Assembly: GCF_001425705.1 (NCBI RefSeq)
Contig: NZ_LMDC01000028.1
Span: forward strand, 787,536 to 851,535
Reading direction: 5' to 3'
Length of the DNA: 64,000 bases
Origin: Pelomonas sp. Root1217
GTDB lineage: Bacteria > Pseudomonadota > Gammaproteobacteria > Burkholderiales > Burkholderiaceae_C
Shown: positions 1 through 64,000 of the stretch, in pieces
Position numbering within the stretch: position 1 is the stretch's first letter
Layout of the letters: every line of letters begins with the position of its first letter
The notes under the pieces: model-generated
Databases searched by the model: none
What the model saw: the letters and a program-made list of their open reading frames with translations, nothing else
What the model was told of the DNA's origin: nothing
Made by a program: the position numbers and the translations under genes

Positions 1-79
1 AGCCGGTTGTTCGCGCTGCGGCATGCGGGCGTGTCGCCGCGGGCCTGGCTTCAACAGCACGGGTAGTAAAGTGCCGCAA

Positions 80-418
80 ATGCATCGCGCCGGTCGCTTC
101 GCCCTGCTCTGCCTGCTGCTCGTGCTGCTGCCCCTGCGCAGCCTGCTCGCGGCCGGCCAGCTGGGCTGCGAGCCGGTGCCGGTGCCCACGCAAGAGCAAC
201 ACGCCGGCCATGACCACCAGGGCATGCATGGCGACGCCCACGACCACGCGGCCAAGCCCTGCAAGCTCTGCGCGCCCTGTTGCCTGGCCGCCGCGCCGCC
301 GCCCGTGCTGACGCTGGACGCGGCGCCTGCCGCACCGGCCTTGCGCGTGGCCCAGGCGCCGGCCGAGCCCTGGGCTGGCGTCGTGCCGCCGCTGCCCGAC
401 CCGCCTCCCAGGGGCTGA
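80..418 (+). CDS. His/Cys-rich exported putative metal-binding protein
   Basis: A 112-residue protein with a basic N-terminus followed by a Leu-rich hydrophobic stretch (about residues 6-24), fitting a signal peptide. The mature part has a His-rich segment (HAGHDHQGMHGDAHDH) and a Cys cluster (CKLCAPCC), then a Pro/Ala-rich tail. Such His and Cys groupings bind Cu(I), Ag(I) or Zn(II) in periplasmic resistance proteins, which fits the downstream efflux lipoprotein and multicopper oxidase on the same strand. I chose the ATG at 80 because it begins the signal peptide; an in-frame upstream start at 23 would add a non-signal extension. It resembles the short DUF2946-like proteins found in copper loci, but the assignment is by appearance only. 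Confidence 0.6.
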   Translation: MHRAGRFALLCLLLVLLPLRSLLAAGQLGCEPVPVPTQEQHAGHDHQGMHGDAHDHAAKPCKLCAPCCLAAAPPPVLTLDAAPAAPALRVAQAPAEPWAGVVPPLPDPPPRG

Positions 419-502
419 GCTTCCCTTCGCTGCTGTTACTGCCGCTGTTCCCGCCGCTGCAAAGCGCGGCGGGCGTCTTCGCACCGCCCCGAGAGGCCCT
501 GC

Positions 503-1873
503 ATGCATTCCCTTCCCTTCGCCCGCACCTGCGGGCTCGCGCTGCTGACTGCGCTGGCTGGCTGCGCCACCGCGCCACCCGACAGCATCGCCCCCGTCTC
601 CAGGCTGACCGAACCGCACACCGCCCAGCCACTGTCGGCCACCCTGCCCTCTGCTGATCAGATTGCCCAGCGACTGCGAGAACCGCTGACGGCCGATGCT
701 GCCGTGCAGCTCGCGCTGCAGAACAATCGCGGGTTGCAGGCGCGGCTGGCGCGCCTGGGCGTCACTGCTGCCGAGGTTGATGCGGCCGGCCGCCTGCCCA
801 ACCCGGGCTTTCGCTTCAGCCGCCTGACGCGCGGCAGCGAGGTTGAGCTGGAGCGTGGCTGGCACATCGACCTTGCGCGCCTGCTGACCCTGCCCCTGAT
901 GCGCGCCGCCGAGCAGCGCCGCCTGCAGGCCGAGCAGCAGCAGGCCGCCGCCGACACGCTAGCCTTGGCCGCCGACACACGCCGCGCCTGGGTGCGCGCC
1001 GTCGCGGCCGAGGAAGCACTGGCCTATCGCCGCCAGGTGCTGGAAGCCGCCGAGGCGGGCGCGGAACTCGCGCGCCGCATGCAGGCCGCCGGCAACTTCA
1101 ATGCTTTGGCGCGGGCCCGCGAGCAGGGCTTCGAGGCGGATGCCCGACTCGCCTTGGCACGCGCCGAGGCGCAGCGCCTCGCCGCACGCGAACGCCTCGT
1201 GCGCCTGCTCAGCCTGGAGGACGGCAGCGCGCTGCGCCTGCCCGAGCGCCTGCCCGAGCTGCCAGCCACGCCGAGAGAGCAGGCTGGCGTCGAAGCGCAA
1301 GCCCTGGCTCAGCGCCTGGACGTGCAAGCGGCGCGGCTGACTCTGGAGCAATCCGCACGCCAGCTTGACCTGGCCCGAATGACGCGCTGGGTGTCGATGC
1401 TGGAGCTGGGCACGGTACGCAACTCGTCCAACGAACAGCCCACCCAACGCGGCTGGGAGGTGGCGCTGGAACTGCCGATCTTCGGCCCCGGCCCCCAACC
1501 GAAGGCTGAGGCGCTGGCCCGCGAAGCCGCACATGGGGCCGCGGATACGGCCATCCAGGCCCGGTCCGAAGCCCGCGAGGCATACGGCCTTTACCGCAGC
1601 GCCTTCGACGTCGCCCGCCAGCACCGGGACGAACTGCTACCGCTGGCCCGGCGCGTCTCCGGCGAACAGCTGCTGCGCTACAACGCCATGCTGATCGGCG
1701 TCTTCGAGCTCCTGGCCGATGCCCGCGCCCAGGTCGCAGCCGTCAACGCCACGCAGGAGGCGCTGCGCGACTTCTGGATCGCCCAGGCCGACCTCGACCA
1801 GGCCCTCGTCGGCCGTGTCACGCCGGCCCTGCCCCAGGCCGCCGCCACCGCACCCGCCGCGGCAACCCACTGA
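503..1873 (+). CDS. TolC-family outer membrane efflux lipoprotein (CusC-like)
   Basis: A 456-residue protein with a lipoprotein signal: hydrophobic segment then LAGC, putting the lipidated Cys at residue 21. The rest is Ala/Leu/Arg/Glu-rich helical sequence in two similar halves, the pattern of TolC-type proteins that trimerise into an outer-membrane channel with a periplasmic helical tunnel. It lies between a metal-binding-type protein and a multicopper oxidase (14 bp gap), so its likely job is export of copper or silver as part of a CusCBA-type pump. The inner-membrane pump and adaptor are not in the window and could lie upstream. Family call is firm; substrate is inferred from context. Confidence 0.85.
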   Translation: MHSLPFARTCGLALLTALAGCATAPPDSIAPVSRLTEPHTAQPLSATLPSADQIAQRLREPLTADAAVQLALQNNRGLQARLARLGVTAAEVDAAGRLPNPGFRFSRLTRGSEVELERGWHIDLARLLTLPLMRAAEQRRLQAEQQQAAADTLALAADTRRAWVRAVAAEEALAYRRQVLEAAEAGAELARRMQAAGNFNALARAREQGFEADARLALARAEAQRLAARERLVRLLSLEDGSALRLPERLPELPATPREQAGVEAQALAQRLDVQAARLTLEQSARQLDLARMTRWVSMLELGTVRNSSNEQPTQRGWEVALELPIFGPGPQPKAEALAREAAHGAADTAIQARSEAREAYGLYRSAFDVARQHRDELLPLARRVSGEQLLRYNAMLIGVFELLADARAQVAAVNATQEALRDFWIAQADLDQALVGRVTPALPQAAATAPAAATH

Positions 1874-1887
1874 ACCCCGAGGATCCC

Positions 1888-3252
1888 ATGCTCAATCGAC
1901 GCTCCCTGCTCGCTGGCACCTCGCTGGCCGCGGTGTCCACCGTGGCGCTCGCTGCCTTGCCCGAACCCGTCATCCAGACCTCGCCCGACACGCAAGCCCC
2001 TCTCGTGCCGCCCAATGGCCGCTCTTACAACCCCGTCGTCACGCTGAACGGCTGGACGGCGCCCTGGCGCATGAACGCCGGCGTCAAGGAATTCCACCTC
2101 GTCGCCGAGCCCGTCGTGCGCGAGATGGCACCGGGCTTCACGGCGCGCCTGTGGGGCTACAACGGCCAAAGCCCCGGCCCGACCATCGAGGTCGTCGAGG
2201 GCGACCGCGTGCGCATCTACGTGACCAACCGCCTGCCCGAACCCACCAGCATGCATTGGCACGGCCAGCGCCTGCCCAATGGCATGGACGGCGTGTCCGG
2301 CCTGACGCAGCCGCCGATCCCGCCGGGCAAGACCTGGGTATATGAATTCATCGCCCGCCGGCCGGGCACTTTCATGTACCACCCGCATGCCGACGAGATG
2401 GTGCAGATGGCCATGGGCATGATGGGCCTGTGGATCACGCATCCCAAGGCGAAGCACCCGCAGATCGCCGACGTGGACCGCGATTACGCCTTCCTGCTCA
2501 ATGCCTATGACATCGAGCCCGGCAGCGCGACGCCGAAGGTGATGACCATGCTCGACTTCAACCTGTGGAGCTGGAACAGCCGCATCTTTCCGGGTATCGC
2601 GCCGCTCGTCGCGCGCCAGGGCGACCGCGTGCGCATCCGCATCGGCAACCTGACGATGACCAACCACCCCATGCACATCCATGGCCATGAGTTCGAGGTC
2701 ACCGGCACCGATGGCGGCCCGGTGCCACGCACGGCGCGCTGGCCCGAAGTGACGACCGACATCGCGGTCGGTCAGATGCGCCAGATCGAGCTCATCGCCG
2801 ACGAGGAAGGCGACTGGGCCTTCCACTGCCACAAGGCCCATCACACGATGAATGCGATGGGGCATGACGTGCCGACGATGCTGGGCGTGGATGCCAGCGA
2901 CCTGGAGGCCAAGATCCGCAAGCTGGTGCCCGGCTACATGGCCATGGGCCATAGCGGCATGCACGAGATGACGGAGATGAGCATGCCGGGGCCGGAGAAC
3001 ACGGCGCCGATGATGGCCGGCGACGGTCCGTTTGGGGCGATCGCCATGGGCGGCATGTTCAGCATGCTCAAGGTCAGGCGCGGGCTGAAGCGGGGCGACT
3101 ACAGCGACCCGGGTTGGTTCCAGCACCCGGCAGGCACTCTGGCGCGTGAGGTGGGTGAGGCGCCTCTTGCTGCCGAGGCACCCGGCTCGGCAGCTCCAGA
3201 CGCCCGGGTGCAAGTGCAGGTGCGCAAGCCCGGCGGGCATCACCAACACTGA
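1888..3252 (+). CDS. multicopper oxidase (copper-resistance type)
   Basis: A 454-residue exported oxidase. The N-terminus has an RR pair followed by a hydrophobic stretch (NRRSLLAG, residues 3-10), consistent with Tat export of a folded copper enzyme. All copper motifs are present: HWHG (123-126), HPH (165-167), HPMHIHGH (260-267) and HCHxxxHxxxxM (313-324), the last supplying type-1 copper ligands. The C-terminal third is rich in Met and His (about 312-365) and ends GGHHQH, as in CopA/CueO-type enzymes that oxidise Cu(I). It is shorter than classical PcoA/CopA (about 600). It follows the efflux lipoprotein by 14 bp, so they are probably cotranscribed. Confidence 0.9.
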   Translation: MLNRRSLLAGTSLAAVSTVALAALPEPVIQTSPDTQAPLVPPNGRSYNPVVTLNGWTAPWRMNAGVKEFHLVAEPVVREMAPGFTARLWGYNGQSPGPTIEVVEGDRVRIYVTNRLPEPTSMHWHGQRLPNGMDGVSGLTQPPIPPGKTWVYEFIARRPGTFMYHPHADEMVQMAMGMMGLWITHPKAKHPQIADVDRDYAFLLNAYDIEPGSATPKVMTMLDFNLWSWNSRIFPGIAPLVARQGDRVRIRIGNLTMTNHPMHIHGHEFEVTGTDGGPVPRTARWPEVTTDIAVGQMRQIELIADEEGDWAFHCHKAHHTMNAMGHDVPTMLGVDASDLEAKIRKLVPGYMAMGHSGMHEMTEMSMPGPENTAPMMAGDGPFGAIAMGGMFSMLKVRRGLKRGDYSDPGWFQHPAGTLAREVGEAPLAAEAPGSAAPDARVQVQVRKPGGHHQH

Positions 3253-3394
3253 CGGCGAGACGCATCGGCGCTTTTTGCGAGCCCTCGGCGGAGCGGATCG
3301 AAACACCGACAGGGCCCGCCTCACGCGTTCGCTGGCGCGGCATCCTCCGTCACGCTCCGGCAGTTGACGCGAAGGGCGGATTCAGACCCGGCGC

Positions 3395-3595
3395 TTAAGT
3401 GGTCTCGCGAATCTTGGTTGCACCAGCGCGCAGACCCGCCAGGAAGACGGCGCGCGGCGGCGGCGGCGGGTCCATTTCCCATCCTGACTGGTAGTCCTGC
3501 CAAGCGGCCTCTTCCGCTTCAGTAGCGCCGCCGCCATCGACGGCCACCCGGATCTCGCCGGTGAGTGCCGCGAGAAATCTCTTGATCAGGCTCAC
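3395..3595 (-). CDS. small hypothetical protein
   Basis: A 66-residue reading frame starting with GTG, preceded by a strong Shine-Dalgarno-like GGGGAGGGG a few bases upstream. It begins MSLIKRFLAALTGEIRVAV and has a run of five prolines near residue 43. No signal peptide or domain is recognised. The gene lies between the convergent multicopper oxidase and the tRNA-Ser/serS unit. The good ribosome binding site is the main argument that it is real; it could be a chance frame in GC-rich DNA. Confidence 0.4.
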   Translation of the reverse strand: MSLIKRFLAALTGEIRVAVDGGGATEAEEAAWQDYQSGWEMDPPPPPRAVFLAGLRAGATKIRETT

Positions 3596-3722
3596 GGGCC
3601 CCTCCCCGAAATTTGTACCTTTTTATTGGGACAAAGCATCGCACGACTGGGCGTGTTCTGGAAACGTGGCGCAGGCAGCGTGACAGGTTTGCGACAGCTG
3701 CCGCAGACGCCAGCGCAAAAGC

Positions 3723-3751
3723 AAAAAGGCCAGTCCGATTGGACTGGCCTT
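3723..3751 (-). terminator. Rho-independent terminator after tRNA-Ser
   Basis: A perfect 11-bp inverted repeat (3726-3736 with 3741-3751) around a 4-nt loop. Read on the minus strand the hairpin is followed by a run of T. It lies just beyond the 3' end of tRNA-Ser and would end a serS-tRNA transcript. Confidence 0.85.
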
Positions 3752-3755
3752 GTGC

Positions 3756-3843
3756 TGGAGGAGAGGGGGGGATTCGAACCCCCGAGACGTTACCGTCCGC
3801 CTGATTTCGAGTCAGGTACATTCAACCACTCTGCCACCTCTCC
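3756..3843 (-). tRNA. tRNA-Ser (anticodon CGA)
   Basis: The minus strand folds as a class II tRNA. The acceptor stem is GGAGAGG with CCTCTCC and the anticodon stem CCTGA/TCAGG carries loop CTCGAAA, giving anticodon CGA for UCG codons. A long variable arm follows, then a TPsiC arm with GGTTCGAATCC, and an encoded CCA at 3756-3758. It lies 47 bp downstream of serS on the same strand and ahead of a terminator, so the synthetase and one of its tRNA substrates may share a transcript. Confidence 0.95.
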
Positions 3844-3890
3844 GAATCTGGTGCGAGCTGAGCCCAGCATTATAGCCAGGCTTTTAAAGC

Positions 3891-5195
<1,305 letters not shown>

Positions 5196-5214
5196 TCAGG
5201 AATCGAATACGAAA

Positions 5215-5237
5215 GCGGCGCCGATGTCAGGCGCCGC
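5215..5237 (-). terminator. hairpin after ispH, probable terminator
   Basis: An 8-bp perfect GC-rich inverted repeat (5215-5222 with 5230-5237, 7-nt loop) followed on the minus strand by TTTCG. It lies between the end of ispH and the start of serS and could separate their transcripts. The T-run is short. Confidence 0.5.
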
Positions 5238-5258
5238 CGGGAGCTGGGAGCACCGGCA

Positions 5259-6239
5259 TCAAGATCGCGAGGAACTGACCTCGGCCATGGACTTGTCGCC
5301 CAGCCCCATCGGCAACGGGAAGCGAACATGCTCCTCCACGCCCGGCAGGCTACGCACCGTGGTGGCGCCCAGCGCGCGCAGGCGGTCAATGACGGCCTGC
5401 ACCAGCACATCGGGCGCCGAGGCGCCGGCCGTCAGACCCACACGGGCCCGACCCTCCAGCCACTCGGCCTTCAGGTCTTCGGCGGCATCGACCATGTAGC
5501 CCGGCGTGCCCAGGCGCTCGGCCAGTTCGCGCAGACGGTTGCTGTTGGAACTGGTGGGGCTGCCGACAACGATGACGACGTCCACCTGGGGCGCCAGCAC
5601 CTTGACGGCGTCCTGGCGGTTCTGCGTGGCGTAGCAGATGTCCTGCTGCTTGGGTTCGCGCACCTGGGGGAAGACGCGCTTCACCTCGGCCAGGATCTCG
5701 GCCGCGTCGTCCACGCTCAGCGTGGTTTGCGTGACGACGGCGAGCTTGCCCTGGTCACGCACCTGCACCTTGGCCACATCCTCGACCTCTTCGACAAGGA
5801 AGATGCCCTCGGACAGCTGGCCCATCGTGCCTTCGACCTCGGGGTGGCCCTTGTGGCCGATCATGATGAACTCGTAGCCCTCACGGTGCAGCTTGGCCAC
5901 CTCCACGTGGACCTTGGTGACCAGCGGGCAGGTCGCGTCAAAGACCTGGAAGCCGCGCGCGGCGGCCTCACGGCGCACTTCCTGGCTGACGCCATGGGCG
6001 CTGAACACCAGCGTGGCGCCGGGCGGCACCTCGGCCAGGTCCTCGATGAAGATGGCGCCGCGGGACTTGAGGTCGTTGACGACGTAGGTGTTGTGGACGA
6101 TTTCGTGGCGCACGTAGATCGGCGAGCCGAACTTCAGCAGCGCGCGCTCGACGATCTCGATGGCGCGGTCCACGCCGGCGCAAAAGCCGCGCGGTTCGGC
6201 CAGCACCACTTCCTGGGGATGCAAAACAGCGTTCATCAA
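5259..6239 (-). CDS. ispH: 4-hydroxy-3-methylbut-2-enyl diphosphate reductase
   Basis: The last enzyme of the MEP isoprenoid pathway. This [4Fe-4S] enzyme converts HMBPP to IPP and DMAPP. The 326-residue protein shows the three cluster cysteines in their usual settings: RGFCAGV near residue 20, [11 protein letters not shown] near 103 and ICYATQNRQ near 200. The [13 protein letters not shown] and [11 protein letters not shown] segments are also conserved. Its start overlaps the stop of the upstream FKBP gene by 4 bp (ATGA), so the two are translationally coupled. The pairing with a SlpA-type FKBP is common in proteobacteria. Confidence 0.97.
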
Positions 6240-6679
6240 AGCACCCCGATCACTTGGACTTCAAAGCTGACCGGCTGGCCAGCAAGCGGGTGGTTGAAGT
6301 CGAACAGCAGGGCTTCGTCGCCAAGTTCGCGAACGACGCCGGCATAGCCGCCCTGCCCGTCCGGGCCGGGGAATTGCACGACGTCACCGACGTTGTAGAC
6401 CTCGTCCGGGTCGCCCAGCTGCCGCAGCAGTGACAGCTTCACGCGCTGCAACAGCTCGGGGTTGCGTTCGCCGAACGCTTCGCCGGGCGCCAGCGCGAAA
6501 CGCTCATGCGCGCCCTCGGGCAGGCCGATGAGGCGCGCCTCGATGGCGGGCGACAGCTGGCCGGCACCGAGCGACAGCGTGGCGGGCTTGTCGTCAAAGG
6601 TGTTGACGATGTCGGCACCGTCCGGGCCCGAGAGCCGGTAATGCAAGGTCAGGAAGGACCCGGCCTGGATGGGGTTCAT
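6236..6679 (-). CDS. FKBP-type peptidyl-prolyl isomerase (SlpA-like)
   Basis: A 147-residue cytoplasmic FKBP of the SlyD/SlpA group, which isomerises peptidyl-proline bonds and acts as a chaperone. The FKBP core is split by an insert-in-flap domain, visible as the long segment after [15 protein letters not shown]. The sequence opens [13 protein letters not shown] and contains [22 protein letters not shown], both typical. It lacks the His-rich tail of SlyD, favouring SlpA (FkpB). The gene leads the ispH operon with a 4-bp overlap and is divergent from radC. Confidence 0.9.
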
Positions 6680-6729
6680 GCGAGGAGGAAAAAGAAAAGG
6701 GAACGCTTGGCTAGACTGGCGCTGATTTT

Positions 6730-7404
6730 ATGTCGCTGACCCATCTGCCCCCTGAAGCCCGCCCGCGCGAGAAGCTGCTAGCCCGCGGCCCGCAGGCGCT
6801 GGCGGATGCCGAACTGCTGGCCTTGCTGCTGCGCACCGGCCTCCAGGGCTTGCCCGTGCTGCAGCTGGCGCAGAGCCTGCTGGACCGTTTTGGAGGCTGG
6901 GCGGGCCTGCTGGCGGCCAGCGTGCACGACCTCGGCAAAGTCAAGGGCCTGGGGCCCGCCAAACGCGCCGAGATTGCCGCCGTGCTGGAGATCGCGCGTC
7001 GCTCACTCAGGCAGCAACTGGCCGAGAAGCCGGCGCTGAATGACGTCGACACGGTCAAGACCTATCTGCGCCTGCATCTGGGCGCCCTGGGCCATGAGGT
7101 CTTCGCGGTGCTGTTCCTGGACGCGCAGTTGCGCCTGATCGCGATGGAAACGCTGTTCCATGGCTCGCTGACTCACACGACGGTGCACCCGCGCGAGGTC
7201 GTCAAGCGCGCGCTGGCCCTGGGCGCCGGTGCGGCCATCCTGGCCCACAACCACCCCAGCGGCGTGGCCGAGCCGTCGCGTGCCGATGAACTGCTGACCA
7301 AGCACCTGAGCCAGGCACTGGCCCTGGTGGACGTGCGCGTCGTCGATCATTTCATCGTCGGCGCAGACGAGGTGGTGTCCTTTGCCGAGCGGGGCCTGCT
7401 GTGA
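6730..7404 (+). CDS. radC: RadC family JAMM-domain protein
   Basis: A 224-residue protein of the RadC family. The N-terminal part has a helix-hairpin-helix-like segment ([15 protein letters not shown], about 64-78). The C-terminal JAMM/MPN+ domain carries the zinc motif [14 protein letters not shown] (about 173-186). Family members are called DNA repair proteins, although the original E. coli radC phenotype was traced to recG and the real role is unclear. It is divergent from the FKBP-ispH operon and overlaps the next gene by 4 bp. Confidence 0.95.
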
Positions 7405-8048
7405 TCATCAAGACGGTGCGCAGCCTCGCCGACCTGAAGCCGTTGGCTCGTGAGCTGGCCGCGGCGAGGCTAGCGGCCGAGATCGAACGGGAGCGTGTCG
7501 CTGCGGCCCTGCGGCTGGCCGAGCAGGAGCGGCGCGTCTTCGAGTTGACCGTCGGTCCCGTGACGCCGCTGCGCAGCATGGACCGCTTCATCCACGACCT
7601 GGAGCAGCCCGCGCCAGAACCGCGCCAGCGCGAAGCAGATGAGCGCGCGGTGCTGCTGCAGGCGCTGTCGGACGAGATCGACGTCGACACGCTGCTGGAC
7701 ACCGACGAGACACTGAGCTTTCGCCGCGAAGGCATCAGCCTCGAGACGGTGCGCAAGCTGCGCCGCGGCCACTGGGCGCTGCAGGCCCAACTGGACCTGC
7801 ATGGCCTGCGCCGCGACGCGGCCCGTGAGGCCCTTGGGCAATTTATTCACGAGAGCGCCCGGCGTGGCCTGCGCTGCGTGCGCGTCGTGCACGGCAAGGG
7901 GCATGGCTCGCCCGGCCGCGAGCCTGTGCTCAAAGGCCGCGTGCGGCGCTGGTTGGTGCAGAAAAGCGAGGTGCTGGCCTTCGTGCAGGCACGCGCCAGC
8001 GACGGCGGGGCAGGGGCACTGATCGTGCTGCTGAGCGGAACGGCCTGA
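7401..8048 (+). CDS. Smr-domain protein
   Basis: A 215-residue protein starting with GTG inside the radC stop (GTGA overlap), so probably translationally coupled. The N-terminal half is charged and helical. The C-terminal half is a Smr (MutS2 C-terminal-like) domain with [11 protein letters not shown] (about 131-141) and the [12 protein letters not shown] loop (about 161-172), followed by a conserved helix. Stand-alone Smr proteins in proteobacteria are nucleases or ribosome-collision/RNA-cleavage factors (E. coli SmrB type). I cannot tell which group this belongs to. Confidence 0.88.
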
Positions 8049-8113
8049 CGCGCTGCTGACGGTGAATAACACCGAGCTGTCGCGTCGCACGCCTGACACG
8101 AGGTGCAACGCCA

Positions 8114-8143
8114 TTGACCGACGCCGTTAGCCCGGAGTAGTCT
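8114..8143 (+). promoter_or_regulatory. possible sigma-70 promoter of the TonB-like gene
   Basis: TTGACC at 8114-8119 and TAGTCT at 8138-8143 are 18 bp apart, in the 152-bp gap before the TonB-like gene. A good ribosome binding site (GAGGAGAG) sits just before its ATG. The -10 match is only moderate. Confidence 0.3.
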
Positions 8144-8200
8144 GGGCTCAAGCCGCCATCAGCGCGACATCCGGTTTCCCAGCCCCAACGAGGAGAGCCC

Positions 8201-8848
8201 ATGTCCCTTACCTTTTCCGATCGTGCGCCCCAGCCCAAGAGCTATCTGGGCATCGGTCTGGTTGTCGCCCTGCATCTGGCCGGGATCTACGCGCTGAGCG
8301 TCGGCCTCATCAAATCGCCACCCAGGCCGCCTGAAATCATCACGCTGAAGCCGCTGCCGCCTGACGTCGACCGCGAGCCACCACCCCCTGAGCCCCGGCC
8401 TGTTGTGAAGCCAACGCTGCAAGACCCGCAGCGCATCCTCGTGCCGCCGCCGGACATCAACATCGCCGCAACACAGGAACCACCGCTGATCAGCACAGCA
8501 GTCGCTCCCAAGGATCCGGGGCCGGTGATCACCACGCCAGGCTCGACGCAGGTCGCGACGCTGCCTCAGGTCGGCACGAAACCGCAAGTGCAGGCCCCTG
8601 GTGCCGTCTGCTCCGTGATGCCTCGCCCCGACGTCCCCGTGGTGAACTGGAGCGGCGAAGCCGTGCTGCAGGTCATCGCCACGGTGCGTGGTGGCCGCGT
8701 GGTCGGCAGCGATTTCCGTGTGATGCAGGGCGCCCTGGACAGCAAGACCAAGCGCTCACTGCAGCGCTCGGTCGAATCCGCCCTCGCCGGCTATCAATGC
8801 CAGGGCGACGCGACCTTCCAGCAGGACTTCGCGTTCAGGCTGGATTAA
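8201..8848 (+). CDS. TonB-like energy transducer protein
   Basis: A 215-residue protein with a short cytoplasmic N-terminus, one membrane helix (about 15-36) and a long Pro-rich periplasmic stretch (about 40-95, with PPPPEPRP). A C-terminal domain of about 80 residues resembles the TonB C-terminus (ending in GDATFQQDFAFRLD). TonB proteins pass proton-motive force from ExbB/ExbD to outer-membrane receptors. No exbB or exbD is adjacent, so it is a solitary, possibly accessory TonB, potentially serving one of the two large receptors further along. Its stop codon overlaps the stop of the convergent hemoglobin gene. Confidence 0.75.
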   Translation: MSLTFSDRAPQPKSYLGIGLVVALHLAGIYALSVGLIKSPPRPPEIITLKPLPPDVDREPPPPEPRPVVKPTLQDPQRILVPPPDINIAATQEPPLISTAVAPKDPGPVITTPGSTQVATLPQVGTKPQVQAPGAVCSVMPRPDVPVVNWSGEAVLQVIATVRGGRVVGSDFRVMQGALDSKTKRSLQRSVESALAGYQCQGDATFQQDFAFRLD

Positions 8849-9234
8849 ACGTTTCTCATCCAGTCGGCCGTGCCCGCAAAGGACTCGGCCAGCCGGGCCT
8901 GCAGGGCCGGGTCCATCCCGGTCTCCTGCATGGCCTGGGCCATGCAGGCCAGCCATTCATCGCGTTCGGCGATACCGATGCGAAACGGCATGTGGCGCGC
9001 CTTCAGCCGCGGGTGGCCGAAGCGGCTGATGTAGTGGTCCGGGCCACCGAGCCAGCCGCACAGGAACCAGAACAGCTTGTCGCGTGCTGCGTCCAGCGAA
9101 TCTCCATGCGCCGCGCGCAGCCGCGCATAGGCCGGCTCCAGGTCCATCAGGTCGTAGAAGCGGTCGACGAGCTCACGCACGCGAGCCTCGCCGCCTGCCC
9201 ATTCGAAGGCGGTGGTTGGGGTCTGATCAGCCAA
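8845..9234 (-). CDS. group II truncated hemoglobin
   Basis: A 129-residue 2-on-2 globin. The heme-ligating proximal His lies in the ISRFGHPRLKARHMPF segment (about residue 74). The FLCGWLGGPDHY segment and the Trp in the final third are typical of group II (trHbO/YjbI type). These cytoplasmic proteins bind O2, NO or sulfide and are linked to oxygen or nitrosative stress. The start overlaps the end of the FlhG-like gene by 8 bp, so it is the last gene of a diguanylate cyclase / ATPase / globin unit. Confidence 0.9.
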   Translation of the reverse strand: MADQTPTTAFEWAGGEARVRELVDRFYDLMDLEPAYARLRAAHGDSLDAARDKLFWFLCGWLGGPDHYISRFGHPRLKARHMPFRIGIAERDEWLACMAQAMQETGMDPALQARLAESFAGTADWMRNV

Positions 9235-10039
9235 GGAGCTTGGAGGCCAATGCCTTGATGGCCTGGGCTGCGTCGCAGCCGGGATAGTGCTCCAGCATCA
9301 GTTGCCGCTTGAGCACCGCCTGGCGCACGGCCTGGTCGGACTTGACCTCGCCATAGAGCTCGAGCCGGAAGTTCTGGCCCGGTACCGGGCCGACGAAGCG
9401 CTGCAGCACCTGCTGCAACTGGCCGCAGATCAGCTTGCCCTCGCCAACACGATTGGCCTGGTTGACGAGCAAGCCCACATGGCGGCGGTCCTGTTGCGTG
9501 GCAAGCACCTTGATGGTCGCGTAGGCGTCGGTCAGCGAGGTGGGCTCGGGCGTGGCGACGACGAGGACGTCGGTAGCCAGCGAGATAGCGAACAGCACGA
9601 CATCCGAAATGCCGGCACCGGTATCCAGCAGCACCCAGTCGAAGCGCGGCTTGACAAGGTCGATGATGTGCAGCAGCTTGTCGCGCACCTCGGGTGTCAG
9701 GCGCGAATACTCGACCATGCCCGAGCCGGCCAGCAGCACGGAGAAGCCGCCTGGCGCCGGCAGGATGGCTTGCTCCAGCGTGGCCTTTTCGGTGAAGACG
9801 TCGTGCAGCGTCAGCTTGGGGTGCAGGTTCAGCACCACGTCGAGATTGGCCAGCCCCAGGTCGGCGTCAAGTACCAGCACCTTCTGGCCTCGTGCTGCCA
9901 GTGCCGCGGCGAGGTTGGCGGTGACGAAGGTCTTGCCGACGCCGCCCTTGCCACTCGTGACGGCAAGGGTGCGGGCGCCAGCGCGCGTCGGGCGGGCCGC
10001 AGTGGACGGGGAAGCAGCAGGATCGGAGGTCGAAGTCAT
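9227..10039 (-). CDS. MinD/ParA family ATPase, FlhG-like
   Basis: A 270-residue deviant Walker-A ATPase. SGKGGVGKT is at about 29-37, the Walker A' / switch region is LDADLGLANLDV, and LLDTGAG is the Walker B region. The sequence after DADLGLANLD (VVLNLHPKLTLHDVF) and the LLAGSGMVEYSRL segment resemble FlhG/FleN, which set flagellar number, more than MinD or plasmid ParA. No flhF or flagellar structural gene is adjacent, although cheR-cheD-cheB lie 1 kb away. It lies downstream of the diguanylate cyclase and overlaps the hemoglobin gene. Family call is firm; the FlhG role is likely but not proven. Confidence 0.8.
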   Translation of the reverse strand: MTSTSDPAASPSTAARPTRAGARTLAVTSGKGGVGKTFVTANLAAALAARGQKVLVLDADLGLANLDVVLNLHPKLTLHDVFTEKATLEQAILPAPGGFSVLLAGSGMVEYSRLTPEVRDKLLHIIDLVKPRFDWVLLDTGAGISDVVLFAISLATDVLVVATPEPTSLTDAYATIKVLATQQDRRHVGLLVNQANRVGEGKLICGQLQQVLQRFVGPVPGQNFRLELYGEVKSDQAVRQAVLKRQLMLEHYPGCDAAQAIKALASKLLG

Positions 10040-10097
10040 TCGGAAACCTCCGTGCTACGCACTGCGGTGCGAGCCCTTTCGGGCGGCCGTGCAGGTC

Positions 10098-10835
10098 TCA
10101 TATCGTGTCCTGTTGCGTTTCGAGATTCAGGGAGGCGAACAACATGCCCTTTTCTTCGGCGCTGACCAGGGAGTCGATCTGGGGTTCGAGGCAGGCGCGG
10201 TTGCGGCCCTCGGCCTTGGCGCGGTAGAGCTGGCGGTCGGCCCGCTCCGTCCAAAGCAACGGTGATGAGCGCACCCACTGCGGCGCGAAGGCGCCGCCCA
10301 GGCTGACGGTGACGCTGAGCATCTGGCCCGGGCCGACCTCGATGGCGAGTTCAGAGACGCGCTCGCGCACGCGTTCGGCCACGGCCAGGCCCACGTGCGA
10401 GGCACAGTTGGGCAGGATGATGGCGAACTCCTCGCCGCCCACACGGGCGACGAGATCCATGGGCCGCACGGTCTGCTCGACGGCGCGGGCCACGGCACGG
10501 ATGACTTGGTCGCCCGCGCCATGGCCGTGGGTGTCGTTGACGGCTTTGAAGTGGTCGATGTCCAGCATCAGCAGCAGCGCGCCCTCACCCGAGCGCGCGA
10601 CGCGGTCGACTTCGCGGGCCAGCGCCATCTCGAAACTGCGGCGATTGACGAGACCGGTCAGCGCATCCCGGCTGGAAAGGTCGCACAGCGCGTCAAGCAC
10701 CGCTTGCAGCCAGGCGGCACTCATCGGTGCCTCGTCTGGAAGCAGCGCACCGGCCTGCTGCAGCAATTGCAGGGCCTGATCCAGAACGAGCACTTCGGCG
10801 TCGATCAGGTGGTTGGCGGGCAGGCGTTGTTCCAA
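10098..10835 (-). CDS. GGDEF-domain diguanylate cyclase
   Basis: A 245-residue cytoplasmic protein with no membrane segment. A helical N-terminal part of about 70 residues is followed by a GGDEF domain starting at SSRDALTGLVNRRSF. The active site is GGEEF, intact for c-di-GMP synthesis, and an RxxD inhibitory site (RPMD) lies five residues before it, so product feedback is expected. MLDIDHFKAVNDTHGHGAGD is the conserved metal/substrate segment. The sensory input is not recognisable. It heads the FlhG-like / globin string and is divergent from cheR, suggesting a role in motility or surface behaviour. Confidence 0.92.
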   Translation of the reverse strand: MEQRLPANHLIDAEVLVLDQALQLLQQAGALLPDEAPMSAAWLQAVLDALCDLSSRDALTGLVNRRSFEMALAREVDRVARSGEGALLLMLDIDHFKAVNDTHGHGAGDQVIRAVARAVEQTVRPMDLVARVGGEEFAIILPNCASHVGLAVAERVRERVSELAIEVGPGQMLSVTVSLGGAFAPQWVRSSPLLWTERADRQLYRAKAEGRNRACLEPQIDSLVSAEEKGMLFASLNLETQQDTI

Positions 10836-11045
10836 AGGGCTGTGGCTGTGTGGGCGAATGGGTGGATTGTGGTTTCAGGGCAGTCTAGCAGCGGCCCCCG
10901 CGCGCCCAGGTCGTGAAACAGGCACGTTCCTGGAGGCTGTTTGCACTATGCTGGACCGGCCCAGGGGCTGCAAAACGGCCCTGCGGTGCAGAATCGGCGC
11001 GCCACGCCAGAACTGCTGCGAGCACCAACAAATCTGAATTTCGAC

Positions 11046-11897
11046 ATGCCCGCACCCGACCTCGCCTCCGGCACGGACTCCCTCGACCACGAATTCAGCT
11101 TCAGCAAGGCCGACTTCGACCGTGTGCGTGAACTGATCTACAAGCACGCCGGCATCAGCCTGCATGACGGCAAACATGCGATGGTCTACAGCCGGCTGTC
11201 TCGCCGCCTGCGTGAGACCGGGCACAAGAGCTTCGGCAGCTATCTGCAGTGGCTGGAGGCCTCGACCGGCCCGTCGGGTGCCGCGGAATGGCAGGAGTTC
11301 GTCAACTGCCTGACGACCAACCTGACCTCCTTCTTCCGCGAAGAGCATCACTTCCACGCGCTGAAGGACGACCTCAAGCCCTATGCCGGCAAGCAAGTCC
11401 GCATCTGGTGCTGCGCCGCATCCACCGGCGAAGAGCCCTATTCCATCCTGATGACCTGCAGCGAGGCCCTGGGACCCAGCGCCTCGGTGCAACTCGTGTC
11501 CAGCGATATCGACACCAACGTGCTGGCCACGGCCAAGCGCGGCGTCTACAACGCCGACGCACGCGGCCTGGACGCGACGCGGCTGAAGACCTTTTTCATG
11601 CGCGGCACAGGTGCCAACTCCGGCAAGATCCGCGTCAAGCCAGAACTGCAGCGCTGGGTCGAGTTCCGCTCGCTGAACCTGATGGACGCGCAGTGGCAAC
11701 TGGGTGATCCCTTTCACATGGTGTTCTGCCGCAACGTGATGATCTATTTCGATGCACCCACCCAGCGCAAGGTGCTGGAGCGCATCCACCGTGTCATGCG
11801 CCCGGGAGGGCTGCTTTTCGTCGGGCATTCGGAGAACTTCACCGAAGCCCGCGACCTGTTCAAGCTGCGCGGCAAAACCATTTACGAACGGGTCTGA
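11046..11897 (+). CDS. cheR: chemotaxis protein methyltransferase CheR
   Basis: A 283-residue SAM-dependent methyltransferase that methylates glutamates of chemoreceptors. The N-terminal helical CheR domain (about 15-80) precedes the catalytic domain with CCAASTGEEPYSI (SAM-binding), SSDIDTNVLATA and CRNVMIYFD. The C-terminal GHSENF segment is also typical. I chose the ATG at 11046 because conserved sequence begins shortly after it; an in-frame start at 10941 adds an unconserved leader. cheD follows after 2 bp and cheB after that. The operon's other che genes are not in the window. Confidence 0.96.
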   Translation: MPAPDLASGTDSLDHEFSFSKADFDRVRELIYKHAGISLHDGKHAMVYSRLSRRLRETGHKSFGSYLQWLEASTGPSGAAEWQEFVNCLTTNLTSFFREEHHFHALKDDLKPYAGKQVRIWCCAASTGEEPYSILMTCSEALGPSASVQLVSSDIDTNVLATAKRGVYNADARGLDATRLKTFFMRGTGANSGKIRVKPELQRWVEFRSLNLMDAQWQLGDPFHMVFCRNVMIYFDAPTQRKVLERIHRVMRPGGLLFVGHSENFTEARDLFKLRGKTIYERV

Positions 11898-11899
11898 CC

Positions 11900-12565
11900 A
11901 TGAGCACCCCTTTTGCCTCGCCACCCACCGTCGGCCTCGGCAACCCGGTCGCAGTGGCCAAGGTCAACCACCTCAAGGCCCAGCCGCGCAAGCAGGGTGA
12001 GGCCTCGTTCTTCTTCTACGACGCGCATTTCAAGGACGCTGCCGTCAAGATCCTGCCGGGCGAGTACTTCGTCGACCAGGAAGACCTGCTCGTCATGACG
12101 ACGCTGGGCTCCTGCATCGCCGCCTGCCTGTGGGACCGCGTCGCCAGGGTCGGCGGCATGAACCACTTCATGCTGCCCGAGGGCAATGGCGACTCGGGCC
12201 GCTACGGCTCCTTCGCGATGGAACTGCTCATCAACGAGATGATGAAGCGCGGTGCCAGCAAGGCGCGCATGGAAGCCAAGATCTTCGGCGGCGGCGCCGT
12301 CATCTCGGGCATGAACTCGCTCAACGTCGGCGAGCGCAACACCAATTTCGTCATCGACTTCCTGAAGCTGGAGCGCATCCCCATCGTGTCCAAGGACGTG
12401 ATGGACGTCTACCCGCGCAAGGTCTGCTTCCTGCCGGCCAGCGGCAAGGCGATGGTCAAGCGCCTGGCAGCGACGAATACCGACGCGTTGGTCCAGCAGG
12501 ACCGAGCAGCCATTCAAAAGGTGCAGCCGGTCGCCAGCAGCGGCGGCTCCATCGACTTGTTCTAG
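11900..12565 (+). CDS. cheD: chemoreceptor glutamine deamidase CheD
   Basis: A 221-residue CheD protein that deamidates glutamines on methyl-accepting chemotaxis proteins. The catalytic Cys is in [13 protein letters not shown] and the His in [11 protein letters not shown]. The [21 protein letters not shown] and [16 protein letters not shown] segments are family hallmarks. The N-terminal 35 residues and the C-terminal 25 are unconserved extensions. It lies between cheR (2 bp gap) and cheB (10 bp gap), completing the receptor-modification set. Confidence 0.96.
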
Positions 12566-12575
12566 GAGGCCGCCG

Positions 12576-13664
12576 ATGGCCAAGACCAAAGTCGTGGTGG
12601 TGGACGACTCAGCGCTGGTGCGCTCCATCCTCACCGAGATCATCAACCGGCAGTCCGACATGGAATGCATCGGCGCGGCCGCCGACCCGCTCGTCGCGCG
12701 CGAGATGATCCGCAACCTCAACCCTGACGTCATCACGCTGGACGTCGAGATGCCGCGCATGGATGGCCTCGATTTCCTGTCTCGCCTGATGCGGCTGCGG
12801 CCAATGCCGGTGGTGATGGTGTCCACGCTGACCGAGCGCGGTGCCGAAGTCACGCTGAAGGCGCTGGAGCTGGGTGCGATCGACTTCGTCGCCAAGCCCA
12901 AGATCGGCGTAGCCGATGGCATCCGCCAACTGGCCCAGGACATCACCGACAAGATCCGCATCGCCTCCAAGGCCCACATCCGCCGCGCGCCACCGCCGCC
13001 CGCGCCGGGCGCTGCCGCGCCGGCCCCGGTGAAGGCCGTCACGATGGCCAGCCTCGGCAGGGCCTCGACCGAAAAGATCATCTTCATCGGCGCCTCCACC
13101 GGCGGCACCGAGGCCACCAAGGACGTGCTGATCAACCTGCCCGCCGACAGCCCGGCCGTCGTCATCACCCAGCACATGCCGCCCGGCTTCACCAAGAGCT
13201 ATGCGGCGCGGCTGGACGGCCTGTGCAAGATCCGCGTCAAGGAAGCCCAGGACGGCGAGCGCATCCTGCCCGGCCACGGCTACATCGCCCCGGGGGGCCT
13301 GCACCTGACCGTGGAGCGCAGCGGCGCCAACTACATCGCTCGCGTTCAGGACGGCGAACCCATCAACCGCCACAAGCCCTCGGTCGAGGCGCTGTTCCTG
13401 TCGGCAGCCAAGGTGGTCGGGCCGAACGCCATCGGCATCATGCTGACCGGCATGGGCGCCGATGGCGCCAGGGCCATGAAGGTCATGAAGGACGCTGGCG
13501 CCTACAACTACTGCCAGGACGAGGCCAGCTGCGTCGTCTTCGGCATGCCGCGCGAGGCCATCGCGGCCGGCGCGGCAGACGAGGTGCTGCCGCTGAACCA
13601 GATCGCGGCCAAGGTGCTGGAGCGGCTGCGGGCCACGTCGGGCATCTCGTTGAACCGCGTCTAG
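12576..13664 (+). CDS. cheB: chemotaxis protein-glutamate methylesterase CheB
   Basis: A 362-residue two-domain protein. The N-terminal receiver domain has [12 protein letters not shown], the phospho-accepting Asp in [10 protein letters not shown] (about residue 56) and a conserved Lys in VAKPK. A Pro/Ala-rich linker (about 140-160) leads to the methylesterase domain with GASTGGTEA (nucleophilic Ser), TQHMPPGFT (His) and GMGADGA (Asp). Phosphorylation by CheA would activate demethylation of chemoreceptors. A good ribosome binding site (AGGAGG) precedes the ATG. Confidence 0.97.
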
Positions 13665-13680
13665 CGGCGCGTCAAGTGGC

Positions 13681-13986
13681 TCAGCGCCTACCGGCGCTGG
13701 CCGGCGCTTCGGCCTTGGCCAGCAGCATCGGACGGTGACGCGCGACGACCACGGGGTCGGCCGGGAAGACCGGCTTGAAGCCGTCCAGCGATTTCGGGCT
13801 GGCCGGCACCCAGGCCGTCTGCAGCGGCCGTTCGGCCTTGCCGGTCACGATGACGCGGTTCGAGCGCTCTGCAGCCGCTTCCTTCAGTTCGGCATTCGAA
13901 TCCGTGAACGCCCGGGCACCGGTCGTGGCGAGCACGAGGACGGCGGCAAATGAGGCAAAAGCAATCCAGCGGGGCAGAGTGGTCAT
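13681..13986 (-). CDS. small exported protein of unknown function
   Basis: A 101-residue protein with a clear signal peptide (about residues 1-26, MTTLPRWIAF... ending GARA). The mature part is short, basic and without cysteines, and begins FTDSNAELKEAAAERSN. Similar small proteins annotated as DUF4148-type occur in Burkholderiales, but I cannot confirm the family. It is convergent with cheB (16 bp between stops) and divergent from the LysR regulator, which might control it. Confidence 0.6.
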   Translation of the reverse strand: MTTLPRWIAFASFAAVLVLATTGARAFTDSNAELKEAAAERSNRVIVTGKAERPLQTAWVPASPKSLDGFKPVFPADPVVVARHRPMLLAKAEAPASAGRR

Positions 13987-14080
13987 GGCGGGTCTCCTTC
14001 AAGTGCTGGTTATGCTATGCATCCAGAGCTTCGCCACGAAGCGCTTATTTCTTCACTGATTGGTTGGATTGGCTTACCAG

Positions 14081-15010
14081 ATGGCCTCACTCGACCGTTT
14101 TCCCCTTCACTACCTCGCCGCCTTTCGCGCCGCGGCCCAGACAGAGAACCTGCGTGCTGCGGCCGAGAGCCTGCACCTGACGCACAGCGCAGTCAGCCAG
14201 CAGATCCGCGGGCTGGAAGCTCAGCTCGGCTTTGAGCTGTTCACGCGCCAGGGCCGGCGGCTGACCCTGAACCCTGCCGGACAGGCGCTGCAGCGCGGCG
14301 TGACGCAGGTGTTCGCCGCCCTGCAGGCGGGCCTGCTGGCCGCCGCGCAGGCGCACGGCAGCGCCGCGCAGACCTTGCGCGTCACCGCCCTGCCCTCGTT
14401 CGCGCAGCGTTGGCTGCTGCCCCGCCTGCCGCGCTGGCAAGCGCTGCAGCCCTGCATCACGCTGGACCTGCATTCATCCCAGCAGGTGGTGGACCTGGAA
14501 CGCGAGGGGTTTCACATCGGCCTGCGCATCGGCCGCGGCGGCTGGCCCGGGCTGATCTGCGAGCCGCTCTTTCACTCGCCGCACATCGTCGTCGCCGCGC
14601 CGCTGCTTGCCCAGCGCCTGGTGGGCGCGCCGCCGGAGCTGCTGACGCAGCAGCCGCTGATGGGCGATGCGGACCTGTGGCGGCAGTGGTTTGCCGAGGT
14701 GGGCCACAAGGGCACGGTGCCAACGCCGGTGGCGACCTTCAATGACGCCGCCATGCTGGGGCAGGCTGCCGAACAAGGTATGGGCGTGGCGTTGACCCGC
14801 GAACTGTTTGCCGCCGACGCCCTGCTGGATGGGCGGCTCGTGCGGCTGTCGGCCCACGCCGTTGACGACGACGCCACGCGCGACTACCAGGTCGTCTACC
14901 CCGAAGCGCTGCGGGACGACCCGGCGGTGCGCATCTTCTGCGACTGGCTGCACGCTGAGGTCGCCGCCCTGCAGCAAAGGCTCAAAGAAACAGCTGCTGC
15001 AGATCGCTGA
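14081..15010 (+). CDS. LysR family transcriptional regulator (GcvA-like)
   Basis: A 309-residue LysR-type regulator. The N-terminal winged helix spans about residues 5-65 (FPLHYLAAFRAAAQTENLRA, LTHSAVSQQIRGLEAQLG, LFTRQGRRLTLNPAG). The rest is a periplasmic-binding-like effector domain. The start FPLHYLAAF... and the domain style resemble the GcvA subgroup. I preferred the ATG at 14081 over a TTG at 14060. Divergent from the small exported protein, a classic LysR target arrangement. Its 3' end overlaps the convergent hemW gene by 29 bp. Confidence 0.9.
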   Translation: MASLDRFPLHYLAAFRAAAQTENLRAAAESLHLTHSAVSQQIRGLEAQLGFELFTRQGRRLTLNPAGQALQRGVTQVFAALQAGLLAAAQAHGSAAQTLRVTALPSFAQRWLLPRLPRWQALQPCITLDLHSSQQVVDLEREGFHIGLRIGRGGWPGLICEPLFHSPHIVVAAPLLAQRLVGAPPELLTQQPLMGDADLWRQWFAEVGHKGTVPTPVATFNDAAMLGQAAEQGMGVALTRELFAADALLDGRLVRLSAHAVDDDATRDYQVVYPEALRDDPAVRIFCDWLHAEVAALQQRLKETAAADR

Positions 15011-16166
15011 GGAAATCGAAACCGCGCTCGGTGGGCTGAATGCGCGCCTTGTCATCCGTCAGCATGCCGCGCCCACGCGCCGTCTCCAAACCCTTGGCGA
15101 TGCTTGAAACCGGCAAGCCCGTGCGTTCGAGGAACTGCGTCAGCGTGACGCCTTCCTTCAACCGCAGCGCATTCAGCATGAACTCGAATGGCAGGTCCTT
15201 GCGCGCCACCTCATGCTCGTTGCTGACCTTGTTGACCTGCGCCACGAAGGCAGCCGGCTCACGCCACCGCACCTGGCGCAGCACGCGGTTGGGGAAGCTC
15301 AGTTTGCTGTGCGCACCGGCACCGATGCCGAGGTAGTCGCCAAACTGCCAGTAATTCAGGTTGTGCAGGCAGCGATGGCCCTCGCGGGCATAGGCCGAGA
15401 CCTCATAACGTGACAGGCCGATGGCGCCGGTACGCGCCGTGATCAGGTCCAGCATGTCGCTGGCGAGATCCGGGTCGGGCAGATGCTCGGGTGTGCGCGT
15501 CGCGAACACCGTATTGGGCTCGATGGTCAGGTGATAGATGGACAGGTGCGGCGGATTGAAGCTCAACGCCTCATCGAGCTCACGTGACAGGTCGTCCAGC
15601 GTCTGGCCGGGCAGCGCATACATCAGGTCGAGGTTGAAGGTCTCGAAGGCCGCTGCGGCCTCGGTGAGGGCCTCGCGCGCCTGGGTCGCGCTGTGCACGC
15701 GGCCCAGCGTCTTCAGCTGCGTGTCGTCGAAGCTCTGCACGCCGACCGACAGCCGCGTGACGCCGGCCTGGCGGAAGCCCTTGAAACGCTCGCGCTCGAA
15801 GGTGCCGGGGTTGGCCTCCAGCGTGATCTCGCAGCCCGGCTCCAGCGGCAGCCGAGCGCGGATGTCCGAAATCAGCTGGGCGATCTGCTCGGGGTTGAAC
15901 AGGCTGGGCGTGCCGCCACCAATGAAGATGCTGATGACATGGCGGCCCCAGATCAGCGGCAGCGCGGCTTCGAGATCAGCCCGCAGCGCTGCGAGATAGG
16001 CCTCGGCCGTGTCGATGGCCAGTGCGCCGTCCTTGACCTCGTGCGAGTTGAAGTCGCAGTAGGGACATTTGCGCAGGCACCAGGGCAGGTGCACGTAGAG
16101 AGCGAGCGGGGGCAGCGCGGGCAGTTGCAGCGTGCCCGGACGCATCAGGTTCAACAGTTCAGCCAT
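14982..16166 (-). CDS. hemW: radical SAM heme chaperone HemW
   Basis: A 394-residue radical SAM protein. YVHLPWCLRKCPYCDFNSHEV carries the CxxxCxxC cluster motif near residues 30-37, followed by IFIGGGTPSLF and GCEITLEANPGT. Its size and C-terminal HemW domain (EFMLNALRLKEG) distinguish it from HemN; family members bind heme and deliver it to enzymes rather than oxidising coproporphyrinogen. It follows rdgB by 3 bp, the usual rph-rdgB-hemW order in Burkholderiales. Confidence 0.93.
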   Translation of the reverse strand: MAELLNLMRPGTLQLPALPPLALYVHLPWCLRKCPYCDFNSHEVKDGALAIDTAEAYLAALRADLEAALPLIWGRHVISIFIGGGTPSLFNPEQIAQLISDIRARLPLEPGCEITLEANPGTFERERFKGFRQAGVTRLSVGVQSFDDTQLKTLGRVHSATQAREALTEAAAAFETFNLDLMYALPGQTLDDLSRELDEALSFNPPHLSIYHLTIEPNTVFATRTPEHLPDPDLASDMLDLITARTGAIGLSRYEVSAYAREGHRCLHNLNYWQFGDYLGIGAGAHSKLSFPNRVLRQVRWREPAAFVAQVNKVSNEHEVARKDLPFEFMLNALRLKEGVTLTQFLERTGLPVSSIAKGLETARGRGMLTDDKARIQPTERGFDFLSDLQQLFL

Positions 16167-16169
16167 GAC

Positions 16170-16775
16170 TCAGCCGAGGCGCCAGACCTCGCGGAACTGC
16201 TGGATCAGGTGCACGGCCGCCAGCGCGCGGTGGCTGTGACGATTCTTGACCTCCGCGCCCAGGCTGGCCACGGTCTGGCCGAGCTCGGGAATGTGCATCA
16301 ACGGGTCGTAGCCGAAGCCGCCCTCGCCGCTCGGCGCCGTCAGGATCTCGCCACTCCAGCGGCCCATCGCGATCAGCGGCTCGGGGTCGTCGGCGCTGCG
16401 CACCGCCACCAAGGCGCAGACAAAACGCGCGCGCCGGTCTTTGATCGCAGCCATCTCGCGCAGCAGGCGCTCGTTGTTGGCCGCATCGCTTTTCTCGCCA
16501 CCCGCATCCAGCGCATAGCGCGCGGAACGCACGCCGGGCGCACCGCCGAGGGCATCGACGCTCAAGCCCGAGTCGTCGGCCAGCGTTGGCAGGCCGCTGA
16601 GCCTGGCCGCGTGGCGGGCCTTGGTCAGTGCGTTCTCGGCAAAGGTGTCGAACGGCTCTTGCGCCTCCGGAATGCCAAGGCTGCCCTGGTTCACCAGCTC
16701 GATGCCGAGCGGTGCAAACAGCGCCTGCAACTCGACGAGCTTCTTGGCGCTGTTGGAGGCGAGAACCAACTTCAT
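16170..16775 (-). CDS. rdgB: XTP/dITP pyrophosphatase (RdgB/HAM1)
   Basis: A 201-residue housecleaning nucleotidase that hydrolyses dITP, XTP and ITP to monophosphates, keeping deaminated purines out of DNA and RNA. The N-terminus [14 protein letters not shown] has the SxNxxK substrate motif. [27 protein letters not shown] holds the catalytic Asp residues, and EGGFGYDPL is also conserved. The start overlaps the rph stop by 4 bp. Confidence 0.97.
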
Positions 16776-17494
16776 GCGGATTTCTGCAACTCGATCAGCT
16801 CGCGGATGCCCTTGTCGGCCAGGTCCAGCAGCGCATTCATCTCGTCACGCGTGAACACCACGCCCTCGGCCGTGCCCTGCAGCTCGACAAAGCCACCCGA
16901 GCCCGTCATGACGACATTCATGTCTGTGTCGCAGGCCACGTCTTCGATGTACTCGAGGTCCAGCAGCGGCACGCCGTCGACGATGCCCACCGAGATGGCG
17001 GCCACCGTGTCCTTGATCGGCGAGCGCGACAGCTTGCTATCGGCCAGCAGCCTGTTGACGGCATCCTGGGCTGCAACGAAAGCGCCCGTGATGGCCGCCG
17101 TGCGCGTGCCACCATCGGCCTGCAGCACATCGCAGTCCAGCGTGATCGTGCGTTCGCCCAGGGCACTCAGGTCGAACACCGCGCGCAGCGAGCGGCCGAT
17201 GAGGCGCTGGATCTCCTGCGTGCGGCCACTTTGCTTGCCGCGCGCGGCCTCGCGGTCGCCGCGGGTATGGGTGGCACGCGGCAGCATGCCGTACTCGGCC
17301 GTCACCCAGCCCTCGCCCGAGCCGCGCTTGTGCGGCGGCACGCGCTCCTCGACCGAGGCCGTGCACAGAACGCGGGTGCCGCCGAACTCGATCAGCACCG
17401 AGCCCTCGGCATGCACGGTGAAACCACGCGTGATGCGCACCGGGCGCAATTGATTGGCGGCGCGGCCTGCGCTGCGCGTGAAGGTCTTGGTCAT
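16772..17494 (-). CDS. rph: ribonuclease PH
   Basis: A 240-residue phosphorolytic 3'-5' exoribonuclease that trims tRNA 3' ends and takes part in rRNA decay. Conserved segments include [52 protein letters not shown], and [20 protein letters not shown]. Length and motifs match active enzymes. It overlaps rdgB by 4 bp and lies 22 bp after the PP2C phosphatase gene on the same strand. Confidence 0.97.
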
Positions 17495-17516
17495 TGGAAA
17501 GGAAAGTTAGCGGCGT

Positions 17517-18425
17517 TCAGCGCCGATTGGCGCCGCGGCCTGATTGGCGAATCACTTCGTTGATCTCGCGCACGGCGCGCTCGATCTCCTCGTCGTCCAT
17601 GCCGGCGACGAGGTCGGCATCCAGCGCGCCCTGGATGGTGGACGCAAAGCCGGAATTGCCCAGATTCTGCGTGGTCTCACCGCTGGGCTCGCCTTCGCCT
17701 TCCCATTCGACGGCCAGCACGGTGACGTTGTCGCTGCGTGCACCACCCACGCGCAGCGCCTGCTCAACCAGGTCGGGCACGGCCTCGGAGATGGCCTGGT
17801 CGGCCACGTGCTGGACGATCTCGCCGTCTTCCACGCTGCCCCACAGGCCGTCTGAGCACAGCAGGATGCGGTCCGACGGTTCCATGATGAGCGGGCCCTG
17901 GCAGTCCACCATGGGCTTGCCAGGGCTGCCGAGGCAGGTGAAGAGCACGTTTCGATTGAAGGGCTCGCCGCCACGGGCCACGCGGCCCAGGGCTTCCTGC
18001 AACTCGGAGTAGGAATGGTCGCGGGTGCGGGCAATCAGCTTGCCGGCCCGCACGAGGTACAGCCGCGAGTCGCCGCAATGCGCCCACCAAGCCTGGTTGC
18101 CCTGCAGGATGCAGGCAACAACGGTCGTGCGCGGCGTGTCGTGCAGGCCCTTGCTCTCGGCATAGCGCAGCAGTTGCTGGTGAGCGATGACGATGGTTTC
18201 CTGCAGGAAGCGCTGCGGGTCTTCGATGACCGGACGGGCGTCCTGCTGGAACAGTGCCGCCAGGGTCTGCAACGCGATCTGGGCCGCGACCTCGCCTTCA
18301 GGGTGGCCGCCCATGCCGTCAGCCAGCGCAAACAGCCCGGCCTCCCGTGTGAAGCAATAGCCCATGCGGTCTTCGTTGGTCTCGCGGCCGCCACGACGGC
18401 TGACCTGGAAGACGTTGAATCTCAC
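17517..18425 (-). CDS. PP2C-family Ser/Thr protein phosphatase
   Basis: A 302-residue metal-dependent phosphatase. All PP2C metal motifs are present: RETNEDRM, LFALADGMGGHPEGE, WAHCGDSRLYLVR, LLCSDGLWGS and GARSDNVTVLAVE. The last 60 residues are an acidic, Ser/Thr-bearing tail. It overlaps the upstream kinase gene by 4 bp, so kinase and phosphatase are translationally coupled partners acting on shared targets. Targets are unknown; the kinase/phosphatase pair sits in the rph/yicC neighbourhood in related bacteria. Confidence 0.94.
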   Translation of the reverse strand: MRFNVFQVSRRGGRETNEDRMGYCFTREAGLFALADGMGGHPEGEVAAQIALQTLAALFQQDARPVIEDPQRFLQETIVIAHQQLLRYAESKGLHDTPRTTVVACILQGNQAWWAHCGDSRLYLVRAGKLIARTRDHSYSELQEALGRVARGGEPFNRNVLFTCLGSPGKPMVDCQGPLIMEPSDRILLCSDGLWGSVEDGEIVQHVADQAISEAVPDLVEQALRVGGARSDNVTVLAVEWEGEGEPSGETTQNLGNSGFASTIQGALDADLVAGMDDEEIERAVREINEVIRQSGRGANRR

Positions 18426-19390
18426 GCTTTCGCTCCGGACTTCAGGTTTTCAAGCTGGAGTTTGAGGCGTTCACTGAAGCTGAGCTTGGTGTAGCGCCTT
18501 TCGGTCTCACGAGCGAGCTCCTTCTGCAGCGCGAACACGCTCTGCGGGCGCGACAGCGCATCCAGCGACATGCACCACTCCGTCACCTCGAGCAGGTTGT
18601 CCGAGTAGACATTGCGCAGCCGCGACAGACTCAAGGACAGCCGGTCCTTCTCCAGGCGCTGCGGCGCGTCGTTGGGCGGGTAGCCCTGCATGCAGGCATA
18701 GATGCAGGCGCCGATGGCGTAGATGTCGGTCCAGGGGCCCAGCGAGCCATCGCGGCGGTACATCTCCGGTGCGGCAAAGCCCGGCGTGTACATCGGACGG
18801 ATGAAGTTGCCTTCCTTGCTCAGCACCTCGCGCGCAGCGCCGAAGTCCAGCAGCACGGCCTTGTTGTCGTTGGTGATGAAGATATTGGCCGGCTTGATGT
18901 CCAGGTGCAGCATCTTGTGCTGGTGGACGATGCGCAGGCCGCGCAGGATCTCGTCAAAGAGGCTGCGGATGGTCGACTCGCGGAAGACCTTGTCGCGCTT
19001 CATGTCTCGCGCGGTCACGATGAAGTCCTGCAGCGTGTCGCCTTGCAGGTAGTTCATGACCATGTAGACGGTCTCGTTCTCGCGCAGGAAGTTCAGCACC
19101 GAGACGACGCTGGGATGCGAGATCTGTGCGAGCGAACGGCCTTCCTCAAAGAAGCTCTTCAAGCCGAGGCGGTATAGCGGTTGCTTCTCGGGCTTGACGC
19201 GAGGGGTCAGTTCGCCGGGCGAACGTTCGGCCAGCGACGAGGGCAGATATTCCTTCAAAGCGACCAGGTGGTGGTCGGGATCCTCGGCGAGATACACCAC
19301 GCCGAAACCGCCCGCCGCCAGTCGCTTGATGATCTGATAGCCCCCAACCACCGTGCCTGCGGGCAAGGGCGCCGGCTTCGGCTTGGACAT
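18422..19390 (-). CDS. Hanks-type Ser/Thr protein kinase
   Basis: A 322-residue cytoplasmic kinase. The Gly-rich loop LAAGGFGVVYLAED, the catalytic Lys in LVALKEYLPSS, HLDIKPANI (catalytic loop) and LLDFGAARE (DFG) are intact, followed by GFAAPEMY. No transmembrane helix or extracellular sensor follows; the domain ends with a short basic tail. The catalytic loop has HLD rather than HRD, so it is a non-RD kinase. It leads the kinase-phosphatase pair and is divergent from yicC with only 32 bp between start codons. Confidence 0.94.
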   Translation of the reverse strand: MSKPKPAPLPAGTVVGGYQIIKRLAAGGFGVVYLAEDPDHHLVALKEYLPSSLAERSPGELTPRVKPEKQPLYRLGLKSFFEEGRSLAQISHPSVVSVLNFLRENETVYMVMNYLQGDTLQDFIVTARDMKRDKVFRESTIRSLFDEILRGLRIVHQHKMLHLDIKPANIFITNDNKAVLLDFGAAREVLSKEGNFIRPMYTPGFAAPEMYRRDGSLGPWTDIYAIGACIYACMQGYPPNDAPQRLEKDRLSLSLSRLRNVYSDNLLEVTEWCMSLDALSRPQSVFALQKELARETERRYTKLSFSERLKLQLENLKSGAKA

Positions 19391-19422
19391 AATCGCGTTT
19401 TATCTGTATTGCGAGATGCGAA

Positions 19423-20337
19423 ATGCCAGTCTACAGCATGACCGGGTACGCCAATTCCCTGGCGCAACCCCCTAAAGCCGAGGATGGCAACAGCTCTTCG
19501 CCAGCTTCAGTGAGCGTGGAATTGCGGTCGGTCAATGGCCGTTTCCTGGACCTGTCCATGCGCATGCCCGAGGAAATGCGCGGCCTCGAACCCCAATTGC
19601 GCGAGCTGATCGCGGCACGTTTCAAGCGCGGCAAGATCGAGTTGCGCATCAACACCCAGCGCGACGCCGATGGCGCCTGGCCGCAACCCCAGCCCGAACA
19701 GCTCAACCGCCTGGCCAGCCTGGAAGCCAAGGTGCTCACCTGGCTGCCCCAGGCCGCGCCATTGTCCGTTCATGAAGCCTTGAACTGGTGCAAGAGCGGC
19801 ACGGCGGCGCCGGCCCAGTTGGATAGCGCCACGCTGGAGGCGGCGCTGGCTTGCGTGCAGGGCCTGGCCGAGGCCCGTGAGCGCGAGGGCGAGAAGCTGG
19901 TGGCCATCCTGAACGAACGCATTGCGCGGCTGCGCGTGCTGGCCGACGAGGCCGAGCCGCTGCTGCCCGCCGTCGTCGCGCGCCAGCAGCAGCGCTTTCT
20001 GGAGCGCTGGCAGGAAGCGCTGGCCACCACGGGCGCCGGCGCCAGCGTGCCGCAGGAAGCTTTGCAGGAGCGCGCGCTGAACGAGGCCGCAGCCTTCGCC
20101 ATCCGCATCGACGTGGCCGAGGAACTGGGGCGCCTGCGGGCACACCTGGAAGAGCTGACCCGCCTGCTGAAAAAAGGCGGAGAACTCGGCAAACGCCTGG
20201 ATTTTCTGATTCAGGAATTACATCGCGAAGCGAATACCCTGGGTTCCAAATCCGCCGCGCTTGAATTGACCAATATCTCCGTCGAAATGAAAGTGGCCAT
20301 CGAACAGATGCGTGAGCAGGTGCAGAACATTGAGTAG
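19423..20337 (+). CDS. YicC family endoribonuclease
   Basis: A 304-residue protein of the YicC family. The N-terminus YSMTGYANS and the SVELRSVNGRFLDLSMRMP segment are signatures, as is the C-terminal HREANTLGSKSAALELTNISVEMKVAIEQMREQVQNIE. Family members act as, or together with, RNases in sRNA turnover. In many proteobacteria yicC is followed directly by gmk; here gmk is 16 kb away. The gene contains an insertion-like linker PPKAEDGNSSSPAS after residue 16. Confidence 0.93.
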   Translation: MPVYSMTGYANSLAQPPKAEDGNSSSPASVSVELRSVNGRFLDLSMRMPEEMRGLEPQLRELIAARFKRGKIELRINTQRDADGAWPQPQPEQLNRLASLEAKVLTWLPQAAPLSVHEALNWCKSGTAAPAQLDSATLEAALACVQGLAEAREREGEKLVAILNERIARLRVLADEAEPLLPAVVARQQQRFLERWQEALATTGAGASVPQEALQERALNEAAAFAIRIDVAEELGRLRAHLEELTRLLKKGGELGKRLDFLIQELHREANTLGSKSAALELTNISVEMKVAIEQMREQVQNIE

Positions 20338-20480
20338 CGTTTCAGGCGGGCGAAGGCCAACGAGGCATTTCAGCCTGTCTGATTCGCTGCCCTGTACCGA
20401 CTGAGGGGCTGCCGGACCGAAAGCACAACTGCGTCAGGCATAGGGCAGTCTGCCGGCCGAGGGTGTGATGAGGAAATGGA

Positions 20481-20509
20481 GACGGCCTGCCTTCCCGAGG
20501 CAGGCCGTC
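20481..20509. terminator. 12-bp hairpin between yicC and convergent gene
   Basis: A perfect 12-bp inverted repeat (20481-20492 with 20498-20509) around a 5-nt loop, placed between two convergent genes. Position and strength suggest a bidirectional transcription stop. There is no T-run, so it may act as an RNA 3'-end stabiliser or Rho-assisted site. Confidence 0.55.
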
Positions 20510-20529
20510 CGAACACCGTCACTTGGAGG

Positions 20530-21150
20530 CTAGTGTTCCAGCTGACCCTTGCAGTTCGGGAGGTTGATGGTCACGTACGAATATGAACCCCAAAAAACCG
20601 TGCCAACTTCCTGCGAGGCAAGTCGGTAGGTTACTTGACCGCCAGGGGGCGCGTACGAGTACTGGGGGTGGCCCGAGGTGGATGTGTAGTTTCCAACGAG
20701 TTGGAACGGACCACCCTCCCAGCTCTTTTCCACGGTGTAGTTCTTATTGGCGTACTTTTGCCAAATGAGCTGGCCGGTCGCTCGCTGATTGATGCATCCG
20801 AGGCTGGTGGAGGTCAGCTTCACATACGGCTCCCGCGGCACCTTGGTGCAGACGTTCCGGACAGTGTTTTCGGTGGTGAAGAATGGCACGGCAGCTTGAC
20901 ATGATCCCGTGCTGTTCACCATGCGGAGGGTCACCCAAGATTCGGTCGTCTTGCTGATCCATTTCGAAAGGACGATGGGGCCGCTGCCGACCGACGTGTC
21001 TTCGTTGACCGAACACGTTGCCGTTCCTTGGTAGTAGTTGACGGCCACCTGCTCTTGCGTGCAGCTATCGACGTAGTCGTCGCCCTCGGCGGCAAACGCC
21101 AACTGAGGCGTGATGGCCACCAATGCGGTCGCCAAGAAGGTGTGTTTCAT
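20530..21150 (-). CDS. secreted cysteine-rich protein of unknown function
   Basis: A 206-residue exported protein with signal peptide MKHTFLATALVAITPQLAFA. I chose this Met because GGAGAG lies just upstream, although an in-frame extension to 21225 exists. The mature part has six cysteines (three potential disulfides) and many Tyr/Thr/Ser/Asn. The segment from about 120 to 200 (YTVEKSWEGGPFQLVGNYT then YRLASQ) looks like a fibronectin-III-type beta sandwich. Base composition is lower in GC than its neighbours, hinting at acquisition. No family is recognised. Confidence 0.6.
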   Translation of the reverse strand: MKHTFLATALVAITPQLAFAAEGDDYVDSCTQEQVAVNYYQGTATCSVNEDTSVGSGPIVLSKWISKTTESWVTLRMVNSTGSCQAAVPFFTTENTVRNVCTKVPREPYVKLTSTSLGCINQRATGQLIWQKYANKNYTVEKSWEGGPFQLVGNYTSTSGHPQYSYAPPGGQVTYRLASQEVGTVFWGSYSYVTINLPNCKGQLEH

Positions 21151-21426
21151 TTGACTCTCCCAAACAAAAAGAGGTGCATTCTTCTGTTCGGTAGTCACAG
21201 ATAAATAGGTAGGTATCCGTCCCATCTTGTTGGGACGTTTGGAAGCAACGCGGGCGCTCTCGAGCTGTGGCGTAGACCTTGGAGATTCGGTGAATCGATA
21301 AACCCCGCCAGCCTGCGAGACTGCACGTACAGGTCACCAAACTCGGGCCTGGCGAAAGAGACCTCCGGATCGCATGCGCAACGGCGCCACCCAGGCCTTT
21401 TCCGGGCTTCAGGAGCTGCGCCGGGC

Positions 21427-21513
21427 CAGCAGGATCGGCGACGCATCAAGGAGCTCGACCGAGATCTGCGACGCAAGAACAACGCCCTGGCCGAGACGAC
21501 AGCACTGTGGCGA
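21427..21513 (+). pseudogene. IS3-family transposase OrfA remnant
   Basis: Reading frame 1 here encodes RRRIKELDRDLRRKNNALAE followed by TTALWR. This matches the C-terminal coiled-coil signature of IS3-family OrfA proteins (commonly RIKELERELRRKDKALAETAALL). The frame has no start codon and hits a stop at 21535, and no OrfB or terminal repeats are visible. It is probably a decayed insertion sequence. The surrounding stretch 21151-21580 holds nothing else I can support as a gene. Confidence 0.5.
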
Positions 21514-21580
21514 AGCGCATCGCGTTTCAGCGGATAGCACTTTGCTCGCTGCGGCGAAACCGATGGCTGGCGGACGCCAT

Positions 21581-22093
21581 TCACATGTCTCCCAGCGGAA
21601 TACCGGCGCCCTTCTCATCGGCGTCAAGGGCCACGATCAACTGGGCCAGGTCCTTCTTGAGCCGGCGCAGCGTGGGTGCATCCAACGCCCGCAGCGCGCC
21701 GGGCAACACGCCGGCAAAGGGACCGGGCGCCTTGCGCAAGGTCCTTGCGCCTTCTGGCAGAAGATAGAGCTGGACGGATCTCCGGTCAGCGCCTTCCCTT
21801 CTCACTTCCACCAGTGATTTGGCGATCAAGGCCTTGACCAGATTGCTGGCCGTGGACTGATGAATGTCCATTGCGCGTGACAAGTCATTGACGCCGACGC
21901 CGGGCCGCTGCTGGACGATGCTCAGCGCCCAAACCTGGGCTCCGCCAAGCCCCGACTTCTTCTCGACCTGCTGGAAGTGCGTCTTGACGGTGTTCAGCAC
22001 CTGCCGGAACTGTCTCAGCACATGCGCAGCGTCCTCATTTTGCCGGGTATCCGCAGAAGGCTCGGGAATGCTGGTGGTGCGTTGGCTGACCAT
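21581..22093 (-). CDS. MarR family transcriptional regulator
   Basis: A 170-residue MarR-type regulator. The central winged helix includes LGGAQVWALSIVQQRPGVGVNDLSRAM then DIHQSTASNLVKALIAKSL and the wing VEVRREGADRRSVQLYLL. The N-terminal 30 residues are polar. Start ATG at 22093 lies 7 bp after the ybdK-like stop, without a clear ribosome binding site, so translation is probably coupled. It ends an operon OmpA-like lipoprotein / antiporter / YbdK / MarR. Two matching 18-bp palindromes at 25126 and 29668 are the likely operators (inference), which would make the operon self-regulated. Confidence 0.88.
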   Translation of the reverse strand: MVSQRTTSIPEPSADTRQNEDAAHVLRQFRQVLNTVKTHFQQVEKKSGLGGAQVWALSIVQQRPGVGVNDLSRAMDIHQSTASNLVKALIAKSLVEVRREGADRRSVQLYLLPEGARTLRKAPGPFAGVLPGALRALDAPTLRRLKKDLAQLIVALDADEKGAGIPLGDM

Positions 22094-22100
22094 CGACAAA

Positions 22101-23237
22101 TCATAAGGACGTGACCGGTGCCGAGTTGCGGAACCGAGCGAGTGCGGCGTCCACCATGCCCTCCGGGCTCCCGCGCTCGCCATGCTGTTGACGCAGGTAG
22201 GTCGCGTCGCTGCCCTCGTGCGTGGCCTGGTACAGGTGATCGAGCGCCGCGCGGCTCCCCAGCCGGTCGGCATGGGGTTCCAGGTGCCGCAACGTCGCAA
22301 GGATGTCCTCGCGCAACGACAGCGTTTCATAGCCCTTGGGATGCACGATGGTGCCGTCAAGACCGAAGCGGCAGGCTTGGAAGCGGTTGTAGTTGTAGAC
22401 CAGATAGTCGTCCTCAACCGGCGGTGGCTCGGTGCGCTCCAGGAGGTGGGCGCACAGCGCCTGCAGGTAGCAGGCCAGCGCTGCCGCCCGCTCCACGGTG
22501 AGTGGCGTGTCGCAAACCCTGAGTTCAATGGTGCCGAACTCCGGCTTGGGGCGGATGTCCCAATAGAAGTCCTTCATGCTCTTGACGATGCCGGTGCGCT
22601 CCATGTGCGCAAAGTAGCCTTGCTCGAATCCGCGCCAATCCAGCACGAAGGGCGCGCGACCGCTCAATGGGAAGGCGAACACGGAGTTCAGCCGCGCCGA
22701 GTTGAACAAGGTGTCCTTGCCCTGAACGAATGGCGAGGACGCGGACAACGCAATGAAGTGCGGCACGTAGCGGTTCAGCGAGTGCAGCAGGAACATCGCA
22801 TCGTCACCTGAGGCGCAGCCGACGTGCACGTGCTGCCCGAAGATGGTGAACTGCTTGGCCAGGTAGCCGTATAGCGCAGACACCTCCTTGAACCTCGGCT
22901 TCGAGTAAATCTTGCGCTGGCTCCATTGTTGGAAAGGGTGCGTCCCACCGCCGGCAACACCGACGTTGAGCGTGTCGCCAGCGCGCACCAGGGCATCACG
23001 GATGTCCCGCAGCTGAGACAGCAGGCCCGTGTGAGACGTCTGAATGTCCGTGGAGATCTCGATCATGCTTTCGGTGATCTCAGGCACCACGTTGCCAGGG
23101 AACCTTGTGCGCCCCAACAGGTCGAGCATGTCCGGACTGGCATCGATAAGATCAAAATCGCTCAGCGAGACGAGCTGCAGCTCGAGCTCGACGCCCAGCG
23201 TCAAGGCGGCTGACTTGGTAAAGGCTTCGAGGGCCAT
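22101..23237 (-). CDS. YbdK-type carboxylate-amine ligase (GCS2 family)
   Basis: A 378-residue ATP-dependent ligase of the GCS2 family; E. coli YbdK has weak gamma-glutamylcysteine synthetase activity. Conserved segments: [72 protein letters not shown] and [15 protein letters not shown]. Its start codon directly follows the antiporter stop (TGAATG), so the two are coupled. Role in making gamma-Glu-Cys or another gamma-glutamyl product is inferred; the substrate cannot be read from sequence. Confidence 0.9.
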
Positions 23238-24425
23238 TCAGTGCTCCGCCGATTCGTGGGTTTCCCGCGCCGAGATCAGGGCGCGCTGCGTCACCACGGG
23301 TCCGGCCAGCTCCAGCAGCAAGGTCATGGCGGCCAGGGGCGCGAGTTGGTCGACAAGGTCCACTCCCAGATAGCGCGCCTGCTCAAGCAGCAGGATGACG
23401 AAGACGGATATCGGCATCATCGCGACCCCCGTCAGCATGCCCTTGCGCGCCGAGATCCCACTCCAGCGGGCGAACAAGGTGACGCCGATCACCTTGGCGA
23501 CAGCCCGCGCGGCGATCAACCCCAGTGCCAGACCGAGCCCGCTGATGACGCGTTGCCATTCCAGCGTGCTGGCGACGAACATGAACAGCACCACGGTCAG
23601 TAAGTCCCCGAGAGCCCCGAAGTTGCGCTGGGTCGCGCTGAAGGTGACGCGCCGATGGCGCGCCATCAGGCCGAAGGTCAGGGTGGCCAGCACGGGCGAC
23701 AGCTTGAAGGTATGCGCCAGCGCGACCAGCAGCATGACCGAGATGGCGAACGCGATCGTCGCGTCGCGGCTGAGGTTGCCCAGACGGCGCAGCAGCGCCG
23801 GCACGGTCATACCGAACAGTGCGCCGAGCGCCACAGACGCGGCAAGAAGCACGACGCTGTTCAGCGCGGCCTGCACCAGGCTCCCCGAGCTCTGGAAAGT
23901 CCAGACGCCGACGATCACCTTGAAGGTGAACACCGCCAGTACGCAGTTCAGGCCGGTCAGGTGGATCAGGCGTTCCGTGACCTGCCCCGAACTGCGCTGC
24001 TCGTTGACCACGCGCATCACCGCGGCCGGCGACGTGGACATCGTCAGCGACGCCAGCAACAGTGCCGTGAGCATAGGCAGCCCGCAAAGCAAAGCCAGCA
24101 GCATCACGCAGCCAAAGGTCAGTGACGACTCCAGCAGGCCGCTTGCTGCCAGCCAAGGGTTGTGCCGCAGCCAGTTGAGGTTGATGCGGTAGCCGAACTC
24201 GAACAGGATCAGGCCAAAGGCGATGTTGGCCAGCAGCATCGCCGTGCCGCCCATGGTCATTGACAGCAGCCCGGCCTGCGCTGGCCCGAGCGCGAATCCG
24301 ACGATGCCATACAGGCTGATCCGCGGCAGCCGGGTCCACCGATGGCCCAGTTCGCCGATCACCCAGGCCAACACGACGGCCATGGGCCAACCGAGTTCCT
24401 GCAGCGCAATCATTCCACCAGACAT
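23238..24425 (-). CDS. CPA2-type cation/proton antiporter
   Basis: An integral membrane protein of about 395 residues with around 11-12 hydrophobic segments, of the Kef/YbaL-like monovalent cation:proton antiporter-2 family. LASLTMSTSPAAVMRVVNEQRSSGQVTERL is the recognisable core segment. No cytoplasmic KTN/RCK nucleotide-binding domain follows, so it is a short transporter-only form. The start is uncertain: ATG 24425, ATG 24413 or TTG 24467; none has a strong ribosome binding site. It is coupled to the YbdK-like ligase, an arrangement that recalls glutathione-gated Kef systems. Confidence 0.85.
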   Translation of the reverse strand: MSGGMIALQELGWPMAVVLAWVIGELGHRWTRLPRISLYGIVGFALGPAQAGLLSMTMGGTAMLLANIAFGLILFEFGYRINLNWLRHNPWLAASGLLESSLTFGCVMLLALLCGLPMLTALLLASLTMSTSPAAVMRVVNEQRSSGQVTERLIHLTGLNCVLAVFTFKVIVGVWTFQSSGSLVQAALNSVVLLAASVALGALFGMTVPALLRRLGNLSRDATIAFAISVMLLVALAHTFKLSPVLATLTFGLMARHRRVTFSATQRNFGALGDLLTVVLFMFVASTLEWQRVISGLGLALGLIAARAVAKVIGVTLFARWSGISARKGMLTGVAMMPISVFVILLLEQARYLGVDLVDQLAPLAAMTLLLELAGPVVTQRALISARETHESAEH

Positions 24426-24514
24426 GGGGCCCCACAAAAAGAAGCACCTCGCCGGTGCCCAAGCCAATTGGCCCGCCTGAGCTCACGCGACCAGCGGGCT
24501 CGTGGCCGCCGTCG

Positions 24515-25072
24515 TTATTTGCTGCCGGGCGCGAAGGGGTACACGATGTCCGCCCGCCGGTTCTGCGCCCAGTCCGCTTCGTCGTGCCCCACGGCACGGG
24601 GCTTCTCCTTGCCGAAGCTCACAGCCTCGACCTGCGAATCCCGAACACCGAGCACCATCAGCGCTGACTTGACCGCCTCTGCCCGACGTTGCCCCAGGGC
24701 CAGGTTGTATTCCCTGCTACCCCGTTCGTCCGTATGGCCCTCTACCCTAACCTGCAGCGTCGGCATGCCAGCGAGGTAGTTGCCGTGGGCCTCCACCAGG
24801 CGTTGGTCCTGCCCGCGCAACGACGAACCGTCGTAGTCGAAGTACAAACTCCGCTCGCGGTACAGCAGGTTGTTCGGATCCAGATGGGCAGCGACCCTGG
24901 GGGCCATGGGTGCCGCCGGAACCGGACGGCCTGTCGTGCTCGCCGCGGGCGCAGTGGACGGCGGCCCGGCATAGCTGACGCTTTTGGCAGGGTCGACCAC
25001 CGTCGTGTTGCTGCATGCGGCCAAGATCAAGGAAAGGGCGCAAAGCGCCGCGCGTGACTTGAGGGTGCTCAT
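24515..25072 (-). CDS. OmpA/Pal-like lipoprotein
   Basis: A 185-residue lipoprotein. The signal MSTLKSRAALCALSLILAAC places the lipidated Cys at residue 20. A Pro/Ala/Thr-rich linker (about 30-60) leads to an OmpA-C peptidoglycan-binding domain with LYFDYDGSSLRGQD, VEGHTDERGSREYNLALGQRRAEAV and NRRADI. It resembles Pal but has no tolB or cpoB next to it, so it is an accessory paralogue. It is the first gene of the minus-strand operon and divergent from the ClC gene, with the putative MarR operator between. Confidence 0.88.
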   Translation of the reverse strand: MSTLKSRAALCALSLILAACSNTTVVDPAKSVSYAGPPSTAPAASTTGRPVPAAPMAPRVAAHLDPNNLLYRERSLYFDYDGSSLRGQDQRLVEAHGNYLAGMPTLQVRVEGHTDERGSREYNLALGQRRAEAVKSALMVLGVRDSQVEAVSFGKEKPRAVGHDEADWAQNRRADIVYPFAPGSK

Positions 25073-25125
25073 GTGACATCGGCCGGGGCAGCCGGCCCGG
25101 GAATTGGCAACACAAGCGTAACATA

Positions 25126-25143
25126 TACATTTGTGCAAATGTT
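25126..25143. promoter_or_regulatory. 18-bp palindromic operator, putative MarR site 1
   Basis: TACATTTGTGCAAATGTT is an imperfect dyad (TACATT / AATGTT around TGTGCA) in the 77-bp divergent region between the OmpA-like lipoprotein and the ClC gene. It matches site 2 at 29668-29685, read on the minus strand, at 16 of 18 positions. It ends 6 bp before the ClC ATG. Size and symmetry suit a MarR dimer, and a MarR gene closes the adjacent operon. Confidence 0.6.
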
Positions 25144-25149
25144 ATACCC

Positions 25150-26538
25150 ATGACACCTCCAACCCACCTGCAGCCTGAGCAGCCCGACGTCGTCGCATCG
25201 ATCCGCGATGATTTCGCGGACTGGCGCCAATGGCTGGGTCGGTTCGTCGTCCTGCTGTTTGCGGTGCTGGCCGGCGTATCGGTGGTGGCCTTCACATGGC
25301 TGTGCGAGCGCGCGCTGAACGGTTTTGTCGCCTTGCGGACGTTTCACGCCTGGTGGCCGTTCATCTGGACGCCTCCGTGCCTCGGCGCGCTGGTCTGGCT
25401 GACACGGCGCTACGCGCCTGGTGCTGCCGGCTCAGGCATCCCGCAGGTGATGGCCGCACTCGATCCAACGGTTGATGAGCAGGACCGGCGGCTGTTCGTG
25501 TCGCTGCGCCTCAGTGCGGCGAAAGCCGTGCTCACTGCGGGCGGACTGATGGCGGGCCTTGCCACCGGGCGGGAAGGACCGTCGGTGCAGATTGCCGCCG
25601 GCGTCATGCAACACGCCCGCCGCTGGCTGCCCAAAGGAGCGCCCGTGTCCAACCACGGCCTGCTGACCGCCGGCGGTGCCGCGGGAATCGCGGCCGCGTT
25701 CAACGCGCCGCTGGCCGGCGTCATGTTCGCGATCGAGGAGCTGAGCCGACGCATCGAGCAACGCAACAGCGGCCTGATCATCTCTGCCATCGTGCTGGCC
25801 GGCCTGATGGCCGTGTCGGCCTTCGGCAACTCGACCTACTTCGGCGTGATCCGGGTCCCGCCGCTGGAGCCGGGCTTCCTGTTTCCGGCGTTGCTCGTGA
25901 CTCTGGCGAGCGGAGTTCTGGGGGGCTTGTTCTCTCGCCTGCTCCATGCGTCGCTGGTGGGCACGCCGGACCGGTTCAGCCGCTGGCGCAAGGACCATCC
26001 CGTGATGTTCGCGGCGGCCTGCGGGCTGGCTATCGCGTTGATCGGCTGGGCCAGTGGCGGCGCCAGCTTCGGCAGCGGTTACGACTACACGCGGCGTCTG
26101 CTGGAGGGGCAGACCGACATGCCGTTGCTGTATGTCACTCTGCGTTTCGTGGCGACCTGGCTGGCGGCTTGGTCCGGAGTGCCGGGCGGTATCTTTGCGC
26201 CTTCGCTGGCCATCGGCGCGGGCATCGGCGCCGACGTGGCGCTGCTCACAGGTTGGACAGCCAGTTCATCCGCCTTGATCGCGCTGGGCATGGCGGGCTT
26301 TCTGGCCGCCGTGACGCAGGCGCCGCTTACCGCCTTCATCATCGTCATGGAGATGGTGGACGGCCATGCCATGGTGCTCAGCCTGATGGCGGCCGCGCTC
26401 GGGGCCAAGCTGGTATCCCGCTGGATCAGCCAACCGCTCTACAGCACGCTGATGCTGGCACAACTGGCGCGGCTGCAGCCGATACTCACGCCGCAATCCA
26501 AGGCCACGGGCTCCGCCGGCGAGCGCCCGATCTCCTGA
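25150..26538 (+). CDS. ClC family chloride channel/antiporter
   Basis: A 462-residue membrane protein of the ClC family. Selectivity-filter motifs are clear: GSGIPQVMAAL (about 96-106), GREGPSVQIAAGV with the gating Glu, and GGIFAPSLAIGAGIG. FNAPLAGVMFAIEEL contains the internal Glu that in CLC-ec1 marks Cl-/H+ exchange, so an antiporter is more likely than a channel. No CBS domains. The ATG has no Shine-Dalgarno sequence and lies 6 bp after the palindromic operator, so the mRNA may be leaderless or the true start may differ. A Na+/H+ antiporter follows after 22 bp. Confidence 0.92.
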   Translation: MTPPTHLQPEQPDVVASIRDDFADWRQWLGRFVVLLFAVLAGVSVVAFTWLCERALNGFVALRTFHAWWPFIWTPPCLGALVWLTRRYAPGAAGSGIPQVMAALDPTVDEQDRRLFVSLRLSAAKAVLTAGGLMAGLATGREGPSVQIAAGVMQHARRWLPKGAPVSNHGLLTAGGAAGIAAAFNAPLAGVMFAIEELSRRIEQRNSGLIISAIVLAGLMAVSAFGNSTYFGVIRVPPLEPGFLFPALLVTLASGVLGGLFSRLLHASLVGTPDRFSRWRKDHPVMFAAACGLAIALIGWASGGASFGSGYDYTRRLLEGQTDMPLLYVTLRFVATWLAAWSGVPGGIFAPSLAIGAGIGADVALLTGWTASSSALIALGMAGFLAAVTQAPLTAFIIVMEMVDGHAMVLSLMAAALGAKLVSRWISQPLYSTLMLAQLARLQPILTPQSKATGSAGERPIS

Positions 26539-26560
26539 CCCAACACTCCCTCTCTGCACG

Positions 26561-27829
26561 ATGTCCCTCGCTTCCGCCGGCCCCGCTGGGGCCACCGAAT
26601 GGGTCGCCCTTGTGTTGTTCGCGCTGGCGTTGCTTCACACGTTCGCGACCAAGTCCTTCGAACGCCTCGCGCACCGCAACGCCCGCCATGCCGGCGTGTT
26701 GCACCTGCTGGGCGAGGTGGAGGTCGTATTCGGGTTGTGGGCCGCCGTGCTGCTGCTGGCCATGGCGGCGATCAACGGCGGGGCGGCCGCGCTGACCTAT
26801 GCCGAATCGCGGCAATACACCGAGCCGCTGTTCGTCTTCGTGGTGATGGTCGTCGCCGCGTCCAAGCCGGTTCGGGCCACCGCTTCGTCGCTCGTTGCCC
26901 TGCTCGCGAGGCTGCTTCCGGTGTCAACGCCGATCGCGTCCGTCTGGCTCGCGCTGTCGTTCGTACCCCTGCTGGGCTCCGTGGTCACGGAGCCTGCGGC
27001 CATGACGCTGGCGGCGCTGATGTTGCGCGACCAGGTGTTCCGGCCAGGGCCACCCGAGTGGACCAAGTACGCGGCGCTCGGCGTCCTGTTCGTCAACGTA
27101 TCGATCGGTGGAACTCTGACGTCATACGCGGCGCCGCCGGTGTTGATGGTGTCGGGCACCTGGGGCTGGACCACCGGATTCATGTTCACCACTTTTGGCT
27201 GGAAGGCGGCCGTGGCCGTCGCCATCAACGCGACCGCGGTGGTGTGGCTCCTGCGCCGTCATCTGCGTGGCCTTGCGCAAGCCGACGCGCCAGCGCGAGT
27301 GCCAGGCGTGATCCAGTTGGTGCATCTGGCGTTTCTTGCCGGTGTGGTCGTGTTTGCACACCATCCCGTCGTCTTCCTGGGCCTGCTGCTTTTCTTCATG
27401 GGCTTCGTGCAGGCCTACCCGAAGCACCAGGAACCGTTGATCCTGAAAGAAGCGCTGCTGGTGGCGTTCTTCCTGGCCGGCCTGGTGGTGCTGGGCGGCA
27501 TGCAGCAATGGTGGCTGCAGCCGCTGGTGTCGTCTCTGTCGCCCATCGCGCTGTTCTTTGGCGCGGTCGGCCTGACGGCCATCACCGACAACGCAGCGCT
27601 CACCTACCTGGGCTCGCTGATCGAAGGCATCAGCGACCCCGCCAAGTACATGCTGCTGGCCGGCGCGGTAGCGGGCGGCGGCCTGACCGTGATCGCCAAT
27701 GCACCCAACCCCGCTGGCGTGGCCTTGCTGCGGCAGGGTTTCGATGATGAATCCATCGGCGCCGGGCCGTTGCTGCTGGCCGCCCTGCCGCCCACGATCG
27801 TCGCAGCAGCTGCGTTGCTGCTGATGTAG
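26561..27829 (+). CDS. putative Na+/H+ antiporter (PF07399-like)
   Basis: A 422-residue membrane protein with about 11 hydrophobic segments. Recognisable segments are LLGSVVTEPAAMTLAALMLRD, FVNVSIGGTLTSYAAPPVLM, GLTAITDNAALTYLGS and ANAPNPAGVALL, which resemble the putative Na+/H+ antiporter family of arsenite/ion-transporter-superfamily membrane proteins. It is downstream of the ClC gene by 22 bp, so both are probably under the same operator. The ion specificity is by family only. It is convergent with the DUF5985-like gene, 4 bp between stops. Confidence 0.82.
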   Translation: MSLASAGPAGATEWVALVLFALALLHTFATKSFERLAHRNARHAGVLHLLGEVEVVFGLWAAVLLLAMAAINGGAAALTYAESRQYTEPLFVFVVMVVAASKPVRATASSLVALLARLLPVSTPIASVWLALSFVPLLGSVVTEPAAMTLAALMLRDQVFRPGPPEWTKYAALGVLFVNVSIGGTLTSYAAPPVLMVSGTWGWTTGFMFTTFGWKAAVAVAINATAVVWLLRRHLRGLAQADAPARVPGVIQLVHLAFLAGVVVFAHHPVVFLGLLLFFMGFVQAYPKHQEPLILKEALLVAFFLAGLVVLGGMQQWWLQPLVSSLSPIALFFGAVGLTAITDNAALTYLGSLIEGISDPAKYMLLAGAVAGGGLTVIANAPNPAGVALLRQGFDDESIGAGPLLLAALPPTIVAAAALLLM

Positions 27830-27833
27830 TGTG

Positions 27834-28109
27834 CTACTTGCCGCGCGGCCGGTTCTTGTCCCAGATGGCCAGCAGGATGAGGCCATACGACAGTAGGCGC
27901 ACGCCGTAATGCGTTGGCGTGTCTTCGTTCCACGAAGGCGTCAACGCCATGTGGATGCGGTTCGCAGCCTCGATCCAGAACGACAGCATGAAGAACAGGA
28001 AAAACCTGTCGCGGGTGCTGCGCCAGTAACGCAGGAAGAACAAGCCCGCAACAAAGGTCAGCGCGGCGATGCCGCCCAGCAGGAAAGAGTTCAGCGTGTC
28101 GGTGTTCAC
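27834..28109 (-). CDS. small membrane protein, DUF5985-like (1)
   Basis: A 91-residue protein with three hydrophobic segments (about 8-27, 38-52, 67-82). FLLGGIAALTFVAGLFFLRYWRSTRDRFFLFF and the FWIEAANR segment resemble DUF5985 proteins. The GTG start overlaps the stop of the upstream gene by 4 bp (GTGA), which fixes the start. It is the last gene of a four-gene minus-strand unit. Function unknown; this gene and the next look like diverged copies of one family and may form a heteromeric membrane complex. Confidence 0.75.
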   Translation of the reverse strand: MNTDTLNSFLLGGIAALTFVAGLFFLRYWRSTRDRFFLFFMLSFWIEAANRIHMALTPSWNEDTPTHYGVRLLSYGLILLAIWDKNRPRGK

Positions 28110-28366
28110 CGATCGCCCTCGATGACCAGGCCAGTGACCAGCAGCGTCATCGCCACCAGCGCCAACAAGAGCCGCCAAGAAGACAGGTCGACATGAGTGA
28201 ACAAGGTCTTGTCGAGCACGAGCAGGACATTGTTGGCCGTCAGCCCGACGAAGCAGAGGCCGCTCCAAAGCAGGATTCGAAACCCTGACCTGGCGTGGCT
28301 GCGCAGCAGCAGGAAGGCACAGGTCAGGGCGGTCAAGGCACACAGGCCGTAAATCAGCTTGTCCAC
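28106..28366 (-). CDS. small membrane protein, DUF5985-like (2)
   Basis: An 86-residue protein, mostly membrane-spanning: helices at about 2-20, 30-50 and 62-80. It shares the style of its downstream neighbour (LIYGLCALTALTCAFLLLRS, FRILLWSGLCFVGLTANN). The GTG start lies 1 bp after the stop of the upstream gene, and its stop overlaps the next start, so the string is tightly coupled. Function unknown. Confidence 0.72.
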   Translation of the reverse strand: MDKLIYGLCALTALTCAFLLLRSHARSGFRILLWSGLCFVGLTANNVLLVLDKTLFTHVDLSSWRLLLALVAMTLLVTGLVIEGDR

Positions 28367-28367
28367 G

Positions 28368-28748
28368 TCAGCTGTCCTTTCGCCACTTGAAGGCATCCGC
28401 AAAGCGCAAGGCGCTCTTTTGCGTCGCGTCATGAATGAGGTTGGTCACGCCCACCAGATTCTCTCGGTAGGCCTGCTCCAACCGTTCTACCGATGCAACC
28501 AGCGTCTCGTCGGGCGCATACCAGTAACGCTCGTCCTCGCAGGCAAGAATGCGCGCACTGCACAGCGACTGCAGCAGCTCAGTGACCGCACGATCCTGCA
28601 GATACAGGGCCCGGGCCACCTCCGCAACCGTCCGCCGCACAGACGGCTCGCGATGGAAAAGCAGCATCGCTTCAAGGTGCGGCACGGAAGGCACGCTGGT
28701 CAGAACGAAGCGTGTGACGTCATCGGGGATGCTGCGCGGCTGGCTCAC
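28368..28748 (-). CDS. putative winged-helix protein of unknown function
   Basis: A soluble protein of 126 residues from the GTG at 28748 (an in-frame start at 28856 would overlap the DUF3014 gene and extend it to 162). The central region LEAMLLFHREPSVRRTVAEVARALYLQDRAVTELLQSLCSARIL has the helix spacing of a winged-helix domain, followed by a wing-like RYWYAPDE. The C-terminal 45 residues look helical and coiled. It lies between DUF3014 and the two small membrane proteins, so it may regulate or cap that membrane module. Confidence 0.62.
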   Translation of the reverse strand: MSQPRSIPDDVTRFVLTSVPSVPHLEAMLLFHREPSVRRTVAEVARALYLQDRAVTELLQSLCSARILACEDERYWYAPDETLVASVERLEQAYRENLVGVTNLIHDATQKSALRFADAFKWRKDS

Positions 28749-28806
28749 TCCGCGCCCGACAAGAAGATGTACTTCGTCTCCGGCATGTACTCCGCTCCCA
28801 TGCGCA

Positions 28807-29646
28807 TCAGTGCGTCGACCCAGATTCAGCCAGCAGCTCTCTTTTAAGCTGCACAAGCCGCGTTTTTATCCGACGTTCGTTGACGGGGCCGAGGCGCAAC
28901 AGCCATTTCTGACCCGCGGACAGCGACTCCAATGCAGGGTCGGCAAACTGGTAGAGAACCCAAGGACGCGGTGGCTGAACTGAGGGATCGAACGCTGGCA
29001 GCTTCACCTCGAGCGGGCCGTCCGGCACGGGCGCATCGAGCAGATGGTCGACGACGGCCAGCAGGCGGTCGTTGAATCGGCCCTTCGGGTATCCCAGCTC
29101 GACGTAGGCGGCTTGCAGCATGGGGTACATGCGGCGATAGAGATCTGCCAGTTGGGCCATGTCGACCGTCTCGACCAGCAGCAACAATGGGGCATACCGC
29201 AGTCCGTTGTCGGGATCGATGTAGCTGTGGCCGCCCTGCTGGCGTACCGTGAAGCGGTCGGGCGTTGGATTGACGGGCCACAGGCGCGACGACGCCTGCT
29301 GGCGATCCATGTTGTCGACCGTGGCAACCACCCGGTGCGCGAAGTCATCGACCCGGAGCTGGCTGGCGACCACCTTGCGCCCGAGCAGCTCGATCAGCGC
29401 ATCTCCGACGCCCGCGGGCGGCAATGGATCGGCGGGTGCAGGTTCGGGCACGGAGGCGGCGGGCGCGATGGGAGGCAACGCGACGGACGCTGCAGACACC
29501 GGAGCAGATGCGGCCAAACCTGCCGACGGGAGTTCTGACGCGAGACGGGCCCGGGCCTCGTCCCGCTGCTGACGGACATACCACGCACCGGCCAGAACTC
29601 CCGCGGTGAGCGCTGCAAGAGCGGCGACTTTCAACGGGGTGAGCAT
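28807..29646 (-). CDS. DUF3014 domain protein
   Basis: A 279-residue protein with one N-terminal membrane helix (about 5-22) and a Pro/Ala-rich spacer to about residue 75. The DUF3014 domain follows (LGRKVVASQLRVDDFAHRVVATVDN, then RQQGGHSYIDPDNGLRYAPLL and YPKGRFNDRLLAVVDHLL). This topology places the domain in the periplasm. Its function is not established. It is the first gene of a minus-strand unit ending with two DUF5985-like proteins. A palindrome matching the ClC-region operator lies 22-39 bp before the ATG, so shared MarR control is likely. Confidence 0.82.
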   Translation of the reverse strand: MLTPLKVAALAALTAGVLAGAWYVRQQRDEARARLASELPSAGLAASAPVSAASVALPPIAPAASVPEPAPADPLPPAGVGDALIELLGRKVVASQLRVDDFAHRVVATVDNMDRQQASSRLWPVNPTPDRFTVRQQGGHSYIDPDNGLRYAPLLLLVETVDMAQLADLYRRMYPMLQAAYVELGYPKGRFNDRLLAVVDHLLDAPVPDGPLEVKLPAFDPSVQPPRPWVLYQFADPALESLSAGQKWLLRLGPVNERRIKTRLVQLKRELLAESGSTH

Positions 29647-29667
29647 GAGTCGAGATCGCGGGAAAAC

Positions 29668-29685
29668 TACATTCGCACAAATGTA
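29668..29685. promoter_or_regulatory. 18-bp palindromic operator, putative MarR site 2
   Basis: TACATTCGCACAAATGTA has perfect outer arms (TACATT / AATGTA) around CGCACA. On the minus strand it reads TACATTTGTGCGAATGTA and differs from site 1 (25126) at two positions only. It lies just upstream of the DUF3014 gene. Two such AT-rich, near-identical dyads 4.5 kb apart in GC-rich DNA are unlikely by chance. Confidence 0.6.
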
Positions 29686-29812
29686 CCATCGGCGGTGAAA
29701 CGATCCCCCAATGACACCGCGAAATGACCCTTCCCCTGGCGGTGCATCGCCCGCTCTCAGCCGCTTTGTCGACCTTGCCGCAATCAGTGCCGTAGCAAGC
29801 GCAATGCCGGCG

Positions 29813-30442
29813 TCAGGCAGCCATGTGCATCTCCTGCCTGGCGGCCACGGCCGTCCAGCGCGCGAGGCTCGGTCGCGAAGGGTGGAATAGTTCGACGCAG
29901 GCCAGGTCCTGCGGCTCGGGCAGCGAGCCTGCGTCCAGCGCGATGTCCAGCGCCGCGCGGGTGTCGGGCGGCAACTGGCCAAGAGCCGTCATCACCGCAC
30001 CCGGCAGTGGTGGCCGGGCGAGCAGCGGCTCGTCGAGCAGTTGCAGCAAACCTTGGCAAGCAGGATGGGCGCTGAAATACAGCAGGCCCGCACCGCCACC
30101 CACCGAGGCGAGCCGGCGCGGCACCCGGTGGGTGCAGCGCAACAGGAAGGCAGCCGACCCCGCCTCGGTGTCCCGAATGGCACGGAAAGCCCGGTCGTCG
30201 ATTTGCAGATGGATGGCCGCCTGAGCGAGGTCCCGGCACAGCAGCATGACGGGTTGCCGCTCGTCGCCACGGTGCAGCAGCCGGGCCGCGGCCGCCTTGT
30301 CGTCGAGCCGGCATGCCATCAGGTAGCCGGCGGCAGTCGGCACAGCTGCCACCGCGCCGCTACCCAGCCGGTCAGCCACCGCCTGCAGCATGCGGGCTTG
30401 CGGGTTGTCGGGATGGACCTCGCAGCGCTGGAAGCGGCGCAT
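29813..30442 (-). CDS. YciO/Sua5-like protein, diverged
   Basis: A 209-residue protein resembling E. coli YciO of the Sua5/YrdC/TsaC superfamily. Matches include EVHPDNPQARM at the N-terminus, VAAVPTAAGYLMAC where active relatives read PTD(T/S)xYxLxC, LLCRDLAQAA and HRVPRRLAS. The Asp of the PTD motif is Ala, and the C-terminal Thr-Thr-x-x-Asp-type segment is absent, so threonylcarbamoyl-adenylate synthesis seems unlikely. The start ATG at 30442 begins the conserved part. It follows katE on the same strand after a 100-bp gap; a nucleotide- or RNA-binding role is only a guess. Confidence 0.68.
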   Translation of the reverse strand: MRRFQRCEVHPDNPQARMLQAVADRLGSGAVAAVPTAAGYLMACRLDDKAAAARLLHRGDERQPVMLLCRDLAQAAIHLQIDDRAFRAIRDTEAGSAAFLLRCTHRVPRRLASVGGGAGLLYFSAHPACQGLLQLLDEPLLARPPLPGAVMTALGQLPPDTRAALDIALDAGSLPEPQDLACVELFHPSRPSLARWTAVAARQEMHMAA

Positions 30443-30542
30443 CGTGTGTGCCTCGCCAAGTCGAGTTGAATGCCTCGACGATAAGAAGGCGCGCCCGCGC
30501 TTTGCGTCGGACAAACCGCCAGGGCGTCGCCGGATAGCGCGC

Positions 30543-32966
30543 CTAGACGAGCGGTGGATCCGTCTCACGCTCGGGGTGACGGTGACGGACCAGGCCGCGG
30601 ATCAGCGCGTCAGCCCCCGTGGCGGCGTCGCTCGTCAACGTGATGCCGGGGTCGGGCTGGCCATCGGGCAGCGTCGTCGGCACGCCGGCGAGCTCCAGCA
30701 GGTCCTGCGCGGTGCCCAGCGCGAGCAAGGTTTTGCAGTGCCGGTACTGGTCTCGAATGCCGTCCAGCGCGCGGGCGTCGCCCGACAATGCAACGATGGC
30801 CGCAACGCCATCCGCGAGCACCAGCGCGTCAAAGAGAAAGCCCGGCTCGTTTTCGAACGAGGCATCCGCCTGCAGTTCGACGCCGTCCTCCGTCGCTACC
30901 GGCCCGATGCGGCTGGCGATGAAACGCGGCACGGCGCCCGCCTCCAGCAGCCGTGCATGCACGCCGGCCACGCTTTCGCCGATGCAGCCGTCGGCAATGT
31001 AGACCGCCACCTTGCGGCCATGGATCGACCCGTCGCCCGGCCGTGCCAGCAGCGACAGCGGCGGCGAGCGGGTCACCTCCGGCTCGATGTCGCGGTCCAG
31101 TGCCTTTGGCATCGGCTCGGGCAGGGGCGAGATGTTCAGCCCCTCGGCGACTTGGGCGGCCAACGTCTCGGACGCGTTTCTGAGCATGGACACGATGCGC
31201 TCGCGCACAGCCGGCACCGTCACTTTGCTCAACTCGAAGCGGAACGCTGCGGCGATGTGGGCCTGTTCCGCCGGTGACTGACTGTTGAAAAACAGCGCCG
31301 CCTGGTTGTAGTGCTCCGCGAAGAGTTCCGGCTTGGCCCGGACCTTGGCCTCGTCCTCGCGGGCGCGCAGCCGCGCCGCCACTGAAGTGAACCCTTGTGC
31401 GGCGCCAGCCTGGAAGGGGCAGCCGCCGCCCAGCGAATTAGGCTCATAGGCCACCCGGCCACGGTGGATGGCCTGGCGATGCATGCCGTCGCGCTGGTTG
31501 TTGTGCACCGGCGCGATCGGCGAATTGATCGGGATCTCGTGGAAGTTGGGGCCGCCCAGGCGCGAGATCTGCGTGTCTACGTAGGAATGGATGCGGCCGG
31601 CCAGCAGCGGGTCGTTGGTGAAGTCCAGGCCCGGGATGATGTTGGCCACGCAGAAGGCGATCTGCTCCGTCTCCGCGAAGAAGTTGTCGGGGTTGCGATT
31701 GAGCACCATGCGCCCGACCGGGCGGATGGGCACCAGCTCTTCCGGAACGATCTTGGTCGCGTCGAGGATGTCGAAGCTGAAGGCTTCGGCCTGCTCCTCG
31801 GTGAAGACCTGCAGGCCCAGCTCGTACTCCGGATAGGCGCCGCCCTCGATGCGCTCCCAGAGGTCGCGGCGGTGGTAATCCGGGTCGGCGCCGGAGATCT
31901 TCACAGCCTCGTCCCAGGCCAGGGAATGAGTGCCGTATTTCGGGCTCCAGTGAAACTTGACAAAGACCGACTCGCCCGCGCCGTTGACCAGCCGGTAGGT
32001 GTGCACGCCAAAGCCCTGCATCGTGGCGTAGCTGCGCGGGATGGCGCGGTCGCTCATCAGCCACATCAGCATGTGGGTGGACTCCGGCATCAGCGACACG
32101 AAGTCCCAGAAGGTGTCGTGTGCGCTGGCGGCCTGGGGCATCTGGTGGTGCGGCTCGGGCTTGACGGCGTGCACGAGGTCGGGGAACTTCATCGCGTCCT
32201 GGATGAAGAAGACCGGCATGTTGTTGCCGACCAGATCCCAGTTGCCTTCGTCGGTATAGAACTTGACGGCGAAGCCGCGCACGTCACGCGCCGTGTCCTT
32301 GGAACCGCGCTCGCCCGCCACTGTCGAGAAGCGCACGAAGACCGGCGTGATCTTGCCGTCCTGCTGGAAAGGCGCAGCCTTGCTGAGCTCGGGAATGGCC
32401 TGAGTGCACTCGAAGAAACCGTGCGCGCCGGAGCCCCGCGCATGCACGATGCGCTCAGGGATGCGCTCATGGTCGAAATGGGTGATCTTGTCGCGCAGGA
32501 TGAAGTCTTCGAGCAGCACCGGGCCCCGCGTGCCGGACTTCAGCGAGTTCTGGTTGTCGGCGATGGGCACGCCCTGGTTGGTCGTCAGCCGCTGGCCGCT
32601 GCCATCCACCCGCACGCGGTCCAGTGCCGCCGTCGTCGGATTGCTGCCCTCGCGGGCCACGCCACCGGTTTTCGCCGAGGCGTTGGACTCGGACAGCGTG
32701 CTGGCTGTGGGCAGGCGCGAAGGCGGCGCCACGCTGGTGCCGGCGGGCGGATGCTGGCCGTTGTCCATGCCGTGCTCGGCCGCCTTGTTGGCGTTGAAGG
32801 GCATGGCCGCTGCGACGTCGCCCGTCTCGGCGGCCCTGCGCGCGGCGGCATCGCCATCGCCGGACGGCCCGACCTTGGCGGGCCCGCTGTCGGTGTTGCG
32901 GGCAGCGGCCTTGGCTGCGGTTGTTTTCTTGTCGGCACCGCTGACGGTCTTGCGGGATGTGGGCAT
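30543..32966 (-). CDS. katE: large-subunit catalase (HPII type)
   Basis: An 807-residue monofunctional heme catalase, cytoplasmic, converting H2O2 to water and O2. A polar, low-complexity N-terminal extension (about 1-110) precedes the core with [24 protein letters not shown] (distal His region), [24 protein letters not shown] and [13 protein letters not shown]. From about 650 there is the extra flavodoxin/GATase-like domain ([33 protein letters not shown]) that defines the large clade-2 enzymes. Length is close to or slightly above the usual 700-760, due to the N-terminal extension. Confidence 0.96.
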
Positions 32967-33016
32967 TCAAATCTCCGTGGATAAGCGTGCGGCAGCGGCA
33001 AATCCGGTGCCCGAAT

Positions 33017-34429
33017 TCAATCGACGCGGAAGTTCTTGAATTGCCAGGGATCGTCGCGATCCAGGTCTTCGTCGAACAGGGTTTCGCGGTCGGCCAGCGG
33101 CGTCCAGTCGCTGCGCACGCCGGTCACTGTGCCGAGGTAGGGCCGGATCATGGCCAGCAGCTCCTCGTGCGGCAGTTCGTCAGGTTCGAGGATGCCCCGG
33201 TCGGGGTGCCGGATGGCCCAGGCCACACCGGCCATGATGGGCGCGGCCACCTGCAGAGAAGTCGAGTTGTTGTAGGGGCACAGGCGCCGCGCTTCCTCGA
33301 CGGTGAGCTGAGACCCATACCAGTAGGCGCCGAAGCCGTCGCCCATCAGCAGCACGCCCAGTTCATCGCGGCCGTCGCTGATGTCGTCGCGCAGCAGGCG
33401 CTTGCCGTCCTGCACCCGCCACTGCCGGCCAGCCAGCTCGTGCAGCGACAACACCGCGTCGTCACAGGGGTGGTAGGCATAGTGGACGGTGGGCCGGTAC
33501 GCCGGTTGCCCTGGGTCACCGACCGTCAGATGGTCGGCGATGGAAATGGACTCCGCGTGCGTGATCAAGAAACCCTGATATGGCCCGCCCAGCGGCGTCC
33601 AACTGCGCACCCGCGTGCCGGCGCCCGGTCGCTTCAGGTAGATGGCCGCGCGGCAACCGTCCGGGTGCCGACCGCCGTCGGCAGGAAAGTGGCGTTCATG
33701 CGTGCCCCACCCCAGCTCGGCGGGCTGCAGGCCTTCAGCGATGAAGCCGTCGATGGACCAGGTATTGACGAACTCGCCCAGCCGCTTGGGCCGCCGGCCG
33801 ACCTGGGTGTCGTGCTCGGCAATGTGGATGGTGCGCAAGCCAAGTTGCTGCGCGAGACCGGCCCAGCCGGTCGGGTCGGCCGGCGTGTGAGCCTGGGGGC
33901 CGGCCAGATCGAGCAAGGCCTCCTTCAGCAGCAGGGACACCAGGCCAGGGTTGGCGCCCAGAGTGGGCAGCGTCGTCGGTTGGGCGGCGCCCGGCCGGCG
34001 CAAGGCCAGCACCTCTTCGCGCAGCTGGTAGTTGGTGCGTCGTTCGGGCGGGTTGGACGGATCGGTGTTGCCGTCGGGCCAGCACTCCGTCGACGTGTCG
34101 AGGTAGAGGCAGCCTCGTTCATGGCAGAACTCGATCAGCTCGCGGCTGCTGACGTCCACCGACAGATTGAGCAGGAAGTCGCCGGCGCGCAGCCGGGGCA
34201 CAAGGATCTGGCGATAGTTGTCGCGCTCCAGCTTGGCCGCCGTGTGCGGCACGCCGTACTCGCGGGCCGCCTGCAGGCCGTCGGCCGAGGGTTTGAGGAT
34301 CTCGATCTGCGCGGCCTTCATGTCGATATGGCGCAGCAGCAGTGGCAGAACAGCCTGTCCAATGCTGCCGAACCCCAGCATGACGAGGCGCCCGTCGAAC
34401 TTGGCGTGGATGCTTGCAGCTTCTGTCAT
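33017..34429 (-). CDS. hss: homospermidine synthase
   Basis: A 470-residue NAD-dependent enzyme of the saccharopine-dehydrogenase-like family that makes sym-homospermidine from putrescine. The N-terminal Rossmann motif is VMLGFGSIGQAVLPLLLRH. Other typical segments are LLNLSVDVSSRELIEFCHERGCLYLDTS, TLGANPGLVSLLLKEAL and SLQVAAPIMAGVAWAIRHPDRGILEPDELPHEELL. It is divergent from a flavin amine oxidase-like gene (41 bp between starts), suggesting a polyamine synthesis/oxidation pair. Confidence 0.93.
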   Translation of the reverse strand: MTEAASIHAKFDGRLVMLGFGSIGQAVLPLLLRHIDMKAAQIEILKPSADGLQAAREYGVPHTAAKLERDNYRQILVPRLRAGDFLLNLSVDVSSRELIEFCHERGCLYLDTSTECWPDGNTDPSNPPERRTNYQLREEVLALRRPGAAQPTTLPTLGANPGLVSLLLKEALLDLAGPQAHTPADPTGWAGLAQQLGLRTIHIAEHDTQVGRRPKRLGEFVNTWSIDGFIAEGLQPAELGWGTHERHFPADGGRHPDGCRAAIYLKRPGAGTRVRSWTPLGGPYQGFLITHAESISIADHLTVGDPGQPAYRPTVHYAYHPCDDAVLSLHELAGRQWRVQDGKRLLRDDISDGRDELGVLLMGDGFGAYWYGSQLTVEEARRLCPYNNSTSLQVAAPIMAGVAWAIRHPDRGILEPDELPHEELLAMIRPYLGTVTGVRSDWTPLADRETLFDEDLDRDDPWQFKNFRVD

Positions 34430-34470
34430 GCCGCCATCACGGCAATCGGAGTTCCCGCCGGGAGGATCTC

Positions 34471-35754
34471 GTGAGGACCTTTTATGCCGACACCGCCGAC
34501 GCGACGCTGCGCTTCGCGCCGCTCGCGGTGGCCACGGAAGCCGACACCGTCATCATCGGAGGCGGCTTCGCGGGCCTGGGCACGGCGCTCAGCCTCGTCG
34601 AGCACGGCCAGCGCGACTGCCTGCTGCTGGAGGCGCAGACCCTGGGCTTCGGTGCGTCGGGGCGCAACGGCGGCTTCGTCTCCGGTGGCTTCAGCCTGGA
34701 CGCCGCCCGGCTGCACCGCCGCCTCGGCCACGAGGGTGCTCGCCGCCTCTACCTGATGAGCGAGGCCGCCGTGAAACAGATCCGCTCGCGCATCGAGCGC
34801 TACCGCATCGACTGCGATCCCGTCTATGGGGGCGTCATTGTTGCGAGCTGGTTCAAGGACGACAGCAGCCTGCGCGAACTGCAGGCCCTGATGCGCGACC
34901 AGTTCGGCCTGCACTGGCAATGGCTGGATCGCAGCGCCATGCGCGAGCAGCTGCGCACGCAGCGCTATCACGCCGGCCTGCATGAGCTGGACGCCTTCCA
35001 CTTCAACCCGCTGAAGTATGCCCAGGGCAAGGCGCGGGTTCTCGCCGCCGCTGGCGTGGCGCTGCATGAGCACAGCCGCGTGGTGGCAGTGCGGCGCGAT
35101 GGCGCCGGGTGGCAGGTCTCCACCGGGCGGGCCTCGGTGCGCTGCCGGCAGGTGGCCATCTGCGCAGGTGCCTACATCGACGGCCTGTACCCGGCCCTCG
35201 GGCGCAACACGCTGCCGATCGCCACCTACGTGATGGCGACCGAACCCCTCGGCGACCATCTGCGCGATGCCATCTGCACGACCGCTGCGGTCTTCGACAC
35301 CCGCTTCGCCTTCGACTACTACCGCGCGCTGCCGGACACCCGCCTGCTCTGGGGTGGCCGCATGTCCACGCGCGAGCGTTCCAGCACGGACGTCGCCCGG
35401 CTGCTGCACGGCGACCTGGTGCGCGTCTACCCACAGCTGCGCGATGCCCACGTCACCCACGCCTGGAGCGGCCTGATGAGCTACACCCGCCACCAGATGC
35501 CGCTGATCGGCCGCTTTCCCGATGGCGTCTGGTACGCCATCGGCTTCGGCGGCCACGGGGTGGCGCCGACGACGCTCGGCGGCGAGGTGCTGGCCCGCGC
35601 GATGGCAGGCGTCGAACCCGTGCCGGCCGGCTTCGCGGCCTATGGGCGCGAACCCACCTTTGGCCGCCTTGGCCTGGCCGCTGCGCAATGCACCTACTGG
35701 GGCCTGCAGACGCGCGACGCGCTGATGAGCTGGCGCGACGCGCTGCGGGCCTGA
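34471..35754 (+). CDS. FAD-dependent amine/amino-acid oxidase (PuuB-like)
   Basis: A 427-residue DAO-fold flavoprotein. The FAD-binding motif is VIIGGGFAGLGTALSLVEHG near residue 26 and GASGRNGGFVSGGF follows. C-terminal GRFPDGVWYAIGFGGHGVAPTTLGGEVLA is the second flavin-contact segment. The style matches gamma-glutamylputrescine oxidoreductase (PuuB/OrdL). I chose GTG at 34471 because GGAGG lies at the correct distance; an ATG at 34414 would overlap the start of the homospermidine synthase gene. Putrescine-type substrate is inferred from that neighbour. Confidence 0.82.
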   Translation: MRTFYADTADATLRFAPLAVATEADTVIIGGGFAGLGTALSLVEHGQRDCLLLEAQTLGFGASGRNGGFVSGGFSLDAARLHRRLGHEGARRLYLMSEAAVKQIRSRIERYRIDCDPVYGGVIVASWFKDDSSLRELQALMRDQFGLHWQWLDRSAMREQLRTQRYHAGLHELDAFHFNPLKYAQGKARVLAAAGVALHEHSRVVAVRRDGAGWQVSTGRASVRCRQVAICAGAYIDGLYPALGRNTLPIATYVMATEPLGDHLRDAICTTAAVFDTRFAFDYYRALPDTRLLWGGRMSTRERSSTDVARLLHGDLVRVYPQLRDAHVTHAWSGLMSYTRHQMPLIGRFPDGVWYAIGFGGHGVAPTTLGGEVLARAMAGVEPVPAGFAAYGREPTFGRLGLAAAQCTYWGLQTRDALMSWRDALRA

Positions 35755-35764
35755 AACGCCGCGC

Positions 35765-36265
35765 TCAGCGCGTCGGCCGCTCCGCGGCGACGCTGCGGTG
35801 GCGCAACGAACTGGGCGCATTGAGATGGGCGCCGTCGGACACGCCCACGCCCATCCGGTCCACCAGTTCGCCGCCCAGCCATGCCGTCACCAGGGACAGG
35901 GCCGCGCCACCGAAGGACAGCACCAGGGCCAGGACCGGCGGCACCGCCGGCTCGGCATAGCGCAGCCAGGCGCTGCCGGCAAACGCCACCAACACGATGA
36001 CATTGCCGCCTGCATGCAGGGCGCCAACAGACTTGGCGCGCGTCCCGGCGGGAATGGCCAGCCAGTCGATAGCGCCAAAGGGCGCGGCGAGCAGGCCGCC
36101 GATGACGCCGGCAAGGATGAGGTAGTAGGCGACAACGGCCATCAGGCTGTAGCCGCCGACGAGGGCCAGCAGGTCGAACACCACGGAGGCGCCGAGCAGG
36201 CCGAGGGGAAAGACCACCAGCATCTGGTGAACGGCGTGGCCGAATAAACGCACTTTGCTTTCCAT
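35765..36265 (-). CDS. DUF2231-like membrane protein
   Basis: A 166-residue membrane protein with four hydrophobic segments (about 12-32, 38-58, 80-100 and 112-130). The opening HAVHQMLVVFPLGLLGASVVFDLL resembles DUF2231 proteins. AAGGA lies a suitable distance before the ATG at 36265. Its C-terminal 30 residues are polar and cytoplasmic-looking. It converges with the oxidase gene. The 290-bp stretch 36266-36555 upstream, before gmk, holds no gene I can support and must contain the divergent promoters. Confidence 0.78.
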   Translation of the reverse strand: MESKVRLFGHAVHQMLVVFPLGLLGASVVFDLLALVGGYSLMAVVAYYLILAGVIGGLLAAPFGAIDWLAIPAGTRAKSVGALHAGGNVIVLVAFAGSAWLRYAEPAVPPVLALVLSFGGAALSLVTAWLGGELVDRMGVGVSDGAHLNAPSSLRHRSVAAERPTR

Positions 36266-36555
36266 GAGAAATCCTTGGCAGTTGAACGGCTGCCGGGCCG
36301 CCGCCCGTCGGGCATGGCGGCCGGAACGGCGAAGTGCGGACGCCTGCCATGGGGCAATTCCAATGCCCAACATCCCGGCGGTTCCGGCCGTCATCGCCAA
36401 AAATGACTGACATCCGCGCTTGCGCACATGGCCGGCGAGCGCTGCCAAGCTAAAGTCCGAAACCATCACCCGCTGGGCAGCGACAGAAATTTGCAGGACT
36501 GACAGGCACTTAGCCTCAGGCCGGCGACGGCCCGGCACGTCAAGCCCACATCTTC

Positions 36556-37176
36556 ATGGAATATCCCGGCAATCTCTTCGTCGTCGCCGCGCCCAGCGGC
36601 GCGGGCAAGTCCAGCCTTGTGAAGGCACTGCTTGAGCTGGATGCGCGACTGGTCGTTTCCATCTCCCACACCTCGCGGGCGCCGCGCGGCCAGGAGCAGC
36701 ATGGGCGCGAATACTGGTTCATCACGCCGGACGAATTCCGCGCCATGGCCGCGCACGGCGACTTCTTCGAATGGGCCGAGGTGCATGGCAATCTCTATGG
36801 CACCTCACGCGCCGGCATCGAACAGCGGCTGCAACACGGTGAGGACGTCGTTCTCGAGATCGACTATCAGGGTGCCTTGCAGATCAAGCAGCTCTTCCCT
36901 TACGCGGTGCTGATCTTCATCTTGCCGCCCAGCTGGGACGAATTGCGCCTGCGCCTGAGCCGCCGCGGCGACACCGAGCCCGAAGTCATCGCCAAGCGCA
37001 TGAACAACGCCCGCGTCGAAGTGGCGCAAGCCCGGCACTTCGATTTCGTCGTCGTGAATGCGGTCTTCGACACCGCCGTTTTCGACCTCAAGACGATCGT
37101 CCACGCACAACGGCTAAAATACGCGGCTCAGCGGCGCAACCGCTCTGCCGTCTTTCAGGCGCTCGATCTGCCCTGA
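36556..37176 (+). CDS. gmk: guanylate kinase
   Basis: A 206-residue enzyme converting GMP to GDP. The P-loop [22 protein letters not shown] opens the protein. [20 protein letters not shown] binds GMP, and [14 protein letters not shown] and [14 protein letters not shown] are conserved. It starts the gmk-rpoZ-spoT string. No Shine-Dalgarno sequence is evident before the ATG. The normal upstream neighbour yicC is 16 kb away, so gmk must now use a promoter in 36266-36555. Confidence 0.97.
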
Positions 37177-37199
37177 TCCGCTTTTTTCTAAGGAACACC

Positions 37200-37403
37200 A
37201 TGGCCCGCATCACCGTCGAAGACTGCCTGACCAAGATCCCGAACCGTTTCCAGCTGGTGCTGGCCGCCACTTACCGCGCCCGCATGCTGAGCCAGGGCCA
37301 CAGCCCCCGCATCGAGAGCAAGAACAAGCCCGGCGTGACCGCCCTGCGCGAAATCGCCGCTGGCGAAGTCGGCATCGAGATGCTGCGCAAGGTGCCGGTC
37401 TAA
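37200..37403 (+). CDS. rpoZ: RNA polymerase omega subunit
   Basis: A 67-residue omega subunit, which assists assembly of beta' and forms part of a ppGpp site in proteobacterial RNA polymerase. [20 protein letters not shown] and the AATYRARML and [13 protein letters not shown] segments are diagnostic. It lies between gmk (23 bp) and spoT, with AAGGA upstream of its ATG. Confidence 0.98.
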
Positions 37404-37423
37404 GCACCGTCCCCTGCTGCCAT

Positions 37424-37445
37424 ACGGGCGCCCTCGGGCGCCCGT
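37424..37445 (+). terminator. hairpin terminator after rpoZ
   Basis: ACGGGCGCCC and its complement GGGCGCCCGT form a 9-10 bp stem (37424-37433 with 37436-37445) followed by TTTGCATTT. It is 20 bp after rpoZ and probably ends or attenuates the gmk-rpoZ transcript before spoT. Confidence 0.7.
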
Positions 37446-37540
37446 TTGCATTTCGGCCCGAGTGGTCATCGTCGTCTAAGGGCCCGCCAAGCAACGCCAT
37501 GGGCGAGGGGCTTCACGACCTGGGCTAAATTCGGGACCAT

Positions 37541-39799
37541 ATGGCCCAACGCTCCCTCACCGCCTGGTTCACGCTGCCTGGATTGCGCCAGGCGGCGCCG
37601 CCCACGCAGGCGGAAGCTGCTTCCTTTGATGCCCTCGCCCCCAAGCTCGGTTACCTGAGCAAGGCCGAGGTCAAGCGCGTGCGCGAGGCCTACAAGTTCG
37701 CCGACGAGGCCCACCTGGGCCAAAAGCGCGCCACCGGCGAGCCCTACATCACCCACCCGATCGCCGTCGCCGGCATCTGTGCGGAATGGCGGCTGGATGC
37801 CCAGGCGCTGATGGCGGCGCTGATGCATGACGTCGTCGAGGACTGCGGCGTCTCCAAGGCCGAGCTGATCGAGAAGTTCGACGCCACGACGGCCGATCTG
37901 GTCGACGGCCTGACCAAGCTGGACAAGCTGCAGTTCTCCACCAAGGAGGAGTCGCAGGCCGAGTCCTTCCGCAAGATGCTGCTGGCCATGGCGCGCGACC
38001 TGCGCGTCATCCTCATCAAGCTGGCCGACCGACTGCACAACATGCGCACCATGGGTGCGATGGCGCCGCACAAGGCCCGGCGCATCGCGCGCGAGACCTT
38101 CGACATCTATGCGCCCATCGCCCACCGCCTGGGCCTGAACCAGACCTTCCGCGAGCTGCAGGACCTGTCATTCCAGTATTTCCACCCCTGGCGCTATGCG
38201 GCACTGAGCAAGGCGGTAGGCAAGGCACGCGGCAACCGACGCGACCTGGTGTCGCGCATCGAGGCCGAGATCCGCGCCGCCTTTGCCAAGGCCAGCCTGC
38301 GCGTGGAGGTGCAGGGGCGCGAGAAAACGGTCCATTCCATCTACAAGAAGATGCGCGAAAAGGGCGGCCTGTCCTTCGCCCAGGTCAGCGACATCTTCGG
38401 CTTTCGCATCCTGACCGAGGAGCCGCTGCAGTGCTACACGGCCCTGGGCGTGCTGCACCAGCTCTACAAGCCACAAGCGGGTCGCTTCAAGGACTACATC
38501 GCCACGCCCAAGGACAACGGCTACCAGTCCCTGCACACCACGCTGATGGGGCCGCTGGCCACGCCGCTGGAGTTCCAGCTGCGCACCGAGGGCATGCACC
38601 AGATCGCCGAGCAGGGCGTGGCGGCGCACTGGATCTACAAGAGCCGCGGCAAACAGGCGTCGGCGCTGGTCGCCCAGCAGGCCAACGCGCGCTGGCTGCA
38701 GAGCCTCATCGACATCCAGGACGAGACGCGTGACGCCAACGAGTTCCTAGAGCACGTCAAGATCGACCTCTTTCCGGATGCGATCTACGTCTTCACGCCC
38801 AAGTCCAAGATCATGGCTTTGCCCAAGGGCGCGACGCCGGTGGACTTTGCCTACGCCATCCACTCCGACGTCGGTGACCATTGCGTCGCGGCCCAGGTCA
38901 ATGGCGAGGCCGTGCCGCTGCGCGCCGAGCTGCGCAGCGGCGACATCGTCGAGATCATCACCGCCCCTGGCGCCAGCCCCAACCCGGCCTGGCTGAGCTT
39001 CGTACGCACCGGCCGCGCGCGCTCCAAAATCCGACACTACCTGAAGGATCTGGAGCAGGAAGAGTCGCGCGAGCTGGGCGAGAAGATGCTGGCCCAGGCC
39101 ATGCGTGTCGAAGGCCTGGGGCTACCCAGCCTGGAGCTGGACGACCCGGCTGCGCCGATCTGGCATGAGCTGGCTGCCTGGGCCGGCAGCGCCAACACCG
39201 AGCAGCTCCTCGTCGACATTGGCGCTGGCCGCAAGATTGCCACCATCATTGCCAAGAAGCTGGCCCGCCTGATGGCCGAGCAGGGGCAAAAACCCGACGC
39301 GCTGGCGCTGACGCTCGGCCGCTTCGCCGAGGCGCCGTCCAACCAGGGCAGCGTGACCATCGACGGCAACGAGGGCGCTTCCGTGCAGCTGGCCAGCTGC
39401 TGCCGACCCATTCCCGGCGACGAGGTACGCGGCTACCTCGGGCGCGGCGAAGGACTCATCGTGCACACCTGCGAATGCGCCATCGGCCGGCGCCTCTTCC
39501 AGCGCGACAGCGAGCACTGGATCCAGGTCGAATGGGCCGAGGAGCTGGGCCGCAGCTTCGAGGCCGGCATCGCGCTGCTGATGACCAACGGCAAGGGTGT
39601 GCTCGCCCAGGTGGCCCAGGCGGTGGCCCAGGCTGAGGCCGACATCACCCACATTTCGATGAGCGACGAGGCCCAGTTGCGGGAAACGGCGGAGATGACC
39701 CTGCTCATCGCCGTGCGGGACCGCCTGCACTTGGCCGACGTGCTGCGCGTGCTGCGCCGCACCGCGCCCGTTCAGCGCGTCTGGCGCGTCAAGCCGTAG
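37541..39799 (+). CDS. spoT: bifunctional (p)ppGpp synthetase/hydrolase
   Basis: A 752-residue Rel/SpoT enzyme. The HD hydrolase domain is intact (YITHPIAVAGICAEW then LMHDVVEDCGVS, about residues 65-105), as is the synthetase domain (GREKTVHSIYKKMREKG, YIATPKDNGYQSLHTT). TGS (YVFTPKSKIMALPKGATPVDFAYAIH) and C-terminal zinc-finger-like and ACT domains follow. It therefore both makes and degrades (p)ppGpp. The gene is downstream of rpoZ, as is usual, although a hairpin lies between and the two may be partly uncoupled. Confidence 0.97.
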   Translation: MAQRSLTAWFTLPGLRQAAPPTQAEAASFDALAPKLGYLSKAEVKRVREAYKFADEAHLGQKRATGEPYITHPIAVAGICAEWRLDAQALMAALMHDVVEDCGVSKAELIEKFDATTADLVDGLTKLDKLQFSTKEESQAESFRKMLLAMARDLRVILIKLADRLHNMRTMGAMAPHKARRIARETFDIYAPIAHRLGLNQTFRELQDLSFQYFHPWRYAALSKAVGKARGNRRDLVSRIEAEIRAAFAKASLRVEVQGREKTVHSIYKKMREKGGLSFAQVSDIFGFRILTEEPLQCYTALGVLHQLYKPQAGRFKDYIATPKDNGYQSLHTTLMGPLATPLEFQLRTEGMHQIAEQGVAAHWIYKSRGKQASALVAQQANARWLQSLIDIQDETRDANEFLEHVKIDLFPDAIYVFTPKSKIMALPKGATPVDFAYAIHSDVGDHCVAAQVNGEAVPLRAELRSGDIVEIITAPGASPNPAWLSFVRTGRARSKIRHYLKDLEQEESRELGEKMLAQAMRVEGLGLPSLELDDPAAPIWHELAAWAGSANTEQLLVDIGAGRKIATIIAKKLARLMAEQGQKPDALALTLGRFAEAPSNQGSVTIDGNEGASVQLASCCRPIPGDEVRGYLGRGEGLIVHTCECAIGRRLFQRDSEHWIQVEWAEELGRSFEAGIALLMTNGKGVLAQVAQAVAQAEADITHISMSDEAQLRETAEMTLLIAVRDRLHLADVLRVLRRTAPVQRVWRVKP

Positions 39800-40052
39800 G
39801 ACGCGCGTCCGAGGGCGTTGCGGCCAATCACGGCCGTGACTGTTTCTATTCGCTTCCTGGGGTTAACCAGTGTTTCTGGGCCCGGTATTTCTTTTCGGGA
39901 TAGCAAACGAGACAAAACGAATTTCTCCGAGTTACGGCGGCTGCTTAAGGTCGCGCCGCGGCCCGGGAAGACGGTGCAAAAGCGCCTCTATCCGGCCCGC
40001 AGCGACCGACCCACAACAAGCCCGGGATCCCACCGGAGCGCGGAGAAGACAC

Positions 40053-43000
40053 GTGAACAAGTTCAACAAGCCTGCGGTGGCAACCGCCGTTTCCATGGCC
40101 CTGGCCCTGATGGCCCAGCAGTCCGCCCTCGCCCAGCAAAGCGGCGACGGCGCCAAGCCCGAAGACGCCAAGCCGGCCGCGCGCAAGCCGGGCGCCCCGG
40201 TGCAGGAACTTGAGACCGTGCTGGTGGTTGGCACGCGCCAGTCGCAGCAGTCCAGCATCAACCGCAAGAAGAACGCGGCGACGGCCCAGGATTCCATCGT
40301 GGCCGAGGACGTCGGCGCCTTCCCGGACCGCAACATCGGCGAGGCCATCTCCCGCATCGCTGGCGTGGCGCTGGACCGAGGCGATTACGGCGAGGGCGTC
40401 ACCGTGTCCATCCGCGGGAACGGCCCGGAACTGACCCGCGTGGAACTGGACGGCATGGGCGTGAACTCCGGCGCCGGCACCAACCTACTGGGCCGCGGTC
40501 TCGAAGGCGGCGACGGCCGCGGCACAGAGTTCCGCGAGTTGCCCTCCGACCTCATCAAGAGCGTCGACGTCATCAAGGGATCCACGGCAGCCATGACCGA
40601 AGGCTCGCTGGGCGGCGGCATCATCATCACGACCCGCACCGGCCTGGACTTCGACAAGCCCTTCTACATGATCAAGGCCGAGGCCACGCAGAGCGACCTG
40701 GTCAAGAAGACCACGCCTCGCTACAACGTGATCCTGGCCGACAAGTTCCTCGACAAGAAGCTGGGCGTGCTGCTCAACTGGAGCAAGGCGCGCACGGTGA
40801 GCGAGAACCACTCGATCTCGCAGGGCGGCAGCAACAACAACCAGGGCCTCCTGCGTCTGGCCGACTTCGACAATTCGCCCGAGAAGACCTTCGCGTTCAA
40901 CCCCAACACGCTGTTGCAGTCCGACCCGACGGCGACGGTGACGCTGCTGGCCTCGCCCAAGACGACCGCCGCCGGCGGTGGCTTCTTCAATGCCGCCACG
41001 CCGCTGGAGATCCTGACTCAGTCGGCCGCCGCGCAGACCAAGGCGGACTGCTTCACCGCTTTCCCCAACCTGACTGCGGCGCAAATCGCCTCCATCCAGC
41101 CAGGCACGCGCAACGCGACCGTCAACGCCGCGATCAACCAGCGCAACTCAGAGCAGATGACCTGCCTGAACCAGTGGAACGACTACCACCCGTCCAACGC
41201 GGGTGGCTTCCGCTACAACTTGCGTGGCCAGGATGACCGCCGCGACAACGCCGACATCCGCTTCGACTTCAAGGTCAACGACAAGCTGACCGTCTATACC
41301 AAGCTGGCCGCGGCCAAGCGCCATGTGGACGACACGGTGGGCTTCCTGGGTGTGGGCAGCACCCCGCTCTTCAACACCGCCGTCACCGACAACCTCACCA
41401 CCGGCATCCGCACGATGACGCCGGGCGCCTCCGGCAGCACCCTGGCGAGCACTTATTCATTTCCGCTGGCCACGGCCAACAACGGTGTGACCCGGCCGCT
41501 GATGACCGGCGCGATGACCACCATCCTGCCGGGCTACACCGTCGACTCCTCGCACCATGTGACCAGCTATTCGGTGGACAACGGCAGCTACGGCACCGAC
41601 ACCATCTTCAGCACCATCGACACCGACTCGAAAACGCTGCTTGCCGGTGGCGAATACAACGATGGCCGGCTGAAGGCCCAGTTCATGGCCGGCCTGGTCA
41701 AGTCCACCGCCATGCGCTACGACCGACGCGCGTCGTTCGGCTACAACTACGGCATCGGCAACTTCGCCGTCCAGCCCAACGGCATCTGGGCTTTCACGCT
41801 GCCTGAGGGCAGCCAGAACGACCAGCTCAACTTCCCGCGGTACGCAACGCTGAACCCGGCCGTCGCTGGTGCGGCCTTCAACGCTTCCGCGACCAATCCG
41901 GTCAGCGTGCCGGCCTACACGGCCGCGCAGATGCCGCAGTACACCAACAGCACGCTGCTGAACGTCATCCGGTCCTTCGACAGCGAGAATTCCGAGAAGC
42001 AGGGCAAGCTCGACCTGTCGTACAACCTTGTCGACAAGGTGCCCTTCCTGACCGCGCTGAAGGGCGGCGTCCAGGTCCGCAAGAACGCCAGCGATTTCTG
42101 GACCGGCGCGGGCAGCACCATCAAGGAGCCCGTTGGCACCTACGGCACGGCCGGCTTCGTGCCGGGCGTCTACATGCCGCAGGTCAACACGCGCTTCAAT
42201 CTCATCGGTTGCGAGAACACTCCCGGCTCCCTGGCTGCCGGCGGCAACCCCTGCGCGCCGTATGGCTACGTGCCCAGCAACCAGCTCAACCGCGGCATCG
42301 GCGGCGGCGTGGCAGGCACGACCACACTGACCCGCGCTCAGTACGAGGAGATCATCCGCCAGACGATGACGCTGGCGCCGGCCAGCCAGTACTACGCCAA
42401 TGCCAAGGACCGGCCCGAATCGCTGCTGGATGGCTGGAACCAGATCGACGTCAACAAGCTCTTCAACCTGGCCGGCGTCCCGGTGCGCCTGGACTGCTTC
42501 CGCCAGTGCACGGCCACCGACGGCAAGGTCTACGACATGCCGGTGAGCCACGCGGTAGAAAAGGTGACGGCCGCCTACCTGATGACCGATTTCGAGGTCG
42601 ACCGCGTGCCGTTCACGAACTGGTCCCTGCCCTTCGGCATGGAAATCGCCGGCAATATCGGGGTGCGTGTCGTGAAGACGGATGTGGAAGGCACGGGCTA
42701 CGTGACGGTCCGCTCGAACCGCATCATCGCGGGCAGCTTCAACCCGGCAAACCCCTACGCCGCTGGCGGCCTGCAGGCCTACTCGCAGACCATGAACACG
42801 TCCGTCAAGGACAGCAACACCGATGTGATGCCCTCGCTGAACCTGGCGCTGTGGCCCATCGCGGACAAGCTGGTGCTGCGCTACAGCATCGGCAAGACCG
42901 TCGCGCGTCCACCGATCTCCAAGCTGCTGCCCGAGGGCACCTGCAACACGTACGAGTTCGCCACGGGAACCACGGAAGATGACGGCTCGGAAACAGACCA

Positions 43001-43835
43001 GGGCTGCGGCCGTTTCGGCAACCCGGCACTCAAGCCCCAGACCAACGTCAACCAGAACCTGTCGCTGGAGTGGTTCCCCAACCGCGACACGATGTTCTCG
43101 GCCGCCCTCTACAAGCAGCGGGGTCTGATCGGCGCGCCGACGTTGATCGCGTCGCGCAACGACGTCAAGCTGTTCAAGGACAGTAGCGCCTTGGACCCCT
43201 TCACCGGCAAGCCGCTGGCCGACTCGGAGTTCACGTACACCACCTGGGACAACCAGCCTGCCGCCACCCGCAGGGGCTTTGAAGTCGGCATGAAGACGGC
43301 GTTCACCTTCCTGCCCTCGGTCCTGCGCTACACGGGCCTCGACGCCAACTTCACCAAGGCCAAGTCCACGCAAGGCCAGCCGGTGCTGGACCTGATCAGC
43401 GGTGATGTGATGCCTGTCGCCGGCGAGCCCAAGTACTCGTGGAACGCCTCGCTGTGGTACGACGACGGCGGCTTCCAGGCTCGCGTCGCGATGCAGGTGG
43501 TCGCCAAGCGCTACGTAGGCTTCACGCCGGGCCAGAGCAACAGCGGCATTGCCGTCAACAACTACCCGTCCGTCGGCACCATCAACTGGCGCCTGCCCTA
43601 CAACCCCGGCGCGCCGATCTTTGCTCCCCGCACGGCCTTCGTCGATGCCAAGATCTCCTACAAGTTCAAGAACGGCCTGGAGATCTTTGCCGACGCGCGC
43701 AACCTGACCGGCGAGCGCGGGCAGTCGAATACGGGCGGCTACCAGGACTACGCCGACGGCATCCCGAGCATCTATTCCGACAACTACAACGGCCGTCGCT
43801 ACACCGTAGGCTTCACCCTCCGCAGCCCACGCTAA
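40053..43835 (+). CDS. TonB-dependent receptor (Xanthomonas/Caulobacter type)
   Basis: A very large outer-membrane receptor of 1260 residues from the GTG at 40053, which has GGAG at good spacing. The signal peptide ends near ALAQQ (about residue 29). A TonB-box/plug start QELETVLVVGTRQ follows, then IVAEDVGAFPDRNIGEAISRIAG, a signature of the TIGR01782-type receptors. The rest is a 22-strand barrel-like region. It ends SPR rather than the C-terminal aromatic residue usual for BAM substrates. Substrate unknown, family often carbohydrate-related. The Sel1-repeat gene follows after 19 bp and is probably cotranscribed. Confidence 0.92.
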   Translation: MNKFNKPAVATAVSMALALMAQQSALAQQSGDGAKPEDAKPAARKPGAPVQELETVLVVGTRQSQQSSINRKKNAATAQDSIVAEDVGAFPDRNIGEAISRIAGVALDRGDYGEGVTVSIRGNGPELTRVELDGMGVNSGAGTNLLGRGLEGGDGRGTEFRELPSDLIKSVDVIKGSTAAMTEGSLGGGIIITTRTGLDFDKPFYMIKAEATQSDLVKKTTPRYNVILADKFLDKKLGVLLNWSKARTVSENHSISQGGSNNNQGLLRLADFDNSPEKTFAFNPNTLLQSDPTATVTLLASPKTTAAGGGFFNAATPLEILTQSAAAQTKADCFTAFPNLTAAQIASIQPGTRNATVNAAINQRNSEQMTCLNQWNDYHPSNAGGFRYNLRGQDDRRDNADIRFDFKVNDKLTVYTKLAAAKRHVDDTVGFLGVGSTPLFNTAVTDNLTTGIRTMTPGASGSTLASTYSFPLATANNGVTRPLMTGAMTTILPGYTVDSSHHVTSYSVDNGSYGTDTIFSTIDTDSKTLLAGGEYNDGRLKAQFMAGLVKSTAMRYDRRASFGYNYGIGNFAVQPNGIWAFTLPEGSQNDQLNFPRYATLNPAVAGAAFNASATNPVSVPAYTAAQMPQYTNSTLLNVIRSFDSENSEKQGKLDLSYNLVDKVPFLTALKGGVQVRKNASDFWTGAGSTIKEPVGTYGTAGFVPGVYMPQVNTRFNLIGCENTPGSLAAGGNPCAPYGYVPSNQLNRGIGGGVAGTTTLTRAQYEEIIRQTMTLAPASQYYANAKDRPESLLDGWNQIDVNKLFNLAGVPVRLDCFRQCTATDGKVYDMPVSHAVEKVTAAYLMTDFEVDRVPFTNWSLPFGMEIAGNIGVRVVKTDVEGTGYVTVRSNRIIAGSFNPANPYAAGGLQAYSQTMNTSVKDSNTDVMPSLNLALWPIADKLVLRYSIGKTVARPPISKLLPEGTCNTYEFATGTTEDDGSETDQGCGRFGNPALKPQTNVNQNLSLEWFPNRDTMFSAALYKQRGLIGAPTLIASRNDVKLFKDSSALDPFTGKPLADSEFTYTTWDNQPAATRRGFEVGMKTAFTFLPSVLRYTGLDANFTKAKSTQGQPVLDLISGDVMPVAGEPKYSWNASLWYDDGGFQARVAMQVVAKRYVGFTPGQSNSGIAVNNYPSVGTINWRLPYNPGAPIFAPRTAFVDAKISYKFKNGLEIFADARNLTGERGQSNTGGYQDYADGIPSIYSDNYNGRRYTVGFTLRSPR

Positions 43836-43854
43836 GTAGAACCAGGCAGACACG

Positions 43855-45393
43855 ATGACCGGCAGCCACCGCCCACTCCTTCAACCGAACTGGGCGGCGG
43901 CACGTGCCGCCCTCGCCCTGCTCTTTGCAGCGCCGCTGGCCGGCGCACAACAGGCCGAGGTCGCTCAACCGGCGGCAGCACCCACGCAGAGCCTGGGCTC
44001 GGTCAGGGTGGCCGGGCAGCGCAACGGCGGTGTCGACCCCACGATCATCACCGCCGCCAAGGACAAGATCCTGGGCCGCCAGTTCGCGTCGTCCTGCGGC
44101 TTCCTGAGCGGCTACTCGGCCGCCGACGACGAGGTGACGCTGGCCTATATGCGCGACATGGGGATGATGGACAGCCCGTCCAACGAAACCGAGCGCTTCA
44201 GCGACCTGAGCCCAGCTGGCAATGCCAAGACGGGCACAGTCGGCAGCCCACTGGACGCCGCCACTCCCGACCCCAATGACATCAGCGGCACGTCCCCAGC
44301 CGTCGCCTGTGGTGGCGCCGACCGCCGCTTCTCCGCCGGCCGCAACTGGATCGCGCGCAAGGACAAGTCGCTGACCCAGGCCTTCGAAGCCTACGAGAAC
44401 GGCAATTACGCCGAGGCACGCACCCGCTTCGAGGAAGGCTGGAAGAAGGTCGGCTACGAGGAAGCAGCCATGATGCTGGGTCGCATCCATCTGCTGGGAC
44501 TCGGCACACCGGCCAGCACGCCCAAGGCCGTCGAATGGCTGCGGCAGGTCATCGACGCGCGCTACGACCCCGTCAATGACCGCCTGAGGTTCGATCCGAA
44601 GAAGCCCGACAACATCAACACTCGCGTCGAAGCCTCGCTGCTGCTGGCTCGCATCTATCTGAGCGGCCAGGGCATCAAGCGAGACCCCGAGCAAGCCTAC
44701 AGGTGGTGGAGCAAAGCGCTGGACTACGGCTTCGAGCCTGCTGGAACACTGCTGGCCCAGGCCCATTTGAGCGGCGTCGGCGCAAAGCCCGATGCCAAGC
44801 GCGCACTAGCCTATCTGGAGACCGCCGGCGAGGCCGGCCACGTGCCCGCGCTCTACATGCTGGGCCAGCTCTACCACCACCAGGTGCCCCGCCAACCCGA
44901 AGGAGTGCCGTTGGACCTGAAGCGCGCCGGCGCCTACTACGGCGCCGCGGCCAAGGCCGGCAACATGGACGCCACATTGGCCGCCGCCCGCATGATGGAC
45001 CTCGGCGAAGGCCTGCCGGCACCGGCGCCCGAACGCGCTGTGGTGCTCTACAAGGACGCCGCCCTGAAGGGCAACGCTGACGCGCAGAACGCACTGGCCA
45101 CCTACTTCTATCGCGGCGAGGTCGTGCCGCAGAACCTCACCACGGCCCGCCAGTTCTTCCAGGCCGCGGCTCAGCGCCGCCAGCCCGATGCGATGTTCAA
45201 CCTTGCCGTCATGCTGGCCCAGGGCCAGGGTGGCGACAAGGACATGGCTGCGGCCTACGCCTGGTGCAGCCTCAGCAAATCCATGGGCCACGAGCAGGCC
45301 GCGGTGGCCCTGCCCAGCATCGCGGCGCGGTTGAGCCCGGACGAAAAGGCCCGCGCCGACGCGATGCTCAAGCCGCCGGCCAAGAAGTCCTGA
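43855..45393 (+). CDS. exported Sel1/TPR-like repeat protein
   Basis: A 512-residue protein with an N-terminal signal-like segment (AALALLFAAPLAGAQQ, about 20-36). A short motif QSLGSVRVAGQR (about 45-56) resembles the TonB-box/plug start of the receptors in this window. The C-terminal two-thirds holds about seven Sel1-like repeats (for example AAMMLGRIHLLGLGTPAS, ASLLLARIYLSGQGIKRD, AQNALATYFYRGEVV). Such repeats mediate protein-protein contacts. Cotranscribed with the receptor, it is likely a periplasmic partner. It converges on greB with adjacent stop codons. Confidence 0.8.
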   Translation: MTGSHRPLLQPNWAAARAALALLFAAPLAGAQQAEVAQPAAAPTQSLGSVRVAGQRNGGVDPTIITAAKDKILGRQFASSCGFLSGYSAADDEVTLAYMRDMGMMDSPSNETERFSDLSPAGNAKTGTVGSPLDAATPDPNDISGTSPAVACGGADRRFSAGRNWIARKDKSLTQAFEAYENGNYAEARTRFEEGWKKVGYEEAAMMLGRIHLLGLGTPASTPKAVEWLRQVIDARYDPVNDRLRFDPKKPDNINTRVEASLLLARIYLSGQGIKRDPEQAYRWWSKALDYGFEPAGTLLAQAHLSGVGAKPDAKRALAYLETAGEAGHVPALYMLGQLYHHQVPRQPEGVPLDLKRAGAYYGAAAKAGNMDATLAAARMMDLGEGLPAPAPERAVVLYKDAALKGNADAQNALATYFYRGEVVPQNLTTARQFFQAAAQRRQPDAMFNLAVMLAQGQGGDKDMAAAYAWCSLSKSMGHEQAAVALPSIAARLSPDEKARADAMLKPPAKKS

Positions 45394-45963
45394 TCAACCG
45401 CCTGCCGGCGCCGGATAGACGACCTCGACGACCTCGATCTTCTCCACGCCCACCGGCGTCACGAGATTGAGTTCGTCGCCAACGCGCGCCTTCAGCAGCG
45501 TGCGCGCGATGGGTGAGATCCAGCTGACCTCGCCGGCCAGGCTGTCGGACTCGTCGATGCCCTTGATCGTGATCGTCTTCTCCTCGCCCTTGGCGTTGGC
45601 ATAGGTCACCGTCGCGCCAAAGAAGATCTGTTCGCTGCCGTAATGCACGCTCGGGTCGGCGACCTCGGCGATATCCAGCCGCTTGGTCAAGAAGCGCAGC
45701 CGGCGGTCGATTTCGCGCAGCCGCTTCTTGCCATAAAGGTAGTCGCCGTTCTCCGAGCGGTCGCCGTTCTTTGCCGCCCAGGACACCACCTCCACGACGC
45801 GCGGCCGCTCCACGTCCAGCAACTCCATGAACTCGGCGCGCAGCCGCGCATAGCCGGCCGGCGTCAGGTAGTTGCGCGTGCCGGCAGGAAGCGCCGGCAG
45901 CGATGGGCCGTCGCCATCGTCATCGTCGGCCGCGTCGGATTCCTTGGTGAAGGCCTTGTTCAT
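45394..45963 (-). CDS. greB: transcription elongation factor GreB
   Basis: A 189-residue Gre factor that rescues backtracked RNA polymerase by stimulating transcript cleavage. The N-terminal coiled coil contains the catalytic acidic tip (DRSENGDYLYGKKRLREIDRRLRFL). The C-terminal FKBP-like domain has FFGATVTY and SWISPIARTLLKARVGDEL. GDYLYGKKRLREIDRR identifies GreB rather than GreA. The first 30 residues are an acidic extension. Its start codon is only 14 bp from that of the divergent CoA-transferase gene. Confidence 0.95.
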   Translation of the reverse strand: MNKAFTKESDAADDDDGDGPSLPALPAGTRNYLTPAGYARLRAEFMELLDVERPRVVEVVSWAAKNGDRSENGDYLYGKKRLREIDRRLRFLTKRLDIAEVADPSVHYGSEQIFFGATVTYANAKGEEKTITIKGIDESDSLAGEVSWISPIARTLLKARVGDELNLVTPVGVEKIEVVEVVYPAPAGG

Positions 45964-45977
45964 GACAACATTGTCCG

Positions 45978-47012
45978 ATGCAAGCTCCTCCCTCCGCCGG
46001 CCCGCTTGCCGGTCTGCGCGTCATTGAAATGGCCGGCATCGGCCCTTGCCCGCTGGCTGGCATGCTGCTGGCCGACCATGGCGCCGACGTCCTCGTCATC
46101 GAGCGCCCCGGCGGCCAGGTGCTCGACACCGGCGTGGGACTGGACCGGGGCAAACGACGCACCTGTCTGGACTTGAAGACCGCGGGAGGGCTGGCAGAAG
46201 CGCGTGCGTTGATCGAGGGCGCGGATGCGCTGATCGAAGGCTTTCGCCCGGGCGTCATGGAGCGCCTGGGCCTCGGGCCGGAGGTCTTCCAGGCCAGCCA
46301 CCCGCGCCTGGTCTACGGCCGCGTCACGGGCTGGGGCCAGACAGGGCCGCTGGCCCAGGCTGCCGGCCATGACATCAACTACGTCGCGGTGACGGGCGTG
46401 CTGTCGGCAGCCACGCGTGCGGGCGTCGCTCCGAGCATTCCGGCCACACTGATCGGCGACATGGGTGGCGGCGCGATGTTCCTCGCCTTTGGCCTGATGG
46501 CCGCTTTATGGGAGGCCCAACGCAGCGGCCGCGGCCAGGTGGTGGACGCGGCCATGGTGGACGGCGTGAGCCTGCTGTCCAGCCTGCTGCACTCGCTGCA
46601 CGCCGCGGGCCGCTGGAGCGACAAGCCCGAACAGAACTTCTTCCTGCACAGCTCGCCCTTCTACGACTGCTTCGAATGCGCCGACGGACGCTTCGTGTCG
46701 ATCGGCGCGCTGGAGCCGCAGTTCTATGCCGAGTTGCTGCAGCGCCTGGGGCTGGATGACGTCGACCCCGCTGCCCAACAGGATCGCAGCCAGTGGCCAG
46801 CGCTGCGCGAGCGTGTGGCCGCTCGCATACGCGAGAAGTCGCGGGACGAATGGTCTGCCCAGCTGGAGGGGAGCAACGTCTGCTTCGCGCCGGTGCTTAC
46901 CCTGACCGAAGCGCCGCTGCATCCGCATGCCTTGGCGCGCGGCAGCTTCACGCAGACCGAGGGCGGCCATTGGCAACCGGCCGCTGCACCGCGCTTTTCG
47001 CGCAGCCGCTGA
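45978..47012 (+). CDS. CaiB/BaiF CoA-transferase family, AMACR-like
   Basis: A 344-residue family III CoA-transferase-like enzyme most similar to alpha-methylacyl-CoA racemase. The segments LAGLRVIEMAGIGPCPLAGMLLADHGADV, GFRPGVMERLGLGPEV, LVYGRVTGWGQTGPLAQAAGHDINYVAVTGVL and GDMGGGAMFLAFGLMAAL are typical, with the catalytic His-Asp region in GHDINY. It would epimerise 2-methylacyl-CoA esters in branched fatty-acid breakdown. It is shorter at the C-terminus than some members (about 360-380). Confidence 0.88.
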   Translation: MQAPPSAGPLAGLRVIEMAGIGPCPLAGMLLADHGADVLVIERPGGQVLDTGVGLDRGKRRTCLDLKTAGGLAEARALIEGADALIEGFRPGVMERLGLGPEVFQASHPRLVYGRVTGWGQTGPLAQAAGHDINYVAVTGVLSAATRAGVAPSIPATLIGDMGGGAMFLAFGLMAALWEAQRSGRGQVVDAAMVDGVSLLSSLLHSLHAAGRWSDKPEQNFFLHSSPFYDCFECADGRFVSIGALEPQFYAELLQRLGLDDVDPAAQQDRSQWPALRERVAARIREKSRDEWSAQLEGSNVCFAPVLTLTEAPLHPHALARGSFTQTEGGHWQPAAAPRFSRSR

Positions 47013-47030
47013 TTCGGCGCCACAAAGAAA

Positions 47031-47062
47031 AACACCTCAGAGGCTTGACCCTCTGAGGTGTT
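47031..47062. terminator. bidirectional terminator
   Basis: A perfect 13-bp stem (47031-47043 with 47050-47062) and 6-nt loop. Plus-strand reading is followed by a T/C-rich tract, and minus-strand reading by TTTCTTTG. It lies between the AMACR-like gene and the convergent tRNA-Arg and can stop both. Confidence 0.85.
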
Positions 47063-47079
47063 TCCATTTCTTCTTGTTT

Positions 47080-47156
47080 TGGTGCGGCTGGCAGGATTCG
47101 AACCCACGACCCCTTGGTTCGTAGCCAAGTACTCTATCCAACTGAGCTACAGCCGC
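47080..47156 (-). tRNA. tRNA-Arg (anticodon ACG)
   Basis: The minus strand gives a 77-nt cloverleaf including encoded CCA. Acceptor GCGGCTG/CAGCCGC, D-arm with AGCTCAGTTGGATAGAG, and anticodon stem CTTGG/CCAAG with loop CTACGAA, giving ACG (read as ICG after A34 deamination). The T arm is GGGTTCGAATCC. A strong terminator lies 18 bp beyond the 3' end. Confidence 0.96.
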
Positions 47157-47237
47157 TGAAGCCTCACAGTATAGCCAGATTTTCAGGGGTCCGACAAGAC
47201 TTCGGCGCTTTTTTAGAAATAGTTTGAGCAGCCGCGA

Positions 47238-48485
47238 TCAGGGCAGGCGTGCGGCGGCCTCGAAGCAGCGCGCACGGCGACTTTCATCGCCTTCCTGCTC
47301 GGCCAGCGCCGCCAGCGCCAGCCAGCTGCGACGGCGGGCCGGGCCGGGCATCGTCACGTCGTCGGCGGCGGCTTCGAGCATGAGCCGCGCCTTGCCCCAG
47401 AGCTGGCGCTCCGCAAGCGCATGGCCCAGCGCATAGGCCAGAGCGCGCTCGCGTGGGAAACGCGACTGCGCAGACTCGAGGCGCTGCAGCCAGTCAGGCC
47501 CGCAGCCAGCCAGCACCGGTACGAGCGCATTGGCAAGCGCGGCACGGTCGTCGGACTGCAATTCGGCCAGATCGTCGAAGAAGGGACGCAGCCAGCCGCG
47601 GCCGTCGTCCGGTGCGCCGAGCTGGCCGGCGCATTGCGCCGCACGTGCGGCAACGAGGGGATCACGGCGATCGGCCGGATCGAGCTGTTGCCAGATCGAG
47701 CGCAGTTGGTCGACATCACGCGCGCCGTCCAGCGCTTCGAAGGCCAGCGAGCGCAACAGTCCCTGGGCAGCCACCTTGGAGAAGGCCTGATGCTTGGCAA
47801 GCAGGCGTGCCGTGCGCAGTGCATCCAGCGGCTGGCGGGCCAGGCGCGACGCTTGCAGCCGCAGGCGCAGGGCCTGGGTGCGCCGGGCGACACCAGGAGC
47901 CAGCTCGCCAAGCACGCTGAGCGCACGCGTGGCGTCCCGGTCGTCCAGGGCCCATTCGGCGGCGAGCAGGCGGGCGCCGTCCTCCTGGGCACGCGCGCCG
48001 GCAGTGCGATGCGCGAGGTCGAGGGCACGCGCGAGCTGCTCGTCGCGATGGCGGCGGTCCTGCAGACGGTGAGCGCTGGCCGCGGCGAGCAGATGCGCCA
48101 GCGCCATGAAGGACTGGTCGGCCGCCAGTTCCGGCGTGGCGGATTGGATGTTGAGAGCCTTCTGCGCCGCCTTTTGCGCACGGCTGAAGCGGGCGCCGAA
48201 GAGTTCGACCAGGGCCTCACGCAGGGCGAGCTGGGCGCTGCGTTCACGCTGCGCCAGCCGCCACTCGCGGGCGCGTCTGGGCAGGGTTGTCAGCGCCTCG
48301 ATGGCCTGGATAGCCGTGACGAGGGCGAAGCAGCCCGCCACCAGCAGCAGCAGGAAGAGGTTGAGGGAGATGTCCAACCGCCAGCCGCGCACGTAGAAGC
48401 TGGCGAGGCCGTCGTTGGCCCCCAGGTACAGCGCCGCGACGACGGCGGCGACGAAAAGCAGGACCAGCCAGATCACCAAGCGCAT
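47238..48485 (-). CDS. hemY: HemY-like TPR membrane protein
   Basis: A 415-residue protein with two N-terminal membrane helices (about 3-22 and 40-62) and a C-terminal helical region with TPR-like repeats facing the cytoplasm or periplasm. This is the HemY_N type found downstream of hemX in proteobacteria, unrelated to the protoporphyrinogen oxidase of the same name. The N-terminal WLVLLFVAAVVAALYLGANDG fits the family. It is 2 bp after hemX and last in hemC-hemD-hemX-hemY. Biochemical role is not established. Confidence 0.88.
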   Translation of the reverse strand: MRLVIWLVLLFVAAVVAALYLGANDGLASFYVRGWRLDISLNLFLLLLVAGCFALVTAIQAIEALTTLPRRAREWRLAQRERSAQLALREALVELFGARFSRAQKAAQKALNIQSATPELAADQSFMALAHLLAAASAHRLQDRRHRDEQLARALDLAHRTAGARAQEDGARLLAAEWALDDRDATRALSVLGELAPGVARRTQALRLRLQASRLARQPLDALRTARLLAKHQAFSKVAAQGLLRSLAFEALDGARDVDQLRSIWQQLDPADRRDPLVAARAAQCAGQLGAPDDGRGWLRPFFDDLAELQSDDRAALANALVPVLAGCGPDWLQRLESAQSRFPRERALAYALGHALAERQLWGKARLMLEAAADDVTMPGPARRRSWLALAALAEQEGDESRRARCFEAAARLP

Positions 48486-48487
48486 GA

Positions 48488-49633
48488 TCAGCGCCCCGCG
48501 GCGGCAGCGGTCAGGGCAGCCAGCGTGTCATCCGGCCGCGGCACGCTGACATGGCGCGCCTGGCCCGACACCTGGCGCAGCAGCTCGGCCACGCTGGCAA
48601 CCTTGCGCGAACGGGTGTCGAAGTAGCGGTTCAGCATTTCCTGGCTGTCACGCAGGTCGGACTGTGCGGTGTCGAACTGGCGGCTCAGCAGCGCCAGGCG
48701 GGCATTCAGCAGGCGCAGCTTGAGGTTCTCGCGCAGGAAAAAGCTCTGGTCGGGCGAGACCAGCGCCGCCTCGGGGTGGTCGATGCGGGTCACCCGCAGC
48801 AGCGTGCGGGCTTCGCCCCAGACCACACCGGTCCAGTTGGAAAGTTGTTGCGTGGCCTGCCACCACCACAACGAGACCTTGCCGTCCGCCGCTGCGGCGG
48901 CCTGCTCGCGTTGCAGCTTCAGTGCACGCTCGCGCTCCTTGGCGGCATCGCCATTGCGCTCGTCGCGCTGCTTGGGTGCGGCCTCGTTGCCCGAGATCAG
49001 CGGCAGTTCGTCGGCCATGCGCACGACTTCGTCGAGCTTGATGGTCAGCGTGGACACGTCGACGACGGCAATCGCCTTCACGCGGTCCAGGTCACGCGCG
49101 ACGGCACGGCGTATGCCCTCCATGCGCGGTTGCTTGTAGCGCAGCAGGCGCTCGTCGGCCTGCTTGAGCGTAGCGACAAGAGGCTCGGCGCTGCCCGTGA
49201 TCTGGGTCTGCTGAAGGGCCACACGGATGGCCGCCTCGATGTCACCGACGACGTTCTCGTCCCGCGAGCGGGACATCGACTGGATCAGCTCCTCCAACTG
49301 ACCGCGCTGCAAGGCCACCTCGGCCAGGCGGGCGTCCAGCAGCGAGACCTTGGCGGCCGTGTCGCGCACCAGCTCGGCGGATTGCTTGGCAGCCAGCCGC
49401 GCCTCAGTGGCCTGGGCCTGGCTGACCTCCTGGCGACGCACCAGCTCCTGTTCCAGCGACTGTTGGCGCGACAGGCTCTGCCAGGCCAGCACGACGCAAA
49501 GCAGCACGGCGGCGCCCAAGAAGGCCAGCAGCCATGGCAACCAGACCGGCAGCGCGGGGGCGGATGCGGGCGGTGGCGGCGCGGCGGACTCGGCCGCGGC
49601 GACAACAGGGGGATTCAGCGCAGGCTCACTCAC
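48488..49633 (-). CDS. hemX: HemX-like membrane protein
   Basis: A 381-residue single-pass membrane protein. A Pro/Ala-rich N-terminus precedes one helix (about 31-51, LPWLLAFLGAAVLLCVVLAW), then a coiled coil (about 55-110) and a helical periplasmic domain. This is the HemX family, often misnamed uroporphyrin-III C-methyltransferase, but it lacks a methyltransferase domain. It lies between hemD (16 bp) and hemY (2 bp). It probably scaffolds tetrapyrrole enzymes, an inference from gene order. Confidence 0.9.
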   Translation of the reverse strand: MSEPALNPPVVAAAESAAPPPPASAPALPVWLPWLLAFLGAAVLLCVVLAWQSLSRQQSLEQELVRRQEVSQAQATEARLAAKQSAELVRDTAAKVSLLDARLAEVALQRGQLEELIQSMSRSRDENVVGDIEAAIRVALQQTQITGSAEPLVATLKQADERLLRYKQPRMEGIRRAVARDLDRVKAIAVVDVSTLTIKLDEVVRMADELPLISGNEAAPKQRDERNGDAAKERERALKLQREQAAAAADGKVSLWWWQATQQLSNWTGVVWGEARTLLRVTRIDHPEAALVSPDQSFFLRENLKLRLLNARLALLSRQFDTAQSDLRDSQEMLNRYFDTRSRKVASVAELLRQVSGQARHVSVPRPDDTLAALTAAAAGR

Positions 49634-49649
49634 AGTGCGATGGATTCTG

Positions 49650-50390
49650 TCAGAGGCCTTTCAGGGCCTGAGTCACCGCTTCAGGGGCCGGTCGCGCCAA
49701 AACCACAGGCGCAAAACCCGCGGCGCGGGCGGCTTCGGCAATGCGGGCATGGGTGGCGATGGCGCGCTGCTGGGTCATGCCCATGCCTTGCAGATGGCCA
49801 ACGGCCTCGGCACTGCTGAACAGCCATACAAAGGCTGAGGGCTCTGCGCGGATGGCGTCCAGCAACGCCTGCTCGGTCATGTCAAAGCGGGGGCCGGCAC
49901 GGTGGTAGGTCGTCACGGCTTCGACACGGGCGCCGGCGGTGGTCAGTTGCTCGGCCAACCATTCGCGGCCGCCGTCACCGCGCAGCAGCAGCACTTGAGC
50001 GCCGGCCCAGGCTCGACGGGGTGACAGTTGTTGCCAGAGGTGTTCGGAATCCAGGCTGTCCGCGTCAGCGGCAGGTTGGACGATCTGGCCAGCGGGCACG
50101 CCGCGTTCGATCAGAGCCTGGGCGCTGCCCGGTCCGACGCAGGCGGCCAGCGTGTTAGCAGGCCAGGGGCGGTCGGCATGGCAAAAGAACTGTTCGACGG
50201 CGTTGGGGCTGACGAAGACGGCCAGATCCACGTCGGACAGGCTGGCCCAGGCCGCGACGACTGGTGCGGGATCGCGGGCCGGCAGGATCTCGATAAGAGG
50301 CAGCGCCACCGCCTCGACGCCGAGTTCGGCCAAGCGCGCCAGCCAGGCCGCGCACTGCGGTCGCGGGCGCGTGACGATGAGGGTCGTCAT
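49650..50390 (-). CDS. hemD: uroporphyrinogen-III synthase
   Basis: A 246-residue enzyme that cyclises hydroxymethylbilane with inversion of ring D. This family is weakly conserved. Visible segments are [17 protein letters not shown] at the N-terminus, [13 protein letters not shown], and the C-terminal [16 protein letters not shown] chose the ATG at 50390, which overlaps the hemC stop by 4 bp (ATGA); an upstream in-frame extension lies within hemC. Confidence 0.92.
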
Positions 50391-51313
50391 CCAGGAAGGT
50401 AAGAGCCGGCGCCCAGCTCGCGCAGGCGGGCGGCGGCCTGCTGGCCGAGGGCCCGGGCGGCTTCGACGTCCATCACGTCGCCGGCGACGCCGGTACGCAG
50501 CAACGCCGAGGTGTAGGCCTCGGCATGGCCCAGCGCTGCGTCCAGGCACAGCGTCGCGCCCTGCCAGCGGGCGTGGGCCGCCAGCGGCAGGCTGCAGCTG
50601 CCGCCCAGCGCACGCGACACGGCGCGCTCAGCCTCGCAGGCCAGCAGCGTTGGTCGATGGATGAGTTTGGCCAGGGTTTCGGCCAGGGCACCGTCATCGG
50701 CGCGGATCTCCAGGCCCAGGGCACCCTGCCCCGCGCACGGCAGCATCTGGTCGACCTCGAAGAACCCGCGTACGCGCTGTGCCAGACCCAGGCGCTTGAG
50801 CCCGGCCGCCGCCAGCACGATGGCGTGGTAGCCGCCCTCGTCGAGCTTGCGCAGCCGCGTGTCGAGGTTGCCGCGCAGCGGCTCGACGCGCAGGTCGGGC
50901 CGCAGGCTCAGCAGCTGGGTCACGCGGCGTAGGCTGGAGCTGCCCACCGCCGCGCCCTCGGGCAGTTCGGCCAGCGACGCGTAGTCGTTGGAGACAAAGG
51001 CGTCGCGCGCGTCTTCGCGCTCCAGCACCGCCGCGAGCATGAAGCCTTCGGGCAGCTCCATCGGCACGTCCTTCAGCGAATGCACGGCGAGCTGGGCGCG
51101 GCCTTCGGCCAGCGCCGTCTCCAGCTCCTTCACGAACAGGCCCTTGCCGCCGATCTTGGACAGCGTGCGGTCCAGGATCTGGTCGCCGCGCGTCGTCATG
51201 CCCAGCAGCGTGGCGGTGATGCCGAGTTCGTCGGCGAGGCGGGCCTGCACATGCTCGGCCTGCCACAGCGCCAGGCGGCTCTCGCGCGTGGCGATGGTGA
51301 TGGAAGTGGTCAT
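50387..51313 (-). CDS. hemC: porphobilinogen deaminase
   Basis: A 308-residue enzyme that joins four porphobilinogen units into hydroxymethylbilane. [18 protein letters not shown] at the N-terminus, [41 protein letters not shown] and [13 protein letters not shown] (dipyrromethane-bearing Cys) are diagnostic. It starts 7 bp after the AraC gene stop on the same strand, so the heme operon may be partly read from an upstream araC promoter. Confidence 0.96.
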
Positions 51314-51320
51314 TCGGCGA

Positions 51321-52139
51321 TTATCGAGGCGGGCTGCGGTAGGCCTGCGGCGGCTTGCCCACCAGGCGGCTGAAGTCGCGGGTCAGATGGGCCTGGTCGT
51401 AATAGCCCAGGCGTTGGGCCAGGTCGGCCAGGTCCAGCTCAGCGCCGTGGGCGAGCTGGTCGGCGGCCTCGTGCAGGCGGTAGCGGCGGATGACCCATTT
51501 GGGGCTGACGCCGATATAGTCGCTGAACCAGGCCTGCAAGGTGCGCATGCCGACACCCGCGTGCTCGGCCAGCTCGTCCACGCGGGTCAGCGTGGGGTCG
51601 TTCTGGGCCACGGCCAGGATGGCGTTGAGCCGGTCCACCTTGGGGTCGGGCTCGCCCAGCAGCGGGCGTAGTAAGCTTTCAGCGGCGGCGATCATGCCGG
51701 CGTCGTCGGGCTGGCTGAGCACCGAGTGTTCGGCCGCGGCGTCGTCCATCGGCAGCACGGCCGACAGCGGCAGGTGGATGTCGGTGATGGTGTGTAGCGG
51801 GCGCTTGAGCAGGCCTCGAAAGCCGCCTGGCCGAAAGCGCAGGCCCAGGCCGCGGTTGGCGCCCGTGAGCCGGTGCTCATACGAACCGCTGACGACACCA
51901 AAGATGGCGGTCAGCTCGGCGTCAAAGACGATGTTGACGACCGGATAGGGCAAGGTGCGCTGCACGAAGTCGGGCTGGCCGCGCAGGTCCCATTCGACGA
52001 TCCAGTGGTAGTCCAGGAACGGCGCGAGATCGGGTGCCGGCTCATAGCGGGCGAGACGGAATTTGCGCTGCGCGGTCGCCGGGTCGACGACGCCCTTGGC
52101 CCGGCCGGTCACGGCGCGCAAGGGGGCGGTGGCTGTCAT
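51321..52139 (-). CDS. AraC family transcriptional regulator
   Basis: A 272-residue regulator. The N-terminal half (about 25-150, [42 protein letters not shown]) resembles the DUF6597-type sensor domain. The C-terminal half is an AraC double helix-turn-helix ([40 protein letters not shown] and [30 protein letters not shown]). ATG at 52139 fits; the longer open frame upstream is not conserved. It is divergent from the glutathione transferase gene (72 bp), a plausible target. Confidence 0.9.
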
Positions 52140-52211
52140 GCGTGTTTTTCCAAGACGTCGACGGGGGCCGCAGCCTACAACAGCGCCTCCTTCACTCCAT
52201 CTCACGTTGCC

Positions 52212-52847
52212 ATGAGCCGCTTCGTCACCCTCTTCCACGCACCCAACAGCCGCTCCGCCGGCGTGCGCATCCTCATCGAGGAGCTGCAGGCCGAACACGA
52301 GCTGCAGGTGCTCGACCTGACCAGGAAGCAGCAGCGCGAGCCTGCCTATCTTGACGTCAATCCGATGGGCAAGGTGCCGGCCCTGCTGCACAAGGATGTC
52401 CTCATCACCGAGCAGGCGGCCATCTATCTCTACCTGGCCGAGCTCTATCCCGAAAGCGGCCTGGTGCCACCGGTGGGCGACCCGCTGCGTGGCGCCTTGC
52501 TGCGCTGGATGGTGTTCTACGGCTCCTGCTTCGAGCCGGCGATGACGGACCGGGCGCTCAAGCGCGAGGACTGCCAGCCGTCCTGGTCGCCCTACGGCGA
52601 CTTCGACAGCGTCGTACGCCTCGTGCAGCAACAGCTCGAAGACGGCCGCAACTGGTGGCTCGGCGAGCAAATGACGGTCGCCGACTTCCTGTGGGGCCAT
52701 GCGCTCGCCGACATGCTGGCGTTCCAGATGATGCCGGCGACGCCGGCCGTGGAGGCTTACGCGGCGCGCCTGCGGTCCCACCCGGCAGCGCAGCGCTCCC
52801 TGGCGCTGGATGCCGAGCTGGCGGCTAGGCAGGCTGGCGGCTCTTGA
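52212..52847 (+). CDS. glutathione S-transferase
   Basis: A 211-residue GST. The thioredoxin-like N-terminal domain has LFHAPNSRSAGVRILIEELQ (active-site Ser) and NPMGKVPALLHKDVLITEQAAIYLYLAELYPE, where the glutathione-contact segment is clear. The helical C-terminal domain contains WWLGEQMTVADFLWGHALADML. It is divergent from the AraC gene and converges on the halogenase gene, overlapping its 3' end by 23 bp. Confidence 0.93.
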   Translation: MSRFVTLFHAPNSRSAGVRILIEELQAEHELQVLDLTRKQQREPAYLDVNPMGKVPALLHKDVLITEQAAIYLYLAELYPESGLVPPVGDPLRGALLRWMVFYGSCFEPAMTDRALKREDCQPSWSPYGDFDSVVRLVQQQLEDGRNWWLGEQMTVADFLWGHALADMLAFQMMPATPAVEAYAARLRSHPAAQRSLALDAELAARQAGGS

Positions 52848-55065
52848 AGAAGGCGTTGATGGTGAGGCGGCCCATGCCGGTCTGGTAGCCGGCCTTGGCA
52901 GCGGGCCAGTTGATGTCGCCGGTATGGAAGATGCTGCCGCTGTAGAAGATGGCTCGGTTCCATTTGGCGGGCACCCGGCCGATGACCTCGAAGTAGCGGT
53001 TGCTCTCGGTCATGTAGCCCGGCGCGATGCCGTACTTGTCGCTGAAGGCGCTGCCGTTCAGCATGTTGGAGTCACGCATGAACTGGCGCGTCTCGACGTC
53101 GGACATCAGCGAACGGAAGAACACGGTGCCACCCAATTGCTCGTCCTTGAACAGGTAGAGCACGGACGCCGAGATCACCTCGCCCGGCTCGATGGCGGAA
53201 TCGTCCCGGTGGCAGATGCGCTGACGCGGGTCCAGCGTCGCGGCATCCTGCACGACACGCGAGAAACGGCCGAACATGCCCACCCCTGGGCCGGCGCCCA
53301 GTCGAGGACGCAGGTGCTGGTCGAAGAAGGCACCGAGCGGGCCGGCGACGCCGTCCGGCAGTGCCAGCTGCGGGCCGGGATAGGGATGGCCCGCAGGCGC
53401 CTGGAACTGGCCGGCCTGAGCTTGAGCGAACGCAACGAGGGCGTCGGGGTCTTGCGCGAAGTCGTCGATGACGTAGACCGCCGCGCCGTTGGACAGCTGC
53501 ACCGTCTCCAGGCGGGCGTTGGGGTTGATGCACAGCTCAGGCCCTGCAGCCGGCTTGGCCATGGCCGCTTCGATCTTGGGCGCCGGGCAGAACTGATCGA
53601 TGAACTGCTGGTGCTTGGGCAGCTTCATCAGCGTCCGTGCCACGTCCTTGCGGATGTCGCCTAGGAACTCCGCCAGGCTGCGGTCATCCATGTTGCGGGT
53701 GATCGGGTGGTGGCTGGCTGGAACGATGCCCTGCCCCATCATGACCTGCACCCACGAGTTCTCGGCGAACAGTTCGCCCTGGCTCAGCATGATGCGTGCG
53801 GTGTCGCGGAAATGCTGGATGCGGTGCTTGAGCAGCGGCGGCACGTCCATCTCGCGGCAGTCGCGCCAGAAGGTCGAGTCGGTGCGGTTGTTGACGTGGT
53901 AGTGCAGGATGATGAAGTCGCGGACGATCTCGATCGCCTCCTGCGACTGCCGGTTGTATTCGTCGATATCGCTCTGGCGCACGCCATCGGTCGGGAACAG
54001 TTCGATCAGACGGGTCAGGCCCTTCTGGATCAGATGAATGCTGGTGGATTCGATCGGCTCCAGGAAGCCGCTGGCCAGGCCGATCGCGACGCAATTCTTC
54101 TTCCAGACCTGCTCGCGCTGGCCCGGGGTGAACTTGATGACGCGCGGCTGGCGCAGTACCTCGCCCTCGATGTTGGCGAGCAGCGCCGCCTTGGCTTCGT
54201 CGTCGCTGATGTGCTTGCTGCTGAACACGACGCCGTTGCCGACGCGATGCTGCAGCGGGATGCGCCACTGCCAGCCCCAGGGGTGGGCGATGGCGCGGGT
54301 GTAGGGCACCGGCTCGCCGACCCGCGTGGTCTGCACGGCCAGCGCGCTGTCGCAAGGCAGCCAGTGCGACCAGCTTTCATAGGGCACGCCCAGCGTCTCG
54401 CCGATGAGCAACGCGCGCATGCCGGTGCAGTCGATGAAGAAGTCGCCTTCGATGAGCGCCCCGCCGTCGAGCTGCAGGCCGGTGATGTCGCCGCTGGCGG
54501 CATCGGTATGGACCTTGGCGATCTTGCCTTCGATGCGCTGCACGCCGAGGTTCTCGGAGAAGCGGCGCAGGTACTGGCCGTACAGCGTGGCGTCGAAGTG
54601 GTAGGCGTAGCTGATGCCGTTGTCGGGCAGCAGCGCAAAGCGCTTGTCCAGGCCCGCGCGCAGCTCCAGGCAGTAGTCGCCGTAGTCGCTCGCCAGGCCG
54701 CGCTTGCGGCCCTCCAGCCAGAAATGGTGGAAGCCGGCGGTCCAATGGCCCTTGCCGGTCTTGCCGAAGGAGTGGAAGTAGTTCTGGCCGACGTCGCGCC
54801 AGTTCTCGAAGCTGATGCCGAGCTTGAAGGTGGCCTGCGTGGCCTGGATGAACTCGCGCTCGTCCAGGTCCAGGATCTGGTGCATCAGGTGCAGCGTGGG
54901 GATCGTGGCCTCGCCGACGCCGACGGTGCCGATCTCCTCGGACTCGACGAGGCGGATGTCGTAGTGCTTGCCCAGGCACTTGGACAGGCCGGCGGCCACC
55001 ATCCAGCCGGCGGTGCCACCGCCGGCAATGACGACGCGCCGAATGGGTTTGGGTACAGAGGTCAT
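52825..55065 (-). CDS. tryptophan halogenase-like flavoprotein fused to DUF6445-like oxygenase domain
   Basis: A 746-residue two-domain protein. Residues 1-500 are a flavin-dependent tryptophan halogenase: FAD motif VVIAGGGTAGWM (11-22), catalytic Lys at about 81 (ATFKLGI), the WxWxIP motif as WQWRIP (265-270), and PIEST with the conserved Glu-Ser (339-340). From about 515 a second domain begins (AVYVIDDFAQDPDALVAFA) with HRD (619-621), GGTVFFR, a His at 714 (IFHTGDI) and Arg at 733 (GRLTINAFF). This is the spacing of a 2-oxoglutarate/Fe(II) dioxygenase fold, and the domain resembles DUF6445. It is the last gene of a four-gene operon; the substrate is unknown. Confidence 0.88.
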   Translation of the reverse strand: MTSVPKPIRRVVIAGGGTAGWMVAAGLSKCLGKHYDIRLVESEEIGTVGVGEATIPTLHLMHQILDLDEREFIQATQATFKLGISFENWRDVGQNYFHSFGKTGKGHWTAGFHHFWLEGRKRGLASDYGDYCLELRAGLDKRFALLPDNGISYAYHFDATLYGQYLRRFSENLGVQRIEGKIAKVHTDAASGDITGLQLDGGALIEGDFFIDCTGMRALLIGETLGVPYESWSHWLPCDSALAVQTTRVGEPVPYTRAIAHPWGWQWRIPLQHRVGNGVVFSSKHISDDEAKAALLANIEGEVLRQPRVIKFTPGQREQVWKKNCVAIGLASGFLEPIESTSIHLIQKGLTRLIELFPTDGVRQSDIDEYNRQSQEAIEIVRDFIILHYHVNNRTDSTFWRDCREMDVPPLLKHRIQHFRDTARIMLSQGELFAENSWVQVMMGQGIVPASHHPITRNMDDRSLAEFLGDIRKDVARTLMKLPKHQQFIDQFCPAPKIEAAMAKPAAGPELCINPNARLETVQLSNGAAVYVIDDFAQDPDALVAFAQAQAGQFQAPAGHPYPGPQLALPDGVAGPLGAFFDQHLRPRLGAGPGVGMFGRFSRVVQDAATLDPRQRICHRDDSAIEPGEVISASVLYLFKDEQLGGTVFFRSLMSDVETRQFMRDSNMLNGSAFSDKYGIAPGYMTESNRYFEVIGRVPAKWNRAIFYSGSIFHTGDINWPAAKAGYQTGMGRLTINAFFKSRQPA

Positions 55066-55079
55066 GGCTGGGATGAGCC

Positions 55080-56054
55080 TTATCGTTTGAGTCGATTCAA
55101 CAGCATGCCGCGCAGCTGGCGGGCGCTGTCGTCGGTCATCGGCGCGAGGATGCCGCGCGCGTCGGATGGGATGTGAGCAGCCGTCTGTTCATCGGCATCG
55201 AAGACGTAGTGGTCGAACAGCACGCGCCAGGCATCGCGCTGGGCCGGCGGCAGGTCGCGCAGCGACAGCAGCGCCATCAGCAGCGTGTTCAGCGGCGTGT
55301 CCATGAAAGCGGGCGACTGGCGCCACCAGAAGTTGACGAGGCCGCTGATGGGTTCCAGCGACTCGACGCCGTGCCACCACTGGCTGGGGATGAAGAGTGC
55401 GTCGCCCGGCAGCAGCTCGAAGACCTGCACATGCTTGAGCGCCTCGGCGTAGCGCGGAAAGCGTTCGAGGTCGGGCCGCGCATGGTCCACGAGGCTGATG
55501 GGCTGGCCGGCGGGCGTCAGGTCCAGCGGGCCGATGTAGAGGTTGGCGACCTGATCTGGCGGAAACAGCGTGAAGCGGCGCCGACCGGCGACGGCGCAGG
55601 CGATGTTGTCGGGCAGGTCGAAATGCACGGCCACCTGCATGCGGTTGCCCAGCCAGATGCTCGCATGCGGGTTGAAGGGCGCCAGGGCAGGCAGGTCGTT
55701 GGGCGGGCGCAGGCCGGGGAAGCAGTGGTCGATGCCGGTAGAGCCAAGGTAGAGGGCGTCCGGCGTGCCGGCCAGCAGCTCGTCCAGCAGCGCGCCGAAG
55801 GTGTGGGTCTCGTGCCGGAAGTTGAAGCCGGTGAAGTCGGCGTTGTAGAAGAAGCGCCCGACGATCTCCGGTGCGCCGCGCCACAGGCTCAGGCGCGCGT
55901 CGGCACCGAAGCCGCGCAGGTAGTCGCAGAAGGCCGCGTCGGAACGCTGTGCCGCCTGCACCAGCGGCCAGTGCCGCACCAGGCCGCGCAACAGCACCGG
56001 CTCGGTGGACTGCAGCACATCGGCGGGGATGAACCCGGGGGCCGCGGCGCTCAC
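55080..56054 (-). CDS. cupin-like/JmjC-type oxygenase
   Basis: A 324-residue protein of the Cupin_8 (JmjC-like) group, which includes 2-oxoglutarate/Fe(II) hydroxylases. The iron-binding HxD is at about 144-146 (VAVHFDLPDN) and the distal His at about 228 (PSQWWHGVE), with FELLPGDALFIPSQWWH forming the conserved strand. The opening PVLLRGLVRHWPLV is a family hallmark. It lies between SapC (5 bp) and the halogenase fusion (14 bp). Such genes accompany halogenase/SapC/TonB-receptor loci. Confidence 0.9.
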   Translation of the reverse strand: MSAAAPGFIPADVLQSTEPVLLRGLVRHWPLVQAAQRSDAAFCDYLRGFGADARLSLWRGAPEIVGRFFYNADFTGFNFRHETHTFGALLDELLAGTPDALYLGSTGIDHCFPGLRPPNDLPALAPFNPHASIWLGNRMQVAVHFDLPDNIACAVAGRRRFTLFPPDQVANLYIGPLDLTPAGQPISLVDHARPDLERFPRYAEALKHVQVFELLPGDALFIPSQWWHGVESLEPISGLVNFWWRQSPAFMDTPLNTLLMALLSLRDLPPAQRDAWRVLFDHYVFDADEQTAAHIPSDARGILAPMTDDSARQLRGMLLNRLKR

Positions 56055-56059
56055 GGGCC

Positions 56060-56755
56060 TCAGACCTCGCGGGCCAGGTGGCGCTTGATCAGCGCCGTGA
56101 AGTTGGAGAGCGAGGCGATGGCCATGTAGATGGGCTGCAGATAGTCGGCCTGGTGCAGCAGGCCCACGGTGCCCGAGTCCAGCGCGGCCAGGCGCTCCTC
56201 GTGGAGGATGTAGAAGCCCACCAGCTGGCCGCGCGAGCCGTCCGGGCGCTCGACGTCGAGCACGAAGGACTCCAGCAGCTCGTGCTGCATCAGCGTCTGC
56301 ACGAAATCGGTCGTCGACTGCAGACCCTCGTGCAGCGTGTGCAGCACGGCGTTGGCGTTCTCGATGAAGTCGGTCGTGCCGCCGTGCGGCAGGAAGACGG
56401 CCTCGCCCTCCGCGCCGTGGCTGATGCGCTTGCTGTCCATGTCGACCATCATGCGGAGCTCGTCATCGGCGACGCCGATGGAGAACGGCAGGCGCTGCAC
56501 GGACAGCGGCAGGTAGTCGGCCTCCCAGCCCTGCTCGTTCAGGAACAGGTTCTCGCCCTCCTGCAGGCCGAACAGCGCCGCCGGCACGAAGCCGCCCTTG
56601 CCATCGGGCTGGAAGACGATGGGGTAATGCGCCTGGAGCTTGCGGAACTCGTCCACCGTGACAGGCGCCGACATGATGTCGTCCCCCCACTTCGCGCCGC
56701 GCTGGGTGATGACGCGCAGATCCTTGTGCTGGATGTTGTTGAGCAGTTGCGGCAT
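56060..56755 (-). CDS. SapC family protein
   Basis: A 231-residue protein of the SapC family (named from a Campylobacter S-layer locus). Typical segments: LRVITQRGAKWGDDIMSAPVTVDEFRKLQAHYPIVF, FVPAALFGLQEGENLFLNEQGWEADYLPLSVQRLPFSIG and HEERLAALDSGTVGLLHQADYLQPIYMAIASL. No signal peptide. These genes recur with TonB receptors and tryptophan-halogenase-like proteins in Caulobacter, Xanthomonas and relatives; the biochemical role is unknown. It lies between the second halogenase (16 bp) and the cupin protein (5 bp). Confidence 0.93.
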   Translation of the reverse strand: MPQLLNNIQHKDLRVITQRGAKWGDDIMSAPVTVDEFRKLQAHYPIVFQPDGKGGFVPAALFGLQEGENLFLNEQGWEADYLPLSVQRLPFSIGVADDELRMMVDMDSKRISHGAEGEAVFLPHGGTTDFIENANAVLHTLHEGLQSTTDFVQTLMQHELLESFVLDVERPDGSRGQLVGFYILHEERLAALDSGTVGLLHQADYLQPIYMAIASLSNFTALIKRHLAREV

Positions 56756-56771
56756 GGGTGGGCTCTGGAAA

Positions 56772-58334
56772 TCAAGCGGCCGGCGGCATGCCGTGCTCGC
56801 GGATGTGTTGGATGAGATCGCGGTGGCGGGGCAGGCCGCCCAGCAACCGCCGGGTGATTGTCGCCACGTCTTTCATGCAGGCCTGGGCGGCGGCCAGCCT
56901 GTCCGCACGCAACGCGCGCGCCTCGGGCTCGAACTGCATGCCGTAAAGGACGTATTGGTAGCTCGCGGCGGGGAAGACCTCCTCGACGCGGTAGAAATCG
57001 TTGCGCGACGGCGCGCGGTGGCGCCACAGCTGCAGCAGTTCGCGCAGCGAATCCGGCTGCGTGGCAGGTGCGCGGTGCTCGCGCCAGTAGTCGGCGTCAT
57101 CGCGGCGGCTCAGCACATAGTGCAGCTTAAGGAAGTCGATGATGCGCGACCAGCGGTAGGCGAAGGCCTCGTTGAAGCGCTTGGCCACCAGCGCCATGTC
57201 GGCGCGGCCAGCGGGCATCTCGTCGCGGATGAAGGCAGCCGACAGCTCGACCAGCGCCAGCGCCGACGCCTCCAGCGGCTCGATGAAGCCGGCTGACAAG
57301 CCCACGGCGACGCAGTTGCGGTGCCAGAACTGCTCGCGATAGCCGGGGCTGAAGCCCAGCCGTCGCGGCGCCATGTCGCCCAGCGACAGACCTTTGCGTT
57401 GCAGATGGCCCAGCAACGCGCGCTCGGCTGCCGCATCGTCGGTGTGGCTGCTGGAATAGACGAGGCCGACGCCACGCCGAGTCGGCAGGGCAATGTCCCA
57501 GGTCCAGCCTTCGGCATGCGCGGTGGAGACGGTGGCGGAGGCCAGCGGCACCTGCGCATCGGCATGTGGTACCTGCACGGCCAGCGCCCTGTCGTTGAAG
57601 AGCACGCCCTTCTCGGAGCGCAGGCCAACGCCGTAATGCTGGCCCAGCAACAGGCTGGCCAGGCCCGAGCAGTCGATGAAGAGGTCGCCCTCGATGTCGC
57701 CGTGCCCGCGGGTCGTCAGCGCGGCGATGTCGCCGTTCTCGTGCGAGCGCACCGTCGTGAAGTGATCGACGACGTGGCGCACGCCCAGCTTCGTCGTCGC
57801 GTGCCGCTGCAGCAGGTGCCCAAGCTTGACGGCATCGAAGTGGTAGCCGTAATTCATGACGCCACCGAAGTCCGGCGTCGTCGTCTGCTTGGGCGCCAGG
57901 TGGGCGTCGCACACCGGCGGCTGCCCACCCACGCTTTCTGCGAACGGCTGCTCGCGTCCACCCTGCAGCCAGGCGCCGGCAAGTTCGACGTCGCCCCAGC
58001 CATGCGGCAGCGTGAAGGGGTGGTAGTAGCGGTCGCCGTCGCCGCCATGCAGCCAGCCGTCGAAGCGTGAGCCCTGCTTGAAGGCGGCATCGCACTCGCG
58101 GATGAGATCGACCTCGCTGAGGCCGATGCGGTGCAGCGTGGCGCGCATCGTCGGCCAGGTGCCTTCGCCCACGCCGATGGAGGGCACGTCGGGGGATTCG
58201 ATGAGCGTGATCTGCAGCGCGTCGGGGCCGTCACCGCCCAGTTCCGCCGCCAGGGTCGCCGCCGTCAACCAACCGGCCGAGCCTCCCCCCAGCACCACGA
58301 TACGTCGAACGGCTGTCGTCACCTCGGAACTCAT
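56772..58334 (-). CDS. tryptophan halogenase-like flavoprotein (variant motifs)
   Basis: A 520-residue flavoprotein of the tryptophan halogenase family. The FAD motif is IVVLGGGSAGWLTA (12-25), and the Lys matching the catalytic lysine is at about 86 (AAFKQGSRFDGW). The WxWxIP motif reads WTWDIALP (277-284), so the Pro position is changed. The PLE-Ser-Thr segment is PLEAS, with Ala where relatives have Ser. A halogenase with altered chemistry, or a non-halogenating relative, is possible. I chose the ATG at 58334; the ribosome binding site is weak. It is first in the operon, after a terminator-like hairpin. Confidence 0.87.
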   Translation of the reverse strand: MSSEVTTAVRRIVVLGGGSAGWLTAATLAAELGGDGPDALQITLIESPDVPSIGVGEGTWPTMRATLHRIGLSEVDLIRECDAAFKQGSRFDGWLHGGDGDRYYHPFTLPHGWGDVELAGAWLQGGREQPFAESVGGQPPVCDAHLAPKQTTTPDFGGVMNYGYHFDAVKLGHLLQRHATTKLGVRHVVDHFTTVRSHENGDIAALTTRGHGDIEGDLFIDCSGLASLLLGQHYGVGLRSEKGVLFNDRALAVQVPHADAQVPLASATVSTAHAEGWTWDIALPTRRGVGLVYSSSHTDDAAAERALLGHLQRKGLSLGDMAPRRLGFSPGYREQFWHRNCVAVGLSAGFIEPLEASALALVELSAAFIRDEMPAGRADMALVAKRFNEAFAYRWSRIIDFLKLHYVLSRRDDADYWREHRAPATQPDSLRELLQLWRHRAPSRNDFYRVEEVFPAASYQYVLYGMQFEPEARALRADRLAAAQACMKDVATITRRLLGGLPRHRDLIQHIREHGMPPAA

Positions 58335-58401
58335 TCCGCAAAGTATGGCCGTGCGGGTGCCGGGCACGCCGCAAAGGCCGAGGAATTCTGAAAGGAAATT
58401 T

Positions 58402-58434
58402 GGCCGAGGTGGGCGTTGCGCGCCCGCCTCGGCC
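58402..58434. terminator. strong hairpin between receptor and halogenase operon
   Basis: A 14-bp stem with one G-T pair (58402-58415 with 58421-58434) and 5-nt loop, flanked by AT-rich sequence on both sides. On the minus strand it follows the receptor gene and is succeeded by AAATTTCCTTTC. It likely ends most receptor transcripts, with partial read-through possible to the halogenase operon. Confidence 0.75.
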
Positions 58435-58494
58435 AATTTGGGTCGCCCGGCGAACGGCCCCGAGGGGCGTTTACCGGGCGGCGGTGCTCATCGC

Positions 58495-61400
58495 TCAGAA
58501 GCGATAGCGAGCACCGACCAGGTAACGGCGGCCCGTCTGGATGGCGGAGATGATCTCGTTCTTGCTGCGGCCATGGGTGCGGATGTAGCCATCGTTCAAG
58601 TTCAGCAAGTCGGCCTGCAGGGTCAGGTTCTTGCCAATCTTGTAGCCGATGGACGCGTCCACCTGACCATAGGCCTCGGTGTACCGCGGGTTGTTGCCGT
58701 TGTCGTTACCCAAGAGGAACGAATCGCGCCAGTTGTAGGCGGCACGAATCGACCACTGGTCGTTTTCGTAGAAGCCCACCACGTTGGCGGAATCGCTGAC
58801 ACCCACCAGAGGGGACTGCACATCGGTGCTTGACGCGTCGTTGCGGTACTTCAGGCCACTGCGGACCAGCGTGTAGTTGCCCGAGACGCCGAAGCCACTG
58901 GTGCTGAACATGTGCTGGAAGTTGAACTCCAGGCCCTTGATGTTGTCGCCACCGGCATTGGACGGCGTCGTGATGTCGAAGATCAGCGGCTGGGCGCCGG
59001 GGACCGTGCCCGCAATGTTGCCCTTCAGGAAGGTCGGGTCGCTGGCATCGGTGACCGTGACGCCCGGCTGGCCGTTGTAGTGCTGGAAGATGTAGTTGCG
59101 CAGCAGCTTGGGACTGTCAGCAGGAATACCCGACGCCCGGGCAGCGTCGAAATACGTGCCACTGGCAGGCTGGTTCAGGCCGGCGAACGTTTGCTGAACC
59201 GTTTTCGTGGTGAAGAAGTCGGACACCTTCTTGTAGAAGGCGCCGGCTGCCACATACGATGACTTGGCGTAGTAGTACTCGGCAGACAGGTCCAAGTTCT
59301 TGGACTTCAGCGGCTTCAGTGCCGGGTCACCGGTCGAACCGGCGCCGTGGATGTTGTAGCGGCCAGAGTTCGCGTTCAGAGCGACACCGCCCAGCATGTC
59401 GCCGAAGTTCGGGCGACCGATGTTGACACCGTAGCTCGCGCGCACCTTGATATCGGACGTCAGGTCGGCATCCCAGTCGATGCTGGGCAGCCAATAGCTG
59501 TACTTGCCGTCCTTGGTACCGAAGGTCGTGGTTGCGCCATCGAGCCTCACCTCGTTTTCCGCATACCAGGTGGTGGCGTTGTAGGAGGTGACTTGTGACG
59601 AGGACGTGATCTTCGTCTGCTCATAGCGCAGACCGACCGACAGGTTCATCGGGATCACGGTGTCGAAGGAGTGGTCCCACTGACCGTAGGCCGCGGTCGA
59701 CTTCTCGGTGGTGCGCCAATCGTTGCCGTTGGTGAAGTCCGTATACGGCTTGAAGTAGGCATCTGCCTCTGCCGCGCTGAGCGGATTGCCCGCCGGGAGC
59801 GACGTCGGACGATACGACTGCGCGTTCTTGACGGCCTGCGCACGCAGTTGGTCGAAGTTCGGCACGAAGAACGTCGGGAACTGGCGTGAGTCGCCGCTGC
59901 CAGGAATCCGGCCGTAGAAGCTGGCGATGTTGTACTGGGCGACGGTCATGTCCTTGAACGAGCCTTGCGGGCCGATGCCACCCCAGTCGCCGTGGAAGTT
60001 GTTCGAGCCGGCGGAACGATTCTTCAGCTTGGTGAAACCGAGGCCAGCGAGCAGCTTGTCGTCGGCGCTGAGCTTGTAGGTGCCGCTGGCCTGGACCTGG
60101 TCGACGTCCTGATAGGAAATGTTGTTGGTGAACTGCGATCCCGTGACGGTGGTCTTGCTGGAGTCGTACTTCAAGCCGGGCGACTGCATGACCGGGAACT
60201 TCTGGTCGTAGTACATCGTCGTGTTGCCCTGGTTGAACATTGCCAGGTCAATGACGTTGGTGTCGCCGTAGGGGCTGTCCGGATTGGTCCGGGACGTCGA
60301 ATGGTGAGCGTCGAGATCGATGTTCAGCTTCTCGCTGACCTTCCATGCCGCGTTGAAACCGGTGGAGTTCAGCTTGGTCTTGACTGCCTGCTGGGCAACG
60401 TACATCGCGTAGTCGTGCGTGCCGTCCCAGGTGGCCGTCTGGATGATCGGGTCGTAGACCTTGCCTGTCGCGGTGAACGTCGTGGGCGGCTGGCCATTCA
60501 ACGGGCCCGAGTACGAGGGGCCGAACCAGGAGGAGTTCTCAATGGCGTTCTGCTTGGTCGCGTTGATGGCAATCGTGTGGTCCAGCGTGAACTTCACTTC
60601 CTTCGTCGGGGCGAACTGCAGGACGGCCTGACCGTTCCAGCGCTCGCGCTCCAGATCGGTCACGCGGTAACGCACGTCATTCGTGTGCGTGACGTAACCG
60701 CTGGTCGGGAAATTGACCAGGTTGCTGGCCGGAACGCCGTCATACGCCGTGTCTTTGGTACCGTTGGTAATGGGCTGTGTTTGCCAGCCGTTGCCGGTGA
60801 ACGCGTTGTTGGAGCCCGAGTTGCGCTTCGAATAGTTGCCGCTGATCGAGATGCCGAGCGTGCGGTCCCCGAAGGACGTGCTGTAGATGCCGGAGATTTC
60901 TGGCGTGACCTTCGAGCCCGCAATCTCGCCCGGCAAGCGGCCGATCGACTCGTCATAGTTGGCCTTGATGCCGATGCTGGCGATGGTTTCGCGCACATCC
61001 AGCGGGCGGGCCGTCTTGACGTTGATGGTGGCGCCGATACCGCCCGTCGGCGACGAGGCACGAGCGGTCTTGTACACCTCCAGCGCTGAAACTGCGTCGG
61101 AGGACAGGTTGGCAAAGTCGAAGGCGCGGCCGGCACCATTGGAGGTCGGCATCTGCCGGCCGTTCAGCAGCACCATGTTGAACTGCGGGCCGACGCCGCG
61201 AACGGTGACTTGCGAGCCTTCACCGCTCATGTTCCGGTCGATGGACACGCCAGCGATGCGCTGCATCGACTCGGCCAGGTTGGTGTCCGGGAACTTGCCG
61301 ATGTCTTCGGCCACGATGCCATCGACCAAGCCGCGTGAATCGCGCTTCAGGGTGACAGCGCTGTCAAGGGACCGGCGAATACCCGTGATGACCACGGTCT

Positions 61401-61575
61401 CCAGGGAGTTGGTAGCAGCCGACGCTGCAGATGCAGGTGCCGCAGCGCCAGCCTGCTGCGCATGCACGGCCGCGGCACCCGTAAGCAACGCGATCGACGA
61501 GGCCCACGCAACGGGCTTGAGCCGGATGGCCCGCACGGGACCACGCCGAACTTTGGAAATCTGACGGTATTTCAT
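58495..61575 (-). CDS. TonB-dependent receptor (Xanthomonas/Caulobacter type)
   Basis: A 1026-residue outer-membrane receptor. The signal peptide ends near AAAVHAQQ (about residue 41). The plug starts with SLETVVITGIRRSLDSAVTLKRDS and IVAEDIGKFPDTNLAESMQRIAGVSIDR, which is the classic TIGR01782-type sequence. VRGVGPQFNMVLLNGRQMP is the plug core, and the C-terminus YLVGARYRF ends in Phe as BAM substrates do. AAGGAGA lies 5 bp before the ATG. Related receptors import oligosaccharides or other large solutes. A LacI-type operator is found 75-88 bp upstream, so sugar control is likely. Confidence 0.95.
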   Translation of the reverse strand: MKYRQISKVRRGPVRAIRLKPVAWASSIALLTGAAAVHAQQAGAAAPASAASAATNSLETVVITGIRRSLDSAVTLKRDSRGLVDGIVAEDIGKFPDTNLAESMQRIAGVSIDRNMSGEGSQVTVRGVGPQFNMVLLNGRQMPTSNGAGRAFDFANLSSDAVSALEVYKTARASSPTGGIGATINVKTARPLDVRETIASIGIKANYDESIGRLPGEIAGSKVTPEISGIYSTSFGDRTLGISISGNYSKRNSGSNNAFTGNGWQTQPITNGTKDTAYDGVPASNLVNFPTSGYVTHTNDVRYRVTDLERERWNGQAVLQFAPTKEVKFTLDHTIAINATKQNAIENSSWFGPSYSGPLNGQPPTTFTATGKVYDPIIQTATWDGTHDYAMYVAQQAVKTKLNSTGFNAAWKVSEKLNIDLDAHHSTSRTNPDSPYGDTNVIDLAMFNQGNTTMYYDQKFPVMQSPGLKYDSSKTTVTGSQFTNNISYQDVDQVQASGTYKLSADDKLLAGLGFTKLKNRSAGSNNFHGDWGGIGPQGSFKDMTVAQYNIASFYGRIPGSGDSRQFPTFFVPNFDQLRAQAVKNAQSYRPTSLPAGNPLSAAEADAYFKPYTDFTNGNDWRTTEKSTAAYGQWDHSFDTVIPMNLSVGLRYEQTKITSSSQVTSYNATTWYAENEVRLDGATTTFGTKDGKYSYWLPSIDWDADLTSDIKVRASYGVNIGRPNFGDMLGGVALNANSGRYNIHGAGSTGDPALKPLKSKNLDLSAEYYYAKSSYVAAGAFYKKVSDFFTTKTVQQTFAGLNQPASGTYFDAARASGIPADSPKLLRNYIFQHYNGQPGVTVTDASDPTFLKGNIAGTVPGAQPLIFDITTPSNAGGDNIKGLEFNFQHMFSTSGFGVSGNYTLVRSGLKYRNDASSTDVQSPLVGVSDSANVVGFYENDQWSIRAAYNWRDSFLLGNDNGNNPRYTEAYGQVDASIGYKIGKNLTLQADLLNLNDGYIRTHGRSKNEIISAIQTGRRYLVGARYRF

Positions 61576-62096
61576 TTGTCTCCTTACTTGCTTTAAGCGG
61601 CTCTAGCGCCGATGGATGACGACTCTATGGCCCACTGATGCCCAGCGCTTGGTAGCGTTACCAGCACTCCTCAAAAAAGAGAGTGCCCGTTGCAGGCGCC
61701 TGCGTACTGTACGTTTTGGCCTCCCCATGACTCCTGGGGTTTACGCGAGTTGATCTTGCCGTGTGCGCAATCAACAACACCTGCGAAAGCAGCTCTTTCC
61801 GGGGTGGCCGGACAGCGAATCGTGCGCTTGCGCGCAACCATAGGGATGAGCTTTGGTAGCGATCTCAGCATCCTTGCTGAGAGCACATCGATCTGCGGGT
61901 CAATTCAAATAGACAACGCTGTCAACGATAGCCCAATGTGGCGGAGGATTCAATTGCAGGAGCAGTCTGGTTTTCCCGGAATGGGGACAGAAAGCCCATG
62001 ATGGGTCACTCGGGCACCAGAGGAGTGCCTCTGGTTTCAGCGCAGGTACGGCGCCGTGATGAGTTGCCCAAAAGCAACGCTGCGGAAAATGCGGGC
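61576..62096. other. non-coding region upstream of receptor
   Basis: A 521-bp gap with no gene I can support. It holds the receptor promoter, a LacI-type box (61650-61663), a half-site-like TGGTAGCG at 61854, an A-run at 61673-61678 flanked by GCACTC/GAGTGC arms, and an 8-bp hairpin at 62016-62035 that might end the response regulator transcript. Confidence 0.6.
61650..61663. promoter_or_regulatory. LacI-family-type operator
   Basis: TGGTAGCGTTACCA is a 14-bp dyad with one asymmetric pair around a central CG. It is nearly the box TGGTAGCGCTA(A/C)CA known for XylR-type LacI regulators of TonB-receptor regulons in Xanthomonas. It lies 75-88 bp upstream of the receptor ATG. No LacI-family gene is in the window. 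Confidence 0.65.
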
Positions 62097-62798
62097 TCAG
62101 GCCAGGTCCAGCCGGTAGCCCACGCCATACACCGAAGCGATGCATTCCTGGGCCGGCTCCAGCGCCGCCAGCTTGCGGCGGATGTTCTTGATGTGGCTGT
62201 CGACAACCCGGTCCGACACATCCCGGAAGTCCTCGTGGATGAGGTCCAGCAGCTGCGACCGCTCGAAAACGCGCCCCGGCTGCTGCAGCAACTGGCGCAA
62301 CAGGCGGAACTCCACCGGCGTCAGCGACAGCACCTGCTCTCGCCAGACAATGCGCTGGCCCGCCTCATCCACTGCAAAGCCGCCGCCTGCCGGCACCAGT
62401 GTGGCCGGCGCCAGCCGTCCCTGGGCGCGGCGCAGCAGGGCCTTCACGCGGGCAACGAGTTCGCGCGGGCTGAAGGGCTTGCAGACGTAGTCGTCCGCGC
62501 CCAGTTCCAGGCCAAGCAGCCGGTCCAGTTCCTCGACACGGGCGCTGTTGATGAGGATGGGCACGTCGCTGAACATGCGCACGGCGCGGCAGACCTCCAG
62601 GCCGTCCAGCCCGGGCAGCATGACGTCCAGCAGCACCGCCGCCGGTTGGTTGGACGTGTTGTGCCCGCTCTTCAGCCTCTCCAACGCTTGGCGGCCATCG
62701 GCCAGCCATTCGCTGCGGTAGCCTGCGGCCTGCAGATAGTCGCGCACCAGGGCCGCCAGCTTGGGCTCGTCCTCGACGATCAGGATGAGATCGCTCAT
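62097..62798 (-). CDS. OmpR-family response regulator (BaeR-like)
   Basis: A 233-residue two-domain regulator. The receiver has LILIVEDEPKLAALVRDYL, the phospho-accepting Asp in AVLLDVMLPGLDGLEVCRA and the switch Lys in YVCKPFSPRELVARV. The C-terminal winged helix is of OmpR type (LSLTPVEFRLLRQLLQQPGRVFERSQLLDLI, VVDSHIKNIRRKLAALEP). The RVEELDRLLGLELGADDYVCKPFSPREL run resembles BaeR, which answers envelope stress. It overlaps the kinase stop by 4 bp. Confidence 0.92.
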   Translation of the reverse strand: MSDLILIVEDEPKLAALVRDYLQAAGYRSEWLADGRQALERLKSGHNTSNQPAAVLLDVMLPGLDGLEVCRAVRMFSDVPILINSARVEELDRLLGLELGADDYVCKPFSPRELVARVKALLRRAQGRLAPATLVPAGGGFAVDEAGQRIVWREQVLSLTPVEFRLLRQLLQQPGRVFERSQLLDLIHEDFRDVSDRVVDSHIKNIRRKLAALEPAQECIASVYGVGYRLDLA

Positions 62799-64000
62799 AG
62801 GCTATTTACCGCGGGTTTGAGCGGCAAGGTCAGCACCATGGCCAGGCCGCCCAGGGCCGAGGCCTCGGCGTGCAGGCCGCCGCCATGGGCCAGCGCGATG
62901 GCGCGAGCAATGGCCAGACCCAGGCCAGAGCCGCCAAAGGCTCGACTGCGCGAGGGGTCGACGCGGTAGAGCGGGTCGAACAGACGGTCCAGCTCGGCCT
63001 CCGCCACGCCGGGCGGTGTGTCTTCGATGCGCACCTCGATGGCAGTGCCCAGCGAGCGCGCGGACACCTGCAACAGGCCGGGCGCCTCGGTGTAGCGCAG
63101 GCTGTTCTCAAGCAGATTGGCCAGCAGTTGAGAGATTCGCACTGCATCCCAGTACGCGGCCGGCAGCACCTGCGGCAGGGTGGCCTCGATGACCAAGCCC
63201 CGCGCCCTGGCACGCGGCGCGATGCGCTCAAGGGCCGCCTGCAGCAGCGCAACCGGCGCCACGGGCTCGAACTCGCAAGGCAGGGACCGCAGCTCGGAGG
63301 TGGCCAGCAGATGGAAGTCTTCAACCAGGCGGGAAAGGCGCTTGATCTCTTCCTGCAGCGAGGTAAGCGCCGTGCTGTCCAGCGGCCGTATGCCGTCCAC
63401 CAGCGCCTCGACCTCGCCACGCAGCACGGCCAGCGGCGTGCGCAACTCGTGGGACAGCTCGGCGATCCAGCGCTGGCGGCTGCTCTCCAGTCGCTGCAGC
63501 GCCTCGGCCATGCCGTTGATGTCCGCGTGCAGGCCTGTGATCTCGCTGGCGCCGCCGCCATCGCGGGGCGCGGGCAGGCGCACGTCGAACTCGCCCGCCG
63601 CGATCCGCCGTGCCGCAACCTGGGCCTCGGCCAATGGCCGCGCCCAGCGCACGGCGAGCAGCCGTGCCAGCACCAGCGCGATGGCAAGGACGCCGCCGGC
63701 CACTGCGGCCAGCCCGATGTACTGGCGTTGCAGGAAACTGGCGTCCACCCCTTCGGCCGGCCCTGCACGTTCCGCCAGGCGCAGCACGGCCAGCGTCTGA
63801 CCATCGAGCTTGATGGCGCGGGTCTGGCCGGGGCGGCCCAGCGTCTCGCGGCGGCCTGCCAGCAGGGTGATGCCATCGGCAGCCAGCACAACGACACGTG
63901 GGCCGAAATTGGAAGGATCGCGGCGCGGCGGTGGTGGGTCGCGGCGCGGGTCAGGCGGCGGGCGACGGCCCTCGGGCTCGCCGCGCTCCGGTGGCGGCGG
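62795..64000 (-). CDS. sensor histidine kinase (BaeS-like), 5' part outside window
   Basis: The open frame runs through the window edge, so the N-terminus is missing. Visible from the edge: a periplasmic stretch rich in Pro, Arg and Asp (RRDPPPPRRDP, about 63900-64000), then a sensor part, a membrane helix (YIGLAAVAGGVLAIALVLARLL), and a HAMP region. The H-box is IAELSHELRTPLAVLRGEVEALVDGI, followed by the N-box NLLENSLRYTE and the G-box GGSGLGLAIARAIALAHGG. It pairs with the overlapping response regulator. Envelope-stress sensing is by analogy to BaeS. Confidence 0.92.
   Translation of the reverse strand, partial: PPPPERGEPEGRRPPPDPRRDPPPPRRDPSNFGPRVVVLAADGITLLAGRRETLGRPGQTRAIKLDGQTLAVLRLAERAGPAEGVDASFLQRQYIGLAAVAGGVLAIALVLARLLAVRWARPLAEAQVAARRIAAGEFDVRLPAPRDGGGASEITGLHADINGMAEALQRLESSRQRWIAELSHELRTPLAVLRGEVEALVDGIRPLDSTALTSLQEEIKRLSRLVEDFHLLATSELRSLPCEFEPVAPVALLQAALERIAPRARARGLVIEATLPQVLPAAYWDAVRISQLLANLLENSLRYTEAPGLLQVSARSLGTAIEVRIEDTPPGVAEAELDRLFDPLYRVDPSRSRAFGGSGLGLAIARAIALAHGGGLHAEASALGGLAMVLTLPLKPAVNSL

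Follow-up and report, generated by a model that had tools for sequence, protein, structure and literature searches.

A palindromic dyad tracks a MarR-family gene in Burkholderiales and may mark an osmotic-stress control circuit

The stretch of the Pelomonas sp. Root1217 genome analysed here (the window, 64,000 nucleotides) contains two closely similar 18-bp palindromes in the vicinity of a marR gene, and the question is whether these are operators through which the MarR protein controls the neighbouring genes. Dyad 1, TACATTTGTGCAAATGTT, is found at 25126-25143 of the plus strand and dyad 2, TACATTTGTGCGAATGTA, at 29668-29685 of the minus strand. Split into arms and centre, putative operator 1 reads TACATTTG-TG-CAAATGTT and putative operator 2 TACATTTG-TG-CGAATGTA; the two share 16 of their 18 bases, positions 12 and 18 being the exceptions. 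Direct inspection of the sequence bore out the coordinates and agreement given for them in an earlier, sequence-only reading. Dyad 1 lies between the pal-like and clc genes, 6 bp from the ClC ATG (25150) and 53 bp from the lipoprotein ATG (25072), and dyad 2 lies 21 bp upstream of the DUF3014 ATG (29646). We consider it probable (about 0.8), on comparative sequence grounds, that both dyads are operators of the MarR encoded at 21581-22093, which would hold three transcription units in check until released by osmolarity or ion load.

The first unit, on the minus strand, encodes a Pal-type OmpA lipoprotein (24515-25072; PF00691 and TIGR02802, above cut-off), a CPA-type cation/proton antiporter of the Na_H_Exchanger family (23238-24425; PF00999, start set by homology to loci L092 and L109), a YbdK family carboxylate-amine (gamma-glutamyl) ligase of the GCS2 type (22101-23237; PF04107, and NF010040 at 562 bits with a cut-off of 425) and the MarR-family regulator that we propose as the dyad binder (21581-22093; PF12802). 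The second unit, on the plus strand, consists of a ClC chloride channel/exchanger (25150-26538; Voltage_CLC, PF00654), which is ClcA-like although below the ClcA equivalog cut-off, and a putative Na+/H+ antiporter (26561-27829; Na_H_antiport_3, PF07399, 598.5 bits). The third unit is again on the minus strand and encodes a DUF3014 protein (28807-29646; PF11219) with one N-terminal hydrophobic helix by hydropathy (residues 4-38 helical in a model of pLDDT 81), a small conserved protein (28368-28748; GTG start by homology in a nine-homologue alignment) and two small DUF5985 membrane proteins, each with a GTG start and a PF19447 match, at 28106-28366 (three hydrophobic segments) and 27834-28109 (called also from its reading frame). 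Searches of Pfam and NCBIfam confirmed the earlier calls of the lipoprotein, antiporters, YbdK, MarR, ClC, DUF3014 and DUF5985 genes. The call of the 28368-28748 product as a winged-helix protein stood in part: it has no significant Pfam match, but its model, predicted with a mean pLDDT of 84, runs helix-helix-helix-hairpin as a winged helix does. The MarR scored 44.6 bits against PF12802 (cut-off 27) and 34.4 bits against PF01047 (cut-off 24.6), and so has a MarR winged-helix domain. Assignment to the Saro_0803 family (NCBIfam NF053777) was rejected, the score of 41.3 bits being below the equivalog cut-off of 200 bits. A PDB search with the protein gave general MarR matches only, and a search of plasmids for close relatives gave only distant matches, in 28 records, with identity over short stretches reaching no more than 42%.

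The sequence-only reading had proposed a scan of the genome and its relatives for the dyad, and in the genome the dyad proved rare. Within the window no further match to the consensus was found at up to three mismatches, and 100 shuffles gave 0. When the whole genome was scanned (6,645,945 bases in 32 contigs), dyads 1 and 2 were the only sites with at most one mismatch, and both lie less than 8 kb from marR. A limit of two mismatches admitted one extra site, on contig C12 within a 451-residue ORF, and a free centre with three mismatches likewise admitted one (contig C28), the reversed control pattern giving 1. Judged by eye, the C12 ORF encodes a metallophosphoesterase.

The MarR is present in 61 of 299 genomes of the family (E <= 1e-15), and we searched 61 loci, 60 fetched by MarR orthology plus the window, with the dyad family pattern TRYATTTG-NN-CAAATRYA; locus L092 and the window were chosen non-independently of the motif. 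These loci contained 45 sites with at most one mismatch, distributed over 34 loci, versus none in 10 shuffles and none for the reversed pattern. Palindromes with permuted arms averaged 0.07 sites over 60 permutations, and 30 other such palindromes gave at most one site each. At two mismatches the real pattern gave 78 sites and one of the 30 permuted palindromes gave 44; in the set of 60 permutations the highest count was 5 and the mean 0.55. In 124 distinct MarR loci there were 72 sites (at most one mismatch) in 58 loci, with 66 loci having no site at this limit and 35 none at two mismatches. No called gene start lay within 350 bp downstream of 17 of 77 sites. ORF calling over-extends some N-termini, and flags that put a site inside a gene were left unused.

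Across the 299 genomes the strict pattern was found in 13, of which 10 have the MarR (the window's own included; p = 1e-5) and three lack it, and the relaxed exact pattern, which was shaped on the MarR loci themselves, was found in 17, of which 15 have the MarR against a base rate of 61/299 (p = 9e-10); both p values overstate independence, because the genomes are related by descent. By comparison of lists by hand, 14 of 20 exact sites lay within 10 kb of a marR. Three sites off the marR contig precede ClC/DapB-like genes (L097), OtsA/GH15 genes (L098) and a gene for a sucrose-synthase-like glycosyltransferase (L107). Two exact sites in genomes lacking the MarR (L099 and L190) precede ORFs that by eye are parE-like and acetyltransferase-like.

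As a fixed-target control we compared the same gene in genomes with and without the MarR, counting sites with at most two mismatches in the promoter region only; the set compared was a part of the 42 genomes with OtsA and the 128 with ClC. OtsA promoters had a dyad-like site in 11 of 17 MarR-containing genomes versus 0 of 13 lacking it (p = 2e-4), and ClC promoters in 11 of 18 versus 0 of 12 (p = 6e-4). When the best match over the full 3.6-5.4-kb locus was taken instead, the ClC count rose to 13/18; the OtsA count was still 11/17 with the promoter region only. At a limit of one mismatch the ClC control gave 2/18 versus 0/12, which is not significant. Promoters without a site at two mismatches in MarR-containing genomes numbered 6/17 for OtsA and 7/18 for ClC, and five of these OtsA promoters (G309, G157, G240, G114 and G216) have at least five mismatches.

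What the dyads control was gauged as the share of each gene family having a site (at most two mismatches) within 300 bp upstream among MarR loci. These shares were 14/17 for GH15, 22/33 for OtsA, 24/35 for Pal, 9/15 for DUF3014, 20/62 for ClC, 5/7 for DapB-like genes and 2/7 for the OpuAC betaine-binding protein. YbdK (0/19) and OtsB (0/23) never had a site of their own and NhaP-like genes rarely did (2/16), and hence these would need to be co-transcribed with other genes. Behind the dyads are thus found trehalose-6-phosphate synthase (OtsA), a trehalase-like GH15 protein, ClC, the Pal-type lipoprotein, MscS channels, a glycine-betaine binding protein and cation exchangers. From this set of trehalose, channel, betaine and exchanger genes we conclude that osmotic or ionic-stress control is the likely function of the regulon. 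As the window genome contains neither OtsA nor ectoine synthase, its own osmotic role rests on the relatives.

In the mechanism that we propose a MarR dimer would occupy each dyad, at or beside the promoter, and turn off the three units, pal-cpa-ybdK-marR, clc-nhaP-like and DUF3014-wHTH-DUF5985-DUF5985. A rise in osmolarity or internal ion load would take the dimer off the DNA and the units would be expressed together. Through their products Cl-, Na+ and K+ would be swapped for H+, the outer membrane would be tied more firmly to the peptidoglycan and a gamma-glutamyl product would become available, and in relatives the same switch would govern the making and recycling of trehalose, mechanosensitive channels and the uptake of osmolytes. 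Comparison among genomes supports the operator, its pairing with the regulator and the target set; repression, the release signal, autoregulation and the physiological role of each product are what we infer.

For the signal there is another reading, namely that the dyad is the MarR operator but that the MarR responds to general stress on the envelope, to pH, chloride or desiccation, or to a small ligand. The window targets, which are ion/proton exchangers, a lipoprotein and a ligase in a genome lacking OtsA and ectoine synthase, would suit such a signal, as would the Usp-family and DapB-like genes among the targets in relatives. However, GH15 and OtsA rank near the top in site share (together with Pal and DapB-like genes), and MscS, OpuAC and the sucrose-synthase-like gene of relatives also have sites, so we regard a non-osmotic signal as rather unlikely. 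A thiol redox signal is unlikely, because 48 of the 61 MarR orthologues, the window protein included, lack cysteine, and an OhrR-type thiol redox MarR was rejected on this basis.

That the dyad belongs instead to a different regulator, for example the winged-helix protein encoded in the third operon, with MarR as a bystander, would draw on the position of that gene behind site 2 and on a predicted fold that may bind DNA. We think this very improbable, since the gene is found in 9 of 124 MarR loci versus 58 of 124 for the site (at most one mismatch), and the dyad follows MarR at the fixed targets OtsA and ClC. A chance match or a mobile repeat as the origin of the palindromes accords with the presence of only two copies in the genome, but is refuted by the shuffles of the 61 loci, the MarR tracking and the fixed-target control; the same dyad recurs across many genera at promoters that are not homologous and whose flanks are unrelated.

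The sequence-only reading had the three operons as one autoregulated MarR regulon. Dyad rarity, the tracking of MarR over 299 genomes and the absence of sites at the same promoters in genomes lacking it uphold the regulon. In Pelomonas sp. Root405 (L109) DUF3014-wHTH-CPA-YbdK-MarR are on one strand behind one dyad, and hence genes of the first and third groups of the window form one putative operon there. Around a two-mismatch site in a Roseateles MAG (L110), the first two groups are laid out as in the window. Autoregulation fared less well. A terminator-like hairpin (24442-24460, minus strand) lies between the pal-like and antiporter genes, one of six such hairpins in 21400-24900 (shuffle mean 2.0), and could leave marR partly independent of operator 1. 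With a site (at most two mismatches) within 300 bp upstream in only 25 of the 126 copies of marR, autoregulation would be a weaker point of the proposal. A second such point is function, on which that reading was silent and for which the comparison among genomes indicates osmotic or ionic stress. At site 1 a promoter-like TTGGCA-16-TACATT (25104-25131) has a -10-like TACATT that forms the first six bases of dyad 1, and this was the sole promoter-like match in 24900-29800 (1 found; shuffle mean 0.4). The -35 element was not enriched upstream of the dyads in 85 oriented sites (sum 227; shuffle mean 216, maximum 234), and thus the promoter overlap is not general, nor is a dyad arm serving generally as -10 with a conserved -35 supported.

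Among known osmotic regulators EctR offers the closest comparison. A profile of the window MarR family gave 57-85 bits with seven MarRs from 20 regions around ectoine synthase, versus 14-29 bits for eight other MarRs of the window genome. The reverse profile was weak, giving 59-62 bits for the window MarR and 55 bits, above several orthologues, for another MarR of its genome, and a tree of these proteins was poorly resolved with long branches and was not used as proof. Several residues are shared with the ectoine-locus MarRs more often than with six other MarRs of the window genome: R30 (7/7 versus 3/6), Q53 (7/7 versus 2/6), T81 (7/7 versus 1/6), P123 (7/7 versus 0/6), P125 (6/7 versus 0/6) and H39 (5/7 versus 0/6). 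Like H39, F40 and W55 are conserved residues of the MarR. AT-rich 8-2-8 dyads, such as TATTTAGT-AC-ACTAAATA, lie near two of the seven, among other palindromes, and the site of EctR1 itself reportedly has 8-2-8 geometry. The window dyad was absent from the regions of all seven at up to two mismatches, the operator letters being different, and the source genome lacks ectoine synthase, the window-type targets being trehalose, ion exchange and envelope genes. The window MarR thus appears nearest, among the proteins tested, to the EctR-like MarRs, with a different operator and targets. According to one account (PMC5924519), EctR overlaps the -10 region and represses, its cue being given as unknown, and the ect genes of a Methylomicrobium alcaliphilum ectR mutant are still salt-induced; as there described, therefore, release by salt would not be the whole story even for EctR.

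The other regulators were compared by description. CosR of Vibrio, a MarR-type protein, represses several unlinked osmotic-stress operons at low salinity (PMC7876524), and its consensus TTTGA-NN-TCTAA has a 2-bp centre like TTTG-NN-CAAA here (PMC8070244), but the consensus letters differ and its targets make ectoine and betaine or transport betaine. PA3458 of Pseudomonas aeruginosa is a MarR-type osmoadaptation regulator that controls synthesis of the osmoprotectant NAGGN, with more than 300 sites by ChIP and a 15-bp motif that is imperfect (PMC8070244), in contrast to the two genome sites and clean dyad found here; for PA3458 ChIP succeeded where gel shifts failed (PMC8070244). GbsR, OpcR and OpuAR of Bacillus (MarR-type or GbsR-family) are described as repressors connected with osmoprotectant uptake and synthesis (PMC7396694, PMC6207618), in other hosts and with other targets.

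Our full-text literature searches found no description of this set of operator, regulator and targets. Because the dyads of relatives precede salt- and drought-protection genes in many Burkholderiales, the circuit looks like a previously undescribed form of osmotic-stress control. For a large group of soil and freshwater bacteria it would provide a defined operator, a regulator and a list of targets, and it would tie the uncharacterised DUF3014 and DUF5985 families to a physiological setting. Its putative repressor, related to EctR and with a regulon of only two operators in this genome, would offer a simple setting in which to find the signal of such MarRs. More tentatively, an EctR-related MarR widespread in the Burkholderiales may govern a modular osmotic regulon, its cargo reshuffled between genomes and its operator kept; the DUF3014 protein, the winged-helix protein and the DUF5985 pair would then form an envelope device of this response, and the source genome, lacking OtsA-type trehalose synthesis, would make do with ion exchange, anchoring of the envelope and a gamma-glutamyl product.

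The sequence-only reading had placed two 18-bp palindromes at 25126-25143 (site 1) and, on the minus strand, at 29668-29685 (site 2), and both sequences were found there. They match at 16 of 18 positions, as claimed, and in each of them two 8-bp arms flank a 2-bp centre as a nearly perfect inverted repeat. At up to three mismatches the window contained no further dyad, nor did shuffled windows. As the whole-genome scan gave only these two sites at ≤1 mismatch to the consensus and a single two-mismatch site, which lies within an ORF on a different contig, the possibility that the motif is common outside promoters can be set aside.

The earlier gene calls agreed with Pfam and NCBIfam: a minus-strand operon encoding a Pal-type lipoprotein, a CPA antiporter, the YbdK ligase and MarR; a plus-strand pair, ClC and a putative Na+/H+ antiporter; and a minus-strand operon encoding DUF3014, a small protein and two DUF5985 proteins. 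The small protein, called a winged helix by the earlier reading, had no significant Pfam match. A model of it predicted from a 9-row alignment (mean pLDDT 84) runs from three helices through a hairpin to two more helices, an element order consistent with a winged helix. In the model predicted for DUF3014 (mean pLDDT 81), residues 4-38 form a long N-terminal helix. The start codons of ClC and the lipoprotein are 6 bp and 53 bp away from site 1, respectively, and 21 bp separate site 2 from that of DUF3014. The sole sigma-70-like match in 24900-29800 overlaps site 1, the -10 hexamer being the TACATT of the dyad; promoter overlap as a general trait of the dyads was tested and not supported. A large catalase-like gene (by-eye reading; 30543-32966, minus strand) adjoins the DUF3014 operon. 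It is probably outside the regulon, since it is present in only 2 of 124 MarR loci and has an upstream dyad in neither.

Matches to the window MarR (21581-22093, minus strand) were found at E <= 1e-15 in 61 of the 299 genomes of the family. We scanned 61 loci, comprising the regions around 59 of the 67 non-window matches, one genome picked by motif and the window. At ≤1 mismatch to TRYATTTGNNCAAATRYA there were 45 sites in 34 of these loci, versus none in ten Markov shuffles or in the reversed sequence and a mean of 0.07 for sixty arm-permuted palindromes. At the two-mismatch limit the real pattern gave 78 sites versus at most 5 for any of the sixty, and one of 30 other arm permutations gave 44. 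In a larger set, which included 80 loci from named genomes, 58 of the 124 distinct loci held a total of 72 sites at ≤1 mismatch. The names on these 80 records were mostly Burkholderiales (Roseateles/Pelomonas, Rubrivivax, Ideonella, Azohydromonas, Ramlibacter, Massilia and others), the rest being a few with class or phylum name only, one Silanimonas and one Vitreoscilla. Across 85 oriented sites, A and T predominate in the three bases just outside the upstream arm; given this flank, the actual operator may be about 24 bp.

The dyad also tracked the regulator across whole genomes. A strict window-derived pattern occurred in 13 of the 299 genomes, 10 of which (the window's own included) have a match to the window MarR (p = 1e-5). 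Exact matches to a relaxed pattern occurred in 17 genomes, 15 with MarR (p = 9e-10), but the strict result is the cleaner, since MarR loci had been used in shaping the relaxed pattern. Of the 20 relaxed-pattern places, 14 lie within 10 kb of marR. Four others are in MarR-containing genomes (L097, L098, L107 and contig C18 of G060), the first three preceding ClC/DapB-like genes, OtsA/GH15 genes and a sucrose-synthase-like glycosyltransferase gene, respectively. Two genomes lacking MarR carry exact dyads (L099:1501-1518 and L190:1501-1518), which lie upstream of parE-like and acetyltransferase-like ORFs (by-eye reading).

As a control we asked if the promoter region of a given target gene carries a dyad-like site only where MarR is present. 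With ≤2 mismatches, sites preceded OtsA in 11/17 genomes with MarR versus 0/13 without (30 OtsA loci listed), and ClC in 11/18 versus 0/12 (30 ClC loci listed). With ≤1 mismatch the values were 7/17 versus 0/13 for OtsA and 2/18 versus 0/12, not significant, for ClC. The p values are optimistic owing to shared ancestry, although the direction is uniform. Both genes are enriched in genomes with MarR (23 of 42 OtsA genomes and 48 of 128 ClC genomes).

The neighbours and targets recur in variable order among the 124 loci: ClC in 62, Pal 34, OtsA 33, OtsB 23, YbdK 19, GH15 17, CPA 16, NhaP-like 15, DUF3014 15, Na/Ca exchanger 10, winged-helix 9, MscS1 9, MscS2 9, DUF5985a 7, DUF5985b 7, OpuAC 7, DapB-like 7 and Usp 5. 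Sites with ≤2 mismatches within 300 bp upstream were found for GH15 (14/17), DapB-like (5/7), Pal (24/35), OtsA (22/33), DUF3014 (9/15), ClC (20/62), OpuAC (2/7), winged-helix (2/9), Na/Ca exchanger (2/10), MscS (1/9 and 1/10) and Usp (1/5). By the same measure OtsB (0/23) and YbdK (0/19) had no site of their own, and would be downstream operon genes. In Pelomonas sp. Root405 the order is dyad-DUF3014-winged helix-CPA-YbdK-MarR, all on one strand, and a Roseateles MAG has the window layout, NhaP-like-ClC, a two-mismatch site, then Pal-CPA-YbdK-MarR. At a third locus, L045, a dyad precedes OtsA-OtsB-winged helix-DUF5985-DUF5985, with MscS on its other side. Another, L066:7294-15581, packs four ≤1-mismatch dyads into about 7 kb, close to genes for ClC, a DapB-like protein, MscS, a Na/Ca exchanger and an OpuAC betaine-binding protein.

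The identities of the extra targets come from Pfam. Together the targets cover compatible-solute synthesis and recycling, mechanosensitive channels, osmolyte binding and ion exchange, which is the content of an osmotic-stress regulon. As neither OtsA nor ectoine synthase was found in the window genome, an osmotic role there is argued from the relatives. In the proposed mechanism each dyad would be occupied at low osmolarity by a MarR dimer that blocks the adjoining promoters; binding would weaken when internal ionic strength rises, or through an osmolyte, such that the units are switched on together. Blocking agrees with the dyads adjoining start codons and with site 1 covering a -10-like hexamer. 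The position of marR at the end of the site-1 operon makes its autoregulation plausible, but the first gene of that operon is followed by a terminator-like hairpin.

A MarR-type osmotic regulator is a known kind. Passages of PMC5924519 and PMC7876524 describe repression of osmotic operons by EctR and CosR, and PMC8070244 describes PA3458 as a further MarR-type osmotic regulator. In the EctR passages (PMC5924519) the cue is given as unknown and the salt response persists in an ectR mutant. An EctR/CosR-like mode of action would fit the shared residues and the 2-bp-centred dyad; however, the operator letters and targets differ, and thus we do not file the window MarR as EctR or CosR. Cysteine is absent from 48 of the 61 orthologues, the window MarR among them. 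The window-MarR family profile scored 7 MarRs in 20 ectoine-synthase regions at 57-85 bits, versus 14-29 bits for eight further MarRs encoded in the window genome. The reverse profile, a weaker comparison, gave the window MarR 59-62 bits and other MarRs of its genome ≤55, one of these outranking several orthologues. What appears new is the operator, the set of targets and the host group: among the matches listed in the full-text literature (for some queries the best 10 of 508, 10 of 249 and 10 of 13), no title or abstract start described the regulator, dyad or gene set, and the search gave no paper on DUF3014 or DUF5985.

The regulon OtsA at L084:5852-8191, like that of L098, has an N-terminal extension of ~290 residues before its GT20 domain (295-760 in the L084 protein). 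A Pfam search of L084 residues 1-296 gave no match; hydrophobic segments at 6-24 and 201-219 flank a hydrophilic stretch, as in a sensor-kinase input module.
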